From NCBI RefSeq assembly GCF_000620145.1, contig NZ_JHVM01000008.1, positions 62,001-126,000 on the forward strand: a DNA stretch of 64,000 nucleotides. Direction: 5' to 3'. Below the pieces are notes generated by a model. That model ran no database searches, was not told the DNA's origin, and saw only the letters and a list, made by a program, of their open reading frames with translations. Every line of letters begins with the position of its first letter. The stretch's first letter is position 1. This DNA is from Deefgea rivuli DSM 18356. Lineage in GTDB: Bacteria > Pseudomonadota > Gammaproteobacteria > Burkholderiales > Chitinibacteraceae. A program made the position numbers and the translations under genes. Shown in pieces: positions 1 to 64,000 of this stretch.

Positions 1-2
1 AA

Positions 3-1847
3 TTTGCTTGGCAGGATGAATTTTTAAATCAAACCATTAATTTCCAGCAACTCAATCTGGATATGTCCAATTTAACCGACCCCAAAAAAGGCGAACTCGA
101 GCTTGATGGGGAAATTTTTATTGGCAATAAAGGCGAAGCCGCAGTCTGGCGTGGGCAAATTCATGGCGCGGCAGCGATGCGTTATGTCGAGCAAGAACGC
201 CGCCTGCATATTGCCGACATCAAAATGACCGTCGCACAAGAAGGCAGCAGCGATCCTGAACTCAAACTCAGCGATGCCGCGCTGCAAATCACGGGCAATT
301 TGAATTATGGCTGGGATCCGCTGCGTCTCACAGGCGGCGATTTAAAACTGGCCGGTTCAGCGCAACGGGGCGAGCAGCAATGGCAAACCACACTCGATAT
401 TCCTGAAATTCGCCTTACCGATACCTCATTGACACTGCAACGCCTCAAGCTCGATCTGCAAATGCAAGAAAAAGACGCCAAATTTAGCGCGTCAACGACG
501 ATCCCTACACTCAGTGGCGCGCATCGGCATTTATTGCAAAGCAATGCCGCCAAAATCAACGTTAAATTCACCAGCCCCGAGCAGAATTTGGACGTGATGT
601 TTAGCACACCACTGGCGATTGAACGCGGCACGATTGCTCGTTTGCCGAATTACCACTTAACTGGCACCTATACCAACCGCAGCTTGCCACGTGGCGCAGT
701 GCGCTTGGATCTAAGTGGCAAAGGCGATTTAGATTTACATAATGAACTGATCAATTTAGACAGCAATGGCACGCTAGATTACGAAGCTTTGCGCGCCCAA
801 ATTGGCATGGAAAGCTTTTTTGATCCGCAGTTTCGCATCAATATTAATCTCGCTAAGCTCGACTTAACGCCGTATTTACCTGCCGTTGCCGCTGGTGCAA
901 AAAAACTCGATCAAGAGCAAAGCTTTGATTTTTGGTGGCTCAATCGACTCAATGCGATTGGCTCGATCAAAATCGGCGAACTCGTTCTGCAAAATTTATA
1001 CGTTGATGATTTAGATGTCACGCTGATTGCGCGCAAAAACCGCCTCGTACTCGACCCGCTCTCGGCCACTTTGTATGAAGGCCAGCTCTCCGGGCGCGTA
1101 GAAATCAACGCCAGCAAAGCCACGCCCTACTTCCGTATCGAGCAAACGCTCACCGACATGAATATCAATACGCTGCTCACCGACACCTTTGATACCAGCC
1201 GCTTTGAAGGCCGTAGTAATCTCACGCTCGATATCGCGGCCAGTGGTAATAAAGTTTCTGATTTACGTAATACCGCCAACGGTAAAATTAAAGCCAGCCT
1301 CAAACAAGGTGCAATTCGCGGCATTGATATTAGTGGTTTACTCAGCGCCGCCAGCCAGCAAATTAAATTAATGAACGGCCAAATCAATAAAGTCGATCAC
1401 AGCAACGGCAAAACCAATTTCTCTGAACTTAACGCAACGTTGCTACTGAAAAACGGCATTGCAATCAATGACGACTTAAGCGTCAGCGCCGATGTACTTA
1501 AGCTCAGAGGAGGTGGCAAGCTCAATTTAAGTGCCGGAACGATTGATTACGCGATGCTCGCCAGCGCAAATCCAAAAGTGCCTGAATTAGCGGGTTTATT
1601 GGGTTTAACCTTGCCGATTACGTTCAGCGGCCCAATTAGCAATCCTATCTTTAAAGCCGATACCGCCAATCTAAAAGAACAAATCATTGCGCGCCAGCAG
1701 GCCGAAGCGGCCGCCAAAGCCGCTCATGCCCAAGCAATAGCAACAGAAGCGGCTGAACAAGCCGCCGCCAAAAAAGCCGCAGCTAAAAAATCAGCGGCAC
1801 AGAAGAAAACCACTCCAGCTAAAACTCCCACAAAGAAAACTAAATAA
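3..1847 (+). CDS. AsmA family protein, C-terminal part (cut by window edge)
   Basis: The reading frame is open from the first bases, so the true start lies upstream. The sequence shows the long beta-rich repetitive stretch typical of AsmA proteins, including a segment near residues 430-520 (counting from the in-frame Met at base 63) resembling the conserved AsmA C-terminal domain (GAIRGIDISGLL, then LLLKNGIAINDDLSV). AsmA-family proteins are bridge-like inner-membrane/periplasmic proteins linked to phospholipid transport and outer-membrane homeostasis. The last about 45 residues are an unusual Ala/Lys-rich tail (AAAKKAAAKKSAAQKK) that looks like a charged low-complexity extension. Its stop overlaps the mutY start (TAATG), so the two are probably co-transcribed. 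Confidence 0.88.
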   Translation, partial: FAWQDEFLNQTINFQQLNLDMSNLTDPKKGELELDGEIFIGNKGEAAVWRGQIHGAAAMRYVEQERRLHIADIKMTVAQEGSSDPELKLSDAALQITGNLNYGWDPLRLTGGDLKLAGSAQRGEQQWQTTLDIPEIRLTDTSLTLQRLKLDLQMQEKDAKFSASTTIPTLSGAHRHLLQSNAAKINVKFTSPEQNLDVMFSTPLAIERGTIARLPNYHLTGTYTNRSLPRGAVRLDLSGKGDLDLHNELINLDSNGTLDYEALRAQIGMESFFDPQFRININLAKLDLTPYLPAVAAGAKKLDQEQSFDFWWLNRLNAIGSIKIGELVLQNLYVDDLDVTLIARKNRLVLDPLSATLYEGQLSGRVEINASKATPYFRIEQTLTDMNINTLLTDTFDTSRFEGRSNLTLDIAASGNKVSDLRNTANGKIKASLKQGAIRGIDISGLLSAASQQIKLMNGQINKVDHSNGKTNFSELNATLLLKNGIAINDDLSVSADVLKLRGGGKLNLSAGTIDYAMLASANPKVPELAGLLGLTLPITFSGPISNPIFKADTANLKEQIIARQQAEAAAKAAHAQAIATEAAEQAAAKKAAAKKSAAQKKTTPAKTPTKKTK

Positions 1848-2902
1848 TGAGCCATTTTTCTACCCGCCTGACCACTTGGCAGCGGGAGCATGGCCGCCAC
1901 CATTTACCATGGCAAGTTGCGGACGGCTACCGTGTTTGGCTGTCGGAAATTATGTTGCAGCAAACGCAAGTCACCACGGTACTGGATTATTACCCACGAT
2001 TTTTAGAGCGCTTTCCAACGCTAGCCGACTTGGCCGCAGCGCCGCTCGATGATGTTTTGGCGCTGTGGAGTGGACTGGGTTATTACACTCGCGCGCGCAA
2101 TCTACATGCCTGTGCGCAAGCCGTGGTGAGGGATTTCGGTGGGCAATTTCCACCCGATCCTGCCTTGATTACGACCTTACCCGGCATTGGCCGCAGTACC
2201 GCAGCAGCGATTGCAGCGTTTTCTTATGGCACGCGCGCGGCGATTTTAGATGGCAATGTCAAACGTGTACTAACGCGCTGGGCCGGCATCGAAGGGTTTC
2301 CGGGCGTTAAAGCGATTGAAAACCAACTCTGGACTTTGGCCGAAGCGCTCTTGCCTGAGCCAAACAGTGATAAAGACATCGCCACCACAGCGATCAAAGC
2401 ACACACGCAAGGCTTAATGGATTTGGGCGCAACAATCTGCACGCCCAAAAACCCAACGTGCCTCACCTGCCCGTTAAGCAGCGATTGCCAAGCGCGGATG
2501 AGCGGCAGACAAGCTGAGCTGCCGACCAAGAAACCGAAAAAAACCATTCCAGAAAAATCGACAGTGATGGTGTTACTGCGCAATACACAGGGTGAAATTT
2601 TGTTAGAGCGCCGCCCACCGACGGGCATTTGGGGCGGGCTTTGGAGCTTGCCCGAAGTGAGTACCACGCTCAGTGCAGCTGAAATCATGGATCAGCGTTT
2701 TGGCCTTGCGATTGAACTTGAACCCGCACTGCCAGAATTCATCCACGTCTTCACGCATTACCGCCTAACGATCACGCCACAGCCAGCCTACTTAATCGGT
2801 AGCAGTGCATTACGCGAAGACCAAACGGCATGGTTTTCCACAAGCGCAGCGCTAGCAGCAGGCATTCCTACACCGCTACGCAAGATCATCCATTCTATTT
2901 AA
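1847..2902 (+). CDS. mutY: A/G-specific adenine DNA glycosylase MutY
   Basis: MutY removes adenine mispaired with 8-oxoguanine in base-excision repair. At 351 residues it has the usual length. The glycosylase domain carries the catalytic Glu34 (SEIMLQQTQV), a helix-hairpin-helix (LPGIGRSTA, about 111-119) followed by catalytic Asp135 (ILDGNVKR), and the [4Fe-4S] ligands C198, C205, C208 and C214 in the C-x6-C-x2-C-x5-C pattern. The C-terminal about 115 residues form the NUDIX-like domain that reads 8-oxoG (LLERRPPTGIWGGLWSLPE). The start codon shares one base with the upstream stop, suggesting translational coupling. An asmA-mutY arrangement is common in betaproteobacteria. Confidence 0.97.
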   Translation: MSHFSTRLTTWQREHGRHHLPWQVADGYRVWLSEIMLQQTQVTTVLDYYPRFLERFPTLADLAAAPLDDVLALWSGLGYYTRARNLHACAQAVVRDFGGQFPPDPALITTLPGIGRSTAAAIAAFSYGTRAAILDGNVKRVLTRWAGIEGFPGVKAIENQLWTLAEALLPEPNSDKDIATTAIKAHTQGLMDLGATICTPKNPTCLTCPLSSDCQARMSGRQAELPTKKPKKTIPEKSTVMVLLRNTQGEILLERRPPTGIWGGLWSLPEVSTTLSAAEIMDQRFGLAIELEPALPEFIHVFTHYRLTITPQPAYLIGSSALREDQTAWFSTSAALAAGIPTPLRKIIHSI

Positions 2903-3054
2903 AGAGCTTGGCACCGCTGTTTACCCAGCCCTAGCTGTGTACTTTATGCGACTTGCCATAGCGCTTTGGCACAAATACTAAGTGGCACAACAAAGCTCTA
3001 AGCGGTAAAACTCACTCAACTGCCACTTGCTTCAGCACCTAAATTAATAGCAAT

Positions 3055-3103
3055 GGTATATTGACCAAGATCAATAAATACAATGCCTGTATTAACATAC
3101 CCT
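3055..3103. repeat. Dispersed GGTATA palindrome, family A copy 1
   Basis: GGTATATTGACC runs to TATTAACATACC over 49 bp, with imperfect arms and an A/T-rich centre. It matches the size and ends of the family seen throughout the window. It lies in the mutY-gltI gap and is a diverged copy. Confidence 0.5.
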
Positions 3104-3191
3104 TTGATTTAAATTAAAGACTCAATGTATTTTGATCCATATCACACTCTGCCAATAATCTAATTCCCCTAGGGGCTAATTCCTATATATC

Positions 3192-3221
3192 GCTTGGAGT
3201 ATCTATACCTATACTCCAAGC
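3192..3221. promoter_or_regulatory. Perfect 11-bp inverted repeat upstream of gltI
   Basis: GCTTGGAGTAT and ATACTCCAAGC flank an 8-bp spacer (CTATACCT), ending 27 bp before the gltI start. A partial third copy (TTGGAGTA, 3233-3240) overlaps the gltI ribosome-binding site. The symmetry suits a dimeric operator or an mRNA hairpin controlling the importer operon. The function is inferred. Apart from this repeat and the palindrome at 3055-3103, I see nothing else in the 346-bp gap 2903-3248. Confidence 0.5.
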
Positions 3222-3248
3222 CAACCCTTATATTGGAGTAGCTCTGCA

Positions 3249-4148
3249 ATGAAAGCCCGATACCCACTTGCCCTTGCCGTTTCCTTACTTTGCGCAGCAC
3301 AAGTTGGCGCAGAAGAACTCAGCGGTACTTTAAAAAAAATCAAAGAAACCCGCATGATTGTCCTTGGTCATCGTGATTCCTCAATTCCATTTTCCTATTT
3401 GGCCAACGACAGCAAACCGATTGGCTACTCGGCTGACTTAGCCAGCAAAATCGTTGACAGCATTAAGCAAGAGCTGAAAATGCCTAATTTGGAGGTGCGC
3501 TACAATTTAGTGACCTCGCAAACGCGAATCCCTCTCGTTCAAAATGGCACCGTCGATTTTGAATGCGGCTCGACGACCAATAATCTAGAGCGCCAAAAAC
3601 AAGTTGCTTTCTCTCTTGGTATTTTCGAAATCGGTACGCGGCTTTTAGTCAAAAAAGGCGGCCCATATAAAGATTTCGCTGATTTAGCTGGCAAAAATGT
3701 CGTCACCACCGCCGGCACAACTTCGGAACGCATTTTGAAAAAAATGAACGAAGAGAAAAAAATGGGCATGAGTATCATTAGCGCCAAAGATCACGGCGAA
3801 TCATTTTTGATGCTCGAATCTGGTCGCGCAGTTGCATTTATGATGGACGATGCGCTACTCGCCGGTGAAATGGCCAAAGCAAAAAAACCAAGTGATTGGG
3901 AAATTGTTGGCAAAGCACAATCGAATGAAATTTATGGTTGCATGATGCGCAAAGACGATCCTGCATTTAAAAAGGTTGTTGATAACGCGCTGGCCAGCAC
4001 ATTCAAATCCGGTGAAATTAATACCATTTATAAACGCTGGTTCTTAAGCCCAATTCCACCTAAAGGCTTAAATTTGAATTTCCCAATGTCGGATGAATTA
4101 AAAGAACTGATTGCCACGCCAACAGATAAATCTGCCGAACAAATGTAA
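3249..4148 (+). CDS. gltI: Glutamate/aspartate ABC transporter, periplasmic binding protein
   Basis: The protein binds Glu/Asp in the periplasm and delivers it to the GltJK permease. A signal peptide (residues 1-21, ending QVGA) precedes a solute-binding family 3 domain. Stretches such as RIPLVQNGTVDFECGSTTNNLERQKQ and ESGRAVAFMMDDALLAGEMAKAKKPSDWEIVGK closely follow E. coli GltI, and the 299-residue length agrees. GGAG lies about 10 bases before the ATG. It is first in a gltI-J-K-L operon, with a 95-bp gap to gltJ that may let it be expressed above the permease genes. Confidence 0.95.
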   Translation: MKARYPLALAVSLLCAAQVGAEELSGTLKKIKETRMIVLGHRDSSIPFSYLANDSKPIGYSADLASKIVDSIKQELKMPNLEVRYNLVTSQTRIPLVQNGTVDFECGSTTNNLERQKQVAFSLGIFEIGTRLLVKKGGPYKDFADLAGKNVVTTAGTTSERILKKMNEEKKMGMSIISAKDHGESFLMLESGRAVAFMMDDALLAGEMAKAKKPSDWEIVGKAQSNEIYGCMMRKDDPAFKKVVDNALASTFKSGEINTIYKRWFLSPIPPKGLNLNFPMSDELKELIATPTDKSAEQM

Positions 4149-4243
4149 GTCGTATACGCATAGCGCCAGATAGCAATTTAAATCGCAAGGTTTATTGAAT
4201 GGAAATAAAGCAAATCTGGCGCTACGCTTTGGGAGGATGAACA

Positions 4244-4990
4244 ATGAATTATCACTGGGATTGGGGCGTATTTTTTAAGCCCACCGGCATCGGTACTGAA
4301 ATTTATTTAAATTGGTTTATCACCGGCTTAGGCTGGACGATTGCATTAGCACTATGTAGCTGGATAATCGCACTCAGCTTAGGCACGGTGATCGGCGTAG
4401 CGCGTACTTTACCTGGGTCATTTTTACCGCGCATCGCTGCCGCTTATGTGACACTATTTCGCAATGTGCCGCTCTTGGTGCAATTATTTATCTGGTACTT
4501 TATGGTGCCCGATTTTTTACCCGAAAATCTACAAATCTGGTTTAAACAAGACCTTAATCCTGCCACCAGTGCCTTTATTAGCACTATTATTTGCTTAGGG
4601 CTCTTTACCGCCGCTCGCGTTGCCGAACAAGTTCGCACCGGCATTCAAGCGCTATCCAAAGGCCAAAGCAATGCCGCTCTAGCGCTCGGCCTGCGCTTGC
4701 CGCAACTTTATAAAGACGTTTTATTACCGCAAGCATTTCGAATTATTATTCCACCAATGACTAGCGAATTTTTAAATGTATTTAAAAACTCATCAGTCGC
4801 CTCATTGATTGGTTTGATGGAATTACTGGCGCAAACTAAGCAAACAGCAGAATTCACTGCGAATTTATTTGAAGCGTTTACACTCGCTACTTTAATTTAC
4901 TTCACGCTCAATATGAGCTTAATGCTATTGATGCGTTGGGTTGAAAAGCGCGTTCAAGTGCCAGGCTTAATCGCATTGGGAGGCAAATAA
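4244..4990 (+). CDS. gltJ: Glutamate/aspartate ABC transporter permease GltJ
   Basis: Inner-membrane permease of the His/Glu/Gln/Arg/opine class, 248 residues, with about five hydrophobic helices. The EAA loop that contacts the ATPase is visible near residues 126-155 (ARVAEQVRTGIQALSKGQSNAALALGL). A GGGAGGATGAACA ribosome-binding site precedes the ATG. The gene abuts gltK with no gap, which fits a heterodimeric GltJ-GltK channel. Confidence 0.94.
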   Translation: MNYHWDWGVFFKPTGIGTEIYLNWFITGLGWTIALALCSWIIALSLGTVIGVARTLPGSFLPRIAAAYVTLFRNVPLLVQLFIWYFMVPDFLPENLQIWFKQDLNPATSAFISTIICLGLFTAARVAEQVRTGIQALSKGQSNAALALGLRLPQLYKDVLLPQAFRIIIPPMTSEFLNVFKNSSVASLIGLMELLAQTKQTAEFTANLFEAFTLATLIYFTLNMSLMLLMRWVEKRVQVPGLIALGGK

Positions 4991-5656
4991 ATGGACTTCT
5001 CAAATATTCTGCCAGCACTGCCTAGCATGATGGAAGGCTTATGGGTCACGATCAAACTCACCATTATGGCCGTTATCGGTGGTGTTGCGATTGGTACTTT
5101 ATTAGCTTTGGCTCGGCTTTCTAAAAGTAAAATCCTGTCTAATTTAGCAGGTTTTTATGTTAATTATTTCCGCTCGATTCCGCTACTTTTGGTCATCACT
5201 TGGTTTTATTTCATGGTGCCCTTTATTATTGGTTGGGTCACCGGAACGAATCGCCCAGTTGGTGCGCTAACATCCTGTTTAGTTGCATTTATGTTATTTG
5301 AAGCCGCGTATTTCTGCGAAATTGTTCGTGCGGGGATTCAATCCATCGGCAAAGGGCAGATTAATGCCGCTTATGCTTTGGGGATGAATTATCGCCAAGC
5401 AATGCAATTGATTGTATTGCCACAAGCCTTTCGTAAAATGATGCCTTTATTGCTACAGCAATCGATTATTTTATTTCAAGACACATCTTTAGTTTACGCC
5501 GTTGGCATTATGGATTTTTTAAATACCGCGCGCTCACGCGGCGATATTATTGGTCAGCCGCATGAATTTTTACTCTTTGCTGGATTGATTTATTTCTTAA
5601 TTAGCGTAAGCGCATCTAGCTTGGTAACGCAGTTAAACAAGAGGTTTAGCGTATGA
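4991..5656 (+). CDS. gltK: Glutamate/aspartate ABC transporter permease GltK
   Basis: Second permease subunit, 221 residues, with several membrane helices and the EAA loop at about 109-135 ([26 protein letters not shown]). It starts immediately after the gltJ stop, and its own stop overlaps the gltL start (ATGA), so all three are likely translated from one message. Confidence 0.94.
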
Positions 5657-6381
5657 TTTCAATTAAAAACGTCAGCAAATGGTATGGCGAATTTCAAGTT
5701 TTAACCGATTGCAGTGCTGATATTAAAAAAGGCGAAGTCGTCGTCGTTTGCGGGCCATCGGGTTCAGGCAAATCAACGCTGATTAAATGCGTGAATGCGC
5801 TGGAGCCTTTTCAAAAAGGCGAAATTATTTTTAATGGCACGTCTGTTGGCCTAGCTGGCACAGATTTGCCGCTGTTGCGATCCAAAATCGGCATGGTATT
5901 TCAAAATTTTGAATTGTTTCCGCATTTATCCATTAGCGAAAACCTGATGCTGGCGCAGCAACGCGTGCTGGGTCGTAGCGAGGATGAAGCGCGTAAAAAA
6001 GGCTTACTCCTGCTTGATCGAGTCGGCCTAAGTGCGCAGGCGGCCAAGTTCCCTGGGCAACTCTCTGGCGGTCAGCAGCAACGCGTGGCGATTGCGCGGG
6101 CGCTAGCGATGGATCCGATTGCAATGCTATTTGATGAGCCGACCAGCGCACTTGATCCAGAAATGGTCAATGAAGTGCTCGACGTGATGACCGAGCTAGC
6201 TAAGGAAGGCATGACGATGATGTGCGTGACGCACGAAATGGGCTTTGCGCGGCGCGTTGCCAATCGGGTGATTTTTATGGATTGCGGGAGGATTGAAGAA
6301 GATTGCAGCAAAGAAGACTTTTTTGGCACGCCACGTGGCGAGCGTGCGCAGCATTTCCTATCCAAAATTTTGCAGCACTAA
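5653..6381 (+). CDS. gltL: Glutamate/aspartate ABC transporter ATPase GltL
   Basis: Cytoplasmic ATP-binding subunit, 242 residues, that powers uptake. It has Walker A (GPSGSGKST, about 34-42), Q-loop ([11 protein letters not shown]), ABC signature ([15 protein letters not shown]), Walker B ([13 protein letters not shown]) and H-loop (VTHEMGFA). The start overlaps the gltK stop by four bases. A 53-bp palindrome lies 36 bases after the stop and may act as the operon terminator. Confidence 0.96.
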
Positions 6382-6417
6382 TTAGCGCTTCAGACTGACA
6401 ATCCCACCAGTAAATAT

Positions 6418-6470
6418 AAAGGTATATGTCTGTACGTTATAAATTTTAACGCTTACAGACATATACCTTT
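6418..6470. repeat. Dispersed GGTATA palindrome, family A copy 2
   Basis: AAAGGTATATGTCTGTA and its exact reverse complement (17-bp arms) flank a 19-bp centre that itself contains CGTTA/TAACG. It is the most symmetrical copy in the window. It sits 3' of gltL and 5'-distal to the convergent DUF2325 gene, so it could serve as a bidirectional transcription end. Confidence 0.85.
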
Positions 6471-6539
6471 AGTACAGTAATGATCAATGAAATTGAGTTC
6501 TTCCACTCTAGCAAAGCAAATCATCTTTGCTGCCATACC

Positions 6540-6872
6540 CTAACGGCACTTTTTAGTTTTAACGTTTGGGCATTGCGTGCAATCACGAACCTCACCGATT
6601 TTTTCTAACGATTGGCTCAATGCACAGACAGAGCGGCGGCACGCGACAAAGCGAACATTTTCTTCATTCGCCAATTCGCGATATGCCTTCATCACGTTGT
6701 GACTCAAAAAATCCGTAAACAAAATCAATAAATCAGCACCATTCAAGCTCGGTGGTTTGCGTTGATGCGCCACATTGCGACCACTCACATGTTTTTGCAC
6801 CGCAATGCCGTGCTCAGCCAATAGTTGCGGGATATTGCCCAAAGCATCAGCGCCAACCAAATATGCGTTCAT
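6540..6872 (-). CDS. DUF2325 family protein, probably Fur-regulated
   Basis: A small protein (110 residues from the chosen start) matching the DUF2325 pattern: MNAYLVGADALGNIPQLL, GADLLILFTDFLSHN, then a Cys-bearing C-terminus (CRRSVCALSQ, CTQCPNVKTKKC). Its function is not known. The longer frame to 6944 is rejected because its extra N-terminus is encoded by the Fur-box region and is implausible (VLIIIRICMIII). Two Fur boxes lie 30-65 bp upstream of this start, implying induction under iron limitation. A role in iron or metal-sulfur physiology is inference only. Confidence 0.85.
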   Translation of the reverse strand: MNAYLVGADALGNIPQLLAEHGIAVQKHVSGRNVAHQRKPPSLNGADLLILFTDFLSHNVMKAYRELANEENVRFVACRRSVCALSQSLEKIGEVRDCTQCPNVKTKKCR

Positions 6873-6901
6873 GACATTCCATCCGTAAGCTCTCGTTAAG
6901 A

Positions 6902-6937
6902 TGAGAATGATTATCATGCAAATGCGAATTATTATCA
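6902..6937 (-). promoter_or_regulatory. Tandem Fur boxes
   Basis: Two 7-1-7 motifs: TGAGAATGATTATCA (6902-6916, one mismatch to TGATAATnATTATCA) and TGCGAATTATTATCA (6923-6937, two mismatches), with centres 21 bp apart. They lie just upstream of the DUF2325 start and about 150 bp from pntAA, so the DUF2325 promoter is the likely target. Recognition by Fur follows from the established consensus. No binding data are available. Confidence 0.82.
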
Positions 6938-7088
6938 ATACCATTTGATTAAATATTCATGACGACAAGCAATATATGGAAATCTGCTTCGCTCAGGGTT
7001 TTTACCTAGATTGTTCTGCATCAAACCGTCATGCAAAGACTTAGGGCTAAATACCAACATCATTCACCTCGCAGAGGTTCAGCCCCAG

Positions 7089-8324
7089 ATGTTGATCGTG
7101 ATCCCAAAAGAAAATCGTAGTGGCGAAACGCGGGTTGCTGCATCACCCGAAACGGTCAAAAAACTCATCAAACAGGGCAATCAAGTTCGCGTTCAATCTG
7201 GCGCAGGCCGATCTGCGAATTGGTGTGATACAGATTATTTAGATGCTGGCGCCAGCATCTCTACAGATACGGTCATGCTGTATAGCGATGCCGCGCTTAT
7301 TCTTAAAGTTCAAGCGCCAGATACCCATGAAATAAAACAATATCCACGACATACTGCGCTGGTTTGTCAATTTGATATTTATCGTTACCCACACCTCGCT
7401 TTGCTGGCCGAAAAGCAAATCGATGCCTATGCGCTAGAACTGATCCCCCGCATCACGCGTGGGCAAAGCATGGATATTTTGTCCAGCCAAGCCAATATCG
7501 CTGGCTACCGCGCAGTGCTATTAGCAACGCATTATTTCCCACGCTTTATGCCGATGTTGATGACGGCTGCTGGTTCAGTCAAACCCGCGCGCGTATTGAT
7601 TTTGGGCGCTGGCGTGGCGGGATTACAAGCGATTGCGACGGCGAAACGCCTTGGCGCGATGGTCGAAGTCTTTGACGTTCGCCCTGCGACGCGCGAACAA
7701 GTTGAATCGCTCGGTGCAAAATTTATCGAAGTTGAATTATCAAGTGAAGAAAAAGCGGCATTTGCCCACACTGGCGGCTATGCCACCGAAATGTCGGACG
7801 ATTATAAAAAGCGCCAAAGCGCATTAATCGCGCAGCAAGCAGCGCTCGCCGACATCATCATCAGCACTGCATTGATTCCCGGCAAAGCGGCTCCCGTATT
7901 AATTACGTCAGAAACCGTTGCGGCCATGAAACCGGGCAGCGTCATCATTGATATGGCCGTCAGGATGGGCTTGAATGGGGGCGGTAATTGCCAGCTTTCC
8001 AAAGCCGATGAGGTCGTTATCAGCGCCAACGGCGTAACGATTGTCGGGCAGAGCAATTTACCCGCGCTACTCGCCACCGATGCGTCGAGCATGTTCGCCC
8101 GCAATGTGCTGACGTTTTTAGGATTGCTGATCGACAAAAACGCCCACTACGCCCCACAGCACGACGATGAAATTATTCAAGCCACCTTGGTGACGCATGC
8201 CGGCAGTATTTATTTTGGCAATGCCACTGCGCCCAATACCGCAGCTCCAAATATCGCAGTGGAAATTGCCGCTGCCGATCCGATCTGCGCGGCGATTACC
8301 GCTGTCGATTCGATCACAGCTTAA
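7089..8324 (+). CDS. pntAA: NAD(P) transhydrogenase subunit alpha, part 1 (PntAA)
   Basis: The NAD(H)-binding domain I of the proton-translocating transhydrogenase, which uses the proton gradient to make NADPH. The alanine dehydrogenase/PNT N-terminal motif is clear ([20 protein letters not shown]) and the Rossmann loop reads [20 protein letters not shown] place the start at 7089 (MLIVIPKE) because the upstream 26 codons lack family similarity and a GAGG lies 12 bases before this ATG. It is the first gene of a pntAA-pntAB-pntB operon, with alpha split into two polypeptides. Confidence 0.93.
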
Positions 8325-8334
8325 GGAAATCACG

Positions 8335-8715
8335 ATGTCTACATTGGCTCTTGTCGCTTCTGCCACCACCCAAGCAAGCACCCTCGCCCATGCCGCCACG
8401 ATGAGCGATCCTTTTATCGCTAGCTTAACGATTTTTGTGTTGGCGATTTTCGTCGGCTACCACGTCGTTTGGAATGTCACCCCCGCATTGCACACGCCCT
8501 TGATGGCGGTCACCAATGCCATTTCCGGCATTATTGTTGTCGGCGCCATGCTGCAAGTGGTGGACATTAACGCGCAACAAATCACACTGACCAGCGCGCT
8601 CGGCGCAGTGGCGGTATTTCTGGCCAGCATTAATATTTTCGGTGGATTTTTAGTCACGCAGCGCATGCTCGACATGTTCAAATCCAAACCTTCACGCAAC
8701 AAGGCGGCGAAATAA
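8335..8715 (+). CDS. pntAB: NAD(P) transhydrogenase subunit alpha, part 2 (PntAB)
   Basis: A membrane part of the transhydrogenase (126 residues) with three to four hydrophobic helices. The conserved segment [27 protein letters not shown] matches the alpha C-terminal membrane domain. AAGGAA sits seven bases before the ATG, and the longer frame from 8197 would overlap pntAA. The N-terminus (to about residue 22) is an Ala-rich extension not usual for the family. Its stop overlaps the pntB start (TAATG). Confidence 0.93.
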
Positions 8716-10082
8716 TGGCGAACTTAACAGCCCTCCTCTACCTCATTGCAGCAGTCCTGTTTATCTTGTCGCTGCGCGGGCTCTCGTCGCCACATACTGC
8801 TTTACGCGGTAATTTTTACGGCATGATCGGCATGAGCATCGCAGTCGCCACTACGTTCTTTGTTGCCAATAGCCCTGTCATCTGGCTGATTGTCGCCGCG
8901 ATGGGGGCTGGTGCGCTGGTCGGCGCGTACAAAGCCCGCACCGTGGCGATGACGGCGATGCCTGAACTCGTCGCTGCGATGCATTCCTTGGTTGGTTTGT
9001 CAGCGGTTTTAATCGCCGTAGCAGCCGTGTTTCATACGGGGATGAGGCACACTGGCGCGCAGCAGATTGAGCTATTTTTAGGCGCGTTCATCGGCGCGAT
9101 TACTTTTTCGGCCTCAGTGATTGCCTATGGCAAACTATCGGGCAAATTTGGCGCACGGGCGATCAACTTTAAAGGCCAGCATTTAATCAATTTATTACTG
9201 GCTTTAAGCATGCTGGGGCTTGGCATCGTTTTTTATATCACGGGAAGCCAAGCGGCATTCCTCGCGATGGTGGCGATTGCATTGGCACTGGGGGTGCTGT
9301 TGATTATCCCCATTGGCGGAGCGGATATGCCCGTCGTCGTGTCAATGTTGAATTCGTACTCAGGTTGGGCGGCGGCGGGGATTGGTTTTACGCTGGATAA
9401 TCCAGTGCTAATTATCGCTGGCGCTTGTGTTGGCGCGTCGGGGGCGATTTTGTCCTACATCATGTGCAAAGCGATGAATCGCTCGATCGTATCGGTGCTG
9501 CTCGGCGGCTTCGGCGCTGAAGTGGCTGCCGCTGGCCCTGCGGGTAGCTCGCAAAAAAACTATCGCTCCGGTTCAGCCGATGACGCGGCATTCTTAATGG
9601 AAAACGCTGAACGCGTGATTATTATCCCCGGCTACGGCTTGGCCGTGTCGCGCGCACAACATGCGCTGCAAGAACTCACTGATTTACTCACCGAGCGCGG
9701 CGTCGATGTGCGTTATGCAATTCACCCCGTTGCAGGGCGTATGCCCGGCCATATGAATGTGCTATTGGCCGAGGCCGAAGTACCCTATGAGCGCGTTATC
9801 GAAATGGACGAAATTAATAGCGATTTTGCCAGCACAGATGTTGTGCTCGTGATCGGCGCGAATGATGTGGTCAATCCTGCGGCGAAAAACGATCCAAGCA
9901 GCAGCATTTACGGCATGCCGATTTTGGATGCCTACAAAGCGCGCACCGTGATGGTGGTGAAACGCTCGATGAGCGCGGGTTACGCTGGCCTAGATAACGA
10001 GCTGTTTTATATGGATAAAACGATGATGGTGTTTGGCGACGCGAAGAAAGTCGTCGAAGGCATGTTGCAAGCGGTGCATTAA
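8715..10082 (+). CDS. pntB: NAD(P) transhydrogenase subunit beta (PntB)
   Basis: 455 residues: an N-terminal membrane domain with eight or nine helices, then the NADP(H)-binding domain III (about 280-455) with VIIIPGYGLAVSRAQHAL, HPVAGRMPGHMNVLLAEA, GANDVVNPAA and VVVKRSMSAGYAG. It forms the proton channel with PntAB and transfers hydride between NADH and NADP+. It is translationally coupled to pntAB by a one-base overlap and is the last gene of the operon. Confidence 0.96.
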   Translation: MANLTALLYLIAAVLFILSLRGLSSPHTALRGNFYGMIGMSIAVATTFFVANSPVIWLIVAAMGAGALVGAYKARTVAMTAMPELVAAMHSLVGLSAVLIAVAAVFHTGMRHTGAQQIELFLGAFIGAITFSASVIAYGKLSGKFGARAINFKGQHLINLLLALSMLGLGIVFYITGSQAAFLAMVAIALALGVLLIIPIGGADMPVVVSMLNSYSGWAAAGIGFTLDNPVLIIAGACVGASGAILSYIMCKAMNRSIVSVLLGGFGAEVAAAGPAGSSQKNYRSGSADDAAFLMENAERVIIIPGYGLAVSRAQHALQELTDLLTERGVDVRYAIHPVAGRMPGHMNVLLAEAEVPYERVIEMDEINSDFASTDVVLVIGANDVVNPAAKNDPSSSIYGMPILDAYKARTVMVVKRSMSAGYAGLDNELFYMDKTMMVFGDAKKVVEGMLQAVH

Positions 10083-10203
10083 AAGCCGCAGCGCCTCAGC
10101 CCCAAGGGAATAAATATGTACTGACGTGTAATGATCACAAGCTCGGCATAAAAATTGTCTAGCTAGAAACAATCATGCAACATCCGAGTCAGTTTTCACC
10201 ACA

Positions 10204-10629
10204 ATGAGACTTGTGATGCGTTGGCTTACAATTTTATTCTCTACCTATCTGATGTTAATACCTCATGTGCAGGCCGCCATTTACAAATGTACCAACGCGC
10301 AAGGCCAAGTTAGCTTTCAAGAGCAAGTTTGCCCACAAAACACGACCACGAAAGAAGTACAAAGCAAAGGCAGCCGTCAACTCTCCATAGAAGAAGATGC
10401 TTGGGTTAAAGAACGCAGCAATTTGGTAAACGGTATATGCAACAATATGTTAGAACAAAAATATGGTCAGCATGATTTACTCCGGCAAGCCTGCGCATGC
10501 ACGACTAAGCGCTATTTTTCCAATCCAATTTCGACATTAAGAACATTAGAAGCGACTAAAAATGTTCAAGCCAACAAAGAGCTGATCCGCAAAGCTGCCG
10601 ATACTTGCGGCAAAGAACTTTTAGGCTAA
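10204..10629 (+). CDS. Secreted DUF4124-domain protein
   Basis: Small exported protein of unknown function, 141 residues. A signal peptide (to about residue 24, HVQA) is followed by the DUF4124 signature IYKCTNAQGQVSFQEQVCP. Three further Cys lie in the mature part (NGICNNM, ACACTTK, DTCGKE), compatible with periplasmic disulfides. The ATG at 10216 is an alternative start that gives a tighter signal peptide. A strong terminator follows about 100 bp downstream, so it is probably monocistronic. Confidence 0.8.
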   Translation: MRLVMRWLTILFSTYLMLIPHVQAAIYKCTNAQGQVSFQEQVCPQNTTTKEVQSKGSRQLSIEEDAWVKERSNLVNGICNNMLEQKYGQHDLLRQACACTTKRYFSNPISTLRTLEATKNVQANKELIRKAADTCGKELLG

Positions 10630-10730
10630 CTAAGCAAACTTTAAACACCCTTGGCTAGTGATTAAAGAAGAAGGCAAACGCTCAGTTACAGACCCAACTG
10701 CACGGCTCGCCACAGCAGCTTTAAACATTA

Positions 10731-10755
10731 GGGCGCTCAGCTTGAGCGCCCTTTT
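10731..10755 (+). terminator. Rho-independent terminator after the DUF4124 gene
   Basis: GGGCGCTCA / TGAGCGCCC with a 3-nt loop, followed by TTTT. It lies between the DUF4124 gene and the Lar-like gene and argues against the longer start of the latter. Confidence 0.85.
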
Positions 10756-10834
10756 ATCATTTGATTCTGCAATTACTACAAGTCAAAAAATAAGGAACAA
10801 GGTAAGCTTACGTTTTAGCGTAGAAAACCCCACC

Positions 10835-11044
10835 ATGATCACCACATCCAGCACCGACCAAACTGGCCGCACCACGCCAAAACCTTGTCCAAAATGCGGC
10901 GCGATTGCCGAAGAACACAAAGCAGGCTCGAATCGCTTTTGGGTGCAATGCAGTAAGCTCGGCAAAAATGGCAATTGCAGCGGCATCGGCCAGCAAGGCA
11001 GCAATAAAAAAGAAGCGATTGCAAATTGGAATTCACTGCGTTAA
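10835..11044 (+). CDS. Lar-like zinc-ribbon protein
   Basis: Small protein of 69 residues. The pattern PCPKCGAIAEEH...RFWVQCSKLG...C...NKKEAIANWNSL matches the Lar (restriction alleviation) type zinc-ribbon found in many phage and chromosomal proteins. The paired CPKC and two later Cys could bind one zinc. The open frame extends upstream to 10658, but that part runs through a transcription terminator, so the start at 10835 is preferred. Actual restriction-alleviation activity is not implied by the motif alone. Confidence 0.72.
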   Translation: MITTSSTDQTGRTTPKPCPKCGAIAEEHKAGSNRFWVQCSKLGKNGNCSGIGQQGSNKKEAIANWNSLR

Positions 11045-11048
11045 ATAC

Positions 11049-11099
11049 AAAGGTATTTAAGTCTAAGCCTTTTTAAATAAAGGCTATAGAGCAATACTC
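11049..11099. repeat. Dispersed GGTATA palindrome, family A copy 3
   Basis: AAAGGTATTTAAGTCTA, then AGCCTTT-TTAAAT-AAAGGCT, then TAGAGCAATACTCA. It fills almost exactly the 56 bp between the stop codons of the convergent Lar-like and DinB genes. Confidence 0.75.
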
Positions 11100-11100
11100 A

Positions 11101-11604
11101 TCAATCATTTAGCATCGGCAATAGCGGTACATCGGTCACCCCCACATCGATACCGTATTGCTTGAGCAAAGTACCCACTTGGCCTCGGTGGTGTGTTTGG
11201 TGATTAAACATCTGCTGCACCTGCACCCAGCGCGGGATCGTTTGTGTGAATCCATAGATTTTACTCGTCCACGTCACTGGCTCGCTCAGCCAAGCCTCAG
11301 TGGCGCCATCCGCCCAAGCGATCAGCCGCGCATCCAGCGCAATCCGTGCTGCGTGCAGCTCAGCAAAATCAGCGTACACATCCTCCCCCGCTGGCGTTGT
11401 TACCAAAGTCTCACCAATAAAGCGCGAAAACCACATCAAATCGCCCCATAAAATATGATTCAGCGTGCTGTGGATAGATTTGAAATACGCGCCGCAATCG
11501 GCTTTACGCTGCTCGTCACTCAATTGCAGCGCTGCGGCGTAGATTTGCTCGTTTTGCCACTGATTGTAGGCCGCCATTAGCTGCGGTAGATTGCCTTGAA
11601 ACAT
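11101..11604 (-). CDS. DinB-fold protein
   Basis: Four-helix-bundle protein of the DinB/YfiT superfamily, 167 residues. The likely metal-binding His residues are visible: His near 51 (STLNHILWGD) and the C-terminal pair in MFNHQTHHRGQ (about 135-141), which is the family signature. Such proteins act as thiol-dependent transferases or are uncharacterised, so no substrate can be assigned. The start overlaps the stop of the upstream oxidoreductase by one base (TAATG), indicating a two-gene operon. Confidence 0.85.
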   Translation of the reverse strand: MFQGNLPQLMAAYNQWQNEQIYAAALQLSDEQRKADCGAYFKSIHSTLNHILWGDLMWFSRFIGETLVTTPAGEDVYADFAELHAARIALDARLIAWADGATEAWLSEPVTWTSKIYGFTQTIPRWVQVQQMFNHQTHHRGQVGTLLKQYGIDVGVTDVPLLPMLND

Positions 11605-12578
11605 TAGCTTTCCTTCGTCTCGTCCAACACCAGTACCACCTTACCTAAATTGCGATTTGCAGCAAGGTATTGATGCGCGGATTCGGCTTCTTGGATGGGG
11701 AATGTTCGGTCTAAGGTAATTTTGAATTCACCACTCGCGATACGCGGCAGAATTTCGTTTCGCAATGCCTTAGTCAATTGCGCTTTTATCGCCAAGGACT
11801 GACTACGCAGCGCCGAGCCTTGAATACGCTGGCGTTTCACCAGCATCAGTCCCAAATTAAGTTGCGCTTCAATGCCGCGCAGCAGGCCAATCACAATAAT
11901 CAGACCATCAGCATTCAAGCAGCGCTGATTGCCCGCCAAATAATCGCCACCGACGGTATCCAAAATCAAATCCACGCCACCAGCAGTTTTGATCTCGGTC
12001 GCAAAATCTTGCGCGCGATAATCGATGACCAAATCAGCGCCCAGCTCACGGCAAAAGGCTTGTTTTTCCGATGTGCTGGTCGTTACCGCGACCCATGCGC
12101 CAACCGATTTGGCCAATTGAATCGCCGCCGCGCCCACGCCACTGGCGCCAGCATGAATCAATACCCGCTGTCCTGCTTTGAGTTGGCCGATGTCGATCAA
12201 ATTCAGCCATGCCGTCAGCCATACCTCAGGCAAACTCGCCGCTTCAGAACTCGATAATGTATTGGGCTGTAGGCAACATAATGATTGCTCTACAAGGCAA
12301 TACTCTGCATACGCACCACCAGCGACCAAAGCCAGCACCGCATCACCGACTTGCCAATCGATAACATTCTCGCCCAGCGCCACAATGATGCCAGCGACTT
12401 CTAAACCCAGAATCTCCGACTCCCCCTTAGGCGGCGGATATTTTCCCTGCGCCTGCATTAAATCGGCTCGATTTACGCCAGCTGCGGCGACTTTGATCAA
12501 GAGCTGGCCTGCGGCGGGTTGTGGAATGGGGTGCTCGATGAGTGCGAGTTGATGATTAACCGAAGAAATAGCGAGCAT
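11604..12578 (-). CDS. NAD(P)H quinone oxidoreductase, PIG3/TP53I3-like MDR
   Basis: Medium-chain dehydrogenase/reductase without the structural zinc Cys cluster, 324 residues. GVNRADLMQAQGKYPPPKGESEILGLEVAG is typical of the PIG3 (TP53I3) quinone oxidoreductase family, and the NADPH-binding Rossmann motif reads LIHAGASGVGAAAIQLAK. It probably reduces quinones or related electrophiles in the cytoplasm. It is first gene of the pair with the DinB-fold protein. Confidence 0.9.
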   Translation of the reverse strand: MLAISSVNHQLALIEHPIPQPAAGQLLIKVAAAGVNRADLMQAQGKYPPPKGESEILGLEVAGIIVALGENVIDWQVGDAVLALVAGGAYAEYCLVEQSLCCLQPNTLSSSEAASLPEVWLTAWLNLIDIGQLKAGQRVLIHAGASGVGAAAIQLAKSVGAWVAVTTSTSEKQAFCRELGADLVIDYRAQDFATEIKTAGGVDLILDTVGGDYLAGNQRCLNADGLIIVIGLLRGIEAQLNLGLMLVKRQRIQGSALRSQSLAIKAQLTKALRNEILPRIASGEFKITLDRTFPIQEAESAHQYLAANRNLGKVVLVLDETKES

Positions 12579-12673
12579 GGTGGCCTTGATTTAAGCGGTG
12601 TAAAGACAATTTTTCTAGCTGCAACTAAAACGATGAAGCTAGACTAATATACAAATGAAACTTGGAATAGAAC

Positions 12674-12723
12674 TAGGGTATTGCTACCCAAGCCTTTAAA
12701 ATTATTGCCTATATTCGAATACA
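12674..12723. repeat. Dispersed GGTATA palindrome, family A copy 4
   Basis: AGGGTATTGCTACCC, AGCCTTTAAAATTATTGCCT, then ATTCGAATACATC. Diverged copy in the gap between the divergently read oxidoreductase start and the cytX stop. Confidence 0.6.
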
Positions 12724-12787
12724 TCAATAAAAATGGCGGATTAGCCAAAGGCATAAGCCGCCAATCATCGCATCGTTATAAGCCATA

Positions 12788-12823
12788 TATGTAAGGCGGT
12801 TTGATACCAAGCTGCCTTACATA
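12788..12823. terminator. Inverted repeat 3' of cytX
   Basis: TATGTAAGGC and GCCTTACATA are perfect 10-bp arms with a 16-bp loop, ending 10 bp past the cytX stop. There is no clear U-run, so a terminator role is only possible. Confidence 0.35.
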
Positions 12824-12833
12824 AACTAAAACC

Positions 12834-14057
12834 TTACGCCGCCTTAGCCTCAAGCGCAGGTCTAAATTTTCGCATCAACAGACCAGCGATCAGCGTACAC
12901 GCGGCGACGATGACCATGATGGGCAAGGTATTACCCAGCACAAAATCCCACGTCATCGAGTAACGATACAGCGCAAAACCGCCAAGCCACAGCGCCAAAT
13001 TAAGCCAGTTCACCATTTGGCTGGATGAATCTTGCTTCAGCAAGAAAAAGTCCACGCAGATAATCGCAATCATTGGCGCAAAGACCGAGCCGATTAAAAA
13101 CAAAAAATCCATAAAATTATTTACCGGCGCAAAGATCGCCAAGGCAGTTCCAAGCGCAACGGCAACGAGGCCAGCGCTGCGCGGATTGAGCTTAGGGTAA
13201 ATGCTAGAGGCTGAAATACCTGCTGAGGCCGCGTCCAAAAACGTCGTTGTAACGGTAGAAAAAACCACCACCAAAATCGCTGCAACGCCCAATCCTGCTG
13301 CCGCCATAATCGCCGCCACGTCACCAGAGCCAGCGTATAGCGTGGCACCTAGGCCTATCATAAACATCCAGCAACTACCGACAAAATAAGCCAGCGTCGC
13401 CCCCGTCGTTCCCCAACCCGCGCGTTTAGCTGAACGTGTGTAATCGCTCACCAACGGCAGCCACGACAGCGGCATTGCGACAGAAAGTTCAACGGCAGCG
13501 CCAAAGGTCAGCGTTTGCGCGGCACTGGCTGGCAGATTGACAGCCTCTGCCGAGAACACGATAAAGCTCAGTAAAATGGTCAATAAAAACAGCAAAATCG
13601 CCGTCACCGATTGCAGCTTGGACATGTTTTTCAGCTCAAGCACAATCCATAGCGCGATCAATCCGCCAATCACCAGCGACCACGCAGCAGTTCCCAATTG
13701 CGGCACCAAAAAGCGTGCCGCTGCCGCGCCCGAAGCGACCATAATCGCAGTCCAACCGACCAGTTGCACCACATTAGCGAGCGAAAAAATCATCGTTCCG
13801 CGCTGACCAAATGACTGTTTCACCGTCTCCATCGCTGGCTTGCCCGTTTTCGCGCCAATATATCCAGCCAACCAAAACAACACACCACCAATAATATGGC
13901 CGATCAGAATCACCAACGCGCCTTGTTGAAAGCCAAGCGGGGCAATAAAAGTACCTGTCAGAATTTCGGCCAGCGACACTGACGCGCCAAACCACAGTAG
14001 CGCCAGCGCGGAGGTTGAAAGGGTTGTTGATTGAGGTGTTGCTGAAGTGCTGTTCAT
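12834..14057 (-). CDS. cytX: CytX-type purine/pyrimidine permease
   Basis: Inner-membrane transporter of the NCS1 (cytosine/purine permease) family, 407 residues with about 12 helices. FGASVSLAEILTGTFIAPLGF and MPLSWLPLVSDYTRSAKR resemble the CytX group, predicted to import hydroxymethylpyrimidine for thiamine salvage. cytX is often preceded by a TPP riboswitch. I looked for the conserved thi-box strings upstream and did not find them, so the substrate remains inferred from the family. Confidence 0.82.
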   Translation of the reverse strand: MNSTSATPQSTTLSTSALALLWFGASVSLAEILTGTFIAPLGFQQGALVILIGHIIGGVLFWLAGYIGAKTGKPAMETVKQSFGQRGTMIFSLANVVQLVGWTAIMVASGAAAARFLVPQLGTAAWSLVIGGLIALWIVLELKNMSKLQSVTAILLFLLTILLSFIVFSAEAVNLPASAAQTLTFGAAVELSVAMPLSWLPLVSDYTRSAKRAGWGTTGATLAYFVGSCWMFMIGLGATLYAGSGDVAAIMAAAGLGVAAILVVVFSTVTTTFLDAASAGISASSIYPKLNPRSAGLVAVALGTALAIFAPVNNFMDFLFLIGSVFAPMIAIICVDFFLLKQDSSSQMVNWLNLALWLGGFALYRYSMTWDFVLGNTLPIMVIVAACTLIAGLLMRKFRPALEAKAA

Positions 14058-14072
14058 ACTGTTTCCTATAGC

Positions 14073-14123
14073 AAGGTATTGCTCTGTAGGTCTTTAAATT
14101 AAAGGGCTACAATAAAATACATC
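14073..14123. repeat. Dispersed GGTATA palindrome, family A copy 5
   Basis: AAGGTATTGCTCTGTAG, GTCTTTAAATTAAAGGGC, then TACAATAAAATACATC. It ends only 15 bp upstream of the cytX start, so it lies within the cytX 5' leader. Confidence 0.65.
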
Positions 14124-14131
14124 AAATGTAG

Positions 14132-14162
14132 GGTGTGAAAATCCCGCAGGGATTTGCGCACC
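14132..14162. repeat. GGTG...CACC hairpin
   Basis: GGTGTGAAAATCCC-GCA-GGGATTTGCGCACC folds into a near-perfect stem with a 3-nt loop. Stems of the GTAGGGTG...CACC type recur as intergenic elements in many proteobacteria. It lies in the 385-bp gap 14058-14442, which holds no gene that I can see. Confidence 0.5.
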
Positions 14163-14257
14163 GAAAGACGATCCAAATCAGCATCGATGTAGCCCAAAGA
14201 TCAGCCTGTAATATTGCGGTTTAAGTATTGGAAAATCAAATGTGTTTAGAAAACATC

Positions 14258-14280
14258 AAGGCATTGCCATGCAATGCCTT
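14258..14280 (-). terminator. Hairpin downstream of the small unknown operon
   Basis: AAGGCATTGC-CAT-GCAATGCCTT is a perfect 10-bp stem. On the minus strand it follows the two-gene mini-operon by about 160 bp. No strong U-run follows, so the call is tentative. A possible half copy of the family A palindrome follows at 14278-14311 (ATAGCTACAGAGGTATACATC). Confidence 0.4.
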
Positions 14281-14442
14281 AAATATAAATAGCTACAGAG
14301 GTATACATCCAACAAAAAAAATCAACCTCAAGTATAAATAAGCATTAACGTATTGCACCGCACAACTAAAACCAGTGTAATGCGCTTCGCTTATTAACAC
14401 CCTACGTGATTAATTTTTATGAGTTACAGAGCTACATACGAA

Positions 14443-14646
14443 TTAAATATCTAATTCTTTATTAAGTTTTTCATGTAATTCAATAATTTCTTTTTTTAAT
14501 GAATTTACTAAAACCTTTGAAAGAACTGCACTCGATGTCGATTTATACTTTCCTTTGCTCCAGGCATCAGCCTCACGTTGCACGTTATAAAGCTGGGCTT
14601 CTTTTTTTTCAAGCATGAGTTGAATTTCTTCAGTAACTTTACTCAT
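14443..14646 (-). CDS. Unrecognised small coiled-coil protein
   Basis: 67 residues from the chosen start. GGAGG lies five bases before the ATG at 14646, a much better context than the longer frame to 14682. The sequence is charged and heptad-like (VTEEIQLMLEKKEAQLYNVQREADA, then LKKEIIELHEKLNKEL), suggesting a helical coiled coil. I recognise no family. Its start overlaps the end of the upstream small gene by eight bases, so the two are probably a coupled pair. A+T content is visibly higher than in neighbouring genes. Confidence 0.6.
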   Translation of the reverse strand: MSKVTEEIQLMLEKKEAQLYNVQREADAWSKGKYKSTSSAVLSKVLVNSLKKEIIELHEKLNKELDI

Positions 14647-14851
14647 CAAACCTCCGAATAAGCTGACTCCGTTCTGCATCATTAACCAATTCGATTAATA
14701 ATAAATTTGCTAAAAATTCATTATTTGATGACAGCGAAGCTGATTTTGAACCAAGCGTCACAGATCGAACCGTTAAAAAATCAGCAGAGACTGTAGCGCT
14801 AGCTACATAAGTTACGCCATTTCTTTCTGTGCTAGTTTCAAAGCTATACAT
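14639..14851 (-). CDS. Unrecognised small protein, partner of the coiled-coil gene
   Basis: 70 residues, beginning MYSFETSTERNGVTYVASATVSADFLTVRSVTLGS in alternating short hydrophobic/polar stretches that suggest beta strands, then a helical C-terminus (EFLANLLLIELVNDAERSQLIRRF). No family recognised. It overlaps the next gene by eight bases. Overlapping pairs of tiny genes of this kind include toxin-antitoxin and phage-derived modules, but nothing in the residues supports a specific choice. Confidence 0.55.
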   Translation of the reverse strand: MYSFETSTERNGVTYVASATVSADFLTVRSVTLGSKSASLSSNNEFLANLLLIELVNDAERSQLIRRFDE

Positions 14852-14936
14852 AATTTTTCACAATCCAATAACAAATTATATCAATGTCAAAAAGTGCAAT
14901 GCTCACAGTATTAGTACTCCACTATCGCAAGTAACT

Positions 14937-16088
14937 TTAAGTCTCCACCACCCCAGCCGTCTGTTGCGCCAAAGTTTGGTGCGCGAGTGCAAGGTATTCT
15001 TTCGATTGCATTTCAGTCAGGCGGCTGGCGGTGCGGAAGAATTCACTAGCTTGCAAACCAGAAACGTAGACTTCTTCAACCGGCACATCGGCGGCGATAA
15101 TTAGCTTCACGCGGTTATCGTAAAACACGTCGACCAGCCACGTAAACCGGCGCGCTAGATTACTTTGCTCAGCGTTGAGCTTGGGCAAACCCGATAGAAA
15201 TACCGTGTGATATTCCTGTGACAGCGCCAAATAATCGGCTTGGCCGCGACCATCGCCGCACAAGACTGAAAAATCAAACCAGATCGCCCCGCCCGCACAA
15301 CGCCGTGCTTTGAGCTTGCGGCCTTCGATTGTAATTTGCGTCGACTCATCATGCGCCGTCGCCATTTTGGCAAATAGCTCGGCCAGTTCTTGTTCGTTCT
15401 CAGCATTATTCGGGAACAAGTAGGTACGCGCGGCGGTGAGTGTGCGCAGACGGAAATCTTGCCCGCCATCGACATTCAGCACGTCCAGCTTGGCTTTGAG
15501 CAATTCAATAGTCGGCAGAAAGTTGGCACGTTGCAGGCCATTCGGGTACAGGCCATCGGGCGGATAGTTGGATGTCGTCACCAGCACGACACCACGCGCA
15601 AAGAGCTGCTCCATCAAACGCCCCAAAATCATCGCATCGGCAATGTCGGACACATGAAATTCATCAAAACACAGCACGCGCACCGCTTTCGCCCATTGAT
15701 CGGCGACTTTACCGAGCGGATCGTTTTGCCCTTGCTGCGCGCGCAGGTCTTTATGAATTTGCTGCATAAAGTGGTGAAAATGCAGGCGTTTTTTGCGTTT
15801 GAATGGCAGTCCCGCGTAAAACGCATCCATCAAAAAGCTTTTGCCACGCCCTACGCCACCCCAAAAATACAGGCCGCGTGGTAGATCTGGCATCGGCAGC
15901 AGGGATTTGCCAAATAGGCGATTGCGCTTTTGTTTGAACACCACCAATTGTTGCCACAAGTCTTCTAGCTTGGCGATCGCTGCGGCTTGGGATTCGTCGC
16001 GAATAAAACCATCTTGGCTCGCCAAGGATTGATACCAAGCTTGCGGACTAGTGCCTGCTTGCGGCGGGGCAATGACGTGTTGTGACAT
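14937..16088 (-). CDS. zapE: Cell division ATPase ZapE (AFG1 family)
   Basis: AAA-type ATPase that associates with the Z-ring, 383 residues from the chosen start. Walker A is GGVGRGKS (in YFWGGVGRGKSFLMDAFY), Walker B is VLCFDEFHVSDIADAMIL and the sensor region is VVLVTTSNYPPDGLYPNGLQR, all typical of AFG1/ZapE. The open frame begins at 16160, but the family-like N-terminus starts at MSQHV (16088), preceded by an AGAGAA stretch. It sits head-to-tail with a peroxiredoxin gene, separated by that gene's terminator. Confidence 0.93.
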   Translation of the reverse strand: MSQHVIAPPQAGTSPQAWYQSLASQDGFIRDESQAAAIAKLEDLWQQLVVFKQKRNRLFGKSLLPMPDLPRGLYFWGGVGRGKSFLMDAFYAGLPFKRKKRLHFHHFMQQIHKDLRAQQGQNDPLGKVADQWAKAVRVLCFDEFHVSDIADAMILGRLMEQLFARGVVLVTTSNYPPDGLYPNGLQRANFLPTIELLKAKLDVLNVDGGQDFRLRTLTAARTYLFPNNAENEQELAELFAKMATAHDESTQITIEGRKLKARRCAGGAIWFDFSVLCGDGRGQADYLALSQEYHTVFLSGLPKLNAEQSNLARRFTWLVDVFYDNRVKLIIAADVPVEEVYVSGLQASEFFRTASRLTEMQSKEYLALAHQTLAQQTAGVVET

Positions 16089-16164
16089 GGATTCTCTGCG
16101 GATGTTTTGAGCCATAGGATGGCGGCAATTATAAAGGCATTCAGTAGAAAAAAATGGCATAAAA

Positions 16165-16189
16165 AAACCCTGCGATCAACGCAGGGTTT
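16165..16189 (-). terminator. Terminator of the peroxiredoxin gene
   Basis: On the minus strand, AAACCCTGC / GCAGGGTTT arms with a 7-nt loop are followed by a run of T. It lies 26 bp past the stop. Confidence 0.88.
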
Positions 16190-16214
16190 GGCTTTAGCAG
16201 CGAAGCATCATGAA

Positions 16215-16817
16215 TTACAGCGCTTCAGCGTGCTCAGCAAGGTAATCAGCCACGCCAGACGCATCGGCTTTCATGCCTTTTTTGCCTTTGTTCCAACCGG
16301 CTGGGCAAACTTCACCGTGCTCTTCAGTGAATTGCAAAGCATCAACGACGCGCAACATTTCGTCGATATCACGACCCAATGGCAAGTTATTGATGACTTG
16401 ATGTTGTACCACGCCTTCTTTGTCGATCAAGAATGAGCCGCGCAATGCAACGCTGTCTTCCAATTGAACGTCATAAGCTTTAACGATTTCGTGTTTCAAG
16501 TCCGCAACAAGTGTGTAACCCACTTGGCCGATACCGCCTTTTTCCACTGGCGTATTGCGCCATGCAGCGTGCGTGAATTGGCTATCAATCGATACGCCGA
16601 TCACTTCAACATTGCGGGCTTTGAATTCTTCCAGACGATTATCAAAAGCAATCAATTCTGATGGGCAAACAAAAGTGAAATCGAGTGGGTAAAAGAAAAG
16701 TACCGCGTATTTACCCGCAGTAGCGGCTTTCAAATTGTAGTTATCAACGATCTCGCCAGTGCCAAGAACGGCGGCTGCAGTAAAATCAGGGGCTTGTTTC
16801 GCAACGAGTACAGACAT
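16215..16817 (-). CDS. 2-Cys peroxiredoxin (AhpC/Prx1 type)
   Basis: Cytoplasmic thiol peroxidase reducing H2O2 and organic peroxides, 200 residues. The peroxidatic Cys51 is in DFTFVCPSE and the resolving Cys171 in GEVCPAGW. The C-terminus extends past it (YLAEHAEAL), as in typical 2-Cys enzymes. No ahpF or thioredoxin reductase lies nearby, so the reductant is unknown. An own terminator and a 189-bp upstream gap suggest a monocistronic unit. Confidence 0.95.
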   Translation of the reverse strand: MSVLVAKQAPDFTAAAVLGTGEIVDNYNLKAATAGKYAVLFFYPLDFTFVCPSELIAFDNRLEEFKARNVEVIGVSIDSQFTHAAWRNTPVEKGGIGQVGYTLVADLKHEIVKAYDVQLEDSVALRGSFLIDKEGVVQHQVINNLPLGRDIDEMLRVVDALQFTEEHGEVCPAGWNKGKKGMKADASGVADYLAEHAEAL

Positions 16818-17006
16818 GTTTGCTCCAATAGTGTGGACTTAAAAGGTGAGGCTACCTTAAACATCGGGGCGAAGTGTGTCAAATCAAGAGAATTCATTCA
16901 CCTCATAGTGAATGCCTATTTAACACGCTCAGCAAGTGACGCTTGCCATTTTTCTTACAGCTTGCCATGATAAGCAAATCTGACTACAAAGCGATGAAGG
17001 CTGGAC

Positions 17007-17882
17007 ATGCTTAAAATAAAACTCGCTGCCCTCGCAATCTCATTGGCGACGCTCAGCATGGCGGGGTTTGCCGAAGAGAAAACCATTACGATTCTGACGC
17101 AGCAAGATGTTTACAATGATTATCAAAAATTCATTGATGGCCGCGACCCGCTCACGCTAACGCAATACAGCGGGCCAGGTTCACGCCGTGATGTGGTCGA
17201 GCTGGTTCTGGTGCAGCAAGCCTTAAAAGCCGGTGGCAATAATTATCCAATCAAAATCGTAAAAGTAGATAACACCAGCGATTCCTACAGCCGCTTTATC
17301 AAAGAAATCACCTCAGGTTCAGCTACGGTCGGCGGCAATAGCGCTTGGCTGATTGACCTCAAGCAGATCAACGACAAAGTGTATATCAGCGAACCAACGA
17401 TACGCCAAGGCGAGTTCGAAGCTGGTCTTTACACTACGGCGAGCAATGTCGATGCACGACTCTCCAAAACTTTGCCGCAAATTCAAAAGCTCACCGCCGT
17501 CGTAGCGGAAAGCTGGAAACCGGATGTGGCAACGCTAGAAAGTTTGAAATTTGCCAATATCCTCAAAACCCAGAGCTGGGATTCTATGGTGGGTATGCTG
17601 GCAAAAAAACGCGCCGATGTGCTGCTGGCGCCTTTTCAGCCGACGCCTGACTTATCGATGGATGTGAACGGGCACAAATTAGTACCCATTTTGAATGTCA
17701 AAGTCGGCCTACAAGGTAGCCGTCATTTCTTTGTGAGCAAAGCATCGCCAATTGGCAATGATGTGTCTAAATCATTAAATTCAGGTTTAGCCAAACTACG
17801 CGAACAAGGCTTAATTGAAAAAGCGTATCGGGACTCTGGTTTCTTCAATAATGCAACGCGAAACTGGAATCGATTGAATTAA
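17007..17882 (+). CDS. Orphan periplasmic substrate-binding-like protein
   Basis: 291 residues with a signal peptide (to about residue 22, MAGFA). The mature part looks like a solute-binding family 3 protein in layout (two lobes, RADVLLAPFQPTPDLSM near 205, C-terminal LREQGLIEKAYRDSGFF), but I cannot name a ligand. No permease or ATPase gene is adjacent, so it may be a sensor partner or a stand-alone binding protein. Its convergent neighbour is a membrane c-di-GMP enzyme with a periplasmic domain. A functional link is speculative. Confidence 0.7.
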   Translation: MLKIKLAALAISLATLSMAGFAEEKTITILTQQDVYNDYQKFIDGRDPLTLTQYSGPGSRRDVVELVLVQQALKAGGNNYPIKIVKVDNTSDSYSRFIKEITSGSATVGGNSAWLIDLKQINDKVYISEPTIRQGEFEAGLYTTASNVDARLSKTLPQIQKLTAVVAESWKPDVATLESLKFANILKTQSWDSMVGMLAKKRADVLLAPFQPTPDLSMDVNGHKLVPILNVKVGLQGSRHFFVSKASPIGNDVSKSLNSGLAKLREQGLIEKAYRDSGFFNNATRNWNRLN

Positions 17883-17910
17883 ATCGTTAGAGATCAATGC
17901 TTAGCAAAAA

Positions 17911-17935
17911 AATAGCCCGAATTATTCGGGCTATT
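17911..17935. terminator. Bidirectional terminator
   Basis: AATAGCCCGAA-TTA-TTCGGGCTATT with A-run 5' and T-run 3'. It separates the convergent binding-protein and GGDEF-EAL genes. Confidence 0.9.
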
Positions 17936-17953
17936 TTTATGTTCTCTAACTCA

Positions 17954-20371
17954 TTAAAGCAAAGGCGCTGGTTTGCCAAAATGATAACCTTGCGCGAAAT
18001 CAACGCCGATTTCTTCCAGCACTTGCAAGATCGCTTCAGTTTCAACAAATTCAGCAATTGTTTTGCAGCCTAAACTGTGTGCGATTTCATTCACCGCAAT
18101 CACCATTTGCCGACTGACTTTATCTTCTACAATATCGGTCACCAAACTGCCGTCAATTTTTAAATAATCAACCGGCAGCGTTTTTAGATAATTAAACGAA
18201 GAAAAGCCGCTACCAAAATCATCCAGCGAGAACATGCAGCCGCGCGCACGCAAGGTTTCGATAAACATCGATGATTCTTTTAGATTAGAAATCGCCGCCG
18301 TTTCAGTAATTTCAAAGCACACATTAATCGGCGAAACACCGGTTAAATCAAGCTGCTGCAAAATAAAGATCAGCGTTTTTTTATTCAGCGACTTGCCTGA
18401 TAAATTAATAGCCAACTGTGGCAAGGCGCGGCCAGCCGCTTTGCATTGTGCCAAATACTGCAGGCTATGCTCAACCACCCAGCAATCAATCAAAGCCATC
18501 ATGTCATAGCGCTCTGCTGCCGGAATAAACGCCCCAGGCGGAATAATTCGCCCTGTTGCATCGACTAAGCGCAATAAAATTTCATAGTGTGGCAGCTGAT
18601 GCAGTTCACGGTCAAATGGCTCTATTTTTTGATAATACAATTGGAAGCGATTTTCTTCGATGGCTTCTTTGAGCGTCGCCAAGAGTTGCAATTCATTATG
18701 CCGATCTTGCACATCAGTATCGTCGCGGCTGTACCAGCTCAAGCGATTCCGACCTGCATCTTTGGCGGCAAAGCAGGCTATATCAGCTTGACTCATCGCC
18801 TCTTGCGCGCTGACGCAATGCGCGTCAATCGTGACCAAACCAATACTCACCGTCACACCGTGCGGACGGCCTTGCCACACAAAACGAAACTGCGCCAGCG
18901 CATGCAAAATTCGTTCCGCCAGCGTTTGTGCTTCATTGAGCTGCTCGCCCGAAATTAAAATGCCAAATTCATCGCCGCCCAAACGCCCAAGCAAACTATC
19001 GGCCGAACTCATTAGTCCTTGCAAAAGATTAGTCACCAAGCGCAGTAACTCATCCCCCGCCAAATGCCCGCAGGTGTCATTCACTAATTTAAATTGATCT
19101 AAATCGAGCAACATTAAAATATGCGGCTGATTCATTTCTGTCGCGGCTTTATGCGCCGCAATTAAAGCTCGCTCAAAACCACGCCGATTAGTAAGACCAG
19201 TTAAATAATCATGGTCGGCTTGATAAGCGAGTTTTTCAGTCAATGCTTGCGACTCGGTCACATCGTGCAGCACCAGCACCATCCCTTCAACTTGACCATC
19301 TTGATCGCCAATCGGTGCAATTGCATATTCAACGGTAAATTGCTCACCGCGCCGATTCACCATCGCGACGGTTTGCCGCGCAATAGCCTTATTACGCTCA
19401 CGTGCGTGATGTAGCATCGACAAAAAGACATCCGCGCTCAGCTCACCACCCTGACAAATAATCTCGCTAATACACAAATCACGCGCTTCAAACTGAGTCC
19501 AACAGAGTAATTTTTCCGCAGCAGGATTGAGCAATTTCACTTTGAAATCAGGAGTCGTCGTAATAATGGCATCGGTGATCGAAATGAGCGTGATCTCGGC
19601 CAACTCTTTTTCAACATATAAAGCACGCTGCGCCTCTTCGCGCTCTTTGACACCGCGCTGCAAATTCACTCGCATTTGATTAAATGCATTCACCAAGGTT
19701 TGTAATTCATCCTCTTGCGTGGGCCGAAATAAGCGCAGCGGTGCAGCCAGCAAATTATAATTAAGTTGGCTGGTGTATTCGGCAATATGCCCCAAATGCC
19801 GAGCAATCAAGCGATGATACAAAATCAAAAAACACAGTGCAGCAGCAAACATGCCGAGGCCTTCGAGCAGCAGCAAGCGCAAGAATTGATCGAATAGCTG
19901 GTTTTTAAAATCACGCAATGAAACCGTTAGGCTCAGCTGGCCCAGATTGACATTTTTATTGGTCAGCGGATGCAAATAGACAATCGGAAAGACTTCGGTA
20001 AGGGTGTTGTGGTCTTTCTGAATATCGAAACCCGACGTATAAATTTGGCCATCGTTTTCAATGAGCTGAACAAAATCGACCACTCGAGTTTGCCGCAAGG
20101 AATGTAATTGCCCGTGAACCGCTTCGGTATTCACCAGCCATAAATTACTCGCCAACTGTGGAGCAGCACTTTTGCCCAAAGTCCGCAAATCAGCACGTGC
20201 CTTTTCTAACCCTCGATTATATTCAACCTGCAGCAAGACCAGAGTCAGGAACACAGTCACCACAAGGCCGACCGCACAAACGGCAGCGACCAAACGCCAA
20301 GCTAAACGATTGGCTGAATACAAGCGTTTCACACGTGTTTTAAAGGAAAGTATCACACTGAGAAGTTCCAA
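17954..20371 (-). CDS. Membrane PAS-GGDEF-EAL c-di-GMP enzyme
   Basis: 805 residues. Order: TM helix (about 26-48), periplasmic sensor segment (about 50-155), second TM (about 165-185), HAMP-like linker, PAS (about 250-375), GGDEF (about 380-545) and EAL (about 555-800). The cyclase motif is intact (RLGGDEFGIL, about 465). The EAL domain has EILLRL in place of EVLLR and keeps AINLSGKSL, FEITETA, LDDFGSGFSSFNYLK and KIDGSLV, so both activities look possible. It could make or degrade c-di-GMP in response to a periplasmic signal. Convergent with the orphan binding protein. Confidence 0.93.
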   Translation of the reverse strand: MELLSVILSFKTRVKRLYSANRLAWRLVAAVCAVGLVVTVFLTLVLLQVEYNRGLEKARADLRTLGKSAAPQLASNLWLVNTEAVHGQLHSLRQTRVVDFVQLIENDGQIYTSGFDIQKDHNTLTEVFPIVYLHPLTNKNVNLGQLSLTVSLRDFKNQLFDQFLRLLLLEGLGMFAAALCFLILYHRLIARHLGHIAEYTSQLNYNLLAAPLRLFRPTQEDELQTLVNAFNQMRVNLQRGVKEREEAQRALYVEKELAEITLISITDAIITTTPDFKVKLLNPAAEKLLCWTQFEARDLCISEIICQGGELSADVFLSMLHHARERNKAIARQTVAMVNRRGEQFTVEYAIAPIGDQDGQVEGMVLVLHDVTESQALTEKLAYQADHDYLTGLTNRRGFERALIAAHKAATEMNQPHILMLLDLDQFKLVNDTCGHLAGDELLRLVTNLLQGLMSSADSLLGRLGGDEFGILISGEQLNEAQTLAERILHALAQFRFVWQGRPHGVTVSIGLVTIDAHCVSAQEAMSQADIACFAAKDAGRNRLSWYSRDDTDVQDRHNELQLLATLKEAIEENRFQLYYQKIEPFDRELHQLPHYEILLRLVDATGRIIPPGAFIPAAERYDMMALIDCWVVEHSLQYLAQCKAAGRALPQLAINLSGKSLNKKTLIFILQQLDLTGVSPINVCFEITETAAISNLKESSMFIETLRARGCMFSLDDFGSGFSSFNYLKTLPVDYLKIDGSLVTDIVEDKVSRQMVIAVNEIAHSLGCKTIAEFVETEAILQVLEEIGVDFAQGYHFGKPAPLL

Positions 20372-20534
20372 GGTACAAGCAGTTCAGCATAAACGCGGAT
20401 CACCGAGGAAACAACTAAAATCAGTAAGGAAATCATGTAAAGAACGTTTTTTGAAGTGCCGTGCTGCGGCTAATGCAAAATACATCTACGTTCAGAAATG
20501 AAAAATGAATAAGGTGGGACTTTGAAAGGGGAAA

Positions 20535-20611
20535 TGGTGCGCCCGGAGCGATTCGAACGCCCGACCCTCTGGTTCGTAGCCAGATACTCTATCCAACTGA
20601 GCTACGGGCGC
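20535..20611 (-). tRNA. tRNA-Arg (anticodon ACG)
   Basis: On the minus strand the acceptor arms GCGCCCG and CGGGCGC pair. The D-loop TAGCTCAGTTGGATAGAGTA, anticodon loop CTACGAA (anticodon ACG) and T-loop GTTCGAATC are all present, and a genomic CCA lies at the 3' end. ACG becomes ICG after A34 deamination and reads CGU/CGC/CGA. Confidence 0.97.
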
Positions 20612-20651
20612 ACTGGCAGCAATCAAAGGCTGATTACTGCGAAGAGGGCGC

Positions 20652-20680
20652 ATAGTACAGGCCTCGTTTGTACTCGTCAA
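20652..20680 (-). promoter_or_regulatory. Sigma-70 promoter of tRNA-Arg
   Basis: On the minus strand, TTGACG (20680-20675), a 17-bp spacer, then TACTAT (20657-20652), about 40 bp before the mature tRNA end. A TATAAT box at 20705-20710 on the plus strand may belong to a divergent promoter for the DUF1857 gene. Confidence 0.8.
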
Positions 20681-20738
20681 GCGCATTCCGGCAAGGAATC
20701 AGCTTATAATCGAATGATTACCTCAGCCGAGTCGCATC

Positions 20739-21209
20739 ATGCAATTTGAACACCTGATCCAAATTAATGACCATAAGCAAGCGCTATCGCCCTTTTTAAC
20801 TCGCAATCAATTGTGGCAAGGCTTGGTTTATCGCGCCGAATCACCGATGGCGTTTATGGATCACGTCGATGCCGTCACCATTGTTGAGCGTGGCGAAGAT
20901 TGGATGCAACGCCAAATGGTCATGGGCAAGCTCACCGTGCAAGACAAAATCAATTACACGCATGAAACGCAAGTGCATTACCACACCGCCGCCAGTAAGG
21001 ATCATGGTGGTGGGCAAATGATTATGAAAATCGAAGAGCCTAGCCCTGAAGCGCTATTTGTCCGCTTTACCTATATTACGCCGCATCCAGATACTCCCGA
21101 TCCAGAAACTGCGCACTATCTTGAGTTTCTTAAATCCGCTTGGCGCGAAATGGATATTGATACCATACGCAAAATTCGCGAACTCGCCGCACTCGGTCAA
21201 TTAGGATAA
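20739..21209 (+). CDS. DUF1857 family protein (AtaL-like, SRPBCC fold)
   Basis: 156 residues. Family resemblance is to DUF1857/AtaL-like proteins of the START/SRPBCC fold (QFEHLIQINDHKQALSPFLTRNQLWQGLVYRAESP; later ALFVRFTYITPHPDTPDPE and YLEFLKSAWREMDIDTIRKIREL). These have a hydrophobic ligand cavity, but no bacterial function is established. No signal peptide is seen. It is followed at 24 bp by rarD, so the two may be co-transcribed. Confidence 0.82.
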   Translation: MQFEHLIQINDHKQALSPFLTRNQLWQGLVYRAESPMAFMDHVDAVTIVERGEDWMQRQMVMGKLTVQDKINYTHETQVHYHTAASKDHGGGQMIMKIEEPSPEALFVRFTYITPHPDTPDPETAHYLEFLKSAWREMDIDTIRKIRELAALGQLG

Positions 21210-21233
21210 TCCGCCTATCGACCTTGGGGTGAA

Positions 21234-22151
21234 ATGCTTAAACTAGGCGGCTCACCCCCTATGGCGTCTCTAATGCAAACCGGCATCATCTACACCCTGC
21301 TGGCCTTTTTGATCTGGGGTTTATTCCCGCTGTATTTCAAAGCGCTGCACGGCATTCCGGCCGAAGAAATCGTGCTACACCGATTTATTTGGTCTTTAGC
21401 ATTTTTAGCCTGCGTCTTAATTTTTAAACGCCGCTGGGCATGGCTCAGACCCGCGCTTCAACAACCCAAGCTCATCGCGCTATTTGTGCTGAGTGCCGTT
21501 TTGCTTGCTGGCAACTGGTACACCTATATCTGGGCGGTGAATGCGGGGCGCGTGGTGGATGCCAGCTTGGGGTATTTTATTAACCCGCTGATTAATGTGC
21601 TACTCGGCGTGGTGTTTTTGCATGAACGCCTGAATAAAATCCAGTGGCTGTCGATTGCAATCGCCAGCACAGGCGTCGCTTGGCTGACATGGCAAGCGGG
21701 GCATTTACCGTGGATTGCGCTGATTTTAGCCGTTTCTTTTGGCTTGTACGGTCTGCTACGCAAAACCGCGCAATTGGGTGCTTTAGAAGGTTTATCCCTT
21801 GAAACGCTGGTTTTATTTCCGCTAGCGCTGGGGATGTTGTTCTGGCTGCTGCTCACCGGGCAAAGTGCCGCCGTTCATGCACCTTTGAGTACCCAAGTGC
21901 TGATTATGCTGGCAGGCCCAATTACGGCCATTCCTTTGCTGCTGTTTGCAGCAGGCGCACGGCGTATTCCACTGTCTTTAGTCGGTATTTTGCAATACAC
22001 CGGCCCAACACTACAGCTGCTCATCGGCGTATTTGTGTTTCACGAAGCGTTTGGCGTCGAACGTTTGATCGGATTTAGCCTGATTTGGTTGGCGCTATTC
22101 ATTTATGCGCTCAACAGTTGGCATGCTTATCATCAATCTCGGTCAGCTTAA
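21234..22151 (+). CDS. rarD: EamA-family transporter RarD
   Basis: Ten-helix drug/metabolite superfamily permease, 305 residues. The conserved RarD stretches WGLFPLYFKAL, AEEIVLHRFIWS, GNWYTYIWAVNAGRVVDASLGYFINPL and LQYTGPTLQLLIGVFVFHE are present. The substrate is not known. The name comes from chloramphenicol sensitivity in E. coli. GGGGTG lies just before the ATG at 21234, but starts at 21261 or 21273 fit the family N-terminus as well. Confidence 0.92.
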   Translation: MLKLGGSPPMASLMQTGIIYTLLAFLIWGLFPLYFKALHGIPAEEIVLHRFIWSLAFLACVLIFKRRWAWLRPALQQPKLIALFVLSAVLLAGNWYTYIWAVNAGRVVDASLGYFINPLINVLLGVVFLHERLNKIQWLSIAIASTGVAWLTWQAGHLPWIALILAVSFGLYGLLRKTAQLGALEGLSLETLVLFPLALGMLFWLLLTGQSAAVHAPLSTQVLIMLAGPITAIPLLLFAAGARRIPLSLVGILQYTGPTLQLLIGVFVFHEAFGVERLIGFSLIWLALFIYALNSWHAYHQSRSA

Positions 22152-22284
22152 GCATCAGAAACCGTCGCCGCTGCCGTTAAATTGAAAAATAAACCTCATT
22201 CAGCTATTTATTGATGCGCTGCAAATCCTTTATCATTGCGCCCCTGTATAAAACAGCTCTAATTACACTCATAGGAATCGCAAG

Positions 22285-22875
22285 ATGACGGCCCCTACAC
22301 TGATTGCCGAGAAAGACCTCACAGCCAACCCTGCCCCACTGGGCTTAATGGGCTTTGGTATGACCACGGTGCTGCTCAATTTGCATAACTTGGGTCTATT
22401 CGGCAATAGCGCGATGATTTTGGCGATGGGCATTTTTTATGGCGGCATCGCGCAAGTGATTGCCGGCATTCTGGAATGGAAAAAAGGCAATACCTTTGGC
22501 ACCACCGCGTTCACCTCCTACGGCTTTTTCTGGCTATCTTTAGTCGGGCTGCTGGTATTGCCAAAATTGGGCTGGGCAGAAGCGGCAAGCAGCAGCGCAA
22601 TGGGCGCTTACTTGTTGATGTGGGGGATTTTCACGGCCTTCTTATTTGTTGGCACGCTGAAAATGGACAAAGTCTCACAATTTGTTTTTGGCTCACTGAC
22701 GCTACTGTTCGCGCTGCTCGCCTTAGGTGATTTCACTGAAATCGCCGTGATTAAACAAATTGCGGGTGTGGTTGGTATCGCTTGCGGTAGCGCTGCGATT
22801 TATGCCGCGATGGCACAAGTTTTGAATGAAGTGTATGGCAAAACAATTTTGAGTGTCGGCGGAAAAAGCCACTAA
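22285..22875 (+). CDS. satP: Acetate/succinate transporter, GPR1/FUN34/YaaH family
   Basis: Six-helix inner-membrane protein, 196 residues, with the family signature [23 protein letters not shown] near the N-terminus and [15 protein letters not shown] in the middle. Family members such as E. coli SatP carry acetate and succinate. The gene stands alone between rarD and a palindromic repeat. Confidence 0.92.
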
Positions 22876-22901
22876 AACTGAGTAAATCCTGAACGACATC
22901 A

Positions 22902-22954
22902 ATGGGTATATCAAGCCAGACTTTGATCAAAAAGAGCTAGCTTGATATACCCAT
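22902..22954. repeat. Dispersed GGTATA palindrome, family A copy 6
   Basis: Perfect 15-bp arms ATGGGTATATCAAGC / GCTTGATATACCCAT around a 23-bp centre. It lies between the convergent satP and metalloprotease genes, 8 bp from the stop of the latter. Confidence 0.88.
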
Positions 22955-22962
22955 ATTCATAT

Positions 22963-23502
22963 CTAAGCACTAATTTGAAAGCCTGAACGCGGCACATCAT
23001 TATTTGAATACTGCTCAGCCAGTTTTTGTTGCTGTGGGCTGCGCTGCGCGATGTCTTGTTGCGCTTGCAGTTCCATCGCCTGCGCTGCTGCAGCGACCGA
23101 ACGATCCTGACCACTGGGATCGGCTGGCGCTAAAGCTGCAGCCTGAATGATACGGGCTTTTCGCAAAGTTTCTTCCGGCGTTTTGCCCGGGCTCGTATCA
23201 ATACTCACTTCGCCGCCGACCGCATAATTTTTGCCATCTGGGCCTTTTTGCATACTGTAACTCGCGCCACCTTTCGCCAAGCCACCTGATGCCGCCAAGT
23301 GTGCTTGCTCATGCTGGCGTACTTCGCGATCCCGCGCGGCCAATTGCCGTATCTGTGCGATCTGCTCATTGCTCAGTGGCTTGCCTGTTGCATCAACTTG
23401 CCCAGCACCGCTTGGATTTTCGGCTGGCACGGCCGAGCTTGTCGCAGCGCCTTTCGCCGCCAAGCCCGCATAAGTCGAAGAAACCGCGCCGACATCAGTC
23501 AC
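22963..23502 (-). CDS. SprA-related putative metalloprotease
   Basis: 179 residues from a GTG start with AAGGAG seven bases upstream. The core (LAARDREVRQHEQAHLAASGG, GASYSMQKGPDGKNYAVGGEVSIDTSP, PEETLRKARIIQAAALAPADPSGQDRSVAA) matches the SprA-related (CJM1_0395-type) family. HEQAH resembles a HExxH zinc motif, but activity is unproven. No signal peptide is visible and the N-terminus is low-complexity (Ala/Ser/Gly), possibly disordered. Confidence 0.85.
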   Translation of the reverse strand: MTDVGAVSSTYAGLAAKGAATSSAVPAENPSGAGQVDATGKPLSNEQIAQIRQLAARDREVRQHEQAHLAASGGLAKGGASYSMQKGPDGKNYAVGGEVSIDTSPGKTPEETLRKARIIQAAALAPADPSGQDRSVAAAAQAMELQAQQDIAQRSPQQQKLAEQYSNNDVPRSGFQISA

Positions 23503-23671
23503 AATGCGCTCCTTTAAGATGCAATTTAAGTATACGCCAAAGTTATTTCATTGCAAAAACAATGGCTTAAAGGCTAACTGCCGCGCTAACCGTCTGGATT
23601 GTAAGTTAGTTCATTGTTGATTCAGCAAACGCGTGCAACACTGCACACCTCAGATCAAATCGGTGTGAATT

Positions 23672-24067
23672 ATGTCTCTCGCCAGCAAAGTTATTCTTCC
23701 CTTACTTTTAATCAGCAGCTCAATTTTCGCCGCCAGTCCATGGCATGAAGGCCGTTATTATGGCAAAGGCGAAGTCGTGCATTATCACGGCCGCACGTAT
23801 AAAGCGCTGCAAGGCCATAATGCAGAGCGCGGTGCAAATTGGAATCCCGAGGCCGCAGCGTCCTTGTGGGCACCGTTTAAAATGAATCAACCAAGTTTCA
23901 GTTGGCAAGAAGGCAAACGCTATCGCCAAGGACAGATTGTTGAATATCGCGGCCGCAGCTACCGCGTTCGCCAAGCACATACCGCGGAACGCGGTGCCAA
24001 CTGGAATCCAGAAGCCGCACCGTCCTTGTGGGAAGCACTAGACAATATCCAATTGCCACGCAATTAA
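23672..24067 (+). CDS. Secreted tandem CBM5/12 (chitin-binding) protein
   Basis: 131 residues: a signal peptide (to about residue 21, SIFA) and two carbohydrate-binding modules of family 5/12 (about 23-68 and 77-122). Each repeat has W...G..Y..G..V...GR.Y......H.AERGANWNPEAA.SLW, and the two copies are almost identical in their second halves, indicating an internal duplication. There is no catalytic domain. CBM5/12 binds crystalline chitin, so it may be an adhesin or substrate-targeting protein for growth on chitin. It ends in its own terminator. Confidence 0.88.
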   Translation: MSLASKVILPLLLISSSIFAASPWHEGRYYGKGEVVHYHGRTYKALQGHNAERGANWNPEAAASLWAPFKMNQPSFSWQEGKRYRQGQIVEYRGRSYRVRQAHTAERGANWNPEAAPSLWEALDNIQLPRN

Positions 24068-24075
24068 GCCGCAGC

Positions 24076-24104
24076 AAAAAGGGAGCAAAAGCTCCCTTTT
24101 TTTA
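24076..24104. terminator. Bidirectional terminator
   Basis: AAAAAGGGAGC-AAAA-GCTCCCTTTTT followed by more T. It is shared by the CBM gene and the convergent NDH-2-like gene, whose stop codon it touches. Confidence 0.9.
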
Positions 24105-25409
24105 ATGCAATTTGAGTGACGGCCGCGCGACACGTCGCAGCTTGTCGCCAATCCATAAAAGTCCAGTCAAAATCCAACCATGCACAGCGGCTTGGTGCAT
24201 CCGGTACAAAGACGCATAAATCAATTTGGCACCGCGCCCTTCGACATAATAATTGCGCTGTGGCCCCACAATCGCCGCCAAGCTACCCACTGCAGTATGT
24301 TTACCCAGCGACACCATCATGCCTTGCGGTTTAAACACAAAGGCTTGCACGCTACTCCCCGATAATTGCCGCTGTAATGCATCGGCCAACCATTCCGCTT
24401 GCTGGTGCGCCACTTGCGCCGTAGCGGGCAGCAGCACGCCATCGTCATTCGGTGAACACGCTGCGCAATCGCCCAGCGCGTAGATATTTTTATCACTTAA
24501 AGTTTGCAGCGTACTGGTAACTTCGATTTGATTAAGGCGATTGGTTTGCAAACCCAGCGTCGTCAACCAATCGGCAGCTTTAACACCGGCAACCCAAACC
24601 CGAATATCACTTTCAATACAACGACCATCAGCCAACACAAAACCGTTGTCTTTCACTTCTGTGACGCGACTATTGGTCGCCACCAAAATCCCGCGCTTGG
24701 CAAGCGATTCGGTGGCGTACTCGGATAAGGATTCGGGCGCGCCCGCTAAAATACGTGGCATGCCTTCGATAATAGTGATTTCAAGTTGCGCGGGGCTAAG
24801 CTCAGCGCCGTAAATATGCATTTCTCGTATCGTGTGATCGATTTCTGCCGCCAGCTCAACGCCAGTCGGGCCGCCACCCACAATACCGATATTGAGTTTT
24901 CGTACCGCATTGCCAGAAATACCCACCGCAAATGATAGGGACAGGATTTTTTTACGCAATTGCTCGGCATCAACGGGGTTATTCAAAAACATGCAGTGCT
25001 CTTGCGCCCCCGCCGTGCCAAAATCATTGGCAATCGCGCCCAGCGCTAACACCAAAGTGTCGTAAGCCACTTCACGCGGTGCAACAATCTCTTTGCCTGA
25101 TTCATCTTTCACGGCGGCAATCTGAATTACTTTTCGTTCCCTATCCACGCCCGCCATCCAGCCAAACTCAAACTGATAGCTATTGCGCCAAGCGTGACCA
25201 AAATAATTAACTTCGTCTTCACCGGTATTGAGCGCCCCCGTTGCCACTTCATGCAGCAAGGGTTTCCAAATATGCGTCGCCGAGCCGTCGACCAAAATGA
25301 CTTTGGCACGCTTGGCTGCGCCCAGCGTTCGACCCAGTTTAGTTGCTAGCTCTAAACCGCCAGCACCACCACCCACGACCACAATTCGATGCATATTTTT
25401 ACTCATCAT
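24102..25409 (-). CDS. Type II NADH dehydrogenase-like FAD oxidoreductase
   Basis: Peripheral membrane flavoprotein, 435 residues from the chosen start. FAD motif IVVVGGGAGGLELATKLG at the N-terminus, NADH motif IGIVGGGPTGVELAAEI (about 178), and the second FAD loop IYALGDCAA (about 310). This is the layout of NDH-2, which passes electrons from NADH to quinone without proton pumping. The long frame begins at 25550, but the N-terminus aligns from MMSKNMHRI and GGAG lies five bases before 25409. A C-terminal amphipathic helix (ILTGLLWIGDKLRRV) could anchor it to the membrane. Confidence 0.88.
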   Translation of the reverse strand: MMSKNMHRIVVVGGGAGGLELATKLGRTLGAAKRAKVILVDGSATHIWKPLLHEVATGALNTGEDEVNYFGHAWRNSYQFEFGWMAGVDRERKVIQIAAVKDESGKEIVAPREVAYDTLVLALGAIANDFGTAGAQEHCMFLNNPVDAEQLRKKILSLSFAVGISGNAVRKLNIGIVGGGPTGVELAAEIDHTIREMHIYGAELSPAQLEITIIEGMPRILAGAPESLSEYATESLAKRGILVATNSRVTEVKDNGFVLADGRCIESDIRVWVAGVKAADWLTTLGLQTNRLNQIEVTSTLQTLSDKNIYALGDCAACSPNDDGVLLPATAQVAHQQAEWLADALQRQLSGSSVQAFVFKPQGMMVSLGKHTAVGSLAAIVGPQRNYYVEGRGAKLIYASLYRMHQAAVHGWILTGLLWIGDKLRRVARPSLKLH

Positions 25410-25563
25410 GCGCTCTCCAAAGCGAATACGATTCGACTCATCGCATGCCTTTGAGTATACCTTGCAGACTGGATTTTTCGTAGTTTTAATACGTAATAAA
25501 AATCGTAAAATTAACAACCAGGTTACAAAAATATTCACTTGCCGTAGCAAAAAACTATCCGGG

Positions 25564-25613
25564 GATGTATAAGGCTGGAGCCTTTATTTTTAAATGAATA
25601 GCAGCGTATACAT
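25564..25613. repeat. Dispersed palindrome, family A variant (copy 7)
   Basis: GATGTATAAGGCTGG, AGCCTTTATTTTTAAATGAATAGC, then AGCGTATACATC. The ends match GATGTATA/TATACATC rather than GGGTATA, but the centre is family-like. It ends three bases from the stop of the receiver protein gene. Confidence 0.55.
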
Positions 25614-25616
25614 CGC

Positions 25617-26432
25617 TTAATGCGATGTTAAGACCCGCTCTAATAAAGACTTCACCATCGCTGGCTCGAATGGTTTATCGCAAATACCAGAAACACCCGC
25701 CTGCTCCACCGCCGCCAGACGACCATGATCGGTTTCGGATGACACCATCAAAATAGGGATATGGCTTTGCCAGCTTTGCGTACGCACATATTCGACCAAT
25801 TCTTTGCCATCCATTTCCGGCATGTTGTAGTCAGTAATTAGCATATCAAAAGTGTTTTCTTCCAAGAGTGCTTTTGCCGCGTGGCCGTTTTCGGCTTCGG
25901 TGATATTGCGAATGCCCATGTTTTCCAGCACTTTACGCATATAGTTGCGCGCCGCACGCGAATCATCCACTAATAAAACTCGGATAAATTCCAGATCGAC
26001 TTCATGCTGATCCAGTGAATGATCTACCGTCAGATAATCCAGTGTCATCATCAGTGCATTATTTAAATGCTCGCTGCTAAACGGTTTAGGCAAAATCGCA
26101 CACGCGCCCAGTTGTCGCACAGGCTCTAGCACTTGTGGCCGAGTTTCGCTGGAAATCAGGATAAATGCGAGGTCTTGAGTTGTGCTGTCATTCCTCAACA
26201 GCGTGAGTAATTCAATACCGCTCATATCAGGCAAATACAGCGCACTGAGCACGAGATTCGGCGATTTTTCGCCGAGTGGAATCAGCAACTCCAGTGCGGT
26301 TTGTGCCGTCTCGACCCGGCGTACATCCGAGATTCCCAGCTCAGCCAAACGCGCTATCATCACTTTGCTTTGCACTAGGGAAGGCTCAATCAGCAAAGTA
26401 CGTAAATCGCTTGGTTCATAGAACGAACTCAT
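25617..26432 (-). CDS. Tandem receiver-domain protein, first receiver degenerate
   Basis: 271 residues with two response-regulator receiver domains and no output domain. Receiver 2 (about 150-268) is intact: D156/D157 acidic pair, phosphoacceptor D201 (LITDYNMPEMDG), S231/S232 and K253 (CDKPF). Receiver 1 (about 10-130) has Ala64 at the phosphoacceptor position (LVLSALYLPDMSG) and Glu16 in the acidic pocket, while keeping K116 (LPKPF), so it cannot be phosphorylated in the normal way. It probably acts through protein contacts in a phosphorelay or chemotaxis-like circuit. No kinase gene is adjacent. Confidence 0.93.
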   Translation of the reverse strand: MSSFYEPSDLRTLLIEPSLVQSKVMIARLAELGISDVRRVETAQTALELLIPLGEKSPNLVLSALYLPDMSGIELLTLLRNDSTTQDLAFILISSETRPQVLEPVRQLGACAILPKPFSSEHLNNALMMTLDYLTVDHSLDQHEVDLEFIRVLLVDDSRAARNYMRKVLENMGIRNITEAENGHAAKALLEENTFDMLITDYNMPEMDGKELVEYVRTQSWQSHIPILMVSSETDHGRLAAVEQAGVSGICDKPFEPAMVKSLLERVLTSH

Positions 26433-26513
26433 CTTGTGACATCCACGGAAAATATCTCTTCTTTATAGAGAATGATTCAGCGTGTAAGCAAGAAATAGTC
26501 CGCCCAACTCCAG

Positions 26514-27575
26514 CTAGATGAGATTCCGCAAGCGTAATTCGGCTTTGAGATAGGCATACAACACCGGTGCTAACGCCAAACCCGCCAAACCAAAAATCGC
26601 CTCCATCACTAACATGGCCAGCAATAATTCCCAGGCCTTGGCCTTGATTTGCGTACCGACAATTTGTGCATTCAGAAAATATTCTGCTTTATGAATCAGC
26701 ACTAAAAACACCAAAGAACCCATCGCCACATGAAATGAATGCGACATACTCACCGTAATGACGATTGCATTGGATAGCAAATTGCCGATGACGGGCAGTA
26801 GCCCCAGCAAGAAAGTCAGTACCAGCATGGTTTTCAAAAATGGCAAATGTACGCCCATCAGCGGCAAAACAATCACCAAATATACCGCCGTAAAACTCGT
26901 ATTGATGGCCGAAATTTTAATCTGTGCAAACACCACTTTGCGAAACGACTCAGTAAACAGATGCAGCCGCTCCAGCAAGGCTAGGCTCAATACACCGTGC
27001 ACCCGTTCTTTGATGACTTCGTTAAAGGCCACAATGCCGCCAATGATCGCCCCCACCAGCAAATGAATCAGCAACACACCTACGTTTTTCCCTGCCAATT
27101 GCATATCAGTTGAATGCTCGCGCAGCAAGGCCACCAGCGCGTTTTGCATGCCGACTACGGTATGAGGCATACCCGCACTTAACCAGAGCGGCAACGCCGC
27201 TTTAGCTTCTTCAATAATCTGGGCCATCTTGCCAAGCAGCGCAATCAAGCCAGTATCGGATTTAAGCATCGCCGACAGGCTGAGCACACTCAGCAAAAGC
27301 AGCAAGGTGATCACCGAAACAATCAATACTAAGGCCAGCCATTTGCTCCAGATCGAAGATAAACGCCCTAAGCTGAGTTTGGCCAAAGCGTGAATCAATA
27401 AAAACACCATCATCCCAGCAAATAAAGCGGGAACCAGACGAAACTGCAGCGCGCACCAGATTGCGAGCCCAGCCAACAGCAACGAGGCCAGCTCAATACT
27501 GCGCGCCGAATAGCGCACAGCTAAAGAAGCCGCTGGGGACACGGTCAATTTTTGCTGCGGGGTACTTTTACTCAT
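26514..27575 (-). CDS. AI-2E family transporter (PerM/YdiK type)
   Basis: 353 residues with about eight membrane helices and the C-terminal family segment LPFLKTMLVLTFLLGLLPVIGNLLSNAIVI...FLNAQIVGTQIKAKAWELLLAMLVMEAIFGLAGLALAPVLYAYLK. The family includes putative autoinducer-2 exporters and Na+/H+ antiporters, so the substrate is uncertain. GAGG lies four bases before the ATG. A family A palindrome lies just upstream in its leader. Confidence 0.88.
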   Translation of the reverse strand: MSKSTPQQKLTVSPAASLAVRYSARSIELASLLLAGLAIWCALQFRLVPALFAGMMVFLLIHALAKLSLGRLSSIWSKWLALVLIVSVITLLLLLSVLSLSAMLKSDTGLIALLGKMAQIIEEAKAALPLWLSAGMPHTVVGMQNALVALLREHSTDMQLAGKNVGVLLIHLLVGAIIGGIVAFNEVIKERVHGVLSLALLERLHLFTESFRKVVFAQIKISAINTSFTAVYLVIVLPLMGVHLPFLKTMLVLTFLLGLLPVIGNLLSNAIVITVSMSHSFHVAMGSLVFLVLIHKAEYFLNAQIVGTQIKAKAWELLLAMLVMEAIFGLAGLALAPVLYAYLKAELRLRNLI

Positions 27576-27595
27576 GGCGCCTCAATCAAATATAT

Positions 27596-27648
27596 AAAGG
27601 TATATCAATACAGATCATAATTTATAAAGCTTTTAAGGCAATACCTAT
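27596..27648. repeat. Dispersed GGTATA palindrome, family A copy 8
   Basis: AAAGGTATATCAATAC, a centre with AAAGCTTTTAAGG, then CAATACCT. Diverged arms. It sits 20 bp upstream of the AI-2E transporter start. Confidence 0.55.
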
Positions 27649-27794
27649 CAATACCGCCCATACTGAATGCAATCATTCAGCCATTAGCAAGTATTGCACT
27701 GTTAATTTGCACAAAAAATGTAATCGTTTATGCTGTCTAATGTAGCAGACTTGTTCTTTACTCATTCACATCAATCCAAAAGGAATCCCAAACA

Positions 27795-28343
27795 ATGCCA
27801 AGCACTAAAGTCCTCGCCCTCTGCGGCAGCTTACGCGCCAAATCCAGCAATAAAGGCCTGCTGCGCTATGCCCAAGCCAATGCACCCGAAGGGATGAGTA
27901 TTGAAATCGCTGATTTATCCGAAGTGCCTTTTTATAATTCGGATATCACCGAGCCACCTGCAGCAGTGAAAGTCTTACTGGCGCAATTTGCAGCGGCTGA
28001 TGCGTTTATTTTTGGCGGCCCTGAGTACAATTATTCGATTTCTCCGGCGCTAAAAAATGCCATTGATTGGGCCTCTCGCACACCGAACAATGCATTGCTG
28101 GGCGGTAAAGCCGCTGCAATTATGGGCGCTGGCGGCGGCATGGGCACATCGCGCGCGCAATACCATTTGCGCCAAGTCTTCGTGTTCACTGACATTCATC
28201 CACTCAATAAACCAGAAGTTTTCGCCAATGCCTTCGCAGGGCAATTTGATGCCGATGGCAATCTCACCGATGAAAAAATTCAAGACGGCATCAAAGCGCA
28301 ATTAGCCGCATTGGCAGTTTGGTCGGCTCAGTTACGTAAATAA
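27795..28343 (+). CDS. NADPH-dependent FMN reductase
   Basis: Flavodoxin-fold oxidoreductase, 182 residues. The FMN phosphate loop is LCGSLRAKSSNKGLL, and GPEYNYSISPALKNAIDWASR is the hallmark of the ChrR/azoreductase-like NADPH:FMN (quinone) reductase group. Likely a cytoplasmic two-electron reductase protecting from quinones or metals; exact substrate unknown. It has an own terminator. Confidence 0.93.
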   Translation: MPSTKVLALCGSLRAKSSNKGLLRYAQANAPEGMSIEIADLSEVPFYNSDITEPPAAVKVLLAQFAAADAFIFGGPEYNYSISPALKNAIDWASRTPNNALLGGKAAAIMGAGGGMGTSRAQYHLRQVFVFTDIHPLNKPEVFANAFAGQFDADGNLTDEKIQDGIKAQLAALAVWSAQLRK

Positions 28344-28360
28344 GCTAACTACAGCGCACA

Positions 28361-28388
28361 AAAAAGCCGATCACACGATCGGCTTTTT
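28361..28388. terminator. Bidirectional terminator
   Basis: AAAAAGCCGATC-ACAC-GATCGGCTTTTT, perfect 12-bp arms, between the FMN reductase and the convergent pgk. Confidence 0.93.
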
Positions 28389-28391
28389 TAT

Positions 28392-28440
28392 GGGTATTTA
28401 CTTCTAAGCTTTATGAAATAAATCCTAGAAAGCTATACCC
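28392..28440. repeat. Dispersed GGTATA palindrome, family A copy 9
   Basis: GGGTATTTACTTCTAAGC, TTTATGAAATAAATCCTAG, AAAGCTATACCC. It ends two bases from the pgk stop codon. Confidence 0.72.
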
Positions 28441-28442
28441 AC

Positions 28443-29675
28443 TTATTTATCAGTTAATGCATCCACGCCTGGCAAAGCTTTGCCCTCTAAAAACTCAAGC
28501 GAAGCACCGCCGCCGGTTGAAACGTGGCTTACTTTGTCTTCCAAGCCAGCTTTCTCAACTGCAGCCACCGAATCACCGCCACCGACAATCGTAATTGCAC
28601 CATTGGCTGTAGCTTCAACCAGTGCGTGCGCAACGGCGAAAGTGCCTTCTGCAGATGCATCGATCTCGAACACACCCATCGGGCCGTTCCACAATACAGT
28701 TTTGGCTGACTTGATGATCGCAGCGTACGTTGCACGCGTTGCCGAGCCGATATCCACACCTTCTTGATCCGCTGGGATTGCGGTTGATTGAACTTCAACC
28801 AAGCCATCCAAAGTCCGCGCATCAAAGTTCAAGGCACGCGTCACCATCGTGTCGCTTGGCAAAACGAGCTTGTCGCCCGCTTGCGCCATCAATTCACGCG
28901 CCAAATCGACTTTGTCGTTTTCGCACAGAGATTTACCAATCTCAAAGCCTTGCGCTTTCAAGAAAGTAAACGCCATGCCACCACCGATGATGAGCTTGTC
29001 TACTTTAGGTAGCAAAGCTTGAATCACATCGATCTTGCCAGAAATTTTCGATCCACCAATAATCGCAACGAGTGGGCGCACTGGTTTATTCACGGCTTCA
29101 CCGAGGAAATCGAGTTCTTTTTTCAGCAAGTAACCGGCGGCGCGTGGTAAATCAACGCCAACCATCGATGAATGCGCGCGGTGCGCAGTACCAAATGCGT
29201 CGTTTACAAACACATCGCCCAATTTGCTCAAGCTAGCGCGGAATGCGGCAACTGCGGCTGAATCAGCTTTAACACTATTACCGTCTGCGTCTTTCGCTTT
29301 GCCTTCTTCTTCGATGTGGAAACGTACGTTTTCGAGTAACACCACTTTACCTGCTGGTAAAGCCGCACAAGCCGCTTCAACTTCAGCGCCAACGCAGTCA
29401 TTCAAAAATTCAACAGGGCTACCGAGCAATTCAGTCAGGCGCGCAGCAACAGGTGCCAAGCTGTATTTTTCAACTTTTTGACCATTCGGGCGACCCAAAT
29501 GCGACATCAATACGACCGATGCGCCTTTGCCCAATGCATAACGAATCGTTGGCAAAGCGGCACGAATGCGTTTATCGCTTTCAACCACGCCATTTTTAAC
29601 TGGCACGTTAAAATCAACGCGAATCAAAACACGTTTACCTGCAAGATCAAGGTCTTCAATAAACAGCTTAGCCAT
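28443..29675 (-). CDS. pgk: Phosphoglycerate kinase
   Basis: Glycolytic enzyme converting 1,3-bisphosphoglycerate and ADP to 3-phosphoglycerate and ATP. The N-terminal RVLIRVDFNVPVK, substrate loop SHLGRPNG, VLLENVRFH and the C-terminal GGGDSVAAVEKAG/STGGGASLEFLEG are all intact. The start at 29675 (MAKLFIED) has GGAG eight bases upstream, while the longer frame to 29783 runs into a repeat element. 410 residues is slightly long for the family. Its usual neighbour pyk is encoded about 5 kb away on the same strand. Confidence 0.97.
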   Translation of the reverse strand: MAKLFIEDLDLAGKRVLIRVDFNVPVKNGVVESDKRIRAALPTIRYALGKGASVVLMSHLGRPNGQKVEKYSLAPVAARLTELLGSPVEFLNDCVGAEVEAACAALPAGKVVLLENVRFHIEEEGKAKDADGNSVKADSAAVAAFRASLSKLGDVFVNDAFGTAHRAHSSMVGVDLPRAAGYLLKKELDFLGEAVNKPVRPLVAIIGGSKISGKIDVIQALLPKVDKLIIGGGMAFTFLKAQGFEIGKSLCENDKVDLARELMAQAGDKLVLPSDTMVTRALNFDARTLDGLVEVQSTAIPADQEGVDIGSATRATYAAIIKSAKTVLWNGPMGVFEIDASAEGTFAVAHALVEATANGAITIVGGGDSVAAVEKAGLEDKVSHVSTGGGASLEFLEGKALPGVDALTDK

Positions 29676-29718
29676 GTGCTTTCTCCGTAGGGGCGAATGA
29701 ATTTTATTAAGGGATCGT

Positions 29719-29803
29719 GCAAAAGTTTTATGGCAAGGCGTGCAAGCCGCAGACAGTACATCAAGTACGACAAGGCGAGACAACGATGCAAGAAAACTTT
29801 TGC
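29719..29803. repeat. Family B repeat, copy 1 (best copy)
   Basis: 85 bp bounded by perfect 11-bp inverted ends GCAAAAGTTTT / AAAACTTTTGC. The interior carries CAAGGCG twice and ACAGTACATCAAGTACG. It lies upstream of pgk. Related copies at 30871 and 36432. Confidence 0.8.
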
Positions 29804-29998
29804 TTTACTACTTAAGGGCTGATTGTAACAAGAACCATCGCCTAAAACTTTGGCTATGCTCAGTTTTTCTTATTTCAAATGGGAAATACTACGTATTAAT
29901 ACTAGATTCATAGCCTGCACCGACCATTCAAACAAAATGTCAGCGATACAATAGGCGCAAAGCCTTATAATAGCCGCGCTTAAAAAGGAAACTATGCA

Positions 29999-30274
29999 AT
30001 GTCGATGAAAAAATTTGAATTAGAAAAACGTAAAGCCGAAAAACTGCATAACGATTTGGGCGCAGCCAATGCGCCAGCTCGTTTTGGTCAAGCCGCTGGC
30101 AGCGTGCTCGATAAAAAGGAGCAGCGTAAACTCGATCAAGCCAAAGGTCTTGTTCCTTTCGCTTGCAAACTCAATCAAGATTTAGTGAAACAGCTTCACG
30201 ATTGCTGCACTGAGCGCGATATTGCGCTGAACGATCTAATCGCTGAATTGCTACAAGCAGGTTTGAGCAAATAA
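29999..30274 (+). CDS. Conserved small protein, possible ribbon-helix-helix C-terminus
   Basis: 91 residues, strongly charged N-terminal half (KKFELEKRKAEKLHNDL, LDKKEQRKLDQAKG). The C-terminal 40 residues (VPFACKLNQDLVKQLHDCCTERDIALNDLIAELLQAGL) have the strand-helix-helix look of ribbon-helix-helix DNA-binding proteins, but I cannot assign a family. AAAAGGAAACT precedes the start. Its stop overlaps the acyltransferase start (TAATG), so it is the first gene of a pair. Confidence 0.7.
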   Translation: MSMKKFELEKRKAEKLHNDLGAANAPARFGQAAGSVLDKKEQRKLDQAKGLVPFACKLNQDLVKQLHDCCTERDIALNDLIAELLQAGLSK

Positions 30275-30849
30275 TGCAGCGCACCATCTTTGATACGCCG
30301 ATCATCCGTCATGTGATGCCTGGCGTATCGAAAATGTTATTTAAGTTAATCGGCTGGAAAGTGGTGGGGGATTTTCCCCAGATCGACAAGTATGTATTAA
30401 TTGCCGCGCCACATACCAGCAATTGGGATTTTCCAATTGGATTGGCGATTTGCTTTATCGGGCGAAAAAAAGTCTATTGGATGGGTAAACATAGTCTGTT
30501 TGTCGGGCCATTAGGCCCTTTGGCGCGCTGGCTGGGCGGCATTCCCGTTGATCGGCGCAAGTCCAACTCGCTGGTCGAGCAAATGGCCGAAGTTTATCAG
30601 CAGAGCGAGCAATTGATCGTCGCTATTCCGCCCGAAGGCACGCGCAAAAAAGTCGAGCACTGGAAAACTGGCTTTTACTATATTGCGCTGCAAGCTCAAG
30701 TACCGATTGTTTTTGGATATATTGATTTCAAAACCAAAACAGGCGGCTGCGGACCCGTATTTTATCCTAGCGGCGATATTGCGCAAGATATGCTCATCAT
30801 CCGCAATTACTACCAAGGCATGCAGGGCAAAAATCCTGAAAACCAATAA
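30274..30849 (+). CDS. PlsC-like lysophospholipid acyltransferase
   Basis: 191 residues. The acyltransferase block I is APHTSNWDFPIG (H-x4-D), block II/III includes GKHSLFVGPLGPLARWLGGIPVDRRKS and block III IPPEGTRKK. This matches the short 1-acylglycerol-phosphate acyltransferase-like family. It may acylate lysophospholipids at the inner membrane; the true acceptor is unknown. Translationally coupled to the preceding small gene. Confidence 0.87.
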   Translation: MQRTIFDTPIIRHVMPGVSKMLFKLIGWKVVGDFPQIDKYVLIAAPHTSNWDFPIGLAICFIGRKKVYWMGKHSLFVGPLGPLARWLGGIPVDRRKSNSLVEQMAEVYQQSEQLIVAIPPEGTRKKVEHWKTGFYYIALQAQVPIVFGYIDFKTKTGGCGPVFYPSGDIAQDMLIIRNYYQGMQGKNPENQ

Positions 30850-30870
30850 AACTTAAATCGCAGCAAACTC

Positions 30871-30942
30871 GGAAAAAAGTTGCATAGTAAGGCGTAGAAG
30901 CCATCATCAAGTACGGCAATAAGAACACAACAAACTTTTGCT
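30871..30942. repeat. Family B repeat, copy 2
   Basis: AAAAAAGTTGCATAGTAAGGCG, AAGCCATCATCAAGTACGGCAATAAG, CAACAAACTTTTGC. It aligns along its length with copy 1 but lacks about 10 bp in the centre. Located 3' of the acyltransferase gene. Confidence 0.65.
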
Positions 30943-30955
30943 GATCTACAGACGT

Positions 30956-30983
30956 AAAAAAACCCAGCTAAGGCTGGGTTTTT
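30956..30983. terminator. Bidirectional terminator
   Basis: AAAAACCCAGC-TAAG-GCTGGGTTTTT between the acyltransferase and the convergent cold-shock gene. Confidence 0.92.
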
Positions 30984-31012
30984 GTCTACATCAACAGACC
31001 AAGTTTATATAA

Positions 31013-31216
31013 TTAAACTGGTTGGATGTTAGAAGCTTGTTTGCCTTTAGGACCAGTAGTCACGTCAAACGAAACTTTTTGGCCTTCAGCTAAGGTTTTG
31101 AAACCTGCAGAATTGATTTGTGAGAAGTGAGCAAACAAATCTTCGCCGCCTTCATCTGGAGTGATGAAACCGAAACCTTTAGAATCGTTGAACCACTTAA
31201 CTGTACCTTGAGCCAT
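31013..31216 (-). CDS. Cold-shock protein (CspA family)
   Basis: 67-residue single OB-fold RNA chaperone. RNP1 (KGFGFITP) and RNP2 (DLFAHFS) are present. AGGGAAA precedes the ATG. The 216-bp gap to yceH on the same strand is long, which is consistent with the extended 5' untranslated leader used by many csp genes for temperature control. I did not identify a defined cold-box. The sequence shows nothing that separates cold-induced from constitutive paralogues. Confidence 0.96.
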
Positions 31217-31432
31217 TTTGTATTTCCCTAAAAATAAAATAAATATAAAGCACGAAAATCAAGGGAAATGAAGCACTGCGGTACGGCAAGGCCACTACAT
31301 CACACACATCCACTACTTGAAGATCCTGCGATACGTATATTCGCTGAGTGCGCTCTTGCTGGCAAGCATTATTTATCATTTTCCGACAAAAAGAAGCGAA
31401 TCGGCAATTTTCACCCTTAATTTATCAGCTGA

Positions 31433-32059
31433 CTAAGACAAATCAGGGCGTTCCGCCAGTAAAATAGCTAAGAATTGCTTTAGCTCCGCGACTTCTTGCT
31501 CTAGTGCTGTCACTCGCTCAGCTAATCCAGCAACGGGCACTGTGGCACGTTCAACTTGCACCTCCCCCGCTAGTAAATGCGCCCAACGTGCTTCGCGCGC
31601 ACCTGCTTGCTTAGGCATTTGCACGACTAAAGCGCCAGCTTCACGTCCTGCCAATTCATCCAGAAAGCCTTCTACCGCCGAAATATCAGCAAAACGATGC
31701 AAGCGTTCGCAATTAAGACGCAACTCGCCCGCTGTTTGTGGGCCACGTAACATCAACACAGCCAGCAAAGCGACTGATTGACTAGGGATCTGCAAGGCAC
31801 GACCCAGCAAATGCTCATAACGCGGTACGCGGCTGCCACTGACTTCGCTCACCATCGCCAAAGCGCGCAATTCATCAATAGCCACTGCCACATCACCCTC
31901 GGTCACTTCTAGCACTGGATCACGGCTGGATTTTTGATTGCATCCTGCCAATAGCGAATTGAGCGTCAAGGGGTACGAGTCCGGTACGGTTTGTTGTTTT
32001 TCTATCAACACACCCAAAACTCGCGTTTGCAACAAACTGAGTACTTCTCCTTCATCCAT
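31433..32059 (-). CDS. YceH family protein (DUF480)
   Basis: 208 residues. The N-terminal tandem winged-helix region is recognisable ([37 protein letters not shown]), followed by [28 protein letters not shown] and a C-terminal coiled-coil ([20 protein letters not shown]). YceH is conserved in proteobacteria with no established biochemical role. Confidence 0.92.
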
Positions 32060-32235
32060 ATCACACCTCTTAACTCAATCAGCAAAAATTTTATTACATC
32101 GCGGTCTCGCTTGCCGCACTCACTACGACATTGGCACGACATCATAAAACTTTTGCGTTTAACTTAAAAAAACACATTATCTTCGCTTCGGTCACGAACT
32201 ATAAACAAAATATCTTTTTTATAAGGAACTGCATT

Positions 32236-32718
32236 ATGTTTCGTTTAGCGTTGCAATCATCCATTGTCGCCTGCATTTTCAGCAGTGCTTATTGTAATGC
32301 CGCACTCAATCCACAACTTGGACTATGGGAAAGCACCAGCGAAATTCCGGCCGAGCAAAAAGCCATGTTTCAACAAATGAAACCTGAAGCGTTACAACAA
32401 ATGCAAAAATCCGGGATGAAAATTGATCCCAAAGCGGGCACGATGAGCATGACGTTTTGCATCAACAAAGAACAACTCAACCAATGGCATCAAATGGGGC
32501 AAAAACCCCAGCAGCACTGTGACAAACCGCAAATTAGCGACAATGGCAACATCGTCACGATGGATATGGTTTGTAGCAAGCCGCATCCGAGTAAGATGCA
32601 TAGCACCATACAGTTTAACGACGCACGAGATGCTTATCAGTATCAGCACCTCATCAAAACCGAAAATCACTCGATGACACTACGCGGCAGCGCAAAGCGG
32701 ATTGGTGATTGCAAATAA
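32236..32718 (+). CDS. Exported DUF3617 protein
   Basis: 160 residues from the ATG at 32236, which has AAGGA eight bases upstream. The longer frame to 32131 has no support. A signal peptide (to about residue 21, YCNA) precedes a DUF3617-like domain: GLWESTSEIP, MSMTFCINKEQL, CDKPQISDNGNIVTMDMVC, MTLRGSAKRIGDC. Four Cys in the mature region may form disulfides. It is Met- and Gln-rich in the first third. Function unknown. Confidence 0.82.
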   Translation: MFRLALQSSIVACIFSSAYCNAALNPQLGLWESTSEIPAEQKAMFQQMKPEALQQMQKSGMKIDPKAGTMSMTFCINKEQLNQWHQMGQKPQQHCDKPQISDNGNIVTMDMVCSKPHPSKMHSTIQFNDARDAYQYQHLIKTENHSMTLRGSAKRIGDCK

Positions 32719-32816
32719 GTTGGCGCTTCACTAGCCGTACCTAATCTAGGCCTACGGCTTCTACGCTCTGCCCTCAACGTTTGCCCGAGTAATTAAATAA
32801 AGGTCAGCTCAGCCTC

Positions 32817-33923
32817 ATGGAAACTACTGGACTCGATAAGCCACAAGTCGTCGATTGGAATGCCTTTACCGATTTTCGGGATGCGCTGGTCGATACCGCG
32901 CCACAAATCGAAGCCCTACTCGCCGAACTAAAGCAAGCGCCGCAAGACCTCAGCCGCATTACGCGGCTATTTCGCTTATTCCACAATATCAAAGGCGATG
33001 CAGGGCTGTGCCGCCTCCCCTTTGTGATTCCATTGGTACATGGCGTCGAAACGCTGCTCGGGCGAATGCGCACGGGGGAACTGCCGTTCAGCGATCTATT
33101 GGCCGAAGTCATTTTGCTCACTTTGGATCGACTCGAACAAACCATTGAGTTGCTGAGTGACAATGAATCCGCTGAAGCGCTAGCCTTACCTGCGCTGGCA
33201 TTAGGACTAGAGGGTATATCTCAGCAGCCTATAGAAAATATAGACTCCAGTGCAATACGTCTAATCGAAGCGGTTACCGGCTTTCGGCCTGGTCTCAGCG
33301 TTTTACCGCAACGCGATGCCAATAGCGCAGCACGCAATAATGCCGAACGGCACGAAGATCTGAATTTTTTCCATCAACTCGCGCTGCAATTGGAAACCCG
33401 CTCGCCGCTATTTCAAGGCCGCACCGCGCGTAATTTAGAATTAGCGCTAGAAACCAATAAAGCCGCCGGCAGCCGCGTTGACCCTATTCAGCTTGAAGCC
33501 GCCGTGTATTTGCACGACATCGGCATGATGTTTTTACCTGAATCTTCATGGTTACAAGTGGAAGTGCTGAACGACAGCGCGCGCGAAAAACTGAAGCAAC
33601 ACCCAATGTGGGGCGCAGGCCTGGCTGCACGCATGATCGGCTGGCAAGACGCCGCCAATATGGTGATGCAGCACCATGAAAAACCCAATGGCAGCGGCTA
33701 CCCAAATCAACTCAAACACGCGGAGATTTGCGATGGCGCCAAAATTCTGGCCATTATTGATGCATTCGATGCGATTTTGCTGCGCCACAGTCATCGTGGG
33801 CAGCAACGCTCTATTTTGCGCGCCATTGCCGAAATCAATGCGTCGGATCGACAATTTGCCGCTGAATGGATTACAGCGTTTAATCGCGTCATTCGGGTAA
33901 TGCTCGGCAATAAAGCAGACTAA
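32817..33923 (+). CDS. Hpt domain fused to HD-GYP-like domain
   Basis: 368 residues. N-terminal histidine phosphotransfer domain (about 15-115) with the phosphorylatable His56 in LFHNIKGDAG. C-terminal HD-GYP-like domain (about 175-365): H233-D234 (YLHDIGMMFLP), KQHPMWGA, MQHHEKPNGSGYP (about 286-297) and AKILAIIDAFDAI. The usual HDIGK Lys is Met and the DGSGYP Asp is Asn, so c-di-GMP hydrolysis is uncertain. The linker (about 133-147) coincides with a family A repeat. It could link a phosphorelay to c-di-GMP turnover. Confidence 0.85.
   Translation: METTGLDKPQVVDWNAFTDFRDALVDTAPQIEALLAELKQAPQDLSRITRLFRLFHNIKGDAGLCRLPFVIPLVHGVETLLGRMRTGELPFSDLLAEVILLTLDRLEQTIELLSDNESAEALALPALALGLEGISQQPIENIDSSAIRLIEAVTGFRPGLSVLPQRDANSAARNNAERHEDLNFFHQLALQLETRSPLFQGRTARNLELALETNKAAGSRVDPIQLEAAVYLHDIGMMFLPESSWLQVEVLNDSAREKLKQHPMWGAGLAARMIGWQDAANMVMQHHEKPNGSGYPNQLKHAEICDGAKILAIIDAFDAILLRHSHRGQQRSILRAIAEINASDRQFAAEWITAFNRVIRVMLGNKAD
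33212..33258. repeat. Candidate family A palindrome inside a coding sequence
   Basis: GGGTATATCTCAGCAG, CCTATAGAAAATATAG, ACTCCAGTGCAATACG, 47 bp with family-like ends and inner CTATA/TATAG symmetry. It is read in frame as the linker between the Hpt and HD domains. Similarity is judged by eye. Confidence 0.5.
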
Positions 33924-33954
33924 CTCAGCAACAGTACAAAATACACACCCAATG

Positions 33955-34000
33955 TATTGCTCTGTATTAACTTAAAAATAAAGCCCACAGAGCAATACCC
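33955..34000. repeat. Dispersed GGTATA palindrome, family A copy 10
   Basis: TATTGCTCTGT / ACAGAGCAATA arms (11 bp, perfect) around ATTAACTTAAAAATAAAGCCC, then CCC. It abuts the stop codon of the convergent pseudouridine synthase gene. Confidence 0.78.
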
Positions 34001-34732
34001 TTAAAATCGCTCATTCCCTAACAAAAAGCGCCAATTGCCTTCGGGCAAACTGGACAATGCAATTCGACCAATTCGGATTCGTTTACACGAGCGCATCTGG
34101 ATTTCAACCAATTCACACAGCGCTGGCAAAAACTCAGGCAAACCCGCGCGCATGACGATACGCAATTGCTGATCACTTTGACGCGTAATTTTGTAGGGTT
34201 TTAATAGCTGACCATCAAATTTAGTGCGGCTATTCATCAATTTCAGCGCATCGGCAGATAACTCGCCATCAAACCACAGCAAATATTCCTGCTCATTTTC
34301 CGTCGCCAAAGAACGGCCTAAACGTCCATCTTGCGTCAATACCAGCAAACCACTTGCTGTGGTATCTAAGCCGCACGGCACTTGAAAATGGGGTAGATGT
34401 TTTTTCAATAAAACAAAGCCGGTTTTATCTTGTGCATCGCGCTGCTCGCTGGTCAGTAAATCGACCCAAGCTTTACCTTCAGCTTCTGGCCATGCAGCAT
34501 AACCCACAGGTTTATTAAGTAATAAAGTGACGCGGTCAGGTTGCTTATGCACCGACATTTTCATCGACGAAACTTGTACTTTTTGCTCCGCACTCACTCG
34601 GCTACCTAATTGATCAACCACATTACCGTCGACGGTAACGCGGCCCATTTCAATCAATTCATCCGCCTCACGGCGCGAACACAAGCCCAGCTCGACCATA
34701 CGTTTGGAAAGGCGAATCAGTTCTTGAGTCAT
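34001..34732 (-). CDS. RsuA/RluF-type rRNA pseudouridine synthase
   Basis: 243 residues from the ATG at 34732, with AAGGAAG seven bases upstream. N-terminal S4 RNA-binding domain (LSKRMVELGLCSRREADELIEMGRVTVDGNVV). The catalytic region reads LDTTASGLLVLTQDGRLGRSL, with the catalytic Asp in GLD. This is the RsuA/RluB/RluE/RluF family, closest in look to RluF; the target uridine cannot be told from sequence. It is convergent with the Hpt-HD gene. Confidence 0.88.
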   Translation of the reverse strand: MTQELIRLSKRMVELGLCSRREADELIEMGRVTVDGNVVDQLGSRVSAEQKVQVSSMKMSVHKQPDRVTLLLNKPVGYAAWPEAEGKAWVDLLTSEQRDAQDKTGFVLLKKHLPHFQVPCGLDTTASGLLVLTQDGRLGRSLATENEQEYLLWFDGELSADALKLMNSRTKFDGQLLKPYKITRQSDQQLRIVMRAGLPEFLPALCELVEIQMRSCKRIRIGRIALSSLPEGNWRFLLGNERF

Positions 34733-34848
34733 GGAAACTTCCTTCTTTAAAAAATAACTGTAGCCAGTGCTAATCATTCTTGCGTCGATACACTCAATTT
34801 AAAAGGACCGACGTTAAAAAACGATTTTGTACTGACTAAAAAAACAAA

Positions 34849-34870
34849 AAACCGGCCCGCAGGCCGGTTT
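34849..34870 (-). terminator. Terminator of pyk
   Basis: AAACCGGCC-CGCA-GGCCGGTTT. On the minus strand it is followed by a T-run. It lies 20 bp past the pyk stop. Confidence 0.92.
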
Positions 34871-34890
34871 GTGCAAGACAGGACGCGATA

Positions 34891-36330
34891 TTAACGCGAA
34901 CCAGTACCAATTTGCACGATACGCATGGTATTTGCACCTGAGCCAACGCCCGTTTTATGCACACCCAAAGTCACCACCAATTTGTCACCTGGAACCACTA
35001 CGCCAGCGCGCAGCAATTCAAGTTGCGCGTAGGCCAACTGCTCTTCACGATCAGCGCCAATTTTGGCGTCAATCATCACAGGGCGAACGTGGCGGAACAA
35101 GGCCAATTTGCGGTAAGTATTCAATTCTTGCGTGAACACATAAATTGGCACGCCAGTATTGTAACGCGACAACCACAGTGCTGATGCGCCCGAATGCGAA
35201 ATACACACAATCGCTTTGATTGGCAATTTGCTGGCGGCATAGAGTGCAGACATCGCAACAGCTTCGTCGATTTTCGAGAAGTCAGTCACTTTATCAAACT
35301 CAGCGTCCATTTTGGATTCACCAGAACGCTCAGCTTCAAAGCAAGTGCGCGCCATCGCTTGAACAGCTTCCAGTGGGTATTTACCCGCAGCCGATTCAGC
35401 CGACAACATCACCGCATCCGTGCCATCCAATACCGCGTTGGCGCAATCAGACACTTCAGCCCGCGTAGGCACTGGGCTTTCGATCATTGATTCCATCATT
35501 TGCGTCGCAGTGATGGTCAATTTGTGCATTTTGCGTGCCATTTTGATCATGCGCTTTTGCAAACCAGGTACGGTTGCATCGCCCACTTCAACCGCCAAAT
35601 CGCCACGTGCAACCATAATGCCTTCAGAAGCAGCAAGGATTTCTTCCAGATTCGTGATCGCTTCAGTGCGCTCGATCTTGGCAATCAAACCACCATGGCC
35701 ACCGGCAGCGCGAAGCAAAGTGCGCGCCATATACATATCAGCAGCCGATTTCGGGAATGACACCGCAACATAATCAGCTTGCAAAGCCGCTGCGGTTTTG
35801 ATGTCTTCCATGTCTTTCGCAGTCAACGCGGGCGCAGTCAAGCCGCCGCCCTTGCGGTTAATGCCTTTGTTGTTCGACAAAATACCGCCAACCGTTACGG
35901 TTGTGAATACTTTAGCGCCAACGACTGAATCAACGATCAATTGAATTTTGCCATCATCAAGGAGCAATTCAACGCCCGCTTCCACATCATTTGGCAATTC
36001 TTTGTAATCCAGACCCACGGTGTCTTGGTTACCCAATTCGCATTCGGCATCCAGAATAAATTTCGCGCCTTTTTTTAGCTCGATTTTATTTTTTTCAAAT
36101 TTACCAACACGGATTTTTGGGCCTTGCAAGTCAGCCAATACGGCAACTGATTTGCCTAATTTAGCCGCAATTGAGCGCACCAAAGCGGCGCGATCAGTAT
36201 GGTCTTGCGCCGTGCCGTGCGAGAAATTCAAACGAACCGTATTCACGCCCGCAACAATGAGGCTTTCCAGCACCGCTGGATCATTCGACGCAGGGCCGAG
36301 GGTTGCTACAATTTTAGTACCGCATTGCAT
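34891..36330 (-). CDS. pyk: Pyruvate kinase
   Basis: Final enzyme of glycolysis (PEP + ADP to pyruvate + ATP), 479 residues. TKIVATLGPASNDP, RLNFSHGTAQDH, ADLQGPKIRVGKF, the K-containing IAKIERTEAI, MVARGDLAVEVG and the signature ITATQMMESM are intact. The C-terminal allosteric domain (CISHSGASALWLSRYNTGVPIYVFT) is present. It has its own terminator. The 433-bp gap upstream (36331-36763) holds no gene; it contains one family B and one family A repeat. Confidence 0.97.
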   Translation of the reverse strand: MQCGTKIVATLGPASNDPAVLESLIVAGVNTVRLNFSHGTAQDHTDRAALVRSIAAKLGKSVAVLADLQGPKIRVGKFEKNKIELKKGAKFILDAECELGNQDTVGLDYKELPNDVEAGVELLLDDGKIQLIVDSVVGAKVFTTVTVGGILSNNKGINRKGGGLTAPALTAKDMEDIKTAAALQADYVAVSFPKSAADMYMARTLLRAAGGHGGLIAKIERTEAITNLEEILAASEGIMVARGDLAVEVGDATVPGLQKRMIKMARKMHKLTITATQMMESMIESPVPTRAEVSDCANAVLDGTDAVMLSAESAAGKYPLEAVQAMARTCFEAERSGESKMDAEFDKVTDFSKIDEAVAMSALYAASKLPIKAIVCISHSGASALWLSRYNTGVPIYVFTQELNTYRKLALFRHVRPVMIDAKIGADREEQLAYAQLELLRAGVVVPGDKLVVTLGVHKTGVGSGANTMRIVQIGTGSR

Positions 36331-36431
36331 ACTTTAAATCTCCAATGAATGGCAAAAAAAACTTAAGCCAACAATACGCGGGATCAACCCGCAGTAACAT
36401 GATAAAAAACAGGAAAATAGCTTAAATAAGT

Positions 36432-36516
36432 CGTACAAAAATTTTATAACGAGGTCTAAAAACAGCAAGCTGTACTTAACCTACATAAATAAGGTTCAAC
36501 AAGGATGCAAGAAAAT
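36432..36516. repeat. Family B repeat, copy 3
   Basis: CGTACAAAAATTTTATAACGAGG, AACAGCAAGCTGTACTT, AAGGTTCAACAAGGATGCAAGAAAA. A diverged copy aligning with copy 1. It lies in the pyk upstream gap. Confidence 0.6.
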
Positions 36517-36590
36517 GGGGGCTGCCCCATTGATATAATTCAGTCTCCAATTAGATTGTGGAAAACACACAGCAATCTAGGTGAAAAAAT

Positions 36591-36651
36591 ACACTACCTA
36601 TGTATTAACACATAGGCATTACGTTTATATGTCTGCAATGATATACCCCTA
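36591..36651. repeat. Diverged family A palindrome
   Basis: Starts CACTACCTATGTATTAACACATAGG (a CCTATGT/ACATAGG hairpin) and ends ATGATATACCCC. Only the right end fits the family well. Confidence 0.4.
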
Positions 36652-36763
36652 GCGCATTTCAAACCACTCACAGCGAAGGAAAAAGTGATTCGGCTGAGTA
36701 ACTATGCCTTGCTAGAGGCTTGCTTAAGCTACGAACAAATTAAATGGTATCAACGCGGATTGG

Positions 36764-38194
36764 CTATTTTTTGCCCGCAGCACTGCTGGCGCGTTTAGTC
36801 GTTGTTTTTTCTGCCGACTGATAGGCCAGGTAATAACGATTCACCGCCGAAACATAATCCACCATGCCTTTACTCACATGGCTCATCGCGGTTTTTTCGA
36901 CATTACCGATCCAAACATTAGGATCTAAACCCTGCGCTTTGGTGCTGCGGCGAATTTGCTGCAAGCGCCCTTCACCAGCGTTATAGGCGGCAATCATAAA
37001 ATACAACTGATTATCTTCAGAAATACCTTGCTGGCTATACATTTTGCGCAAGTAAGCGAGATACTTTGCCGCCGCCGTGATATTGCCTTCATTGCCATGC
37101 GGATCACTAACGCCCATTGCGCGTGCTGTGGATGGATTCACTTGCATCACGCCAGTCGGGCCGTTTTTACGTGTCACTGGATTAAATTTGCTTTCTTTTT
37201 GCCCGATTGCGGCCAGTAGCATCCAATCCAGATTATTCGCCGCCGCTATCGTTTGAAACATTGGCATAAAAAATCCCAATTTATCCAAAGGCGCAATCGC
37301 TTCCGAGCGGGCGGCTTTTGCATCAAGTGGCAAATAGCGCTGCGTGAGCTTAATTGATCGTTCGATAGGCATTTTTTTGCTAGCGATATAGCGATTTAAA
37401 GTGTCCAACAATGCATCATTAGATGGCCGAACAGCCCAAGTCAACGGGATTTTTTCGTTAATACACGAGCCAATTTTCAACGATTTAAAGCGCTCAGCCC
37501 ATAAATTCAGCACCACTTTACTGGCCAAGGTATAGGCCACTTTCCCCGCATTGATTTCAGCCAAGTGCGATTCAACCGACATACCCAACGGCATTTCTTC
37601 AAGCCTGACATTTAACTCTGGCCGAGCGTCCAACAGACGTCGGCCTAAGCTTCCCGACCCCAAAATCACAGGCTGATCAGCCAGATCTTCAAAGCGGCTA
37701 ATATGCCCGTCTTTCGGTCCAAGCAAACACCATTCATCCTGTGCATACGGCTCAGAAAAAGACACAATCGAGCGCGCGCCCTCAGTGACAGGAATCAAAC
37801 CCGCAGCAATATCGCCTTTACCAGCAAGCAAAGCGGGAATTAATTCACCCGCATCCATCGGGATAAATTGCAAGCGAATCGGTGGCAATCCTTTGGCACG
37901 ATTGCGATTGAGTTCTCCCTCAAAGCCACTGAGTAAAGCGTATTCCAAACCGTGTGGGCGACCATCTTTCAAAAAATAAGTCGACGCCCCCAAGCCCACC
38001 AAAACGCGAATTCGGCTCGGCGGGTTGTTGATGTCGTACTCCCCCGCTTCGGCCAAAGCACTACTGGCTTTCAAAGCGGGATGCGTGCTTTTTGCTTGCG
38101 CCGCATTGACTTTCGTCGGATGTGATGAGGTCTTTTGCGCGAGCGAAAACGAGGAAAAACACATAAAAACAAGGCACAGGGCGATACCCTTCAT
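36764..38194 (-). CDS. MltF-like lytic transglycosylase with binding-protein domain
   Basis: 476 residues. Signal peptide (MKGIALCLVFMCFSSFSLA), a solute-binding family 3-like domain (about 65-325) and a C-terminal SLT transglycosylase domain (about 335-460). The catalytic Glu is in LLAAIGQKESKFNP, followed by GPTGVMQVNPSTARAMGV and MIAAYNAGEGRL. MltF cleaves the glycan strand of peptidoglycan in the periplasm. Start at 38194 is set by GGAG seven bases upstream and by the signal peptide. Unlike a lipoprotein, no lipobox Cys follows. Divergent from uup. Confidence 0.9.
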   Translation of the reverse strand: MKGIALCLVFMCFSSFSLAQKTSSHPTKVNAAQAKSTHPALKASSALAEAGEYDINNPPSRIRVLVGLGASTYFLKDGRPHGLEYALLSGFEGELNRNRAKGLPPIRLQFIPMDAGELIPALLAGKGDIAAGLIPVTEGARSIVSFSEPYAQDEWCLLGPKDGHISRFEDLADQPVILGSGSLGRRLLDARPELNVRLEEMPLGMSVESHLAEINAGKVAYTLASKVVLNLWAERFKSLKIGSCINEKIPLTWAVRPSNDALLDTLNRYIASKKMPIERSIKLTQRYLPLDAKAARSEAIAPLDKLGFFMPMFQTIAAANNLDWMLLAAIGQKESKFNPVTRKNGPTGVMQVNPSTARAMGVSDPHGNEGNITAAAKYLAYLRKMYSQQGISEDNQLYFMIAAYNAGEGRLQQIRRSTKAQGLDPNVWIGNVEKTAMSHVSKGMVDYVSAVNRYYLAYQSAEKTTTKRASSAAGKK

Positions 38195-38298
38195 CCTGCG
38201 TCTCCAAAATTTGATTGGCATGATTCTAAGCGTTATCACACGAATGTCCCAACTCACCCGTATAATCCCCCACTTAAATCGCACAAAAAGAGTCTGTC

Positions 38299-40185
38299 AT
38301 GCCCTTGTTACTGGTTGAAAACGCCCACCTTGCTTTTGGTCACTGGCCGCTACTCGACGGCGCAAGCCTCGTTTTAGAGCCTGGCGAACGGGTTGGTTTA
38401 ATTGGCCGCAATGGTGCAGGCAAATCGTCTTTACTTAAAGCTATCGCCGGCGTACAAAAACTCGACGAAGGCACAATTCGTTTGGTTGACAATGCCAAAA
38501 TGGCTTTTGTTCCCCAAGAGCCCATGCTCAACCCTGAGCACACGGTATTTGAAGCCGTTGCTGAAGGCTTAGGTAATATTCGCCAAATTCTGATCGACTA
38601 TCACACCGCGCTCGATCACCTCGACGACACGCAAGAAAGTCTAGATCGCTTGACCGACATTCAGCACGAACTCGAAAGCCAAGACGGCTGGCGCTTGGAC
38701 TCCTTGATTTCAACGACGATGTCACAACTGAATCTACCACCAGAAACGCTGATTTCAGCACTTTCAGGCGGCTGGAAAAAACGCGTTGCCATCGCACGCG
38801 CCTTGGTGACTGAGCCACAAGTGCTCTTGCTCGATGAGCCAACCAATCACTTGGACGTCAGCGCCATTGAATGGTTAGAAACCATGCTCAAAGGTTTTGG
38901 CGGCAGTGTGCTGTTTATTACCCATGATCGCCGTTTCTTGGATAACGTCAGCAATCGCGTGATTGAGCTTGATCGCGGGAATATCACCAGCTTCCCAGGT
39001 AATTTCGCCGCTTACGAAGCGAAAAAAGAAGAACTGGTCGCGCAAGAAGAAACCAATAACAAGAAATTTGATAAAGACCTCGCAGCCGAAGAAGTTTGGA
39101 TACGCCAAGGCGTGAAAGCGCGCCGCACTCGCAATGAAGGCCGTGTACGCCGTCTAGAACAATTGCGTCGTGAGCGCTCTGAACGCCGTGAGCGCTTAGG
39201 TAAAGTGGAATTCCAAGTTGAAGCGGGCGATCGTAGTGGCAAGATTGTGGCTGAGTTGGAAAACGTCAGCAAAGCGTACGGCGATAAAGTGCTCATTAAA
39301 GACTTTAGCACCCGCATTTTACGCGGCGACAAGATTGGTTTGATCGGCCCGAATGGCGCGGGTAAAACCACGCTATTGAAAATGATTTTGGGCGAGCTTG
39401 AGCCTGATTCTGGTTCAGTGAAAGCGGGCACTAAAATCCAAGTCGCTTATTTCGATCAATTCCGCGAACAACTCGATGAAGAAAAATCTGTTGCTGATTC
39501 AGTCAGCCAAGGTGATGATTTTGTCGAAATCGGCGGTCAGCGCAAACACATCATGGGCTATCTGGAACAATTCCTCTTCCCTGCCGAACGTGCGCGCAGC
39601 CCGGTAAAATCACTTTCCGGTGGCGAGCGCAATCGCTTACTGTTGGCGCGCTTATTTACTCGCCCAGCGAATGTCTTGGTGCTCGATGAGCCGACCAATG
39701 ACTTGGATATCGATACTTTGGAATTGCTTGAGCAATTGCTGGATGAATATCCAGGCACCGTGTTCTTGGTGAGCCATGACCGTGCATTCTTGGACAACGT
39801 CGTAACGCAAACCATCGTGTTCGAACCGAATGGCCAAATTATCGAAAACGTCGGTGGTTATCAAGATTGGATCGATGCCAAAGAGCGCATGCTAGCGAGT
39901 CGCGGCGAGCCTAAAGCCGTGAACAGCAAAGACAGCAAGCCAGCAGAACGTGTTAAAGCAGCGCGCACTAAGCTCAACTTTAATGAAGCGCGTGAATTGG
40001 AAAACATCCCGAAAGAGCTGGCGCTTTTAGAGAAAGAACAGACAGAATTACAACAATCTCTACTTGATCCAGCCATATATCGCGATTCCGCTGCAAAAGC
40101 CAAAGCAATGCAGGCTAGAATCGACGAGATTGATGCGATCACCATTGCCAAAATGGAACGCTGGGAAGCTTTAGAGGCAAAATAA
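38299..40185 (+). CDS. uup: ABC-F ATPase Uup
   Basis: Cytoplasmic ABC-F protein, 628 residues, with two ATPase domains and no membrane part. Walker A IGRNGAGKSS and IGPNGAGKTT, signatures [15 protein letters not shown] and LSGGERNRLLLARLF, Walker B LLLDEPTNHLD and LVLDEPTNDLD. The C-terminal coiled coil (about 555-628, ENIPKELALLEKEQTELQQSL) is the Uup-type DNA/ribosome-interacting tail. Uup acts on ribosomes and in genome stability. Five bases separate it from the downstream sensor kinase gene. Confidence 0.95.
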   Translation: MPLLLVENAHLAFGHWPLLDGASLVLEPGERVGLIGRNGAGKSSLLKAIAGVQKLDEGTIRLVDNAKMAFVPQEPMLNPEHTVFEAVAEGLGNIRQILIDYHTALDHLDDTQESLDRLTDIQHELESQDGWRLDSLISTTMSQLNLPPETLISALSGGWKKRVAIARALVTEPQVLLLDEPTNHLDVSAIEWLETMLKGFGGSVLFITHDRRFLDNVSNRVIELDRGNITSFPGNFAAYEAKKEELVAQEETNNKKFDKDLAAEEVWIRQGVKARRTRNEGRVRRLEQLRRERSERRERLGKVEFQVEAGDRSGKIVAELENVSKAYGDKVLIKDFSTRILRGDKIGLIGPNGAGKTTLLKMILGELEPDSGSVKAGTKIQVAYFDQFREQLDEEKSVADSVSQGDDFVEIGGQRKHIMGYLEQFLFPAERARSPVKSLSGGERNRLLLARLFTRPANVLVLDEPTNDLDIDTLELLEQLLDEYPGTVFLVSHDRAFLDNVVTQTIVFEPNGQIIENVGGYQDWIDAKERMLASRGEPKAVNSKDSKPAERVKAARTKLNFNEARELENIPKELALLEKEQTELQQSLLDPAIYRDSAAKAKAMQARIDEIDAITIAKMERWEALEAK

Positions 40186-40190
40186 GAAGC

Positions 40191-43115
40191 ATGCTGCATT
40201 TGTTCCGCCAAAAAAAATCATCTGAGCCCAACGCGCAAAAAACCCTCAAAGTTTTGCGCTTTGGGCTTTTTGCGCTCTATGGCGTAACCGTATTACTGGT
40301 TCTATTAACACTCACTTGGATCACGATTCGTGATTACCGGCAAACGCTGCGTGAAGCCGAAAACTACAATCTATCCTTGGCACGGGCGCTGGATGAAAAT
40401 GCAACGCGTGCTTATGTCTCGGTTGAGCAGGCAATGCAAAATATTGCCGAAGATTTGGATCGGCAAGGCGGCGTAGAAAAAGCTGACGAATACGTCATGC
40501 ATTTGCTACTAAAAGACAAAGTCCGCCTGACGCCACAAATTCGCGGCATTATTACAATTGGCCCAAATGGAATTTTGCATAGCCACGGGCTAGAGTTTCC
40601 AACAAGGAAAGTGAATCTATCGGATCGTGCCTACTTCGCCTATCACCGCGATTTTGATTCAATTCGCCCCTACATCAGCGAACCTTTACTTTCACGTACC
40701 GATGGCAAATGGTTACTACCTTTAACGCGCCGAGTTAACCTACCCAATGGTGAATTTGGAGGGGTTTTATTATCAGGAATGGAACCCGCCTACTTCCTAA
40801 AGTTTTATGATTCATTGCAATTACCCAAAGGCATGCGAATCGAATTACTTCGCAGCGATGGCGTCGTTTTAGTGAACTACCCATTTAACGAAAAATTACT
40901 GGGTAGCAATATTCGTAATGATGACCCTTTGTTTTTTGAAAAGCTGCGCTTAAAACGTAGCAGCACCTATATCAAGAATGGCGACAATGGCGAGCTAATT
41001 ACGTTTATCGTCAATCAAGGCGATAATCCGCTCATCATCCGACTATCACACAAAGTCGATTTAATTTTAGCGCCATTTAAATCACAAACTTATATTCGGA
41101 TTGCCACTGCGGCATTATTAATGCTGGTAATTTCGATTCTAACGTACATTTTAATGCGCCAAATTAAGCGCGCCGAAGAGATTGAAGCACGTTTACATCT
41201 AACTCAATTTACGGTTGATGAATCACCGGATATGACCTTATGGTGTAATGAAGAGGGTCAGATTTACTACACCAATAAAAGCTTGGCACAGCACTCAGCC
41301 TATATAGCCAGCGAACTAACGCAACTGCATTTCAATGATTTATTTACGGATGTATCCGACAAAGAATGGCAAAAGTTTCTGCGGCAACTGCATGAGAAAA
41401 AGCCAATTAATTTTGAAGGATTTTTAAAGAATGCACTCGGCAAAATAACGCCGATGGAAATTTCATTATCTTTGATTCAATTTCAAAATCAGTTTTATAT
41501 TTGCTGCACCGCGCGTGATATTTCCGCTCGCCGTGAAGCGGAACAAGAGCTGCGCCGCCACCGCGACCATTTACAAGACATGGTCATGGAGCGCACGGCT
41601 GAAATTCGCACCGTACTCGACGCCAGTCCTTTAGCCATTATGCTCTCAATGCGCGGCGTGATTCGCTTGGCCAATCCAGCATTTGAATTGCTGTTTGCCT
41701 ATGCTGCCAGCGATATTATTGGCCAGCCAACGCAGCATATTTTCTCGTCGACTGAGCGCTTTAGCGAAACCAGCCAACTTATCTGGAGCAAAATTGCCAG
41801 TGGCGGCGTTTACCGTGGCGAAACCGAATTATGTCGCCGTGACCACTCGCCGTTCTGGGCAATGATTTACGCCAAAGCCTTGGTACCAGGCGATATGTCC
41901 AAAGGGCTGATTGCGGTGATTGAAGACATCACCTCGCAAAGGATTGCAGGGCAGGCGCTGCGTCAATCCGAGCGTCTCAATCGCACGATTATTGATCAAA
42001 CTGCCGATGCTTTCTTGCTGATTGATTCCGAACAGCGTATTTGTGACGTGAATCATTCCTTTACCCGTCTACTCGGTTTTGGCCGCGAAAATCTAATTGG
42101 TCGCCAGCCTGTCGAACTTTGGGGCGAACGCGCAAAAATATTCTTCCCCACCAATTTAATCGAACTGATTGGCAAACAACATGCGCCAATTGATTTGGAA
42201 CTCAGCACGGCCACCGGCAAAACACATCCATTCCTGATTAATAGCGGTGTCGTTCTGGATGATCAGCAAGAAATTGAATATGCGTATGCCTTCTTTACCG
42301 ATATTACGGTACTGAAAACCATTGAAACGCATTTGGTCGTTGCCAAAGAAGCAGCAGAAAGTGCCAATTTCGCCAAGTCCTCTTTCCTTGCCAATATGTC
42401 GCACGAATTACGTACGCCGATGCATGCGATTTTATCTTTCTCTGAAATGGGCCTAGGTAAAACTCAAAACATCAGTAAAACTCAGAATCAAAATGAAGTA
42501 GAAAATATTAATTTAAATCGCTATTTCGAGCGAATTAATGCATCCGGAAAACGACTCTTAGTATTGCTCAATGATTTGCTGGATATGTCGCGGCTCGAAG
42601 CCAATAAAATGAGTTACGACAAAGGCAATTACAGCCTGCAAATGATTGTTCGCATGGCCTGTGCCGAAATCAGCTCTTTAATGAGCAGCAAGCAATTGCA
42701 ACTCACAGTACAAGAATGCGCCACTGAAACCACCGCGCATTTTGATAAAGCCCGACTGACACAAGTGCTAGTCAATTTACTGTCCAATGCCATCAAATTT
42801 AGTCCATCAGGAGGGGAAATTGATATTCAATTTATTGCCCACACGGAACTTGATTATGGTCAAGCAGCGATCGGCGTGAGCATTCGCGATCATGGCCCGG
42901 GTGTGCCAGACGACGAACTTGAATATATTTTTGATAAATTTATTCAAAGTAGCCGTATTCGCAGCGGTGGCGGAACAGGGCTTGGCCTGGCAATCAGTCG
43001 TCAAATTATTAGCGATCATCAAGGTCGTATTATCGCGAGCAACCATCCCGAGGGCGGCGCGATCTTTACCGTGCTATTGCCGAGCGGCATAAGCGGAATC
43101 AGCGCCAGCATTTAA
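40191..43115 (+). CDS. Orphan multi-PAS sensor histidine kinase
   Basis: 974 residues. TM1 (about 28-50), an extracytoplasmic Cache-like sensor (about 55-300), TM2 (about 303-325), three PAS domains (about 345-455, 475-590, 600-725), a HisKA dimerisation domain with phosphoacceptor His738 (FLANMSHELRTPMHA) and an ATPase domain with NLLSNAIKFS, DHGPGVPDDE and GGGTGLGLAIS. No receiver domain is attached and no response regulator gene is adjacent, so its partner is elsewhere. It follows uup by five bases, so it may depend on the uup transcript. Confidence 0.93.
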   Translation: MLHLFRQKKSSEPNAQKTLKVLRFGLFALYGVTVLLVLLTLTWITIRDYRQTLREAENYNLSLARALDENATRAYVSVEQAMQNIAEDLDRQGGVEKADEYVMHLLLKDKVRLTPQIRGIITIGPNGILHSHGLEFPTRKVNLSDRAYFAYHRDFDSIRPYISEPLLSRTDGKWLLPLTRRVNLPNGEFGGVLLSGMEPAYFLKFYDSLQLPKGMRIELLRSDGVVLVNYPFNEKLLGSNIRNDDPLFFEKLRLKRSSTYIKNGDNGELITFIVNQGDNPLIIRLSHKVDLILAPFKSQTYIRIATAALLMLVISILTYILMRQIKRAEEIEARLHLTQFTVDESPDMTLWCNEEGQIYYTNKSLAQHSAYIASELTQLHFNDLFTDVSDKEWQKFLRQLHEKKPINFEGFLKNALGKITPMEISLSLIQFQNQFYICCTARDISARREAEQELRRHRDHLQDMVMERTAEIRTVLDASPLAIMLSMRGVIRLANPAFELLFAYAASDIIGQPTQHIFSSTERFSETSQLIWSKIASGGVYRGETELCRRDHSPFWAMIYAKALVPGDMSKGLIAVIEDITSQRIAGQALRQSERLNRTIIDQTADAFLLIDSEQRICDVNHSFTRLLGFGRENLIGRQPVELWGERAKIFFPTNLIELIGKQHAPIDLELSTATGKTHPFLINSGVVLDDQQEIEYAYAFFTDITVLKTIETHLVVAKEAAESANFAKSSFLANMSHELRTPMHAILSFSEMGLGKTQNISKTQNQNEVENINLNRYFERINASGKRLLVLLNDLLDMSRLEANKMSYDKGNYSLQMIVRMACAEISSLMSSKQLQLTVQECATETTAHFDKARLTQVLVNLLSNAIKFSPSGGEIDIQFIAHTELDYGQAAIGVSIRDHGPGVPDDELEYIFDKFIQSSRIRSGGGTGLGLAISRQIISDHQGRIIASNHPEGGAIFTVLLPSGISGISASI

Positions 43116-43226
43116 GCCGCTGTGCAAGCACGGCTTAAAACATGGCAAGCCAGCAAGGATGTTTAAGGTTTTGCTTTGCGGCGCAATCGCGTACAATCGC
43201 GCGTTTTTCCCCGCCGAATCAATATC

Positions 43227-44816
43227 ATGCCGGATATCATCAGTGAAGTGGCGCGCCGCCGTACTTTCGCCATTGTCTCCCACCCCGATGCGGGTAAGAC
43301 CACGCTCACCGAAAAACTGCTGTATTTCTCGGGCACGATTCAAAATGCGGGAACAGTAAAAGGTAAAAAAGGCGGCAAATTTGCCACCTCCGACTGGATG
43401 GACATTGAAAAGCAACGTGGTATTTCGGTTGCGTCATCGGTCATGCAGTTCGATTACCGCGATCACGTGGTTAATCTGCTCGACACGCCAGGCCATCAGG
43501 ATTTCTCGGAAGACACTTATCGCGTTTTAACCGCGGTCGACTCGGCCTTGATGGTGATTGATGCGGCGAAAGGTGTTGAAGCGCAAACGATTAAGCTATT
43601 GAACGTCTGCCGCATGCGCCACACGCCGATTATCACCTTCATGAATAAGTACGACCGCGAAGTACGTGATTCCTTAGAGCTGCTCGACGAAGTCGAAAGC
43701 GTGCTCGAAATCCGTTGCGCGCCGATTACATGGCCAGTTGGGATGGGTAAAACTTTCCGTGGGGTGTACCACATCCTGAAAGACGAGGTGATTATCTTCA
43801 CGCCGGGCAAAGGCCCGCTCGATGAAGTTGAAGTCATCAAAGGCATCGACAATCCACGTTTGGACGAACTCTTCCCACTCGAAATCGACCAAACCCGCAT
43901 GGAACTCGAACTGGTTCGCGGCGCTTCGCATCCTTTCGTCATCGAAGAATTCCTCGACGGTACATTAACGCCGGTGTTCTTTGGCTCAGCGATTAATAAC
44001 TTTGGTATTCGCGAGATTCTGAATGCGCTGGTTGATTGGGCGCCGCAACCGTCGGACAGCACTGCGATTCAACGCGCTGTTTCACCAACGGAAGAAAAGT
44101 TCTCAGCTTTCGTGTTCAAAATTCAAGCCAATATGGATCCAAAACATCGTGACCGCATTGCGTTCTTGCGTGTTTGCTCCGGCGAATTTACTCGCGGCAT
44201 GAAATTCAAGCATTTGCGCCTCAACCGTGAAATCGCCGCCAACTCGGTGGTGACATTTATGGCGCAAGGTCGTGAGCAAGTTGAAGAAGCCTACGCTGGC
44301 GACATTATTGGTTTACCGAATCACGGCAATATCCAGATTGGCGATAGTTTTTCCGAAGGCGAGTTGCTGTCGTTTACCGGCATTCCTTACTTTGCGCCAG
44401 AAATGTTCCGCATCGTACGCATCAAAAATCCACTCAAAGTGAAGCAGCTGCAAAAAGGCTTGCAACAGCTCGGTGAAGAAGGCGCAGTTCAGGTCTTCAA
44501 ACCACTCAACGGTGGCGATTTGATTTTGGGCGCGGTTGGTGTCTTGCAGTTTGAAGTCGTTGCCTCGCGCTTGCTGAACGAATACGGTGTTGAAGCGATG
44601 TTTGAATCGACGACGATTTATACAGCGCGTTGGGTGTCTTGCGATGATGCGAAAAAACTCGCTGATTTTGAGCGTACCCTCACCAACAATTTGGGGCGCG
44701 ATGCCGCGAACAGCTTGGCTTACTTGGCCACCAGCCGCGTGAACTTAGATTTGACGATGGAACGTTGGCCAGAATTGCGTTTCCACGCCACGCGCGAGCA
44801 TGCAATCACCCTCTAA
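43227..44816 (+). CDS. prfC: Peptide chain release factor 3
   Basis: GTPase that recycles RF1/RF2 from the ribosome, 529 residues from [33 protein letters not shown]1 is HPDAGKTT, G2/G3 are [12 protein letters not shown] and [14 protein letters not shown], and G4 is NKYDRE. These distinguish RF3 from EF-G. The start at 43227 fits the family; the upstream ribosome-binding site is weak. A palindromic repeat begins immediately after the stop. Confidence 0.96.
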
Positions 44817-44865
44817 GGGTATATGAATGGATGCAGTATTAATAAATAGCTGCATCCATATACCC
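44817..44865. repeat. Dispersed GGTATA palindrome, family A copy 11
   Basis: GGGTATATGAATGGATGCAG and CTGCATCCATATACCC form the arms (16 bp paired with a 4-bp insertion), with centre TATTAATAAATAG. It starts on the base after the prfC stop codon. Confidence 0.88.
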
Positions 44866-45041
44866 ATCAATATCAATACTTTTATGCAAAAAAACACCCG
44901 CTGTATTGATCACCCAATTGCCCCCTCCCCGTAAACTCAAACGATTCAAATCGCAGAATCATCATGCATAGTCCGTTTTTTGCTTGGTTTTTTAGCTGAG
45001 CAGGTAAAATAATTACTATCGACCTTCATATTGATCCCCTT

Positions 45042-47333
45042 ATGCGCCGCATCCTCGTTTGCTTGCTCTTTGTGTTTTGCAGTTCCGCATTTGCAGCACC
45101 GATGGATTTATTGCTCGGTAAGTCCAGCAATTCAACGGCCAGCGCGATTGAACCCATCGCAGCGAGCACAGAGCTGGCGCGCTTAACTCAGCGCCTTGAG
45201 TTAGCGCAAGCTCAACTAGCCAGCTTAGACGGTAATCCCAAAGCGCCAGATCGGGAAACGAATCGTTTCTGGTTAACGCTCGAAATCTACGCCTATCAGC
45301 AGCACATCGCTGCACTCACGGGCTTGGACGCGCTGCAAAATCAAGACCGCCGCAAGACGTCGACTGACATCGCCAGCGGCGTGACCAGTCGTGTTCAACT
45401 ACAGCAAGAACGACAACTGATAGAGCAAGAAATTAATGTTCTAAGCAGCAGTTTGAAGGTGCAAGAAACCTATCTCAATACGATTCACGACGAATTAGAA
45501 CAAGCGCAGGCCGAACTACGCTTAAACCAAGGTCAATTTGAAAAAACGGCGGCACTCAGCAGCCAGCGTAGCCAGATCGCTAGCAAAATCGCTTTTTCGC
45601 AAAGAAAAGTCGATACATGGCTGGCCACATTGGCCAGCATTGACGCACGCCAGCAATTTAGCCGTGCGCGTTTACAAGATCGCCGCGAACAGGTTTTGGC
45701 GCTCAATAACCTGATTGGCAACGACAACAGCCAATTGCAATCAGAAGTGCTCGACGCCAATCTGCAAGCGATACAAGAGCAGCAACAATCCTACAGCCAG
45801 CAGCAACACGATCAGCTCAATCGTGAACAAGCGCTACGCGCCACTTTAGCTGAACTCCAACAACAACGCGAAGCGCTGCGTGCCAAATTAGACGACCCCA
45901 AAGCCAAAAATACAGAACAACTTCAAGCAAAATTAGCTATTTTAGAGCCACAAGAATCAGCGGTATTGCAGCAACTTGAAACCCTTGCGATTCAATCTGG
46001 CATTCTGACTGACCTGATGATGGCCAATACGCTAGAAGGTAACTTCTGGAAAAGACGCCAAGCACTCGTAAAAAATGGCTCGCAAACTGAAGTTCAAGCT
46101 CTGAGCGAAACAGTGCAAACCTGGTTGGTCACGCTGCGCGATATGCTCAATACAGCGCAAAAATCCGCCAACATCGCCCAAGATCAGCTCGATCAGCTTA
46201 AAAACACACCCGATTCATCACCCGAAGTAATCCAAGCATGGCAAGACCGTGAACGTATTTATCGCGATGCGGCAACCGATTTGCGCCATTCGTATGAAAA
46301 ATTTGATCGCTGGATCAATGACGCCTCGCCAAAAGACAAAACCCTCGCGATGCGAACCGATTATTGGCAAGAAAAAGTCCAAAGTAAACTCGTTTCGATT
46401 TGGAATTACGAGTTATTCAGCGTGAATGATTCGGTGCAAGTCGACGGGCAAAGTATTTCTCTCTCACGCGGTGTCACCGTGGGCAAGATGTGTATTGCCT
46501 TGCTACTGATTACCGTTGGTTTTGCCGTTTGTATTGTGTGCAGCAACTTGGTCGAGCGCTTGATTCTCAAATACACCAAATTGGCTCAAATTTCAGTGCG
46601 TATTGCCAAACGCTGGTTGTTATCGGTCGCGTTTATTGTGCTACTGATTAATTCGCTGCTGATTGTGCAAATTCCACTCGCTGCGTTTGCCTTCTTAGGC
46701 GGTGCGATTGCGATTGGTTTAGGTTTTGGTATGCAAACGCTACTGAAAAATCTGATTAGCGGTTTGATGATGTTGCTAGAGCGCCCTTTCCGCCCCGGCG
46801 ATACGATTGAAGTGGATGGTATTCGAGGCACAATCGTCGACATGAATGTACGCGCAGCAGTGGTGCGCGACGTGAATGGCATCGATACACTCGTCCCCAA
46901 CAGCACGTTTTTAGAGCAAAACGTCACCAATTGGAGCTACACCACCAGCATTATCCGCCAAGGTTTTCAAGTCGGCGTCGCCTACGGCAGTGATTTACGC
47001 TTGGTGGCTAAGCTATTGGAAGAAGAAGTGCTACGCCACGGCAACATCATCAAGGATAAAGAGCCGGAAATTTTGCTGGAAAACTTTGCCGCCGATGCAC
47101 TCACTTTTGGCATTTATTACTGGATCGACATGGGCGCAGGCATTATTGGCCGCCAAGTCGCCAGCGATTTGCGCTTTATGATTGATGCCAGCTTTCGCAA
47201 ACACGATATTTGCATTGCCTTCCCGCAGCGTGATGTTCATCTGGATTTAGCCGAACCGCTACGGATCCAGTTTGAAAAATCAGCGCCACCTGCTACTCGC
47301 AATAAAACGAATACCTCTAACTCAGACGAATAA
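45042..47333 (+). CDS. Large MscS-family mechanosensitive channel
   Basis: 763 residues. Signal peptide (to about residue 19, FAA), a long periplasmic coiled-coil region (about 40-470, rich in Q, L and E), then membrane helices (about 480-570) and the MscS domain (about 570-740). The pore helix GGAIAIGLGFGMQTLLKNLISGLMMLLERPFRPGDTIEV and the beta domain (GIDTLVPNSTFLEQNVTNWS) are conserved. The architecture resembles MscK/MscM-type channels, smaller than the about 1100-residue E. coli proteins. Protects against hypo-osmotic shock. Confidence 0.9.
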   Translation: MRRILVCLLFVFCSSAFAAPMDLLLGKSSNSTASAIEPIAASTELARLTQRLELAQAQLASLDGNPKAPDRETNRFWLTLEIYAYQQHIAALTGLDALQNQDRRKTSTDIASGVTSRVQLQQERQLIEQEINVLSSSLKVQETYLNTIHDELEQAQAELRLNQGQFEKTAALSSQRSQIASKIAFSQRKVDTWLATLASIDARQQFSRARLQDRREQVLALNNLIGNDNSQLQSEVLDANLQAIQEQQQSYSQQQHDQLNREQALRATLAELQQQREALRAKLDDPKAKNTEQLQAKLAILEPQESAVLQQLETLAIQSGILTDLMMANTLEGNFWKRRQALVKNGSQTEVQALSETVQTWLVTLRDMLNTAQKSANIAQDQLDQLKNTPDSSPEVIQAWQDRERIYRDAATDLRHSYEKFDRWINDASPKDKTLAMRTDYWQEKVQSKLVSIWNYELFSVNDSVQVDGQSISLSRGVTVGKMCIALLLITVGFAVCIVCSNLVERLILKYTKLAQISVRIAKRWLLSVAFIVLLINSLLIVQIPLAAFAFLGGAIAIGLGFGMQTLLKNLISGLMMLLERPFRPGDTIEVDGIRGTIVDMNVRAAVVRDVNGIDTLVPNSTFLEQNVTNWSYTTSIIRQGFQVGVAYGSDLRLVAKLLEEEVLRHGNIIKDKEPEILLENFAADALTFGIYYWIDMGAGIIGRQVASDLRFMIDASFRKHDICIAFPQRDVHLDLAEPLRIQFEKSAPPATRNKTNTSNSDE

Positions 47334-47334
47334 T

Positions 47335-47613
47335 ATGCAAAATACTCAAACGATCCCGAATGTAGAATGGACGACCGAAGAAGCCGCAGTTTTCCAACGT
47401 TTAAGCCGGCATCGGCAAAGTACCAGCGTCGAGCTGATTAAACATTGCGGCGTCAAAAACCCACATGGCCTCATTGAAGCGATGAATCAAAAGCTCGCTG
47501 GTAGCGAATGGCAAATCTTTGCCAGCGTCACCCGCACCGCCAATCCGCAGGCAGCACCCGTTGGCTACTACCGTTTACTGCGTAAACCACTCACGGTTTT
47601 GGACAAAGTCTAA
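47335..47613 (+). CDS. Small protein of unknown function downstream of the MscS gene
   Basis: 92 residues starting one base after the mscS-like stop (TAATATG), so probably translated by re-initiation. Sequence has a helical first half (EWTTEEAAVFQRLSRHRQSTSVELIKHCGVKNPHGLIEAMNQKL) that could be a winged-helix-like fold, then SEWQIFASVTRTANPQAAPVGYYRLLRK. I recognise no family. The start at 47272 would lie inside the preceding gene and is unlikely. Confidence 0.65.
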   Translation: MQNTQTIPNVEWTTEEAAVFQRLSRHRQSTSVELIKHCGVKNPHGLIEAMNQKLAGSEWQIFASVTRTANPQAAPVGYYRLLRKPLTVLDKV

Positions 47614-47702
47614 AACTGGCAACAGTCGCTCCGCGCTTCAGTAAACGCATCTTTGGATTATTAGCGGCTCTGGCAAAATTTTTACACTCGTACTTTATTT
47701 AC

Positions 47703-47973
47703 CTAGGGTCTGTTGATGTTTGGTTTACGGTCGCGCTGGAGCGATTTTCGCGGCAGATCAAGGCATTTTGTGCGACGTATAGCCAGCTATACAAGCACGG
47801 AATAACGCAGAGATGCCGCGAAAAGCGCCCAGTCCTTCGGATTTGGCTGCTTTTGGCCTGACCCTGCGTTGAAAAACGCTTGCATAGAATGACTATGCCA
47901 CGCGTCTTTCTCCTTGTTTCAGGCCAAAATCAGCACAAACGCGATTCGCAAACCAATCGTCAACAGATCCTAG
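47703..47973. mobile_element. MITE-like element with 24-bp terminal inverted repeats
   Basis: 271 bp. CTAGGGTCTGTTGATGTTTG at the left end pairs with CAAACCAATCGTCAACAGATCCTAG at the right (about 21 of 24 positions). CTAG at both ends could be part of the repeat or a target duplication. No ORF large enough for a transposase. The interior has a segment with CCTTCGGATTTGGCTG and GCTTGCATAGAATGACTATGC. It occupies most of the 418-bp gap 47614-48031. It may be mobilised by an IS5-type transposase; this is inference. Confidence 0.72.
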
Positions 47974-48031
47974 CTGGTATTAATTTTGCTTGCTACCTTA
48001 AATGGAATCACCATTTTAACGGGAGTGCATC

Positions 48032-48913
48032 ATGGATTTTTCTGCTAAATCAATTGCTGGGCAAATCGCCAGTATGAAAACGGATGCACTCAGTCACTTA
48101 CTCAATCCTCAAGCGGGCAGCAGTTTTGATATTGCCCAGCTCGCCAGTGGCTACATCAATAGCCAGCAAGGTGCTCAAGCCAGTAGCGGTGTGAATAGCA
48201 TCGCAGGGCTCTCGCCGATTGGTCGCAATACTGCCCTTTCCGATCCTGAATCGGCGTACAAAATGATGACGGAAATTAACCATCGCTCCGTCATATATCA
48301 AGCTCAATCCGCCGCCTTAAGCGATATGCAATCGGGCGTGAAGACACTGAGCCAATCGGCAGCACAATTGAGCAATATCAGCGCCGACAGCCCTTTTTCC
48401 AGCGTTAAATCACAATTGCAGAGCTTTGCCGATCAATACAATAGCTGGCGCAGAGAATTTGATGCCGATAGCCAAGATCCTGAATTGCTCGGCAATACCC
48501 AAGCCGCTCAAGCGGCGCGCCATGCATTGCAAAGTAGTATCAGCAGCCCATTTCATGGCGCAAACAACGGCCTGCAAGGGCTGTCCGCCCTTGGATTAGA
48601 AATTGATCCTGTTACTAAAATGGCAAAGCTCAATACTGAAACGCTAGAAAAAACTTGGAACAAGCAAGCTAGCGATGCGACCGCTGCCATTCACGATTTC
48701 AGCAGCAATTTTAGCGAAGCGGCAAATTTACTCGTTTCTAACGGCAATTTTTTCCAAAAGCAGCTGAGCAATTTAGATCGTGCTATCGATTACATCCACG
48801 ACAACCAAACCGCGCTACAAAGTGAATTTGGTCTTGGTGATGCGCCAAAAATGTCAGCACGCGTTGCTCAAGCGCTGGCTGAATATCAAAAATCCATGCA
48901 GCTAAGCACCTAA
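48032..48913 (+). CDS. FliD-like protein (possible flagellar-cap relative)
   Basis: 293 residues, no signal peptide, GGGAG seven bases before the ATG. The middle and C-terminal parts (LQSFADQYNSWRREFDADS, LQGLSALGLEIDPVTKMAKLNTETLEKTWN, LVSNGNFFQKQLSNLDRAIDYIHDNQTALQ) resemble the C-terminal half of the flagellar filament cap FliD, in which a GL.ID...G.L..D segment precedes a helical region. The N-terminus is Ala/Ser/Gln-rich. It is far shorter than FliD (usually over 400) and has no flagellar neighbours, so the relationship is suggestive only. Confidence 0.6.
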   Translation: MDFSAKSIAGQIASMKTDALSHLLNPQAGSSFDIAQLASGYINSQQGAQASSGVNSIAGLSPIGRNTALSDPESAYKMMTEINHRSVIYQAQSAALSDMQSGVKTLSQSAAQLSNISADSPFSSVKSQLQSFADQYNSWRREFDADSQDPELLGNTQAAQAARHALQSSISSPFHGANNGLQGLSALGLEIDPVTKMAKLNTETLEKTWNKQASDATAAIHDFSSNFSEAANLLVSNGNFFQKQLSNLDRAIDYIHDNQTALQSEFGLGDAPKMSARVAQALAEYQKSMQLST

Positions 48914-48920
48914 ACCAAGC

Positions 48921-48968
48921 GGGTATCTACTTGCAGACCAGCTATTAATTACTCTTCAAGCAGATACC
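48921..48968. repeat. Dispersed GGTATA palindrome, family A copy 12
   Basis: GGGTATCTACTTGCAG / CTTCAAGCAGATACC flank ACCAGCTATTAATTACT. It begins seven bases after the FliD-like stop. Confidence 0.7.
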
Positions 48969-49048
48969 TATACATAATTTTGAATCTAGGGTTATTCCCG
49001 ACTCGGAATAGCTTGACGTATCCAAAACAAAACTGCGATTATTAAAAG

Positions 49049-49102
49049 ATGAATTCGATCAAACATACCCTTTCAGTTTCGTATTTCTGGTGGCGCCTCT
49101 AG
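49049..49102 (+). CDS. Trp-rich leader peptide of trpS (17 codons)
   Basis: ATG at 49049, stop TAG at 49100-49102. The translation is MNSIKHTLSVSYFWWRL, with two adjacent Trp codons (TGG TGG, 49088-49093) four codons before the stop. The second Trp codon falls in the first strand of the leader hairpin. This is the pattern of trp-operon leader peptides. A TTGACG hexamer at 49013-49018 may be the -35 box, but no good -10 follows. The ribosome-binding site is weak (TAAAAG). Confidence 0.82.
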   Translation: MNSIKHTLSVSYFWWRL

Positions 49103-49163
49103 GCGGCACTGGGTTTGTTTGTCTCTACAAAACCTGCCGCCGGATACGGTGACAGGTTTTTTT
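49091..49163 (+). promoter_or_regulatory. Ribosome-mediated transcription attenuator of trpS
   Basis: Four strands: 1 TGGCGCC (49091-49097), 2 GGCGGCA...GGTTT (49102-49116), 3 AAACCTGCCGCC (49130-49141), 4 CAGGTTTT (49153-49160) plus T-run. 1:2 pair over seven positions with one mismatch. 2:3 pair as GGCGGCA/TGCCGCC and GGTTT/AAACC (antiterminator). 3:4 pair as AAAACCTG/CAGGTTTT around CCG-GATA-CGG and run into TTTTTTT (terminator). If Trp-tRNA is low, a ribosome stalled at the TGG pair would mask strand 1, so 2:3 forms and trpS is transcribed. Confidence 0.83.
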
Positions 49164-49212
49164 GTTTTTACCCCTCTCACATCCGACGGCTCCCATATCA
49201 AGGAGCAGCACC

Positions 49213-50241
49213 ATGTCCGCAGCAACGCCCTCTACAAACCCATCGCCCAGTATCGTCGTCACGGGTGATCGCACCGTCGGTCCTTTACACTTAGGCCACT
49301 ATGCAGGCTCGCTACAAACGCGTCTCGCACTACAAGAAACCCACAACCCCTTTATTTTATTGGCCGATACGCAAGCGCTCTCAGATCATCAAGGCGACTA
49401 CCGCAAAGTGCGTCAGGCCGTGATTGATGTGGCACTGGATTACTTAGCCGTCGGCATTGATCCGCAAAAATCGACGATCTTGATTCAATCGATGGTGCCC
49501 GAACTGGCCGAACTGTCGTTTTACTTGATGAATTTAGTCTCAGTTGCGCGCTTAGAACGCAATCCAACGCTGAAATCAGAATTGCGTGCCAAGGGTGCAA
49601 ATAGTGAAATTAGCGCCGGATTTTTAAGCTACCCCGTGAGCCAAGCGGCAGATATCACGGCGCTGCGCGGTACGCTGATTCCGGTAGGTGAAGATCAATT
49701 GCCAATGATTGAGCAAACCAATGAAATTGTACGGCGCTTTAATCGCATGGTTGGCGAGCCGATTCTGAATGAATGCGAGGCACTACTTTCTAACACGACT
49801 CGTCTACCCGGCCTTGATGGCAAAGGCAAAATGAGCCGCGCACTCGGCAATCATCTTGCGTTATCAGCCAGCGCGGATGAGATCACCCAAGCGGTAAATA
49901 AAATGTACACCGATGCTCAGCACCTCACCATTACCAGCCCCGGCCAAATTGAAGGCAATGTCGTGTTTGCCTTTTTAGATGCATTCGATCCTGACACCCA
50001 ACACGTCGCAGCGCTCAAAGCGCAATACGCGCACGGTGGTTTGGCCGATAGTGTCATCAAAGCGCGTCTGAACGACGTTTTGCAAGCGTTGATTACGCCG
50101 ATTCGAGAACGCCGTGCTGAATACGCACAAGACACCGATGCCGTGCTGTCGATGCTGCTATGCGGTTCGGCCAAAGCGCGCCAAACTGCGGCACTCACTT
50201 TACACAAAGTCAAAACAGCAATGGGAATGTACTACTTCTAG
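49213..50241 (+). CDS. trpS: Tryptophanyl-tRNA synthetase
   Basis: Class I aminoacyl-tRNA synthetase charging tRNA-Trp, 342 residues. HIGH motif is LHLGHYAG (His26-His29) and the KMSKS loop is GKMSRALG. Start at 49213 (MSAATPST) with AAGGAG eight bases upstream; the longer frame to 49162 begins inside the attenuator U-run and is rejected. Transcription is likely controlled by the leader described at 49049-49163. It lies alone between the FliD-like gene and a response regulator gene. Confidence 0.94.
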   Translation: MSAATPSTNPSPSIVVTGDRTVGPLHLGHYAGSLQTRLALQETHNPFILLADTQALSDHQGDYRKVRQAVIDVALDYLAVGIDPQKSTILIQSMVPELAELSFYLMNLVSVARLERNPTLKSELRAKGANSEISAGFLSYPVSQAADITALRGTLIPVGEDQLPMIEQTNEIVRRFNRMVGEPILNECEALLSNTTRLPGLDGKGKMSRALGNHLALSASADEITQAVNKMYTDAQHLTITSPGQIEGNVVFAFLDAFDPDTQHVAALKAQYAHGGLADSVIKARLNDVLQALITPIRERRAEYAQDTDAVLSMLLCGSAKARQTAALTLHKVKTAMGMYYF

Positions 50242-50341
50242 GGTACTAATAGATTTCACTAAGCTGTCAAGATTTTAAAAACAATCTATAAAGAGCAAGT
50301 GCAGTGAGCGCGGCTTGCGCTTTCTTTTTATGGATGAGTTT

Positions 50342-51523
50342 ATGCCCCTCAAACTTTTAATTGTCGATCACGATAGTGCATCCCGCGAGAAACTGCAGTC
50401 CTGCGTCGGTGGGATTTTTGAAACTCAACAAGCCGCCACCGGCATGGCCGCACTCGCTTTTTTAGAACAATTCAAACCTGATGTGCTTCTGATTGATGTC
50501 GATATTTCCGATATCAGCGGTTATGAAATTTGCCAAAGTTTTAAACAACACGCACCCGCTTGTCATACGCTATTCATCTCTAGCCAAGACAGCCGAGAAG
50601 CCTATCTTGCCGCCTACGAAGCCGGTGCCGACGATTTTATTAAAAAACCATTTCAAAGTGATGAGTTACACCAAAAACTCATCGTCTTTAAACGCAGCAT
50701 CGAAACCAATCAGCAATTGCAATCTTCGATCCAAGATGCCACGCATACGGCGCTGCAAGCGATTTCCAATTCGGCAGAGTTGGGCACCGTCATTAATTTC
50801 TTCAAAAAAGCCAGCTTAGCCAACGACAAAACCGCACTACTGGATGCACTGGTGCAAACCACGGCGAAATTTAATCTGCAAGTGGCCGCCCAAATTCGCC
50901 ACAACGGCCAAACGACGACGCTTAATAGCCAAGGCCGTAGCAGCCCGTTGGAAGAACATATGCTAGAAACATTGGCGCAAGATTCTCAGCGAATTTATGA
51001 AATGGGCAAACGTCTGATTATCAATTTCCCTCGGATTATTTTGCAAATCAAAGCCATGCCCACCGATCAAGCCGATTTGTGCGGTCGCTTACGCGATCAC
51101 ATCGCCATTTTGGTTGAAGCCGCAGAAAACCGTTTTGACAATATTTTGAACGAAGAACAAATTCGCGGTCAGCAAGCGCTTACCTTAAATGCAATTGGTC
51201 TGATTCAGGCTTCAATCCAAAAATTAGAAACTGAATATCGCGAGCAAGCAGGCGCTTCGGTGCGACTGTTTAGCGAACTACAAACCAAATTCGAGCAAAA
51301 AATGGTCTTCTTAGGCCTGACTGATTCACAAGAAAATCAACTGTCGAATATGATAGAGCAAAGCACCCTTGAAGCTACGCAAATTTACGATCAAGGCTTA
51401 TCACTTGATGATGAATTTTCGCATGTGATTGCCACTTTGCTTTACCTCACCCAGCAATCGCCTAATGCCGCAGAAAAAACCACAACGCTTAGCTCTGATA
51501 GCGACGATATTCTTCTATTTTAA
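50342..51523 (+). CDS. Receiver-domain protein with unknown output domain
   Basis: 393 residues from the start at 50342; ATGs at 50330 and 50315 are alternatives. Receiver domain (about 1-120): acidic pair in LIVDHD, phosphoacceptor D52 (VLLIDVDISDISG), and the conserved Lys in DDFIKKPF. The usual Pro after the phosphoacceptor is Ser. The C-terminal 270 residues are mostly helical (SIQKLETEYREQAGASVRLFSELQTKFEQKM) and match no output domain I recognise. It has no adjacent kinase. Confidence 0.8.
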   Translation: MPLKLLIVDHDSASREKLQSCVGGIFETQQAATGMAALAFLEQFKPDVLLIDVDISDISGYEICQSFKQHAPACHTLFISSQDSREAYLAAYEAGADDFIKKPFQSDELHQKLIVFKRSIETNQQLQSSIQDATHTALQAISNSAELGTVINFFKKASLANDKTALLDALVQTTAKFNLQVAAQIRHNGQTTTLNSQGRSSPLEEHMLETLAQDSQRIYEMGKRLIINFPRIILQIKAMPTDQADLCGRLRDHIAILVEAAENRFDNILNEEQIRGQQALTLNAIGLIQASIQKLETEYREQAGASVRLFSELQTKFEQKMVFLGLTDSQENQLSNMIEQSTLEATQIYDQGLSLDDEFSHVIATLLYLTQQSPNAAEKTTTLSSDSDDILLF

Positions 51524-51528
51524 ATTAT

Positions 51529-51577
51529 GGGTATATAGCCAAAATCATTGTTATACATAGCCTATAAAGCAATACCA
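51529..51577. repeat. Dispersed GGTATA palindrome, family A copy 13
   Basis: GGGTATATAGCC, centre AAAATCATTGTTATACAT, then AGCCTATAAAGCAATACC. It starts five bases after the response regulator stop. The rest of the gap to maeB (to 51760) shows nothing I can name. Confidence 0.62.
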
Positions 51578-51760
51578 TTAAAATAAACCCACCGACCACA
51601 GAGTCGAAATTTAAAACCGGAGAGGTTTAACTTTTAATCTGAAATACACCAAATGAAAAAATGCAGTCAAATTGACGTCATCTGGGGCAATCCCCAATAC
51701 ATTTTTCAGACGCTTTGATCCAGCATCATTACTAGCATCACATGCACTCAGGGGCAGCTC

Positions 51761-54046
51761 ATGGACGAAGAACTACGTAAAAAAGCACTTGAATATCACC
51801 GTTTTCCCAAACCCGGCAAAATTCAGGTTGTTCCCACCAAAGGGCTCGCCAGTCAACGCGATCTGGCGCTCGCCTACTCGCCCGGCGTGGCCGCTGCGTG
51901 CGACGCCATCGTTGCCGATCCATCTGAAGCCCGCAATCTCACTGCGCGTGGCAATTTAGTCGCCGTCGTCACCAATGGCACGGCAGTGCTCGGCCTTGGC
52001 AATATTGGCCCATTAGCTGGCAAGCCCGTCATGGAAGGCAAAGGCGTTTTATTTAAAAAATTCGCTGGTATTGATGTGTTTGACATCGAAATCGACGAAA
52101 ACGACCCCGATAAACTGATTGAAATTATCGCCTCGCTTGAACCCACTTTTGGCGGCATCAATTTAGAGGACATCAAAGCGCCGGAATGTTTTTACGTTGA
52201 GAAAAAACTCCGTGAGCGGATGAAAATCCCAGTGTTTCACGACGATCAGCACGGCACCGCAATCATCGTTGGCGCGGCAGTCAAAAATGCACTGGCTTTA
52301 CTCAATAAAAACATCGCGGAAGTCAAACTCGTCGCCTCAGGTGCGGGCGCTGCCGCCATTGCATGCTTGGATTTACTCGTATCCTTAGGCGTGCAAAAAC
52401 ACAATATTTTTGTTTGCGACTCTAAAGGCGTGATTCATACCGAGCGCGGGCCGCTGGATGAAACCAAGCAGCGCTACGCCCGCGAAACCGCCATTCGTAC
52501 ACCTGCCGAAGCACTCGTCGGTGCGGATATTTTCTTAGGTCTTTCAGGCCCCGGTGCAATTGACGCTGAAATGCTCAAAACGATGGCCGCATCGCCGCTG
52601 ATTTTGGCGCTAGCCAATCCCAATCCCGAAGTCACACCGCCCGAAGCCCGCGCCGCGCGTCCTGATGCGATTATCTGCACCGGCCGCTCGGACTACCCCA
52701 ATCAAGTGAATAATGTGCTGTGCTTTCCCTTTATTTTCCGTGGCGCACTCGATGTGGGCGCAACGACGATCAACGAAGCGATGAAACACGCCGCCGTCAA
52801 CGCAATTGCCGATTTAGCGCACGCCGAATTGTCCGATGTCGTTGCCAATGCCTATAGCGGGAAAAATCTGTCTTTTGGTGCGGAATATTTAATTCCAACG
52901 CCGTTTGATCCACGTTTGATCGTCAAAATTGCACCAGCAGTCGCCAAGGCAGCAATGGACAGCGGCGTTGCCACGCGGCCGATTGAAGACTGGGCGACGT
53001 ATATCGAAGAGCTAACGCAGTTCGTGTATAAATCCAGTCTGTTTATGCGCCCAGTCTTTATGGCGGCGAAAAAAGCGCAAAAACGCGTCGTATTTTGTGA
53101 AGGTGAAGACGAGCGCGTGCTGCATGCGGTGCAAGAAATCCTCGATATGCAGCTATGTCAGCCAATTTTGATTGGCCGCCCAAATGTCATTCAAACGCGA
53201 ATTGAAAAACTTGGCTTACGCATCCGACTTGGGATCGATTTTGAAGTCTGCAATCCTGAAAACGACCCGCGCTATCGCGAATATTGGCAGCTGTATTATT
53301 CAATCATGCAGCGCAAAGGCGTTTCCGAAGATTTGGCCAAAGCCGAAGTTCGCCGCAAAACCACGCTGATTGGCACGTTGATGGTCAAACGCGGCGAAGC
53401 CGACGCGATGATTTGTGGCACCTATGGGCTGTATCACAACCATTTATCCCACGTTAAAAACGTCCTCGGCCTTAAAACAGGCGTTACAACGACAGCGGCG
53501 ATGAATATTTTGCTGCTCAATACGGGCAATATTTTCATTACCGACACCTATGTCAATGCCGACCCGAATGCTGAGCAGCTCGCCGAAATCACACTGATGG
53601 CCGCCGAAGCCGTGCGCAAATTTGGTATTGCACCCAAAGTCGCATTGCTGAGCCATTCGAGCTTTGGTACAAGTGACAGTCCTTCGGCGCGGAAGATGCA
53701 AGAAGCGCTGCGTCTGGTCACCGAGCAAGCGCCCGAGCTAGAAATTGACGGCGAAATGCACGGCGATGCGGCGCTTTCATCAGCGATCCGCGCACAAATC
53801 TTCCCAAACTCCAAACTTAAAGGTGAAGCCAATATTTTGGTGATGCCTAATTTAGATGCGGCCAATATTTCGTTTAACCTGCTCAAAGCCACTGCGGTTG
53901 ATGGCGTGACCATTGGGCCGATCTTGATGGGGCTGGCTAAACCAGTGCATATTTTGACGCCAACCGCCTCGGTTCGCCGTATCATTAATATGGCCGCGCT
54001 AGCCGCAGTCGAAGCAGCACTTGCACAGGAGTCGAACGATGAGTGA
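51761..54046 (+). CDS. maeB: NADP-dependent malic enzyme, MaeB-type
   Basis: Malate to pyruvate with NADPH formation, 761 residues. The N-terminal catalytic part has [35 protein letters not shown] and the NADP fold ([20 protein letters not shown]). The C-terminal about 330 residues are a phosphate-acetyltransferase-like domain ([50 protein letters not shown]), as in all MaeB proteins, where it is regulatory. CAGGGGCAG precedes the ATG. The stop overlaps the start of the PhaM-like gene by eight bases. Confidence 0.95.
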
Positions 54047-54293
54047 ATTTAATCCCAGCGATCCATTTGGCTTTTTTGCCAATATGATGAAACCCGGCGG
54101 AACCAATCCCTTTATGCCGCCTCTGACTGAAGAAGAAATCGACCGTAAAATTATCGAATGTAAAACCGTCGAGCAATGGCTGGCGATGCAAGTCGGCATG
54201 TTGCAAATGACAGTTAAAACTTTAGAAATGCAAAAAGCTGGCTTGGCGGCGTTTAAACAAAGTATCGACCCTAACAAGCCAGAACACAGTTAA
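54039..54293 (+). CDS. PhaM-like short protein
   Basis: 84 residues. DPFGFFANMMKPGGTNPFMPPLTEEEIDRKIIECKTVEQWLAMQVGMLQMTVKTLEMQKAGLAAFK follows the conserved N-terminal region of PhaM, a betaproteobacterial protein that activates PHA synthase and links PHA granules to the nucleoid. The DNA-binding C-terminal tail of full PhaM is missing. It begins inside the end of maeB (ATGAGTGA), so its translation depends on maeB. A role in PHA granules is inferred; no pha genes are in the window. Confidence 0.78.
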   Translation: MSEFNPSDPFGFFANMMKPGGTNPFMPPLTEEEIDRKIIECKTVEQWLAMQVGMLQMTVKTLEMQKAGLAAFKQSIDPNKPEHS

Positions 54294-54302
54294 CGGAACA
54301 AC

Positions 54303-55499
54303 ATGAATCAACACGCAATCGCTTCAACCCTGAAGCACATCACACTGGCCAGCTTGCTGGCCGGTTTTTTTACGGCTTGCGGCACAGCACCTTCAAAACC
54401 AACACCCGTAAAACCAGTAACGCCAGCGCCAAGCGCCGAAACCAGCCCTGCCCCAGCCGCGCCAAAATATGTCGCCACGACTTGGCAGCAAATTCCTTTG
54501 TGGAGCCAAGATGAGCTGGTAAAAGGCTTTCAGACTTGGCGTAATGGCTGCACCAAATTACAAAAAAGTGCTGTCTGGGCAACGATCTGCCAAGATGCCG
54601 CCCAAGTTCAGCCCAATAGCGCCGCCATTCGTAGCTTTTTGCAAAGCCGCTTAACGCCGTATCAACTACAAAATCCAGATAGCTCAACGACCGGACTCAT
54701 TACGGGGTATTACGAGCCAATCTATGCGGGTAGTACGGTACAGAGCAATACTGCCAAGCATCCAGTTTACGCGCCACCGAGCGATATGATCACCGTCGCG
54801 CTCGATGAAGTTTATCCCGAACTCAAAGGCAAGCGCCTGCGCGGCCGTCTCGTCGGCAATAAACTCGTTCCTTTCCCTGATCGCGCTGGCATCGTCAAAA
54901 ACGGCATCAATGCGCCAGTGCTGGCGTGGTTGAACGATGCGATGGACGTGCAATTTTTACAAATCCAAGGCTCAGGCCGCGTCAAACTCGCCAATGGTAC
55001 TGAAATCCGCTTAGGCTACGCCGACCAAAATGGCCGCCCCTACAAACCTGTCGGTCGCTGGCTTGTTGAGCAAGGCTTGATGCCCGCCGCCGATGTGTCG
55101 ATGCAAAGCATTCGCGCATGGGCGCAAGCCAATCCAAGCCGCATCGACGAATTACTCAATAGCAATCCAAGCTATGTGTTTTTCCAAAAGCTGCCGCCAA
55201 GTAATTCTGGCCCAATCGGATCGCTCGGCGTCCCCCTCACCGCCGCCTACAGCATCGCGGTTGACCCCAGCACGATACCGCTCGGCAGCATGGCCTTTAT
55301 CGCGACGACGCGCCCCGATAACGATGGGGGTATCCACCGCTTAGTCGCAGCACAAGACACGGGCGGCGCGATACGTGGCAGTGTACGTGCGGATTTCTTT
55401 TGGGGAACTGGCGATGCCGCAGGGGAATTGGCAGGGAAAATGAAGCAGACTGGAAGTCTGTGGTTGCTATGGCCTAAGGATCTTCCGCTGCCGAAGTAA
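54303..55499 (+). CDS. mltA: Membrane-bound lytic transglycosylase A
   Basis: Outer-membrane lipoprotein that cleaves peptidoglycan, 398 residues. Signal peptide with lipobox FFTAC (Cys26), then a Pro-rich linker. The MltA fold is seen as LITGYYEPIYAGS, FLQIQGSGRVKLANGTEIRLGYADQNGRPY and a 3D domain at the end (AYSIAVDPSTIPLGSMAFI...LVAAQDTGGAIRGSVRADFFWGTGDAAGELAG) with the catalytic Asp in AQDTGG or RADFF. It starts nine bases after the PhaM-like stop, so maeB, the small gene and mltA form one unit. Confidence 0.95.
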   Translation: MNQHAIASTLKHITLASLLAGFFTACGTAPSKPTPVKPVTPAPSAETSPAPAAPKYVATTWQQIPLWSQDELVKGFQTWRNGCTKLQKSAVWATICQDAAQVQPNSAAIRSFLQSRLTPYQLQNPDSSTTGLITGYYEPIYAGSTVQSNTAKHPVYAPPSDMITVALDEVYPELKGKRLRGRLVGNKLVPFPDRAGIVKNGINAPVLAWLNDAMDVQFLQIQGSGRVKLANGTEIRLGYADQNGRPYKPVGRWLVEQGLMPAADVSMQSIRAWAQANPSRIDELLNSNPSYVFFQKLPPSNSGPIGSLGVPLTAAYSIAVDPSTIPLGSMAFIATTRPDNDGGIHRLVAAQDTGGAIRGSVRADFFWGTGDAAGELAGKMKQTGSLWLLWPKDLPLPK

Positions 55500-55513
55500 T
55501 GCGATAAACAACA

Positions 55514-55541
55514 AAAAGCCCACGTTCAAACGTGGGCTTTT
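55514..55541. terminator. Bidirectional terminator
   Basis: AAAAGCCCACG-TTCAAA-CGTGGGCTTTT after mltA, also facing the small minus-strand gene. Confidence 0.9.
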
Positions 55542-55559
55542 GAAAAGGTAGAGAAAATA

Positions 55560-55733
55560 TTACTTATTCCGATTCACAATTTTCAACACAATATAGCCAA
55601 ATAAAGCCAAGCCTATAACACGGCCAATTGAACCTGCAGTATCTACAGCCGATGAACTTGCTGAGGCGGCCATGCTTAATGCAGAAATCGTAGAAAAACA
55701 GATTGCGAGCGCGATTTGTTGTAACTTGTTCAT
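55560..55733 (-). CDS. Small membrane peptide, 57 residues
   Basis: Found by reading the minus strand between mltA and pyrC'. ATG at 55733 with AGGTGAAATA just upstream, stop at 55560-55562. The product starts MNKLQQIALAICFSTISALS, a signal peptide with possible cleavage after SMAA, then a short Ser/Ala stretch and one hydrophobic segment (VIGLALFGYIVLKIV) ending in RNK. No family recognised. Likely a single-span periplasmic or inner-membrane microprotein. The terminator at 55514-55541 follows the stop. Confidence 0.7.
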   Translation of the reverse strand: MNKLQQIALAICFSTISALSMAASASSSAVDTAGSIGRVIGLALFGYIVLKIVNRNK

Positions 55734-55807
55734 TATTTCACCTGAGTAGATTAAGTTACTTAAACTTACTCCAATCCATCAAACAGAAAAAGAACATCAG
55801 TTGATTA

Positions 55808-55855
55808 GGTATATCAATACAACATTTTTTCAGCAAGACCTGTAAAGATATACCC
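55808..55855. repeat. Dispersed GGTATA palindrome, family A copy 14
   Basis: GGTATATC / GATATACC arms, with AATACAAC and AAGACCTG in the centre. It ends six bases from the pyrC' stop. Confidence 0.75.
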
Positions 55856-55860
55856 ACCCC

Positions 55861-57132
55861 TCATCTAAAAATCACTTTACCCTTCACCAAGGTGTATTTC
55901 ACTTTTCCCAGCATTTCATGCCCAATAAATGGCGTATTTTTGCCTTGGCTTTTTAGGCGTTCGGGGATGACTTGCCAATGCGCTTTGGCGTCAAACAACA
56001 CCAAATCAGCGCGATTACCCACCGCCAAACCCGCGTCAAAACCGAGCATTTTCGCTGGCACTGAGGTGATTTTCGCCAGTGCTTGTGGCAATGAAACCGA
56101 CTGGCTTGTTGCCCATTTGAGCGTCAAAGGCAGTAGCAATTCCAAACCGGTCGCGCCGCGTTCGGCTTCGGCAAATGGGAGTAATTTACCATCGTCATCC
56201 ACGGGTGAATGATCCGAGCAAATCGCATCAATCGTGCCGTCGTTCAGCGCTTTCACAATCGCATCGCGATCGGCAACCGCGCGCAGTGGCGGATCGAAGC
56301 GGTATTGGCTATCAAAGAAACCAATATCAATATCGGCCAAATGAATGTGGTTGATGCTGACGTCGCAAGTGAGTGGCAAACCCTCAAGCTTAGCGGCGCG
56401 AACCAAATCCAGACCTGCTGCGCTCGACATGCGCGCTAAATGCACGCGGCAGCCAGTGGCGCGCATCAATTGAACGATTTGCGCGACGGCGATGGTTTCG
56501 GCAATCACCGGAATACCGGTCAAGCCAAGGCGCGACGCGTAAGCGCCATCGTGTGCCACGCCGTCATTTACCAGCGAAGCTTCCTCAGGACGCAAGCGCA
56601 GTTCGAAACCGAAATTGGCCGCATACAGCATGGCGCGGTACAGCACTTGCAAGTCAGCAATCGGCACATCGCCTTGCGAAAACGCAACGCAACCCGCTTC
56701 TTTGAGCATTGCCATTTCGGTGATTTCTTTGCCTTTTAAGCCGACTGTCAATGCGCCAATCGGGTACAAGCGCGCTAAATCGAGGTTTTTTGCGCGCTGG
56801 CGCAAATTGGTCACCAACCCGGATTCATCCAGCACCGGATCAGTATCTGGCGGGCAAACCACGCTCGTTACACCACCCGCTACGGCCGCTGCCATTTCCG
56901 ATTTCAGCGTCGCTTTGTACTCAAAACCCGGCTCACGCAAACGCGCCGCTAAATCCACCAAGCCCGGCGCAACGATGAGCCCTGTCGCATCAATCGTTTC
57001 ATCAACGACAAAACCCGCTGGCGCAGCGCCAACCGCAGCAATCTTGCCGCCCGCTAAATACAAATCAGCGACTTGCTCAGTGCCCGCAATCGGATCCACC
57101 AAGCAACCATTTTTGATAAGGATATTTTTCAT
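55861..57132 (-). CDS. Dihydroorotase-like protein, probably inactive (PyrC')
   Basis: 423 residues with the type I dihydroorotase fold (GLIVAPGLVDLAARLREPGFEYKATLKSEMAAAVAGGVTSVVCPPDT, ICSDHSPVDDDGKLLPFAEAERGATGLELLLPL). The zinc-binding HxH of active enzymes (DLHVHLREPG) reads Ala62-Ala63-Arg64 here. The later His in IAHVS is Arg (VHLARMSS). Loss of these ligands is the hallmark of the inactive PyrC' subunit that supports ATCase assembly in pseudomonads. Its start overlaps the pyrB stop by one base, which fits a tight complex. A true pyrC should exist elsewhere. Confidence 0.88.
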   Translation of the reverse strand: MKNILIKNGCLVDPIAGTEQVADLYLAGGKIAAVGAAPAGFVVDETIDATGLIVAPGLVDLAARLREPGFEYKATLKSEMAAAVAGGVTSVVCPPDTDPVLDESGLVTNLRQRAKNLDLARLYPIGALTVGLKGKEITEMAMLKEAGCVAFSQGDVPIADLQVLYRAMLYAANFGFELRLRPEEASLVNDGVAHDGAYASRLGLTGIPVIAETIAVAQIVQLMRATGCRVHLARMSSAAGLDLVRAAKLEGLPLTCDVSINHIHLADIDIGFFDSQYRFDPPLRAVADRDAIVKALNDGTIDAICSDHSPVDDDGKLLPFAEAERGATGLELLLPLTLKWATSQSVSLPQALAKITSVPAKMLGFDAGLAVGNRADLVLFDAKAHWQVIPERLKSQGKNTPFIGHEMLGKVKYTLVKGKVIFR

Positions 57133-58094
57133 TAGAGCAAACTCCGCTGATTGGCTGCAACGATGCTGAGCACCGCCATTCGCACCGCGATACCGAACGT
57201 GACTTGCGGCAAGATCACCGCTTGCGAGCCATCGGCCACCGCCGAATCAATCTCGACGCCGCGATTCATCGGGCCTGGATGCAGCACAATGGCATCGGGT
57301 TTCGCATAAGCCAATTTTTCAGGGGTAAGGCCGTAGACCTTAAAGAATTCCTGCGTTGACGGCAGATACGCCCCTGCCATGCGCTCATTTTGCAAGCGCA
57401 GCATCGCAACCACATCGACGTCTTTGAGACCGCTTTCCATATCGTGGTACACATGCACGCCGAGCTGCTCGATGCCGGTAGGCAGCAAGGTTTTCGGTGC
57501 AATGACGCGAATATCAGGACAACCCAAGGTCGATAGCGCATGAATTTGCGAGCGCGCAACGCGGCTATGCAAGACGTCACCAACAATCGCGACACGCAAA
57601 TTAGCGAAATCGCCTTTGAAATGCCGAATCGTGAACATATCGAGCATCGCTTGCGTCGGATGCGCGTGGCGACCGTCACCGGCATTGACGACTGCAACGC
57701 CCGGCTTCACGTGCTTGGCGATCAAATGCGCCGCACCCGAATCCGAATGACGTACAACGAACAGATTCGCGCCCATTGCTTCGATATTGTGGATGGTATC
57801 GAGCAGCGTTTCGCCTTTGGCGGTACTCGACGCTTGAATATTCAGACTCGACACATCAGCCGACAGGCGTTTGGCGGCAATTTCAAACGTCGTGCGCGTA
57901 CGCGTCGAGTTTTCAAAAAACAAGTTAAATACCGAAGTTCCGGCCAAATCGGCGAACTTCTGATTAACCAATTCACCTCCAGAAACAAACTCGGCGGCTT
58001 TATCCAAAATTTGCGTCAAAATCCGACGCGGCAGCCCTTCGGTGGTGAGCAAATGAATCAGCTCACCTTGGGCATTCAGTTGCGGGTTGTACAT
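57132..58094 (-). CDS. pyrB: Aspartate carbamoyltransferase catalytic subunit
   Basis: Commits carbamoyl phosphate and aspartate to pyrimidine synthesis, 320 residues. The carbamoyl-phosphate motif is [12 protein letters not shown], with [12 protein letters not shown], and the aspartate-binding loop region with [18 protein letters not shown] and [12 protein letters not shown]. It is translated with pyrC' through a one-base overlap. No pyrI regulatory gene is adjacent, so regulation may be carried by PyrC'. The upstream leader is interrupted by a 197-bp repeat element. Confidence 0.96.
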
Positions 58095-58123
58095 ATCTTC
58101 CTCGCTGGTTCAATTCAAAAGCT

Positions 58124-58320
58124 TGGTCCACGAAAGGCACGAAAAAAAGAGCAAAAAACACGAATAAAACTCAACAATTCAAAACTTTCTCGCAAATATC
58201 TCAAGGGTTTTTACAAGGTACAAGCCACATTACCAAGTTCGACTTTTAAAGCTAAATACTGTCGATCTGTACCTGATATTTTCGTGTTTTTTGCCTTTTC
58301 TTCGTGTTTTTCGTGGACTA
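58124..58320. repeat. 197-bp element with about 42-bp imperfect inverted ends
   Basis: The left end TGGTCCACGAAAGGCACGAA pairs with TTCGTGTTTTTCGTGGACTA at the right end; CAAAAAACACGAA and TTCGTGTTTTTTG pair further in. The interior is unremarkable. It occupies the ruvX-pyrB gap between the ruvX stop and the pyrB start. The ends suggest a MITE or a very long hairpin in the leader of pyrB. Confidence 0.72.
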
Positions 58321-58327
58321 TTGTTTT

Positions 58328-58753
58328 TTATTCCGCCGCAGGCGGTGTATCAAAGTAGGCTTGCAAAATCTGCATCGCGGCGACTTGGTCGAGTGCGGTT
58401 TTTTGTTTTCTGCCGCGCAGCCCCGTTTCATTGAGTGCCGAACTCGCTGCCGCGCTGCTAAGGCGTTCGTCGACCAAATGCACTGGCAAAGAAAATCGCC
58501 CATTCAGGCGATTTGCAAAGCGACGCGCCATCCGCGACATATCGTGCTCGGTGCCGTCTAGATAACACGGCAAACCCACCACCAGCAGCGCCGGTTGCCA
58601 TTCTTTAATCAGCGCCTCAATCCGGCCAAATTTCTTTTCATTCTCTTCAAACGCAATCGTTTCAACGGGCGACGCAATCCCAACTTCAGTCGAACCTGTT
58701 GCGACACCAATTCGCACTTCACCAAAATCAAAAGCTAACACGGTGCTCATCAA
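58328..58753 (-). CDS. ruvX: YqgF/RuvX family pre-16S rRNA nuclease
   Basis: RNase H-fold nuclease of 141 residues implicated in 16S rRNA 5' end processing, also annotated as a Holliday junction resolvase. The N-terminal Asp motif is AFDFGEVRIGVATG, VVGLPCYLDGTEHDMSRMARRFANRL is the conserved middle, and the C-terminal acidic segment is LVDERLSSAAA. Member of the conserved yqgE-ruvX-pyrB cluster of proteobacteria. Confidence 0.94.
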   Translation of the reverse strand: MMSTVLAFDFGEVRIGVATGSTEVGIASPVETIAFEENEKKFGRIEALIKEWQPALLVVGLPCYLDGTEHDMSRMARRFANRLNGRFSLPVHLVDERLSSAAASSALNETGLRGRKQKTALDQVAAMQILQAYFDTPPAAE

Positions 58754-58819
58754 ATATTCTCTTAGAAAAATCCAGTCGGACGCACTGTGAGCTGGCGTTG
58801 AGCATAAGACTCAACAAAT

Positions 58820-58951
58820 GGCCTTGATCCGCTTAGCGAGCCAATGCTGAACGCGGAGTAGCAGCGCAGAGCCCGCAATGGACTTATGTCCATGAGGAGC
58901 TCGAGCAGCGCACGACAAAGTGCAGCGTTGGCGCAGTAGCGGAGCAAGGCC
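58820..58951. repeat. 132-bp nested palindrome between yqgE and ruvX
   Basis: GGCCTTGATCCGCT and AGCGGAGCAAGGCC at the ends, CCAATGCTG and CAGCGTTGG inside, and ATGGAC-TTAT-GTCCAT in the centre. The nested pairing gives one long interrupted hairpin. The ORF read through it (58762-58953, minus) is not a real gene. yqgE and ruvX are usually adjacent, so this looks like an insertion in an otherwise conserved cluster. Confidence 0.75.
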
Positions 58952-58955
58952 ATTT

Positions 58956-59510
58956 TTAGGCGTGGCCAACATCTTTAGATAACATCCCCACATCGATGCC
59001 TAACAAGGCCAGCGCGGCGGCGTAGCGCTCTTCGGATGGAATATCAAACAGCACACTCATGTCGTCGACTTTGACCGTCAGCCATGAATTCTCAAAAATC
59101 TCTTTTTCGAGTTGCCCCGCTTCCCAGCCCGCAAAACCGAGCGACACAAACATTTTCTCCGGCCCACTACCCTCGCCGACGGCCAGCAAAATGTCTTTGG
59201 ACGTGGTCAAGCCGATTTCTGGCGACACAATCAACGACGATTGCCAATCGCCCAACGGCGTATGCAACACAAAACCTCTATCGGTCTGCACTGGGCCGCC
59301 AAAATGCACCGGCAATTCGGCAACGTCCGGGCGGTGCATTTCGATGTCGACTTGTTCAAACAAAGTCGTCAGCGTCATGCCGAGCGGACGATTCATAATC
59401 ACCCCCATCGCGCCTTTTTCGTTATGTTCGCACACATAAGTGAGCGACTTAGCGAAAATCGGGTCTACCAAGTTCGGCATCGCGATCAAGAAGTGTCGAG
59501 AAAGATTCAT
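58956..59510 (-). CDS. YqgE/AlgH family protein
   Basis: 184 residues from the start MNLSRHFLIAMPNLVDPIF, which aligns with E. coli YqgE. Key stretches YVCEHNEKGAMGVIMNRPLGMTL, VHFGGPVQTDRGFVLHT and FVSLGFAGWEAGQLEKEIFENSWL are intact. Function is unclear; AlgH was linked to alginate regulation in Pseudomonas. The open frame extends to 59573, but the extra residues do not fit the family. First gene of the yqgE-ruvX-pyrB-pyrC' cluster. Confidence 0.93.
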   Translation of the reverse strand: MNLSRHFLIAMPNLVDPIFAKSLTYVCEHNEKGAMGVIMNRPLGMTLTTLFEQVDIEMHRPDVAELPVHFGGPVQTDRGFVLHTPLGDWQSSLIVSPEIGLTTSKDILLAVGEGSGPEKMFVSLGFAGWEAGQLEKEIFENSWLTVKVDDMSVLFDIPSEERYAAALALLGIDVGMLSKDVGHA

Positions 59511-59584
59511 TGCATTGGCGTTTTCCATCTGGCAATTATCGCACAATGCCAGAATTTTTCCTGCTGCGATCATGCCCAGCAGCG

Positions 59585-61207
59585 CTAAAGCGGCTGCAAA
59601 TTCGCGCCGCGCAAGCCCAGTAATAAGGCTTTACCATTTTTATCGACGCGAAATTCGGCGTATTTCGCCACACTCCAGCGCGCAGCCTCGCCTTCTTTGA
59701 AAAACCACGCATCGCTTACCAGTACCCAGCGCCCATCTTGGGGGCTGAGTTGAATGCGAAATTCATCAGCGGCCAAGGGCAAGTCCTTATCCAAACGCAA
59801 TACTGTCGCAATCCTTTTCTCATCACGTTTGGCAACGACATAGGGTCGTTCTTTCAGCAATAAACCATCCAAAGATTCAGTAATTTCATTCGGAATTTCA
59901 TAATTTAGCCGCATAAAATCGCCCTGCATTAAGGAGCGTGGGTCAACGGGCATCAGCGCAACGTACACAGGCTCGCCCTTGGCAATCAGTTGCTCTTTTT
60001 GCCAAATTCCAATATTGAGCACCAAAAGCGTGCTAAGCAGCGCGGCGCTAATCCCGACGTTTAATTTCTGCGGCGTCCAACCTGCCCGACCTGCCGCCGC
60101 GACAGTGGCTTGCTGGCGTGGCGCAATCCACGCCAAGCCGCCCAATACCGCTCCCGCACTCATCAATAGCAACGCTTTGTACGCCAGCGATAAGTTTAAT
60201 TGATAATAAAATGCGCCAATAATCCACGCTGCCGCCAAGCCGGCTGCACTAGCGATTCGCCAGCGCGTGGTTGCGGCAGCCACCGCCAGCACCAGCAATA
60301 CCGCGCCCAGCGAAGGCATCAAAGCGGCTAAACCGACCAACACCAAGGCCACTCCGCAGCACCACGGCTGGCGCAAGGCCGCCCAGAAATAGGCCAAATA
60401 ACCCGCCGCAGCAGCGGCAAATAGCACGGAAATAATGGACAAGAAAGACGGATTTTGCACCGCGTGCGCCACATCCAGCTCGCGAAATAATTCGCCAAAA
60501 CTGGCTCCGACCAGAAACGTCATTCCCGACCACAGCGCCAAGCCAACAATCAGCACCAAAACCCAGCCGCTAGACGCCGCTTCAATCGCAGCAGCGATAG
60601 CGGCAGATCCATTGTGTAGCAGCACACGTTGTAAGCACAGCGCAAACAGCCAGAACAATAACAAACCATGCAAAGTCCACCAGAAACTCAGCGATTTCGT
60701 GCGATAAATGCTTTCCCAGTCGTGCAAAGCAATCCAGCATGCCATGCCCACAAACACCGCCGCCGTTGCACCTAATAAAACCCGCAACCACGACTTTTCA
60801 ATCGCCCAAATAATGCTTATCACCAACAAAGCCATCGCCAGTGATGCTGCGGCGCTGGGCCAATGCTCAAAAAATCCAAACCCCAAAACACCGCAGCCCA
60901 CCAATAAAGTAGGGATCGCCAGTTGCTCGACAAACAAAGCTAAATGACGCTTCCTTAGTAAGCACACCGCCGCCAGCACCAGCGGCGCGCCAACCACATA
61001 CGGCCCAGCCACCTCGTGAGTCACAAAATCCCCCATCAGCAGCGCAGTCACAATAAGCAGCGGAATCGCCGCCAGCCAAGCCCCAATCGCAATCAAAACC
61101 ACTACCGGCCATGGGCGGTTTTCGCCCTGTTCAAGCATCGCATCGGCAGGCAAAACGCCAGCCGCAATCGCTTGGCTCAATATGCTATGTAAACGATCAA
61201 GGCTCAT
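59585..61207 (-). CDS. DUF4401 membrane domain fused to GDYXXLXY domain
   Basis: 540 residues. The first about 370 form some 11 hydrophobic helices matching the DUF4401 type of membrane domain. The last about 150 are an exported domain carrying QGDFMRLNYEIP, the eponymous GDYxxLxY motif, then KERPYVVAKRDEKRIATVLRL and FRIQLSPQDGRWVLVSDAWFFKEG. In many bacteria these are two genes next to a DUF2157 gene; here they are fused. Function unknown. The start overlaps the upstream stop (ATGA). Confidence 0.88.
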   Translation of the reverse strand: MSLDRLHSILSQAIAAGVLPADAMLEQGENRPWPVVVLIAIGAWLAAIPLLIVTALLMGDFVTHEVAGPYVVGAPLVLAAVCLLRKRHLALFVEQLAIPTLLVGCGVLGFGFFEHWPSAAASLAMALLVISIIWAIEKSWLRVLLGATAAVFVGMACWIALHDWESIYRTKSLSFWWTLHGLLLFWLFALCLQRVLLHNGSAAIAAAIEAASSGWVLVLIVGLALWSGMTFLVGASFGELFRELDVAHAVQNPSFLSIISVLFAAAAAGYLAYFWAALRQPWCCGVALVLVGLAALMPSLGAVLLVLAVAAATTRWRIASAAGLAAAWIIGAFYYQLNLSLAYKALLLMSAGAVLGGLAWIAPRQQATVAAAGRAGWTPQKLNVGISAALLSTLLVLNIGIWQKEQLIAKGEPVYVALMPVDPRSLMQGDFMRLNYEIPNEITESLDGLLLKERPYVVAKRDEKRIATVLRLDKDLPLAADEFRIQLSPQDGRWVLVSDAWFFKEGEAARWSVAKYAEFRVDKNGKALLLGLRGANLQPL

Positions 61208-62185
61208 GGTTGCGCCTCCTGTGGCACATACTGCCGTGACAAATACAAAATCCCCTTCACCGTAAGCGCCAATAATCCGGCCGCAATCAAACCCAGCAAT
61301 AAAAGACGCGCCTCAGTCTCTGAATGCGAATGCTCAAGCAGAACCTTCCCAATGCCAAACACCAACAACACATTCAAAGCCAAGCTCACCATACTGAGGC
61401 CAAAAATATCAAACATTTGCGCAGACCCCATCGCACCCGCCGCCATCGCCAATAAAATCAGCGCCAGCCAATACAACACCAAGCCATCGTGATGATCTAA
61501 TAGCGTCGTCAAGGCCGTGGTAAAAATCAAAATGCAGCTTAAAGTCACCGCAGTGCGAAAAGCCCAACGCCCTGCACCGGGCAATACAGTACGAACTGGA
61601 TTGAGCAAAGCGGTGAGCGATAATAGACGCGCACCAGCCCAGCACATACACCTGAATATCCGCAGGCTGCACGCGCCATTGATGCCCGGTATGCGCCTGA
61701 ATCCACAGCGCAATGCCGGTGCCCACAATCAAAGCCCACGGCGTCCAAAGCACATCGCTGCGCACGCCCACACACAGCAGCAAGCCCAAAGCACCCCAGA
61801 TCGCAAACAAAGTCCAAGGGTCGGCACCGGTTTGGTACGTTTGCCCAAAATACGCAAACACACCGCCCATCGTCAGCAAAGCCAATAAAGCCAAAGGCAC
61901 TCGCGCCGCTTTACTCAATAAAGCGCCAAGGCATAAACCTAGAAACAATGTTTGCAACAAAGCAAATTGAGCAAAACGCCCCAAAAGATCCCAATTCGCG
62001 GCCAGATAGCAGATCAACCCCAAACCGAACAAACTCGCCGCCAGCATCGCCAAACCGCGTGGCAATGCGCTGGCTAAATGCGACGGGGGCGATTCCAACT
62101 CAGCCCACTGCGCCAACTGAACGGTGTCTGCGCCACTCAAGCGATACTTGGCAGCCAACGCATAAATCGCTAAACGCATATTCAT
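61204..62185 (-). pseudogene. DUF2157 membrane protein gene with a frameshift
   Basis: Two overlapping frames together give one DUF2157-type protein. Frame one begins MNMRLAIYALAAKYRLSG (62185, AGGA seven bases upstream) and is family-like through VYVLGWC near 61640. Frame two resumes the membrane protein from about ARLLSLTALLNPVRTVLPG to the stop at 61204. The switch occurs in a GCGCG stretch around 61620-61660, as if one base is missing. The frame-one tail after it (IARCRALGFSHCGDF) is nonsense. It is either a real disruption, a programmed shift or a sequencing error. Partner gene overlaps downstream. Confidence 0.82.
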
Positions 62186-62565
62186 AATTTGATCCTGTGT
62201 TGGATTGATTTGGCGCTACTTAAATCGTAAGTCAGCTTCAATGCATGTTGTGCAATTTACGCTGATTGCCCCTGCTCGCGCTACAACGCGTCCAAGGTAG
62301 CGCGATTAAATGTGAGGAATGAAACACTGCCGCAGCATTTTTTAATCAACATGATGCAGCGGCGCAAAGCAAGCAAAGCGAGATGCCAACAGCTAGACGA
62401 ATCGCGTTGCCAGGCCAAATTTTGTAGCAAAAACTTGGCTTGCGTGCTGATATAAAGCCACCATCGGCCGCTACGAGCGATGGTGCAGTGTTAAGATGGC
62501 GAATTCACTACGCCGCGCCAATCCACACGATTTAAAGCGCGGCCACCAATACCGCAGCAAGCAAT
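62186..62565. other. Intergenic region without a recognisable gene
   Basis: Between the divergent DUF2157 and photolyase genes. I see only two short inverted repeats: CGCGCTAC/GTAGCGCG (62277-62304) and CACCATCG/CGATGGTG (62459-62485). No RNA gene or ORF is convincing. Confidence 0.5.
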
Positions 62566-62614
62566 GGGTATATCTACGCAGCCATTACTTAGAAAAGCCT
62601 AGATCGATATACCC
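62566..62614. repeat. Dispersed GGTATA palindrome, family A copy 15
   Basis: GGGTATATC / GATATACCC ends, with TAGAAAAGCCTAGA in the centre. It ends 17 bp before the photolyase ATG, within its leader. Confidence 0.78.
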
Positions 62615-62631
62615 ACAATAAGGAACTCAAT

Positions 62632-64000
62632 ATGACCACCACCGCCCTCGTTTGGCTGCGCCGCGATTTGCGCCTGTTTGACCACCACGCTATGTATGAA
62701 GCCTTAAAAAATGCCGATCAAGTGGTGTTGGCGTTTGTGTTTGATACGACGATTTTAAAAGATTTACCCAAGCAAGACCGCCGCGTTGAGTTTATTTGGG
62801 AAGCACTGAAAGAAATCAAAACCGAATTGCGTCAATACAATACCGATTTGGTCGTGCGCCACGGTGATCCACTTACTGAAATCCCCGCGCTGGTTGAGCA
62901 ATTTGGTATTACTGCGGTGTACTGCAATCGAGATTACGAGCCACAAGCGATTGCTCGTGATAAGTATGTCGCTGCAAGCCTTAAAGAAAAAGGCGTGTAC
63001 TTCAATACCTACAAAGATCAAGTCATCTTTGAACAAGATGAAGTACTGACGCAAACCGGCGGCATGTATAGCGTGTTTTCGCCGTATAAACGCACTTGGC
63101 TGGCCAAACTTCGCGACAAAGATTTGGCGGCCTACCCGATCCATCATGTCATCAAAAACCTCAAACCACTGAAATCGCAATATTTTCCCAGCCTCAAAGA
63201 ACTGGGTTTTGCCAAAACCAATCTGACGCAACTCAAAGCGCCATTGGGCATGAGTGGCGGCGAGAAACTGTTTGAAGACTTCAAACGCCGCATCAGCGAT
63301 TACAAAGACGCGCGCGACTATCCGGCGATCAAAGGTGTTTCTTATCTATCGGCGCATATTCGCTTCGGTACGGTGTCGATCCGTGAATTGGCGCGTTTCG
63401 CGCACGAGCACGGCGGCATTGGTGCAGAAACGTGGTTGTCGGAACTGATTTGGCGCGAATTTTATGCACAAATTCTGTGGCATAGACCCGATGTGGTCGA
63501 GCATGCGTTCAAGCCTGAATTTGACACATTGCCGTTCCCAAATCACCCCGAGCTATTTGCCGCGTGGTGCGCGGGCGAAACCGGCTATCCAATTGTCGAC
63601 GCAGCAATGCGCCAATTGACGCAAACCGGGTTTATGCACAACCGTTTGCGGATGATTACGGCGAGTTTCTTGGTTAAAGATTTGCTAGTTGATTGGCGCT
63701 GGGGCGAGAAATTTTTCGCCGAACACCTGCTCGATTACGACTTAGCCAGCAATAACGGCGGCTGGCAATGGGCGGCCTCGACGGGCTGCGACGCGCAACC
63801 GTATAACCGGATTTTTAATCCGGTATTGCAATCAGAAAAATTCGACGCACAAGGCAAATTTATCCGCCGCTACGTACCAGAACTCGCCGAATTGCCGGAT
63901 GTGGCGATTCACGCGCCGTGGGAATTCTCGGCCAACGATAGACGCGGCTCGCTGTTTGTTAGCTTTTTAGAGCAAACCGACTACTTCCCACCGATCGTGA
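62632..64000 (+). CDS. phrB: Deoxyribodipyrimidine photolyase (cut by window edge)
   Basis: Light-driven repair of cyclobutane dimers. ATG at 62632 with AAGGA nine bases upstream; the frame stays open to the window end (456 codons), so only the last few residues are missing. N-terminal antenna domain begins ALVWLRRDLRLFDHHAMYEAL. The FAD-binding part has YLSAHIRFGTVSIRE, WLSELIWREFYAQI, TGYPIVDAAMRQL, HNRLRMITASFLVKDLLVDWRWGE and DLASNNGGWQWAASTGCDAQPYNRIFNP, all typical of class I CPD photolyases. Confidence 0.96.
   Translation, partial: MTTTALVWLRRDLRLFDHHAMYEALKNADQVVLAFVFDTTILKDLPKQDRRVEFIWEALKEIKTELRQYNTDLVVRHGDPLTEIPALVEQFGITAVYCNRDYEPQAIARDKYVAASLKEKGVYFNTYKDQVIFEQDEVLTQTGGMYSVFSPYKRTWLAKLRDKDLAAYPIHHVIKNLKPLKSQYFPSLKELGFAKTNLTQLKAPLGMSGGEKLFEDFKRRISDYKDARDYPAIKGVSYLSAHIRFGTVSIRELARFAHEHGGIGAETWLSELIWREFYAQILWHRPDVVEHAFKPEFDTLPFPNHPELFAAWCAGETGYPIVDAAMRQLTQTGFMHNRLRMITASFLVKDLLVDWRWGEKFFAEHLLDYDLASNNGGWQWAASTGCDAQPYNRIFNPVLQSEKFDAQGKFIRRYVPELAELPDVAIHAPWEFSANDRRGSLFVSFLEQTDYFPPIV

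Follow-up and report, generated by a model that had tools for sequence, protein, structure and literature searches.

In the E. coli trpL leader, attenuation involves tandem Trp codons, strands 1-4 and an intrinsic terminator, and in the pheST attenuator the amino acid sensed is Phe. A 2010 paper by Vecchione and Sello reportedly names an auxiliary, antibiotic-resistant TrpRS gene in its title, and one by Lopatovskaya et al. of the same year is said to treat how operons for amino acids and aminoacyl-tRNAs are attenuated, and a prediction may be found in it. According to the available text of the published accounts, pheST of gammaproteobacteria is an aminoacyl-tRNA synthetase operon subject to classical attenuation and trpS2 of S. 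avermitilis has a candidate attenuator (PMC1262725), the trpS attenuator of S. lividans has a leaderless leader ORF, MMTRTCTQLWRAA (PMC8079986), and a small leader CDS precedes trpS in Caulobacter (PMC4117421). The open-licence PMC literature, outside which most subscription journals lie, yielded no report, in the text available, that trpS of a proteobacterium is under a Trp attenuator. An earlier note on this DNA stated that, to its knowledge, trpS is not a standard example of attenuation in proteobacteria; for Streptomyces trpS genes, however, attenuation has been predicted or reported.

We examined a trpS gene of Deefgea rivuli DSM 18356, located in a stretch of 64,000 nucleotides that we call the window, and we put the probability at about 0.92 that this additional, TrpRS II-type gene is controlled by a Trp transcription attenuator that is leaderless and ribosome-mediated, with a further element, strand 5, most likely adding a second, post-transcriptional check. 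All features described here are on the + strand. The leader peptide ORF, MNSIKHTLSVSYFWWRL, extends from 49049 to 49102 and consists of 17 codons, ATG...TTC TGG TGG CGC CTC TAG, the start codon being also the predicted transcription start. The ORF ending FWWRL that the earlier note had described is thus present, with the paired Trp codons TGG TGG, the presumed sensor, at 49088-49093. Strand 1 (49090-49097) pairs with strand 2 (49102-49109), whose first base is also the final one of the stop codon and lies 14 nt past the start of the first Trp codon (counted by hand), and which can pair instead with strand 3 at 49135-49141. The inner part of this antiterminator hairpin 2:3, formed by GGTTTGT and ACAAAACC, covers 49112-49134, and 87.6% of its cells are paired in 15 relatives. 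Strand 3 (49129-49142), whose core at 49135-49141 is the part shared with strand 2, is the 5′ arm of a terminator, which strand 4 (49147-49160) and a T-run (49157-49163) complete; the fold and the terminator scan both identified this intrinsic terminator (49147-49163). Strand 3L, made up of the terminator 5′ arm and the apical loop (49136-49145), is complementary to strand 5 (ATCCGACGGC, 49181-49190), a conserved sequence located between 32 and 23 nt before the trpS start codon. Strand 5, the probable leaderless nature of the leader and the status of trpS as a second TrpRS gene did not figure in the earlier note.

The minimum free energy fold of the leader was −43.7 kcal/mol, whereas shuffles averaged −27.2 (z −4.8), and 0/200 shuffles were as good; stems 1:2, 2:3 and 3:4 and the T-run, as previously proposed, are all present. 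Computed separately, the helix energies in the window were −11.1 (1:2), −18.5 (2:3) and −17.9 (3:4) kcal/mol, and the alternative helices are energetically balanced there. In Rfam, the single match of the window leader was mir-318 (E 8.4, far below the gathering score), with no T-box or other listed leader, and the leaders of 8 plasmid-collection loci matched no family.

Because of this leader anatomy, we infer attenuation, and with it stalling, termination and the signal that is sensed. When Trp-tRNA is ample, the ribosome would reach the leader stop codon and cover strand 2, so that 3:4 would form and transcription would stop. When Trp-tRNA charging fails, whether by Trp shortage or because the other TrpRS of the cell is inhibited or inactivated, the ribosome would stall at TGG TGG, 2:3 would form and trpS would be transcribed. 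At the level of sequence, the earlier note's reading of the locus as a ribosome-mediated Trp attenuator is supported.

The gene itself (49213-50241), preceded by the Shine-Dalgarno sequence AAGGAG (49200-49205), was assigned by homology and its ORF to a TrpRS II-type tryptophanyl-tRNA synthetase of 342 aa. It is apparently alone between a gene at 48032-48913, whose sole domain match is the FliD C-terminal domain, and a response regulator gene (50315-51523). The closest PDB relative of the protein is Deinococcus radiodurans TrpRS II (1yi8, 2a4m; E 2e-116). The 3.7-Mb genome has two TrpRS genes, and the other one, a 450-aa frame without a visible WW leader upstream, encodes a protein 31-32% identical to the window TrpRS. 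The claim that the leader controls trpS was right as to an aminoacyl-tRNA synthetase gene, but the gene is an additional, TrpRS II-type one; since the genome encodes another TrpRS, what had been called restoring TrpS would amount to inducing a second enzyme.

Every one of the 151 homologues has Gln at the position equivalent to His43, where the genome's other TrpRS has His. In the available text of one study, the H43 to Asn change in TrpRS gives indolmycin resistance (PMC4899734), and it is therefore plausible that the window TrpRS is an inhibitor-insensitive second enzyme; this Gln, however, is constant throughout the family, so it does not have to reflect adaptation. In the window TrpRS, the sequence at the KMSKS motif is KMSRA, as it is in 11/151 homologues; 136 have KMSKS. 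A homologue was present in 57/399 genomes in the order search and in 10/369 and 26/398 in the class- and phylum-wide searches; because so few of the searched genomes have one, we consider the gene patchy. In a chosen list of 77 genomes, most of which carry the window-type gene, nine had a single trpS match, in all nine cases of the window type. The leader was found in four of these (L132, L135, L137, L139) and in none of the other five (L134, L138, L142, L144, L146). The four are genomes of one genus, g63; no TrpRS besides the attenuated one was found in them, so that a presumably essential trpS would be under attenuation in these four.

A consensus scan detected one promoter-like site upstream of the window leader and one terminator-like site in the leader region; because shuffles give 0.6 and 0.3 such sites on average, the scan by itself is not significant. 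The predicted promoter (49013-49042) consists of a −35 element, TTGACG (49013-49018), an 18-nt spacer and a −10 element, GATTAT (49037-49042), after TGC, and the −10 hexamer ends 6 nt before the leader ATG. In the relatives, 56/125 leaders had TATACT at −14 to −12 from the leader ATG and 59/125 had TTGAC at −38 to −34, while a Shine-Dalgarno-like sequence preceded the leader ATG in 1/125 and the trpS ATG in 86/125, counts that include three wrong leader starts (L057, L062, L078). Eighteen trpS starts without a Shine-Dalgarno sequence remain, and promoter matches were poor in some leaders (e.g., L120, L136, L149). It is the promoter spacing, and only this, that suggests to us that the leader is probably leaderless, with transcription starting at the A of the ATG, a −10 box ending 6-8 nt before it and no Shine-Dalgarno sequence; the ribosome would then initiate on a leaderless RNA. 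A start of this kind has been described, in the text available, for S. meliloti trpL, the RNA of which begins at the trpL ATG (PMC7298713), and for S. lividans trpL1 and trpL2 (PMC8079986).

For the conservation analysis, 158 loci were collected; two of them encode the other TrpRS and were excluded, and the 156 that remained, at ≥50% identity, have 151 distinct upstreams, a set biased towards close relatives. A Trp leader was found in 125/151 upstreams, of which 119 have WW and 6, added by hand, have one W only (L006, L025, L026, L027, L029, L093); dinucleotide-shuffled upstreams gave a WW leader in 31/7550. The remaining 26/151 had no leader; among these are the loci of f41, a family of the order, all ten of which lack it. 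The N-termini of the leader peptides vary widely among clades, while position, WW and stems are kept. A terminator hairpin with a T-rich stretch was also found by script in relatives, the U-tract being weak in Burkholderia-type sequences. In L006, Lys replaces the first Trp codon (YYKWRP) with the stems intact, so that this locus offers a natural comparison between a single Trp codon and a pair. In L025, L026, L027 and L029, a single-Trp variant leader (e.g., MKATQATLFATTPAQSWYYRQYMLLAA) extends through the strand 2 region, and 3L:5 pairing is kept.

The leader is not confined to the relatives in this set. In a plasmid collection, 89 records had a match, and 8/11 regions fetched carried a WW leader (Variovorax, Rhizobium, Aeromonas, Klebsiella, Agrobacterium, Methylocystis, Vibrio and Roseibium), the three without one being from Acinetobacter, Staphylococcus and Phocaeicola. 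Class- and phylum-wide searches found a WW leader in 17/30 loci, among which L207 (with leader) and L208 and L209 (without) duplicate loci already counted; 9 of the 13 misses were below 50% identity. The Trp leader of trpS is thus conserved in many proteobacteria, alpha- and gammaproteobacteria included. On the Klebsiella pneumoniae plasmid (L167, record 191477-194851), mtr, encoding tryptophan permease, is followed by the WW leader MNRNVVISHLRRWWLPA and then by a trpS of the window type; strand 5 is weak there (z −0.5). On the Staphylococcus epidermidis plasmid (L172), a related trpS lies next to an MFS transporter gene and has neither a WW leader nor a T-box match in Rfam, and such trpS genes are found on staphylococcal plasmids.

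When an element model was run on 23 genomes of the window's family, scoring only 150 of 2000-5000 candidates per genome, it gave 12 strong matches, all at trpS and mostly to sequences in the model. Four of the weak matches away from trpS were inspected and were coding sequence or an ordinary terminator. A promoter-plus-TGGTGG pattern, with matches taken by pattern alone, occurred at 17 places in the D. rivuli genome (G000), trpS included, as compared with 4 for the reversed pattern. In the same genome, trpE is preceded by a 22-codon ORF, MAFYSTPTRETGFAGLAWRWRR (L161, reverse strand, 1308-1376), which contains two Trp codons almost next to each other and whose end is 46 nt from the trpE ATG. 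Because no hairpin plus T-run is visible in the gap between this ORF and trpE, the ORF may represent a Trp leader of a different kind.

Helix conservation was determined in two alignments, A1 with 15 Chitinibacteraceae-type sequences and A2 with 39/40 Burkholderia- and Herbaspirillum-type sequences of two clusters (L054, with a misassigned trpS start, was left out). In A1, 100% (1:2), 93.8% (2:3) and 98.5% (3:4) of the cells were paired; the values in A2 were 96.0%, 84.7% and 98.9%, and the inner part of 2:3 was variable in relatives. The mutually exclusive 1:2/3:4 and 2:3 helices are therefore kept in relatives, as are the paired Trp codons, which is what the earlier note had expected. Its further expectation of covariation in all three stems was borne out in part: covariation was modest overall, with some in the terminator, but weak in 2:3, and 1:2 hardly varies. 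If each strand is constrained by the others, modest stem covariation is what one would expect, and because stem 1:2 barely varies we describe it as conserved rather than proven.

The strongest covariation among the leader helices is that of 3L:5. Strand 5 lies between the terminator and the trpS Shine-Dalgarno sequence, its end being a median 21 nt from the trpS ATG (interquartile range 18-25). In A1, 98.7% of the 3L:5 cells were paired and 5 cells, in 2 pairs, were doubly changed; in A2, 91.6% were paired and 41 cells, in 5 pairs, were doubly changed, counts that ignore relatedness, for which the between-lineage swap test below corrects in part. The covariation scores were reached by 0/500 shuffles and include positions of the terminator loop (columns 178-180 of A2). 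In the window, 9/10 positions pair (C49140/A49186 is mismatched), and the z is only −1.8. A duplex test on 106 of the 125 leaders, the other 19 having no clear trpS start or too little spacer, gave a mean z of −3.2, with 74.5% below −2. Cognate 3L:5 duplexes averaged −23.4 kcal/mol as compared with −16.3 for non-cognate ones from other protein clusters, and when one representative of each of 16 clusters was permuted between clusters, z was −6.5 and no re-pairing was as good. In a few clusters the cognate pairing was not special (L120, L149, partly L037, L122 and L089). Since automatic terminator finding gave none in L164, L170 and L171, we also used a terminator-free test, in which z was below −2 in 77/107 main-set loci and in 17/23 loci of a second set, as compared with 1/23 with the strand reversed; the second set comprised the 8 plasmid-collection loci, of which L163 (Variovorax) is from a betaproteobacterium, and L211-L225, and did not include L227, which has a WW leader. 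A hairpin of the strand 5 end with the trpS Shine-Dalgarno sequence was considered and rejected (mean z −0.41, 6/106 below −2). Taken from sequence comparison, there is good evidence that 3L and strand 5 have been selected to pair.

Any function of strand 5 is a matter of what such a helix might do. We consider it somewhat probable that, in alpha-, beta- and gammaproteobacteria, the leader works as an attenuator of five strands in which one segment controls the gene twice, through 3:4 at transcription and then through 3L:5 at translation or mRNA stability, in cis or in trans. A narrower hypothesis is that strand 5 functions in cis only, as a translational counterpart of strand 4: strand 3, freed from 2:3, would pair with strand 5, and the resulting helix just upstream of the Shine-Dalgarno sequence would hinder trpS translation. 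The location of strand 5 close to the gene fits this hypothesis, as does the 3:5 hairpin of the window, whose energy (−18.3 kcal/mol) equals those of 2:3 and 3:4. However, equilibrium folding of 106 loci favoured 3L:5 in 25-29% and 3:4 in 59-64%, and the predicted accessibility of the Shine-Dalgarno sequence was unchanged between folding states in these loci, and we lean slightly against a role in cis only.

Alternatively, strand 5 might be a target in trans, such that the terminated leader (~115 nt) is a small RNA that pairs with strand 5 and lowers the translation or stability of trpS mRNA when Trp-tRNA is plentiful. The covariation of terminator-loop positions with strand 5, which the constraint of the 3:4 stem does not explain, is in favour of this, and there is a precedent, in the available text on S. 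meliloti, in rnTrpL, which acts in trans on trpDC mRNA (PMC7298713). Nevertheless, 3L and strand 5 are tens of nucleotides apart in one transcript and should pair more easily in cis, and we regard action in trans as possible but rather doubtful. That the complementarity merely follows from the repetition of GGCGGC, a motif common to strands 2, 4 and 5 in many clades, is very unlikely given the between-lineage swap test, the loop-position covariation and the clades with other cores that keep the pairing (L137, L116, L123; L215, L219, L224). Hardly credible, even though a terminator-like hairpin alone is common, is the view that there is no attenuation and that the WW ORF encodes a functional small protein and the hairpin is a plain terminator of an upstream transcript, since the peptide N-termini diverge while position, WW and stems stay, the leader promoter elements keep a near-constant spacing and 2:3 pairing is retained.

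If the reading as a Trp attenuator with a fifth strand is right, many proteobacteria would have a second TrpRS that is linked to Trp-tRNA charging, plasmid-borne copies among them, and the same would hold for the four genomes in which no other TrpRS was found. Strand 5 is a concrete, mutable feature, apparently selected for pairing, and it makes testable whether the terminator segment of an attenuator also regulates its own gene after transcription.

Compared with known systems, the trp operon attenuators (E. coli trpL, S. meliloti trpL-trpE(G)) have in common with the window leader the tandem Trp codons, strands 1-4 and a terminator; they control biosynthesis, whereas the window leader, in which we describe strand 5, would control a synthetase gene. 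The pheST attenuator, like the window leader, controls an aminoacyl-tRNA synthetase but is Phe-sensing. TrpRS II of D. radiodurans, the partner of a nitric oxide synthase, is like the window TrpRS a second TrpRS, and the likeness is one of protein sequence alone. In the available text on it, that enzyme is induced upon radiation damage (PMC9437257). The auxiliary trpS of Streptomyces, as far as the available accounts describe it, resembles the window locus in having attenuation before a trpS gene, a likeness drawn from attenuation and not from TrpRS type. The S. lividans leader, from another phylum, has one Trp codon and, in the text available, no reported uridine-enriched stretch, whereas the window has TGG TGG and a T-run. 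Strand 5 is a feature of the window leader that the available Streptomyces trpS accounts do not mention. By these accounts, attenuation of one of two trpS genes was already known in Streptomyces, and strand 5 is the surprising part.
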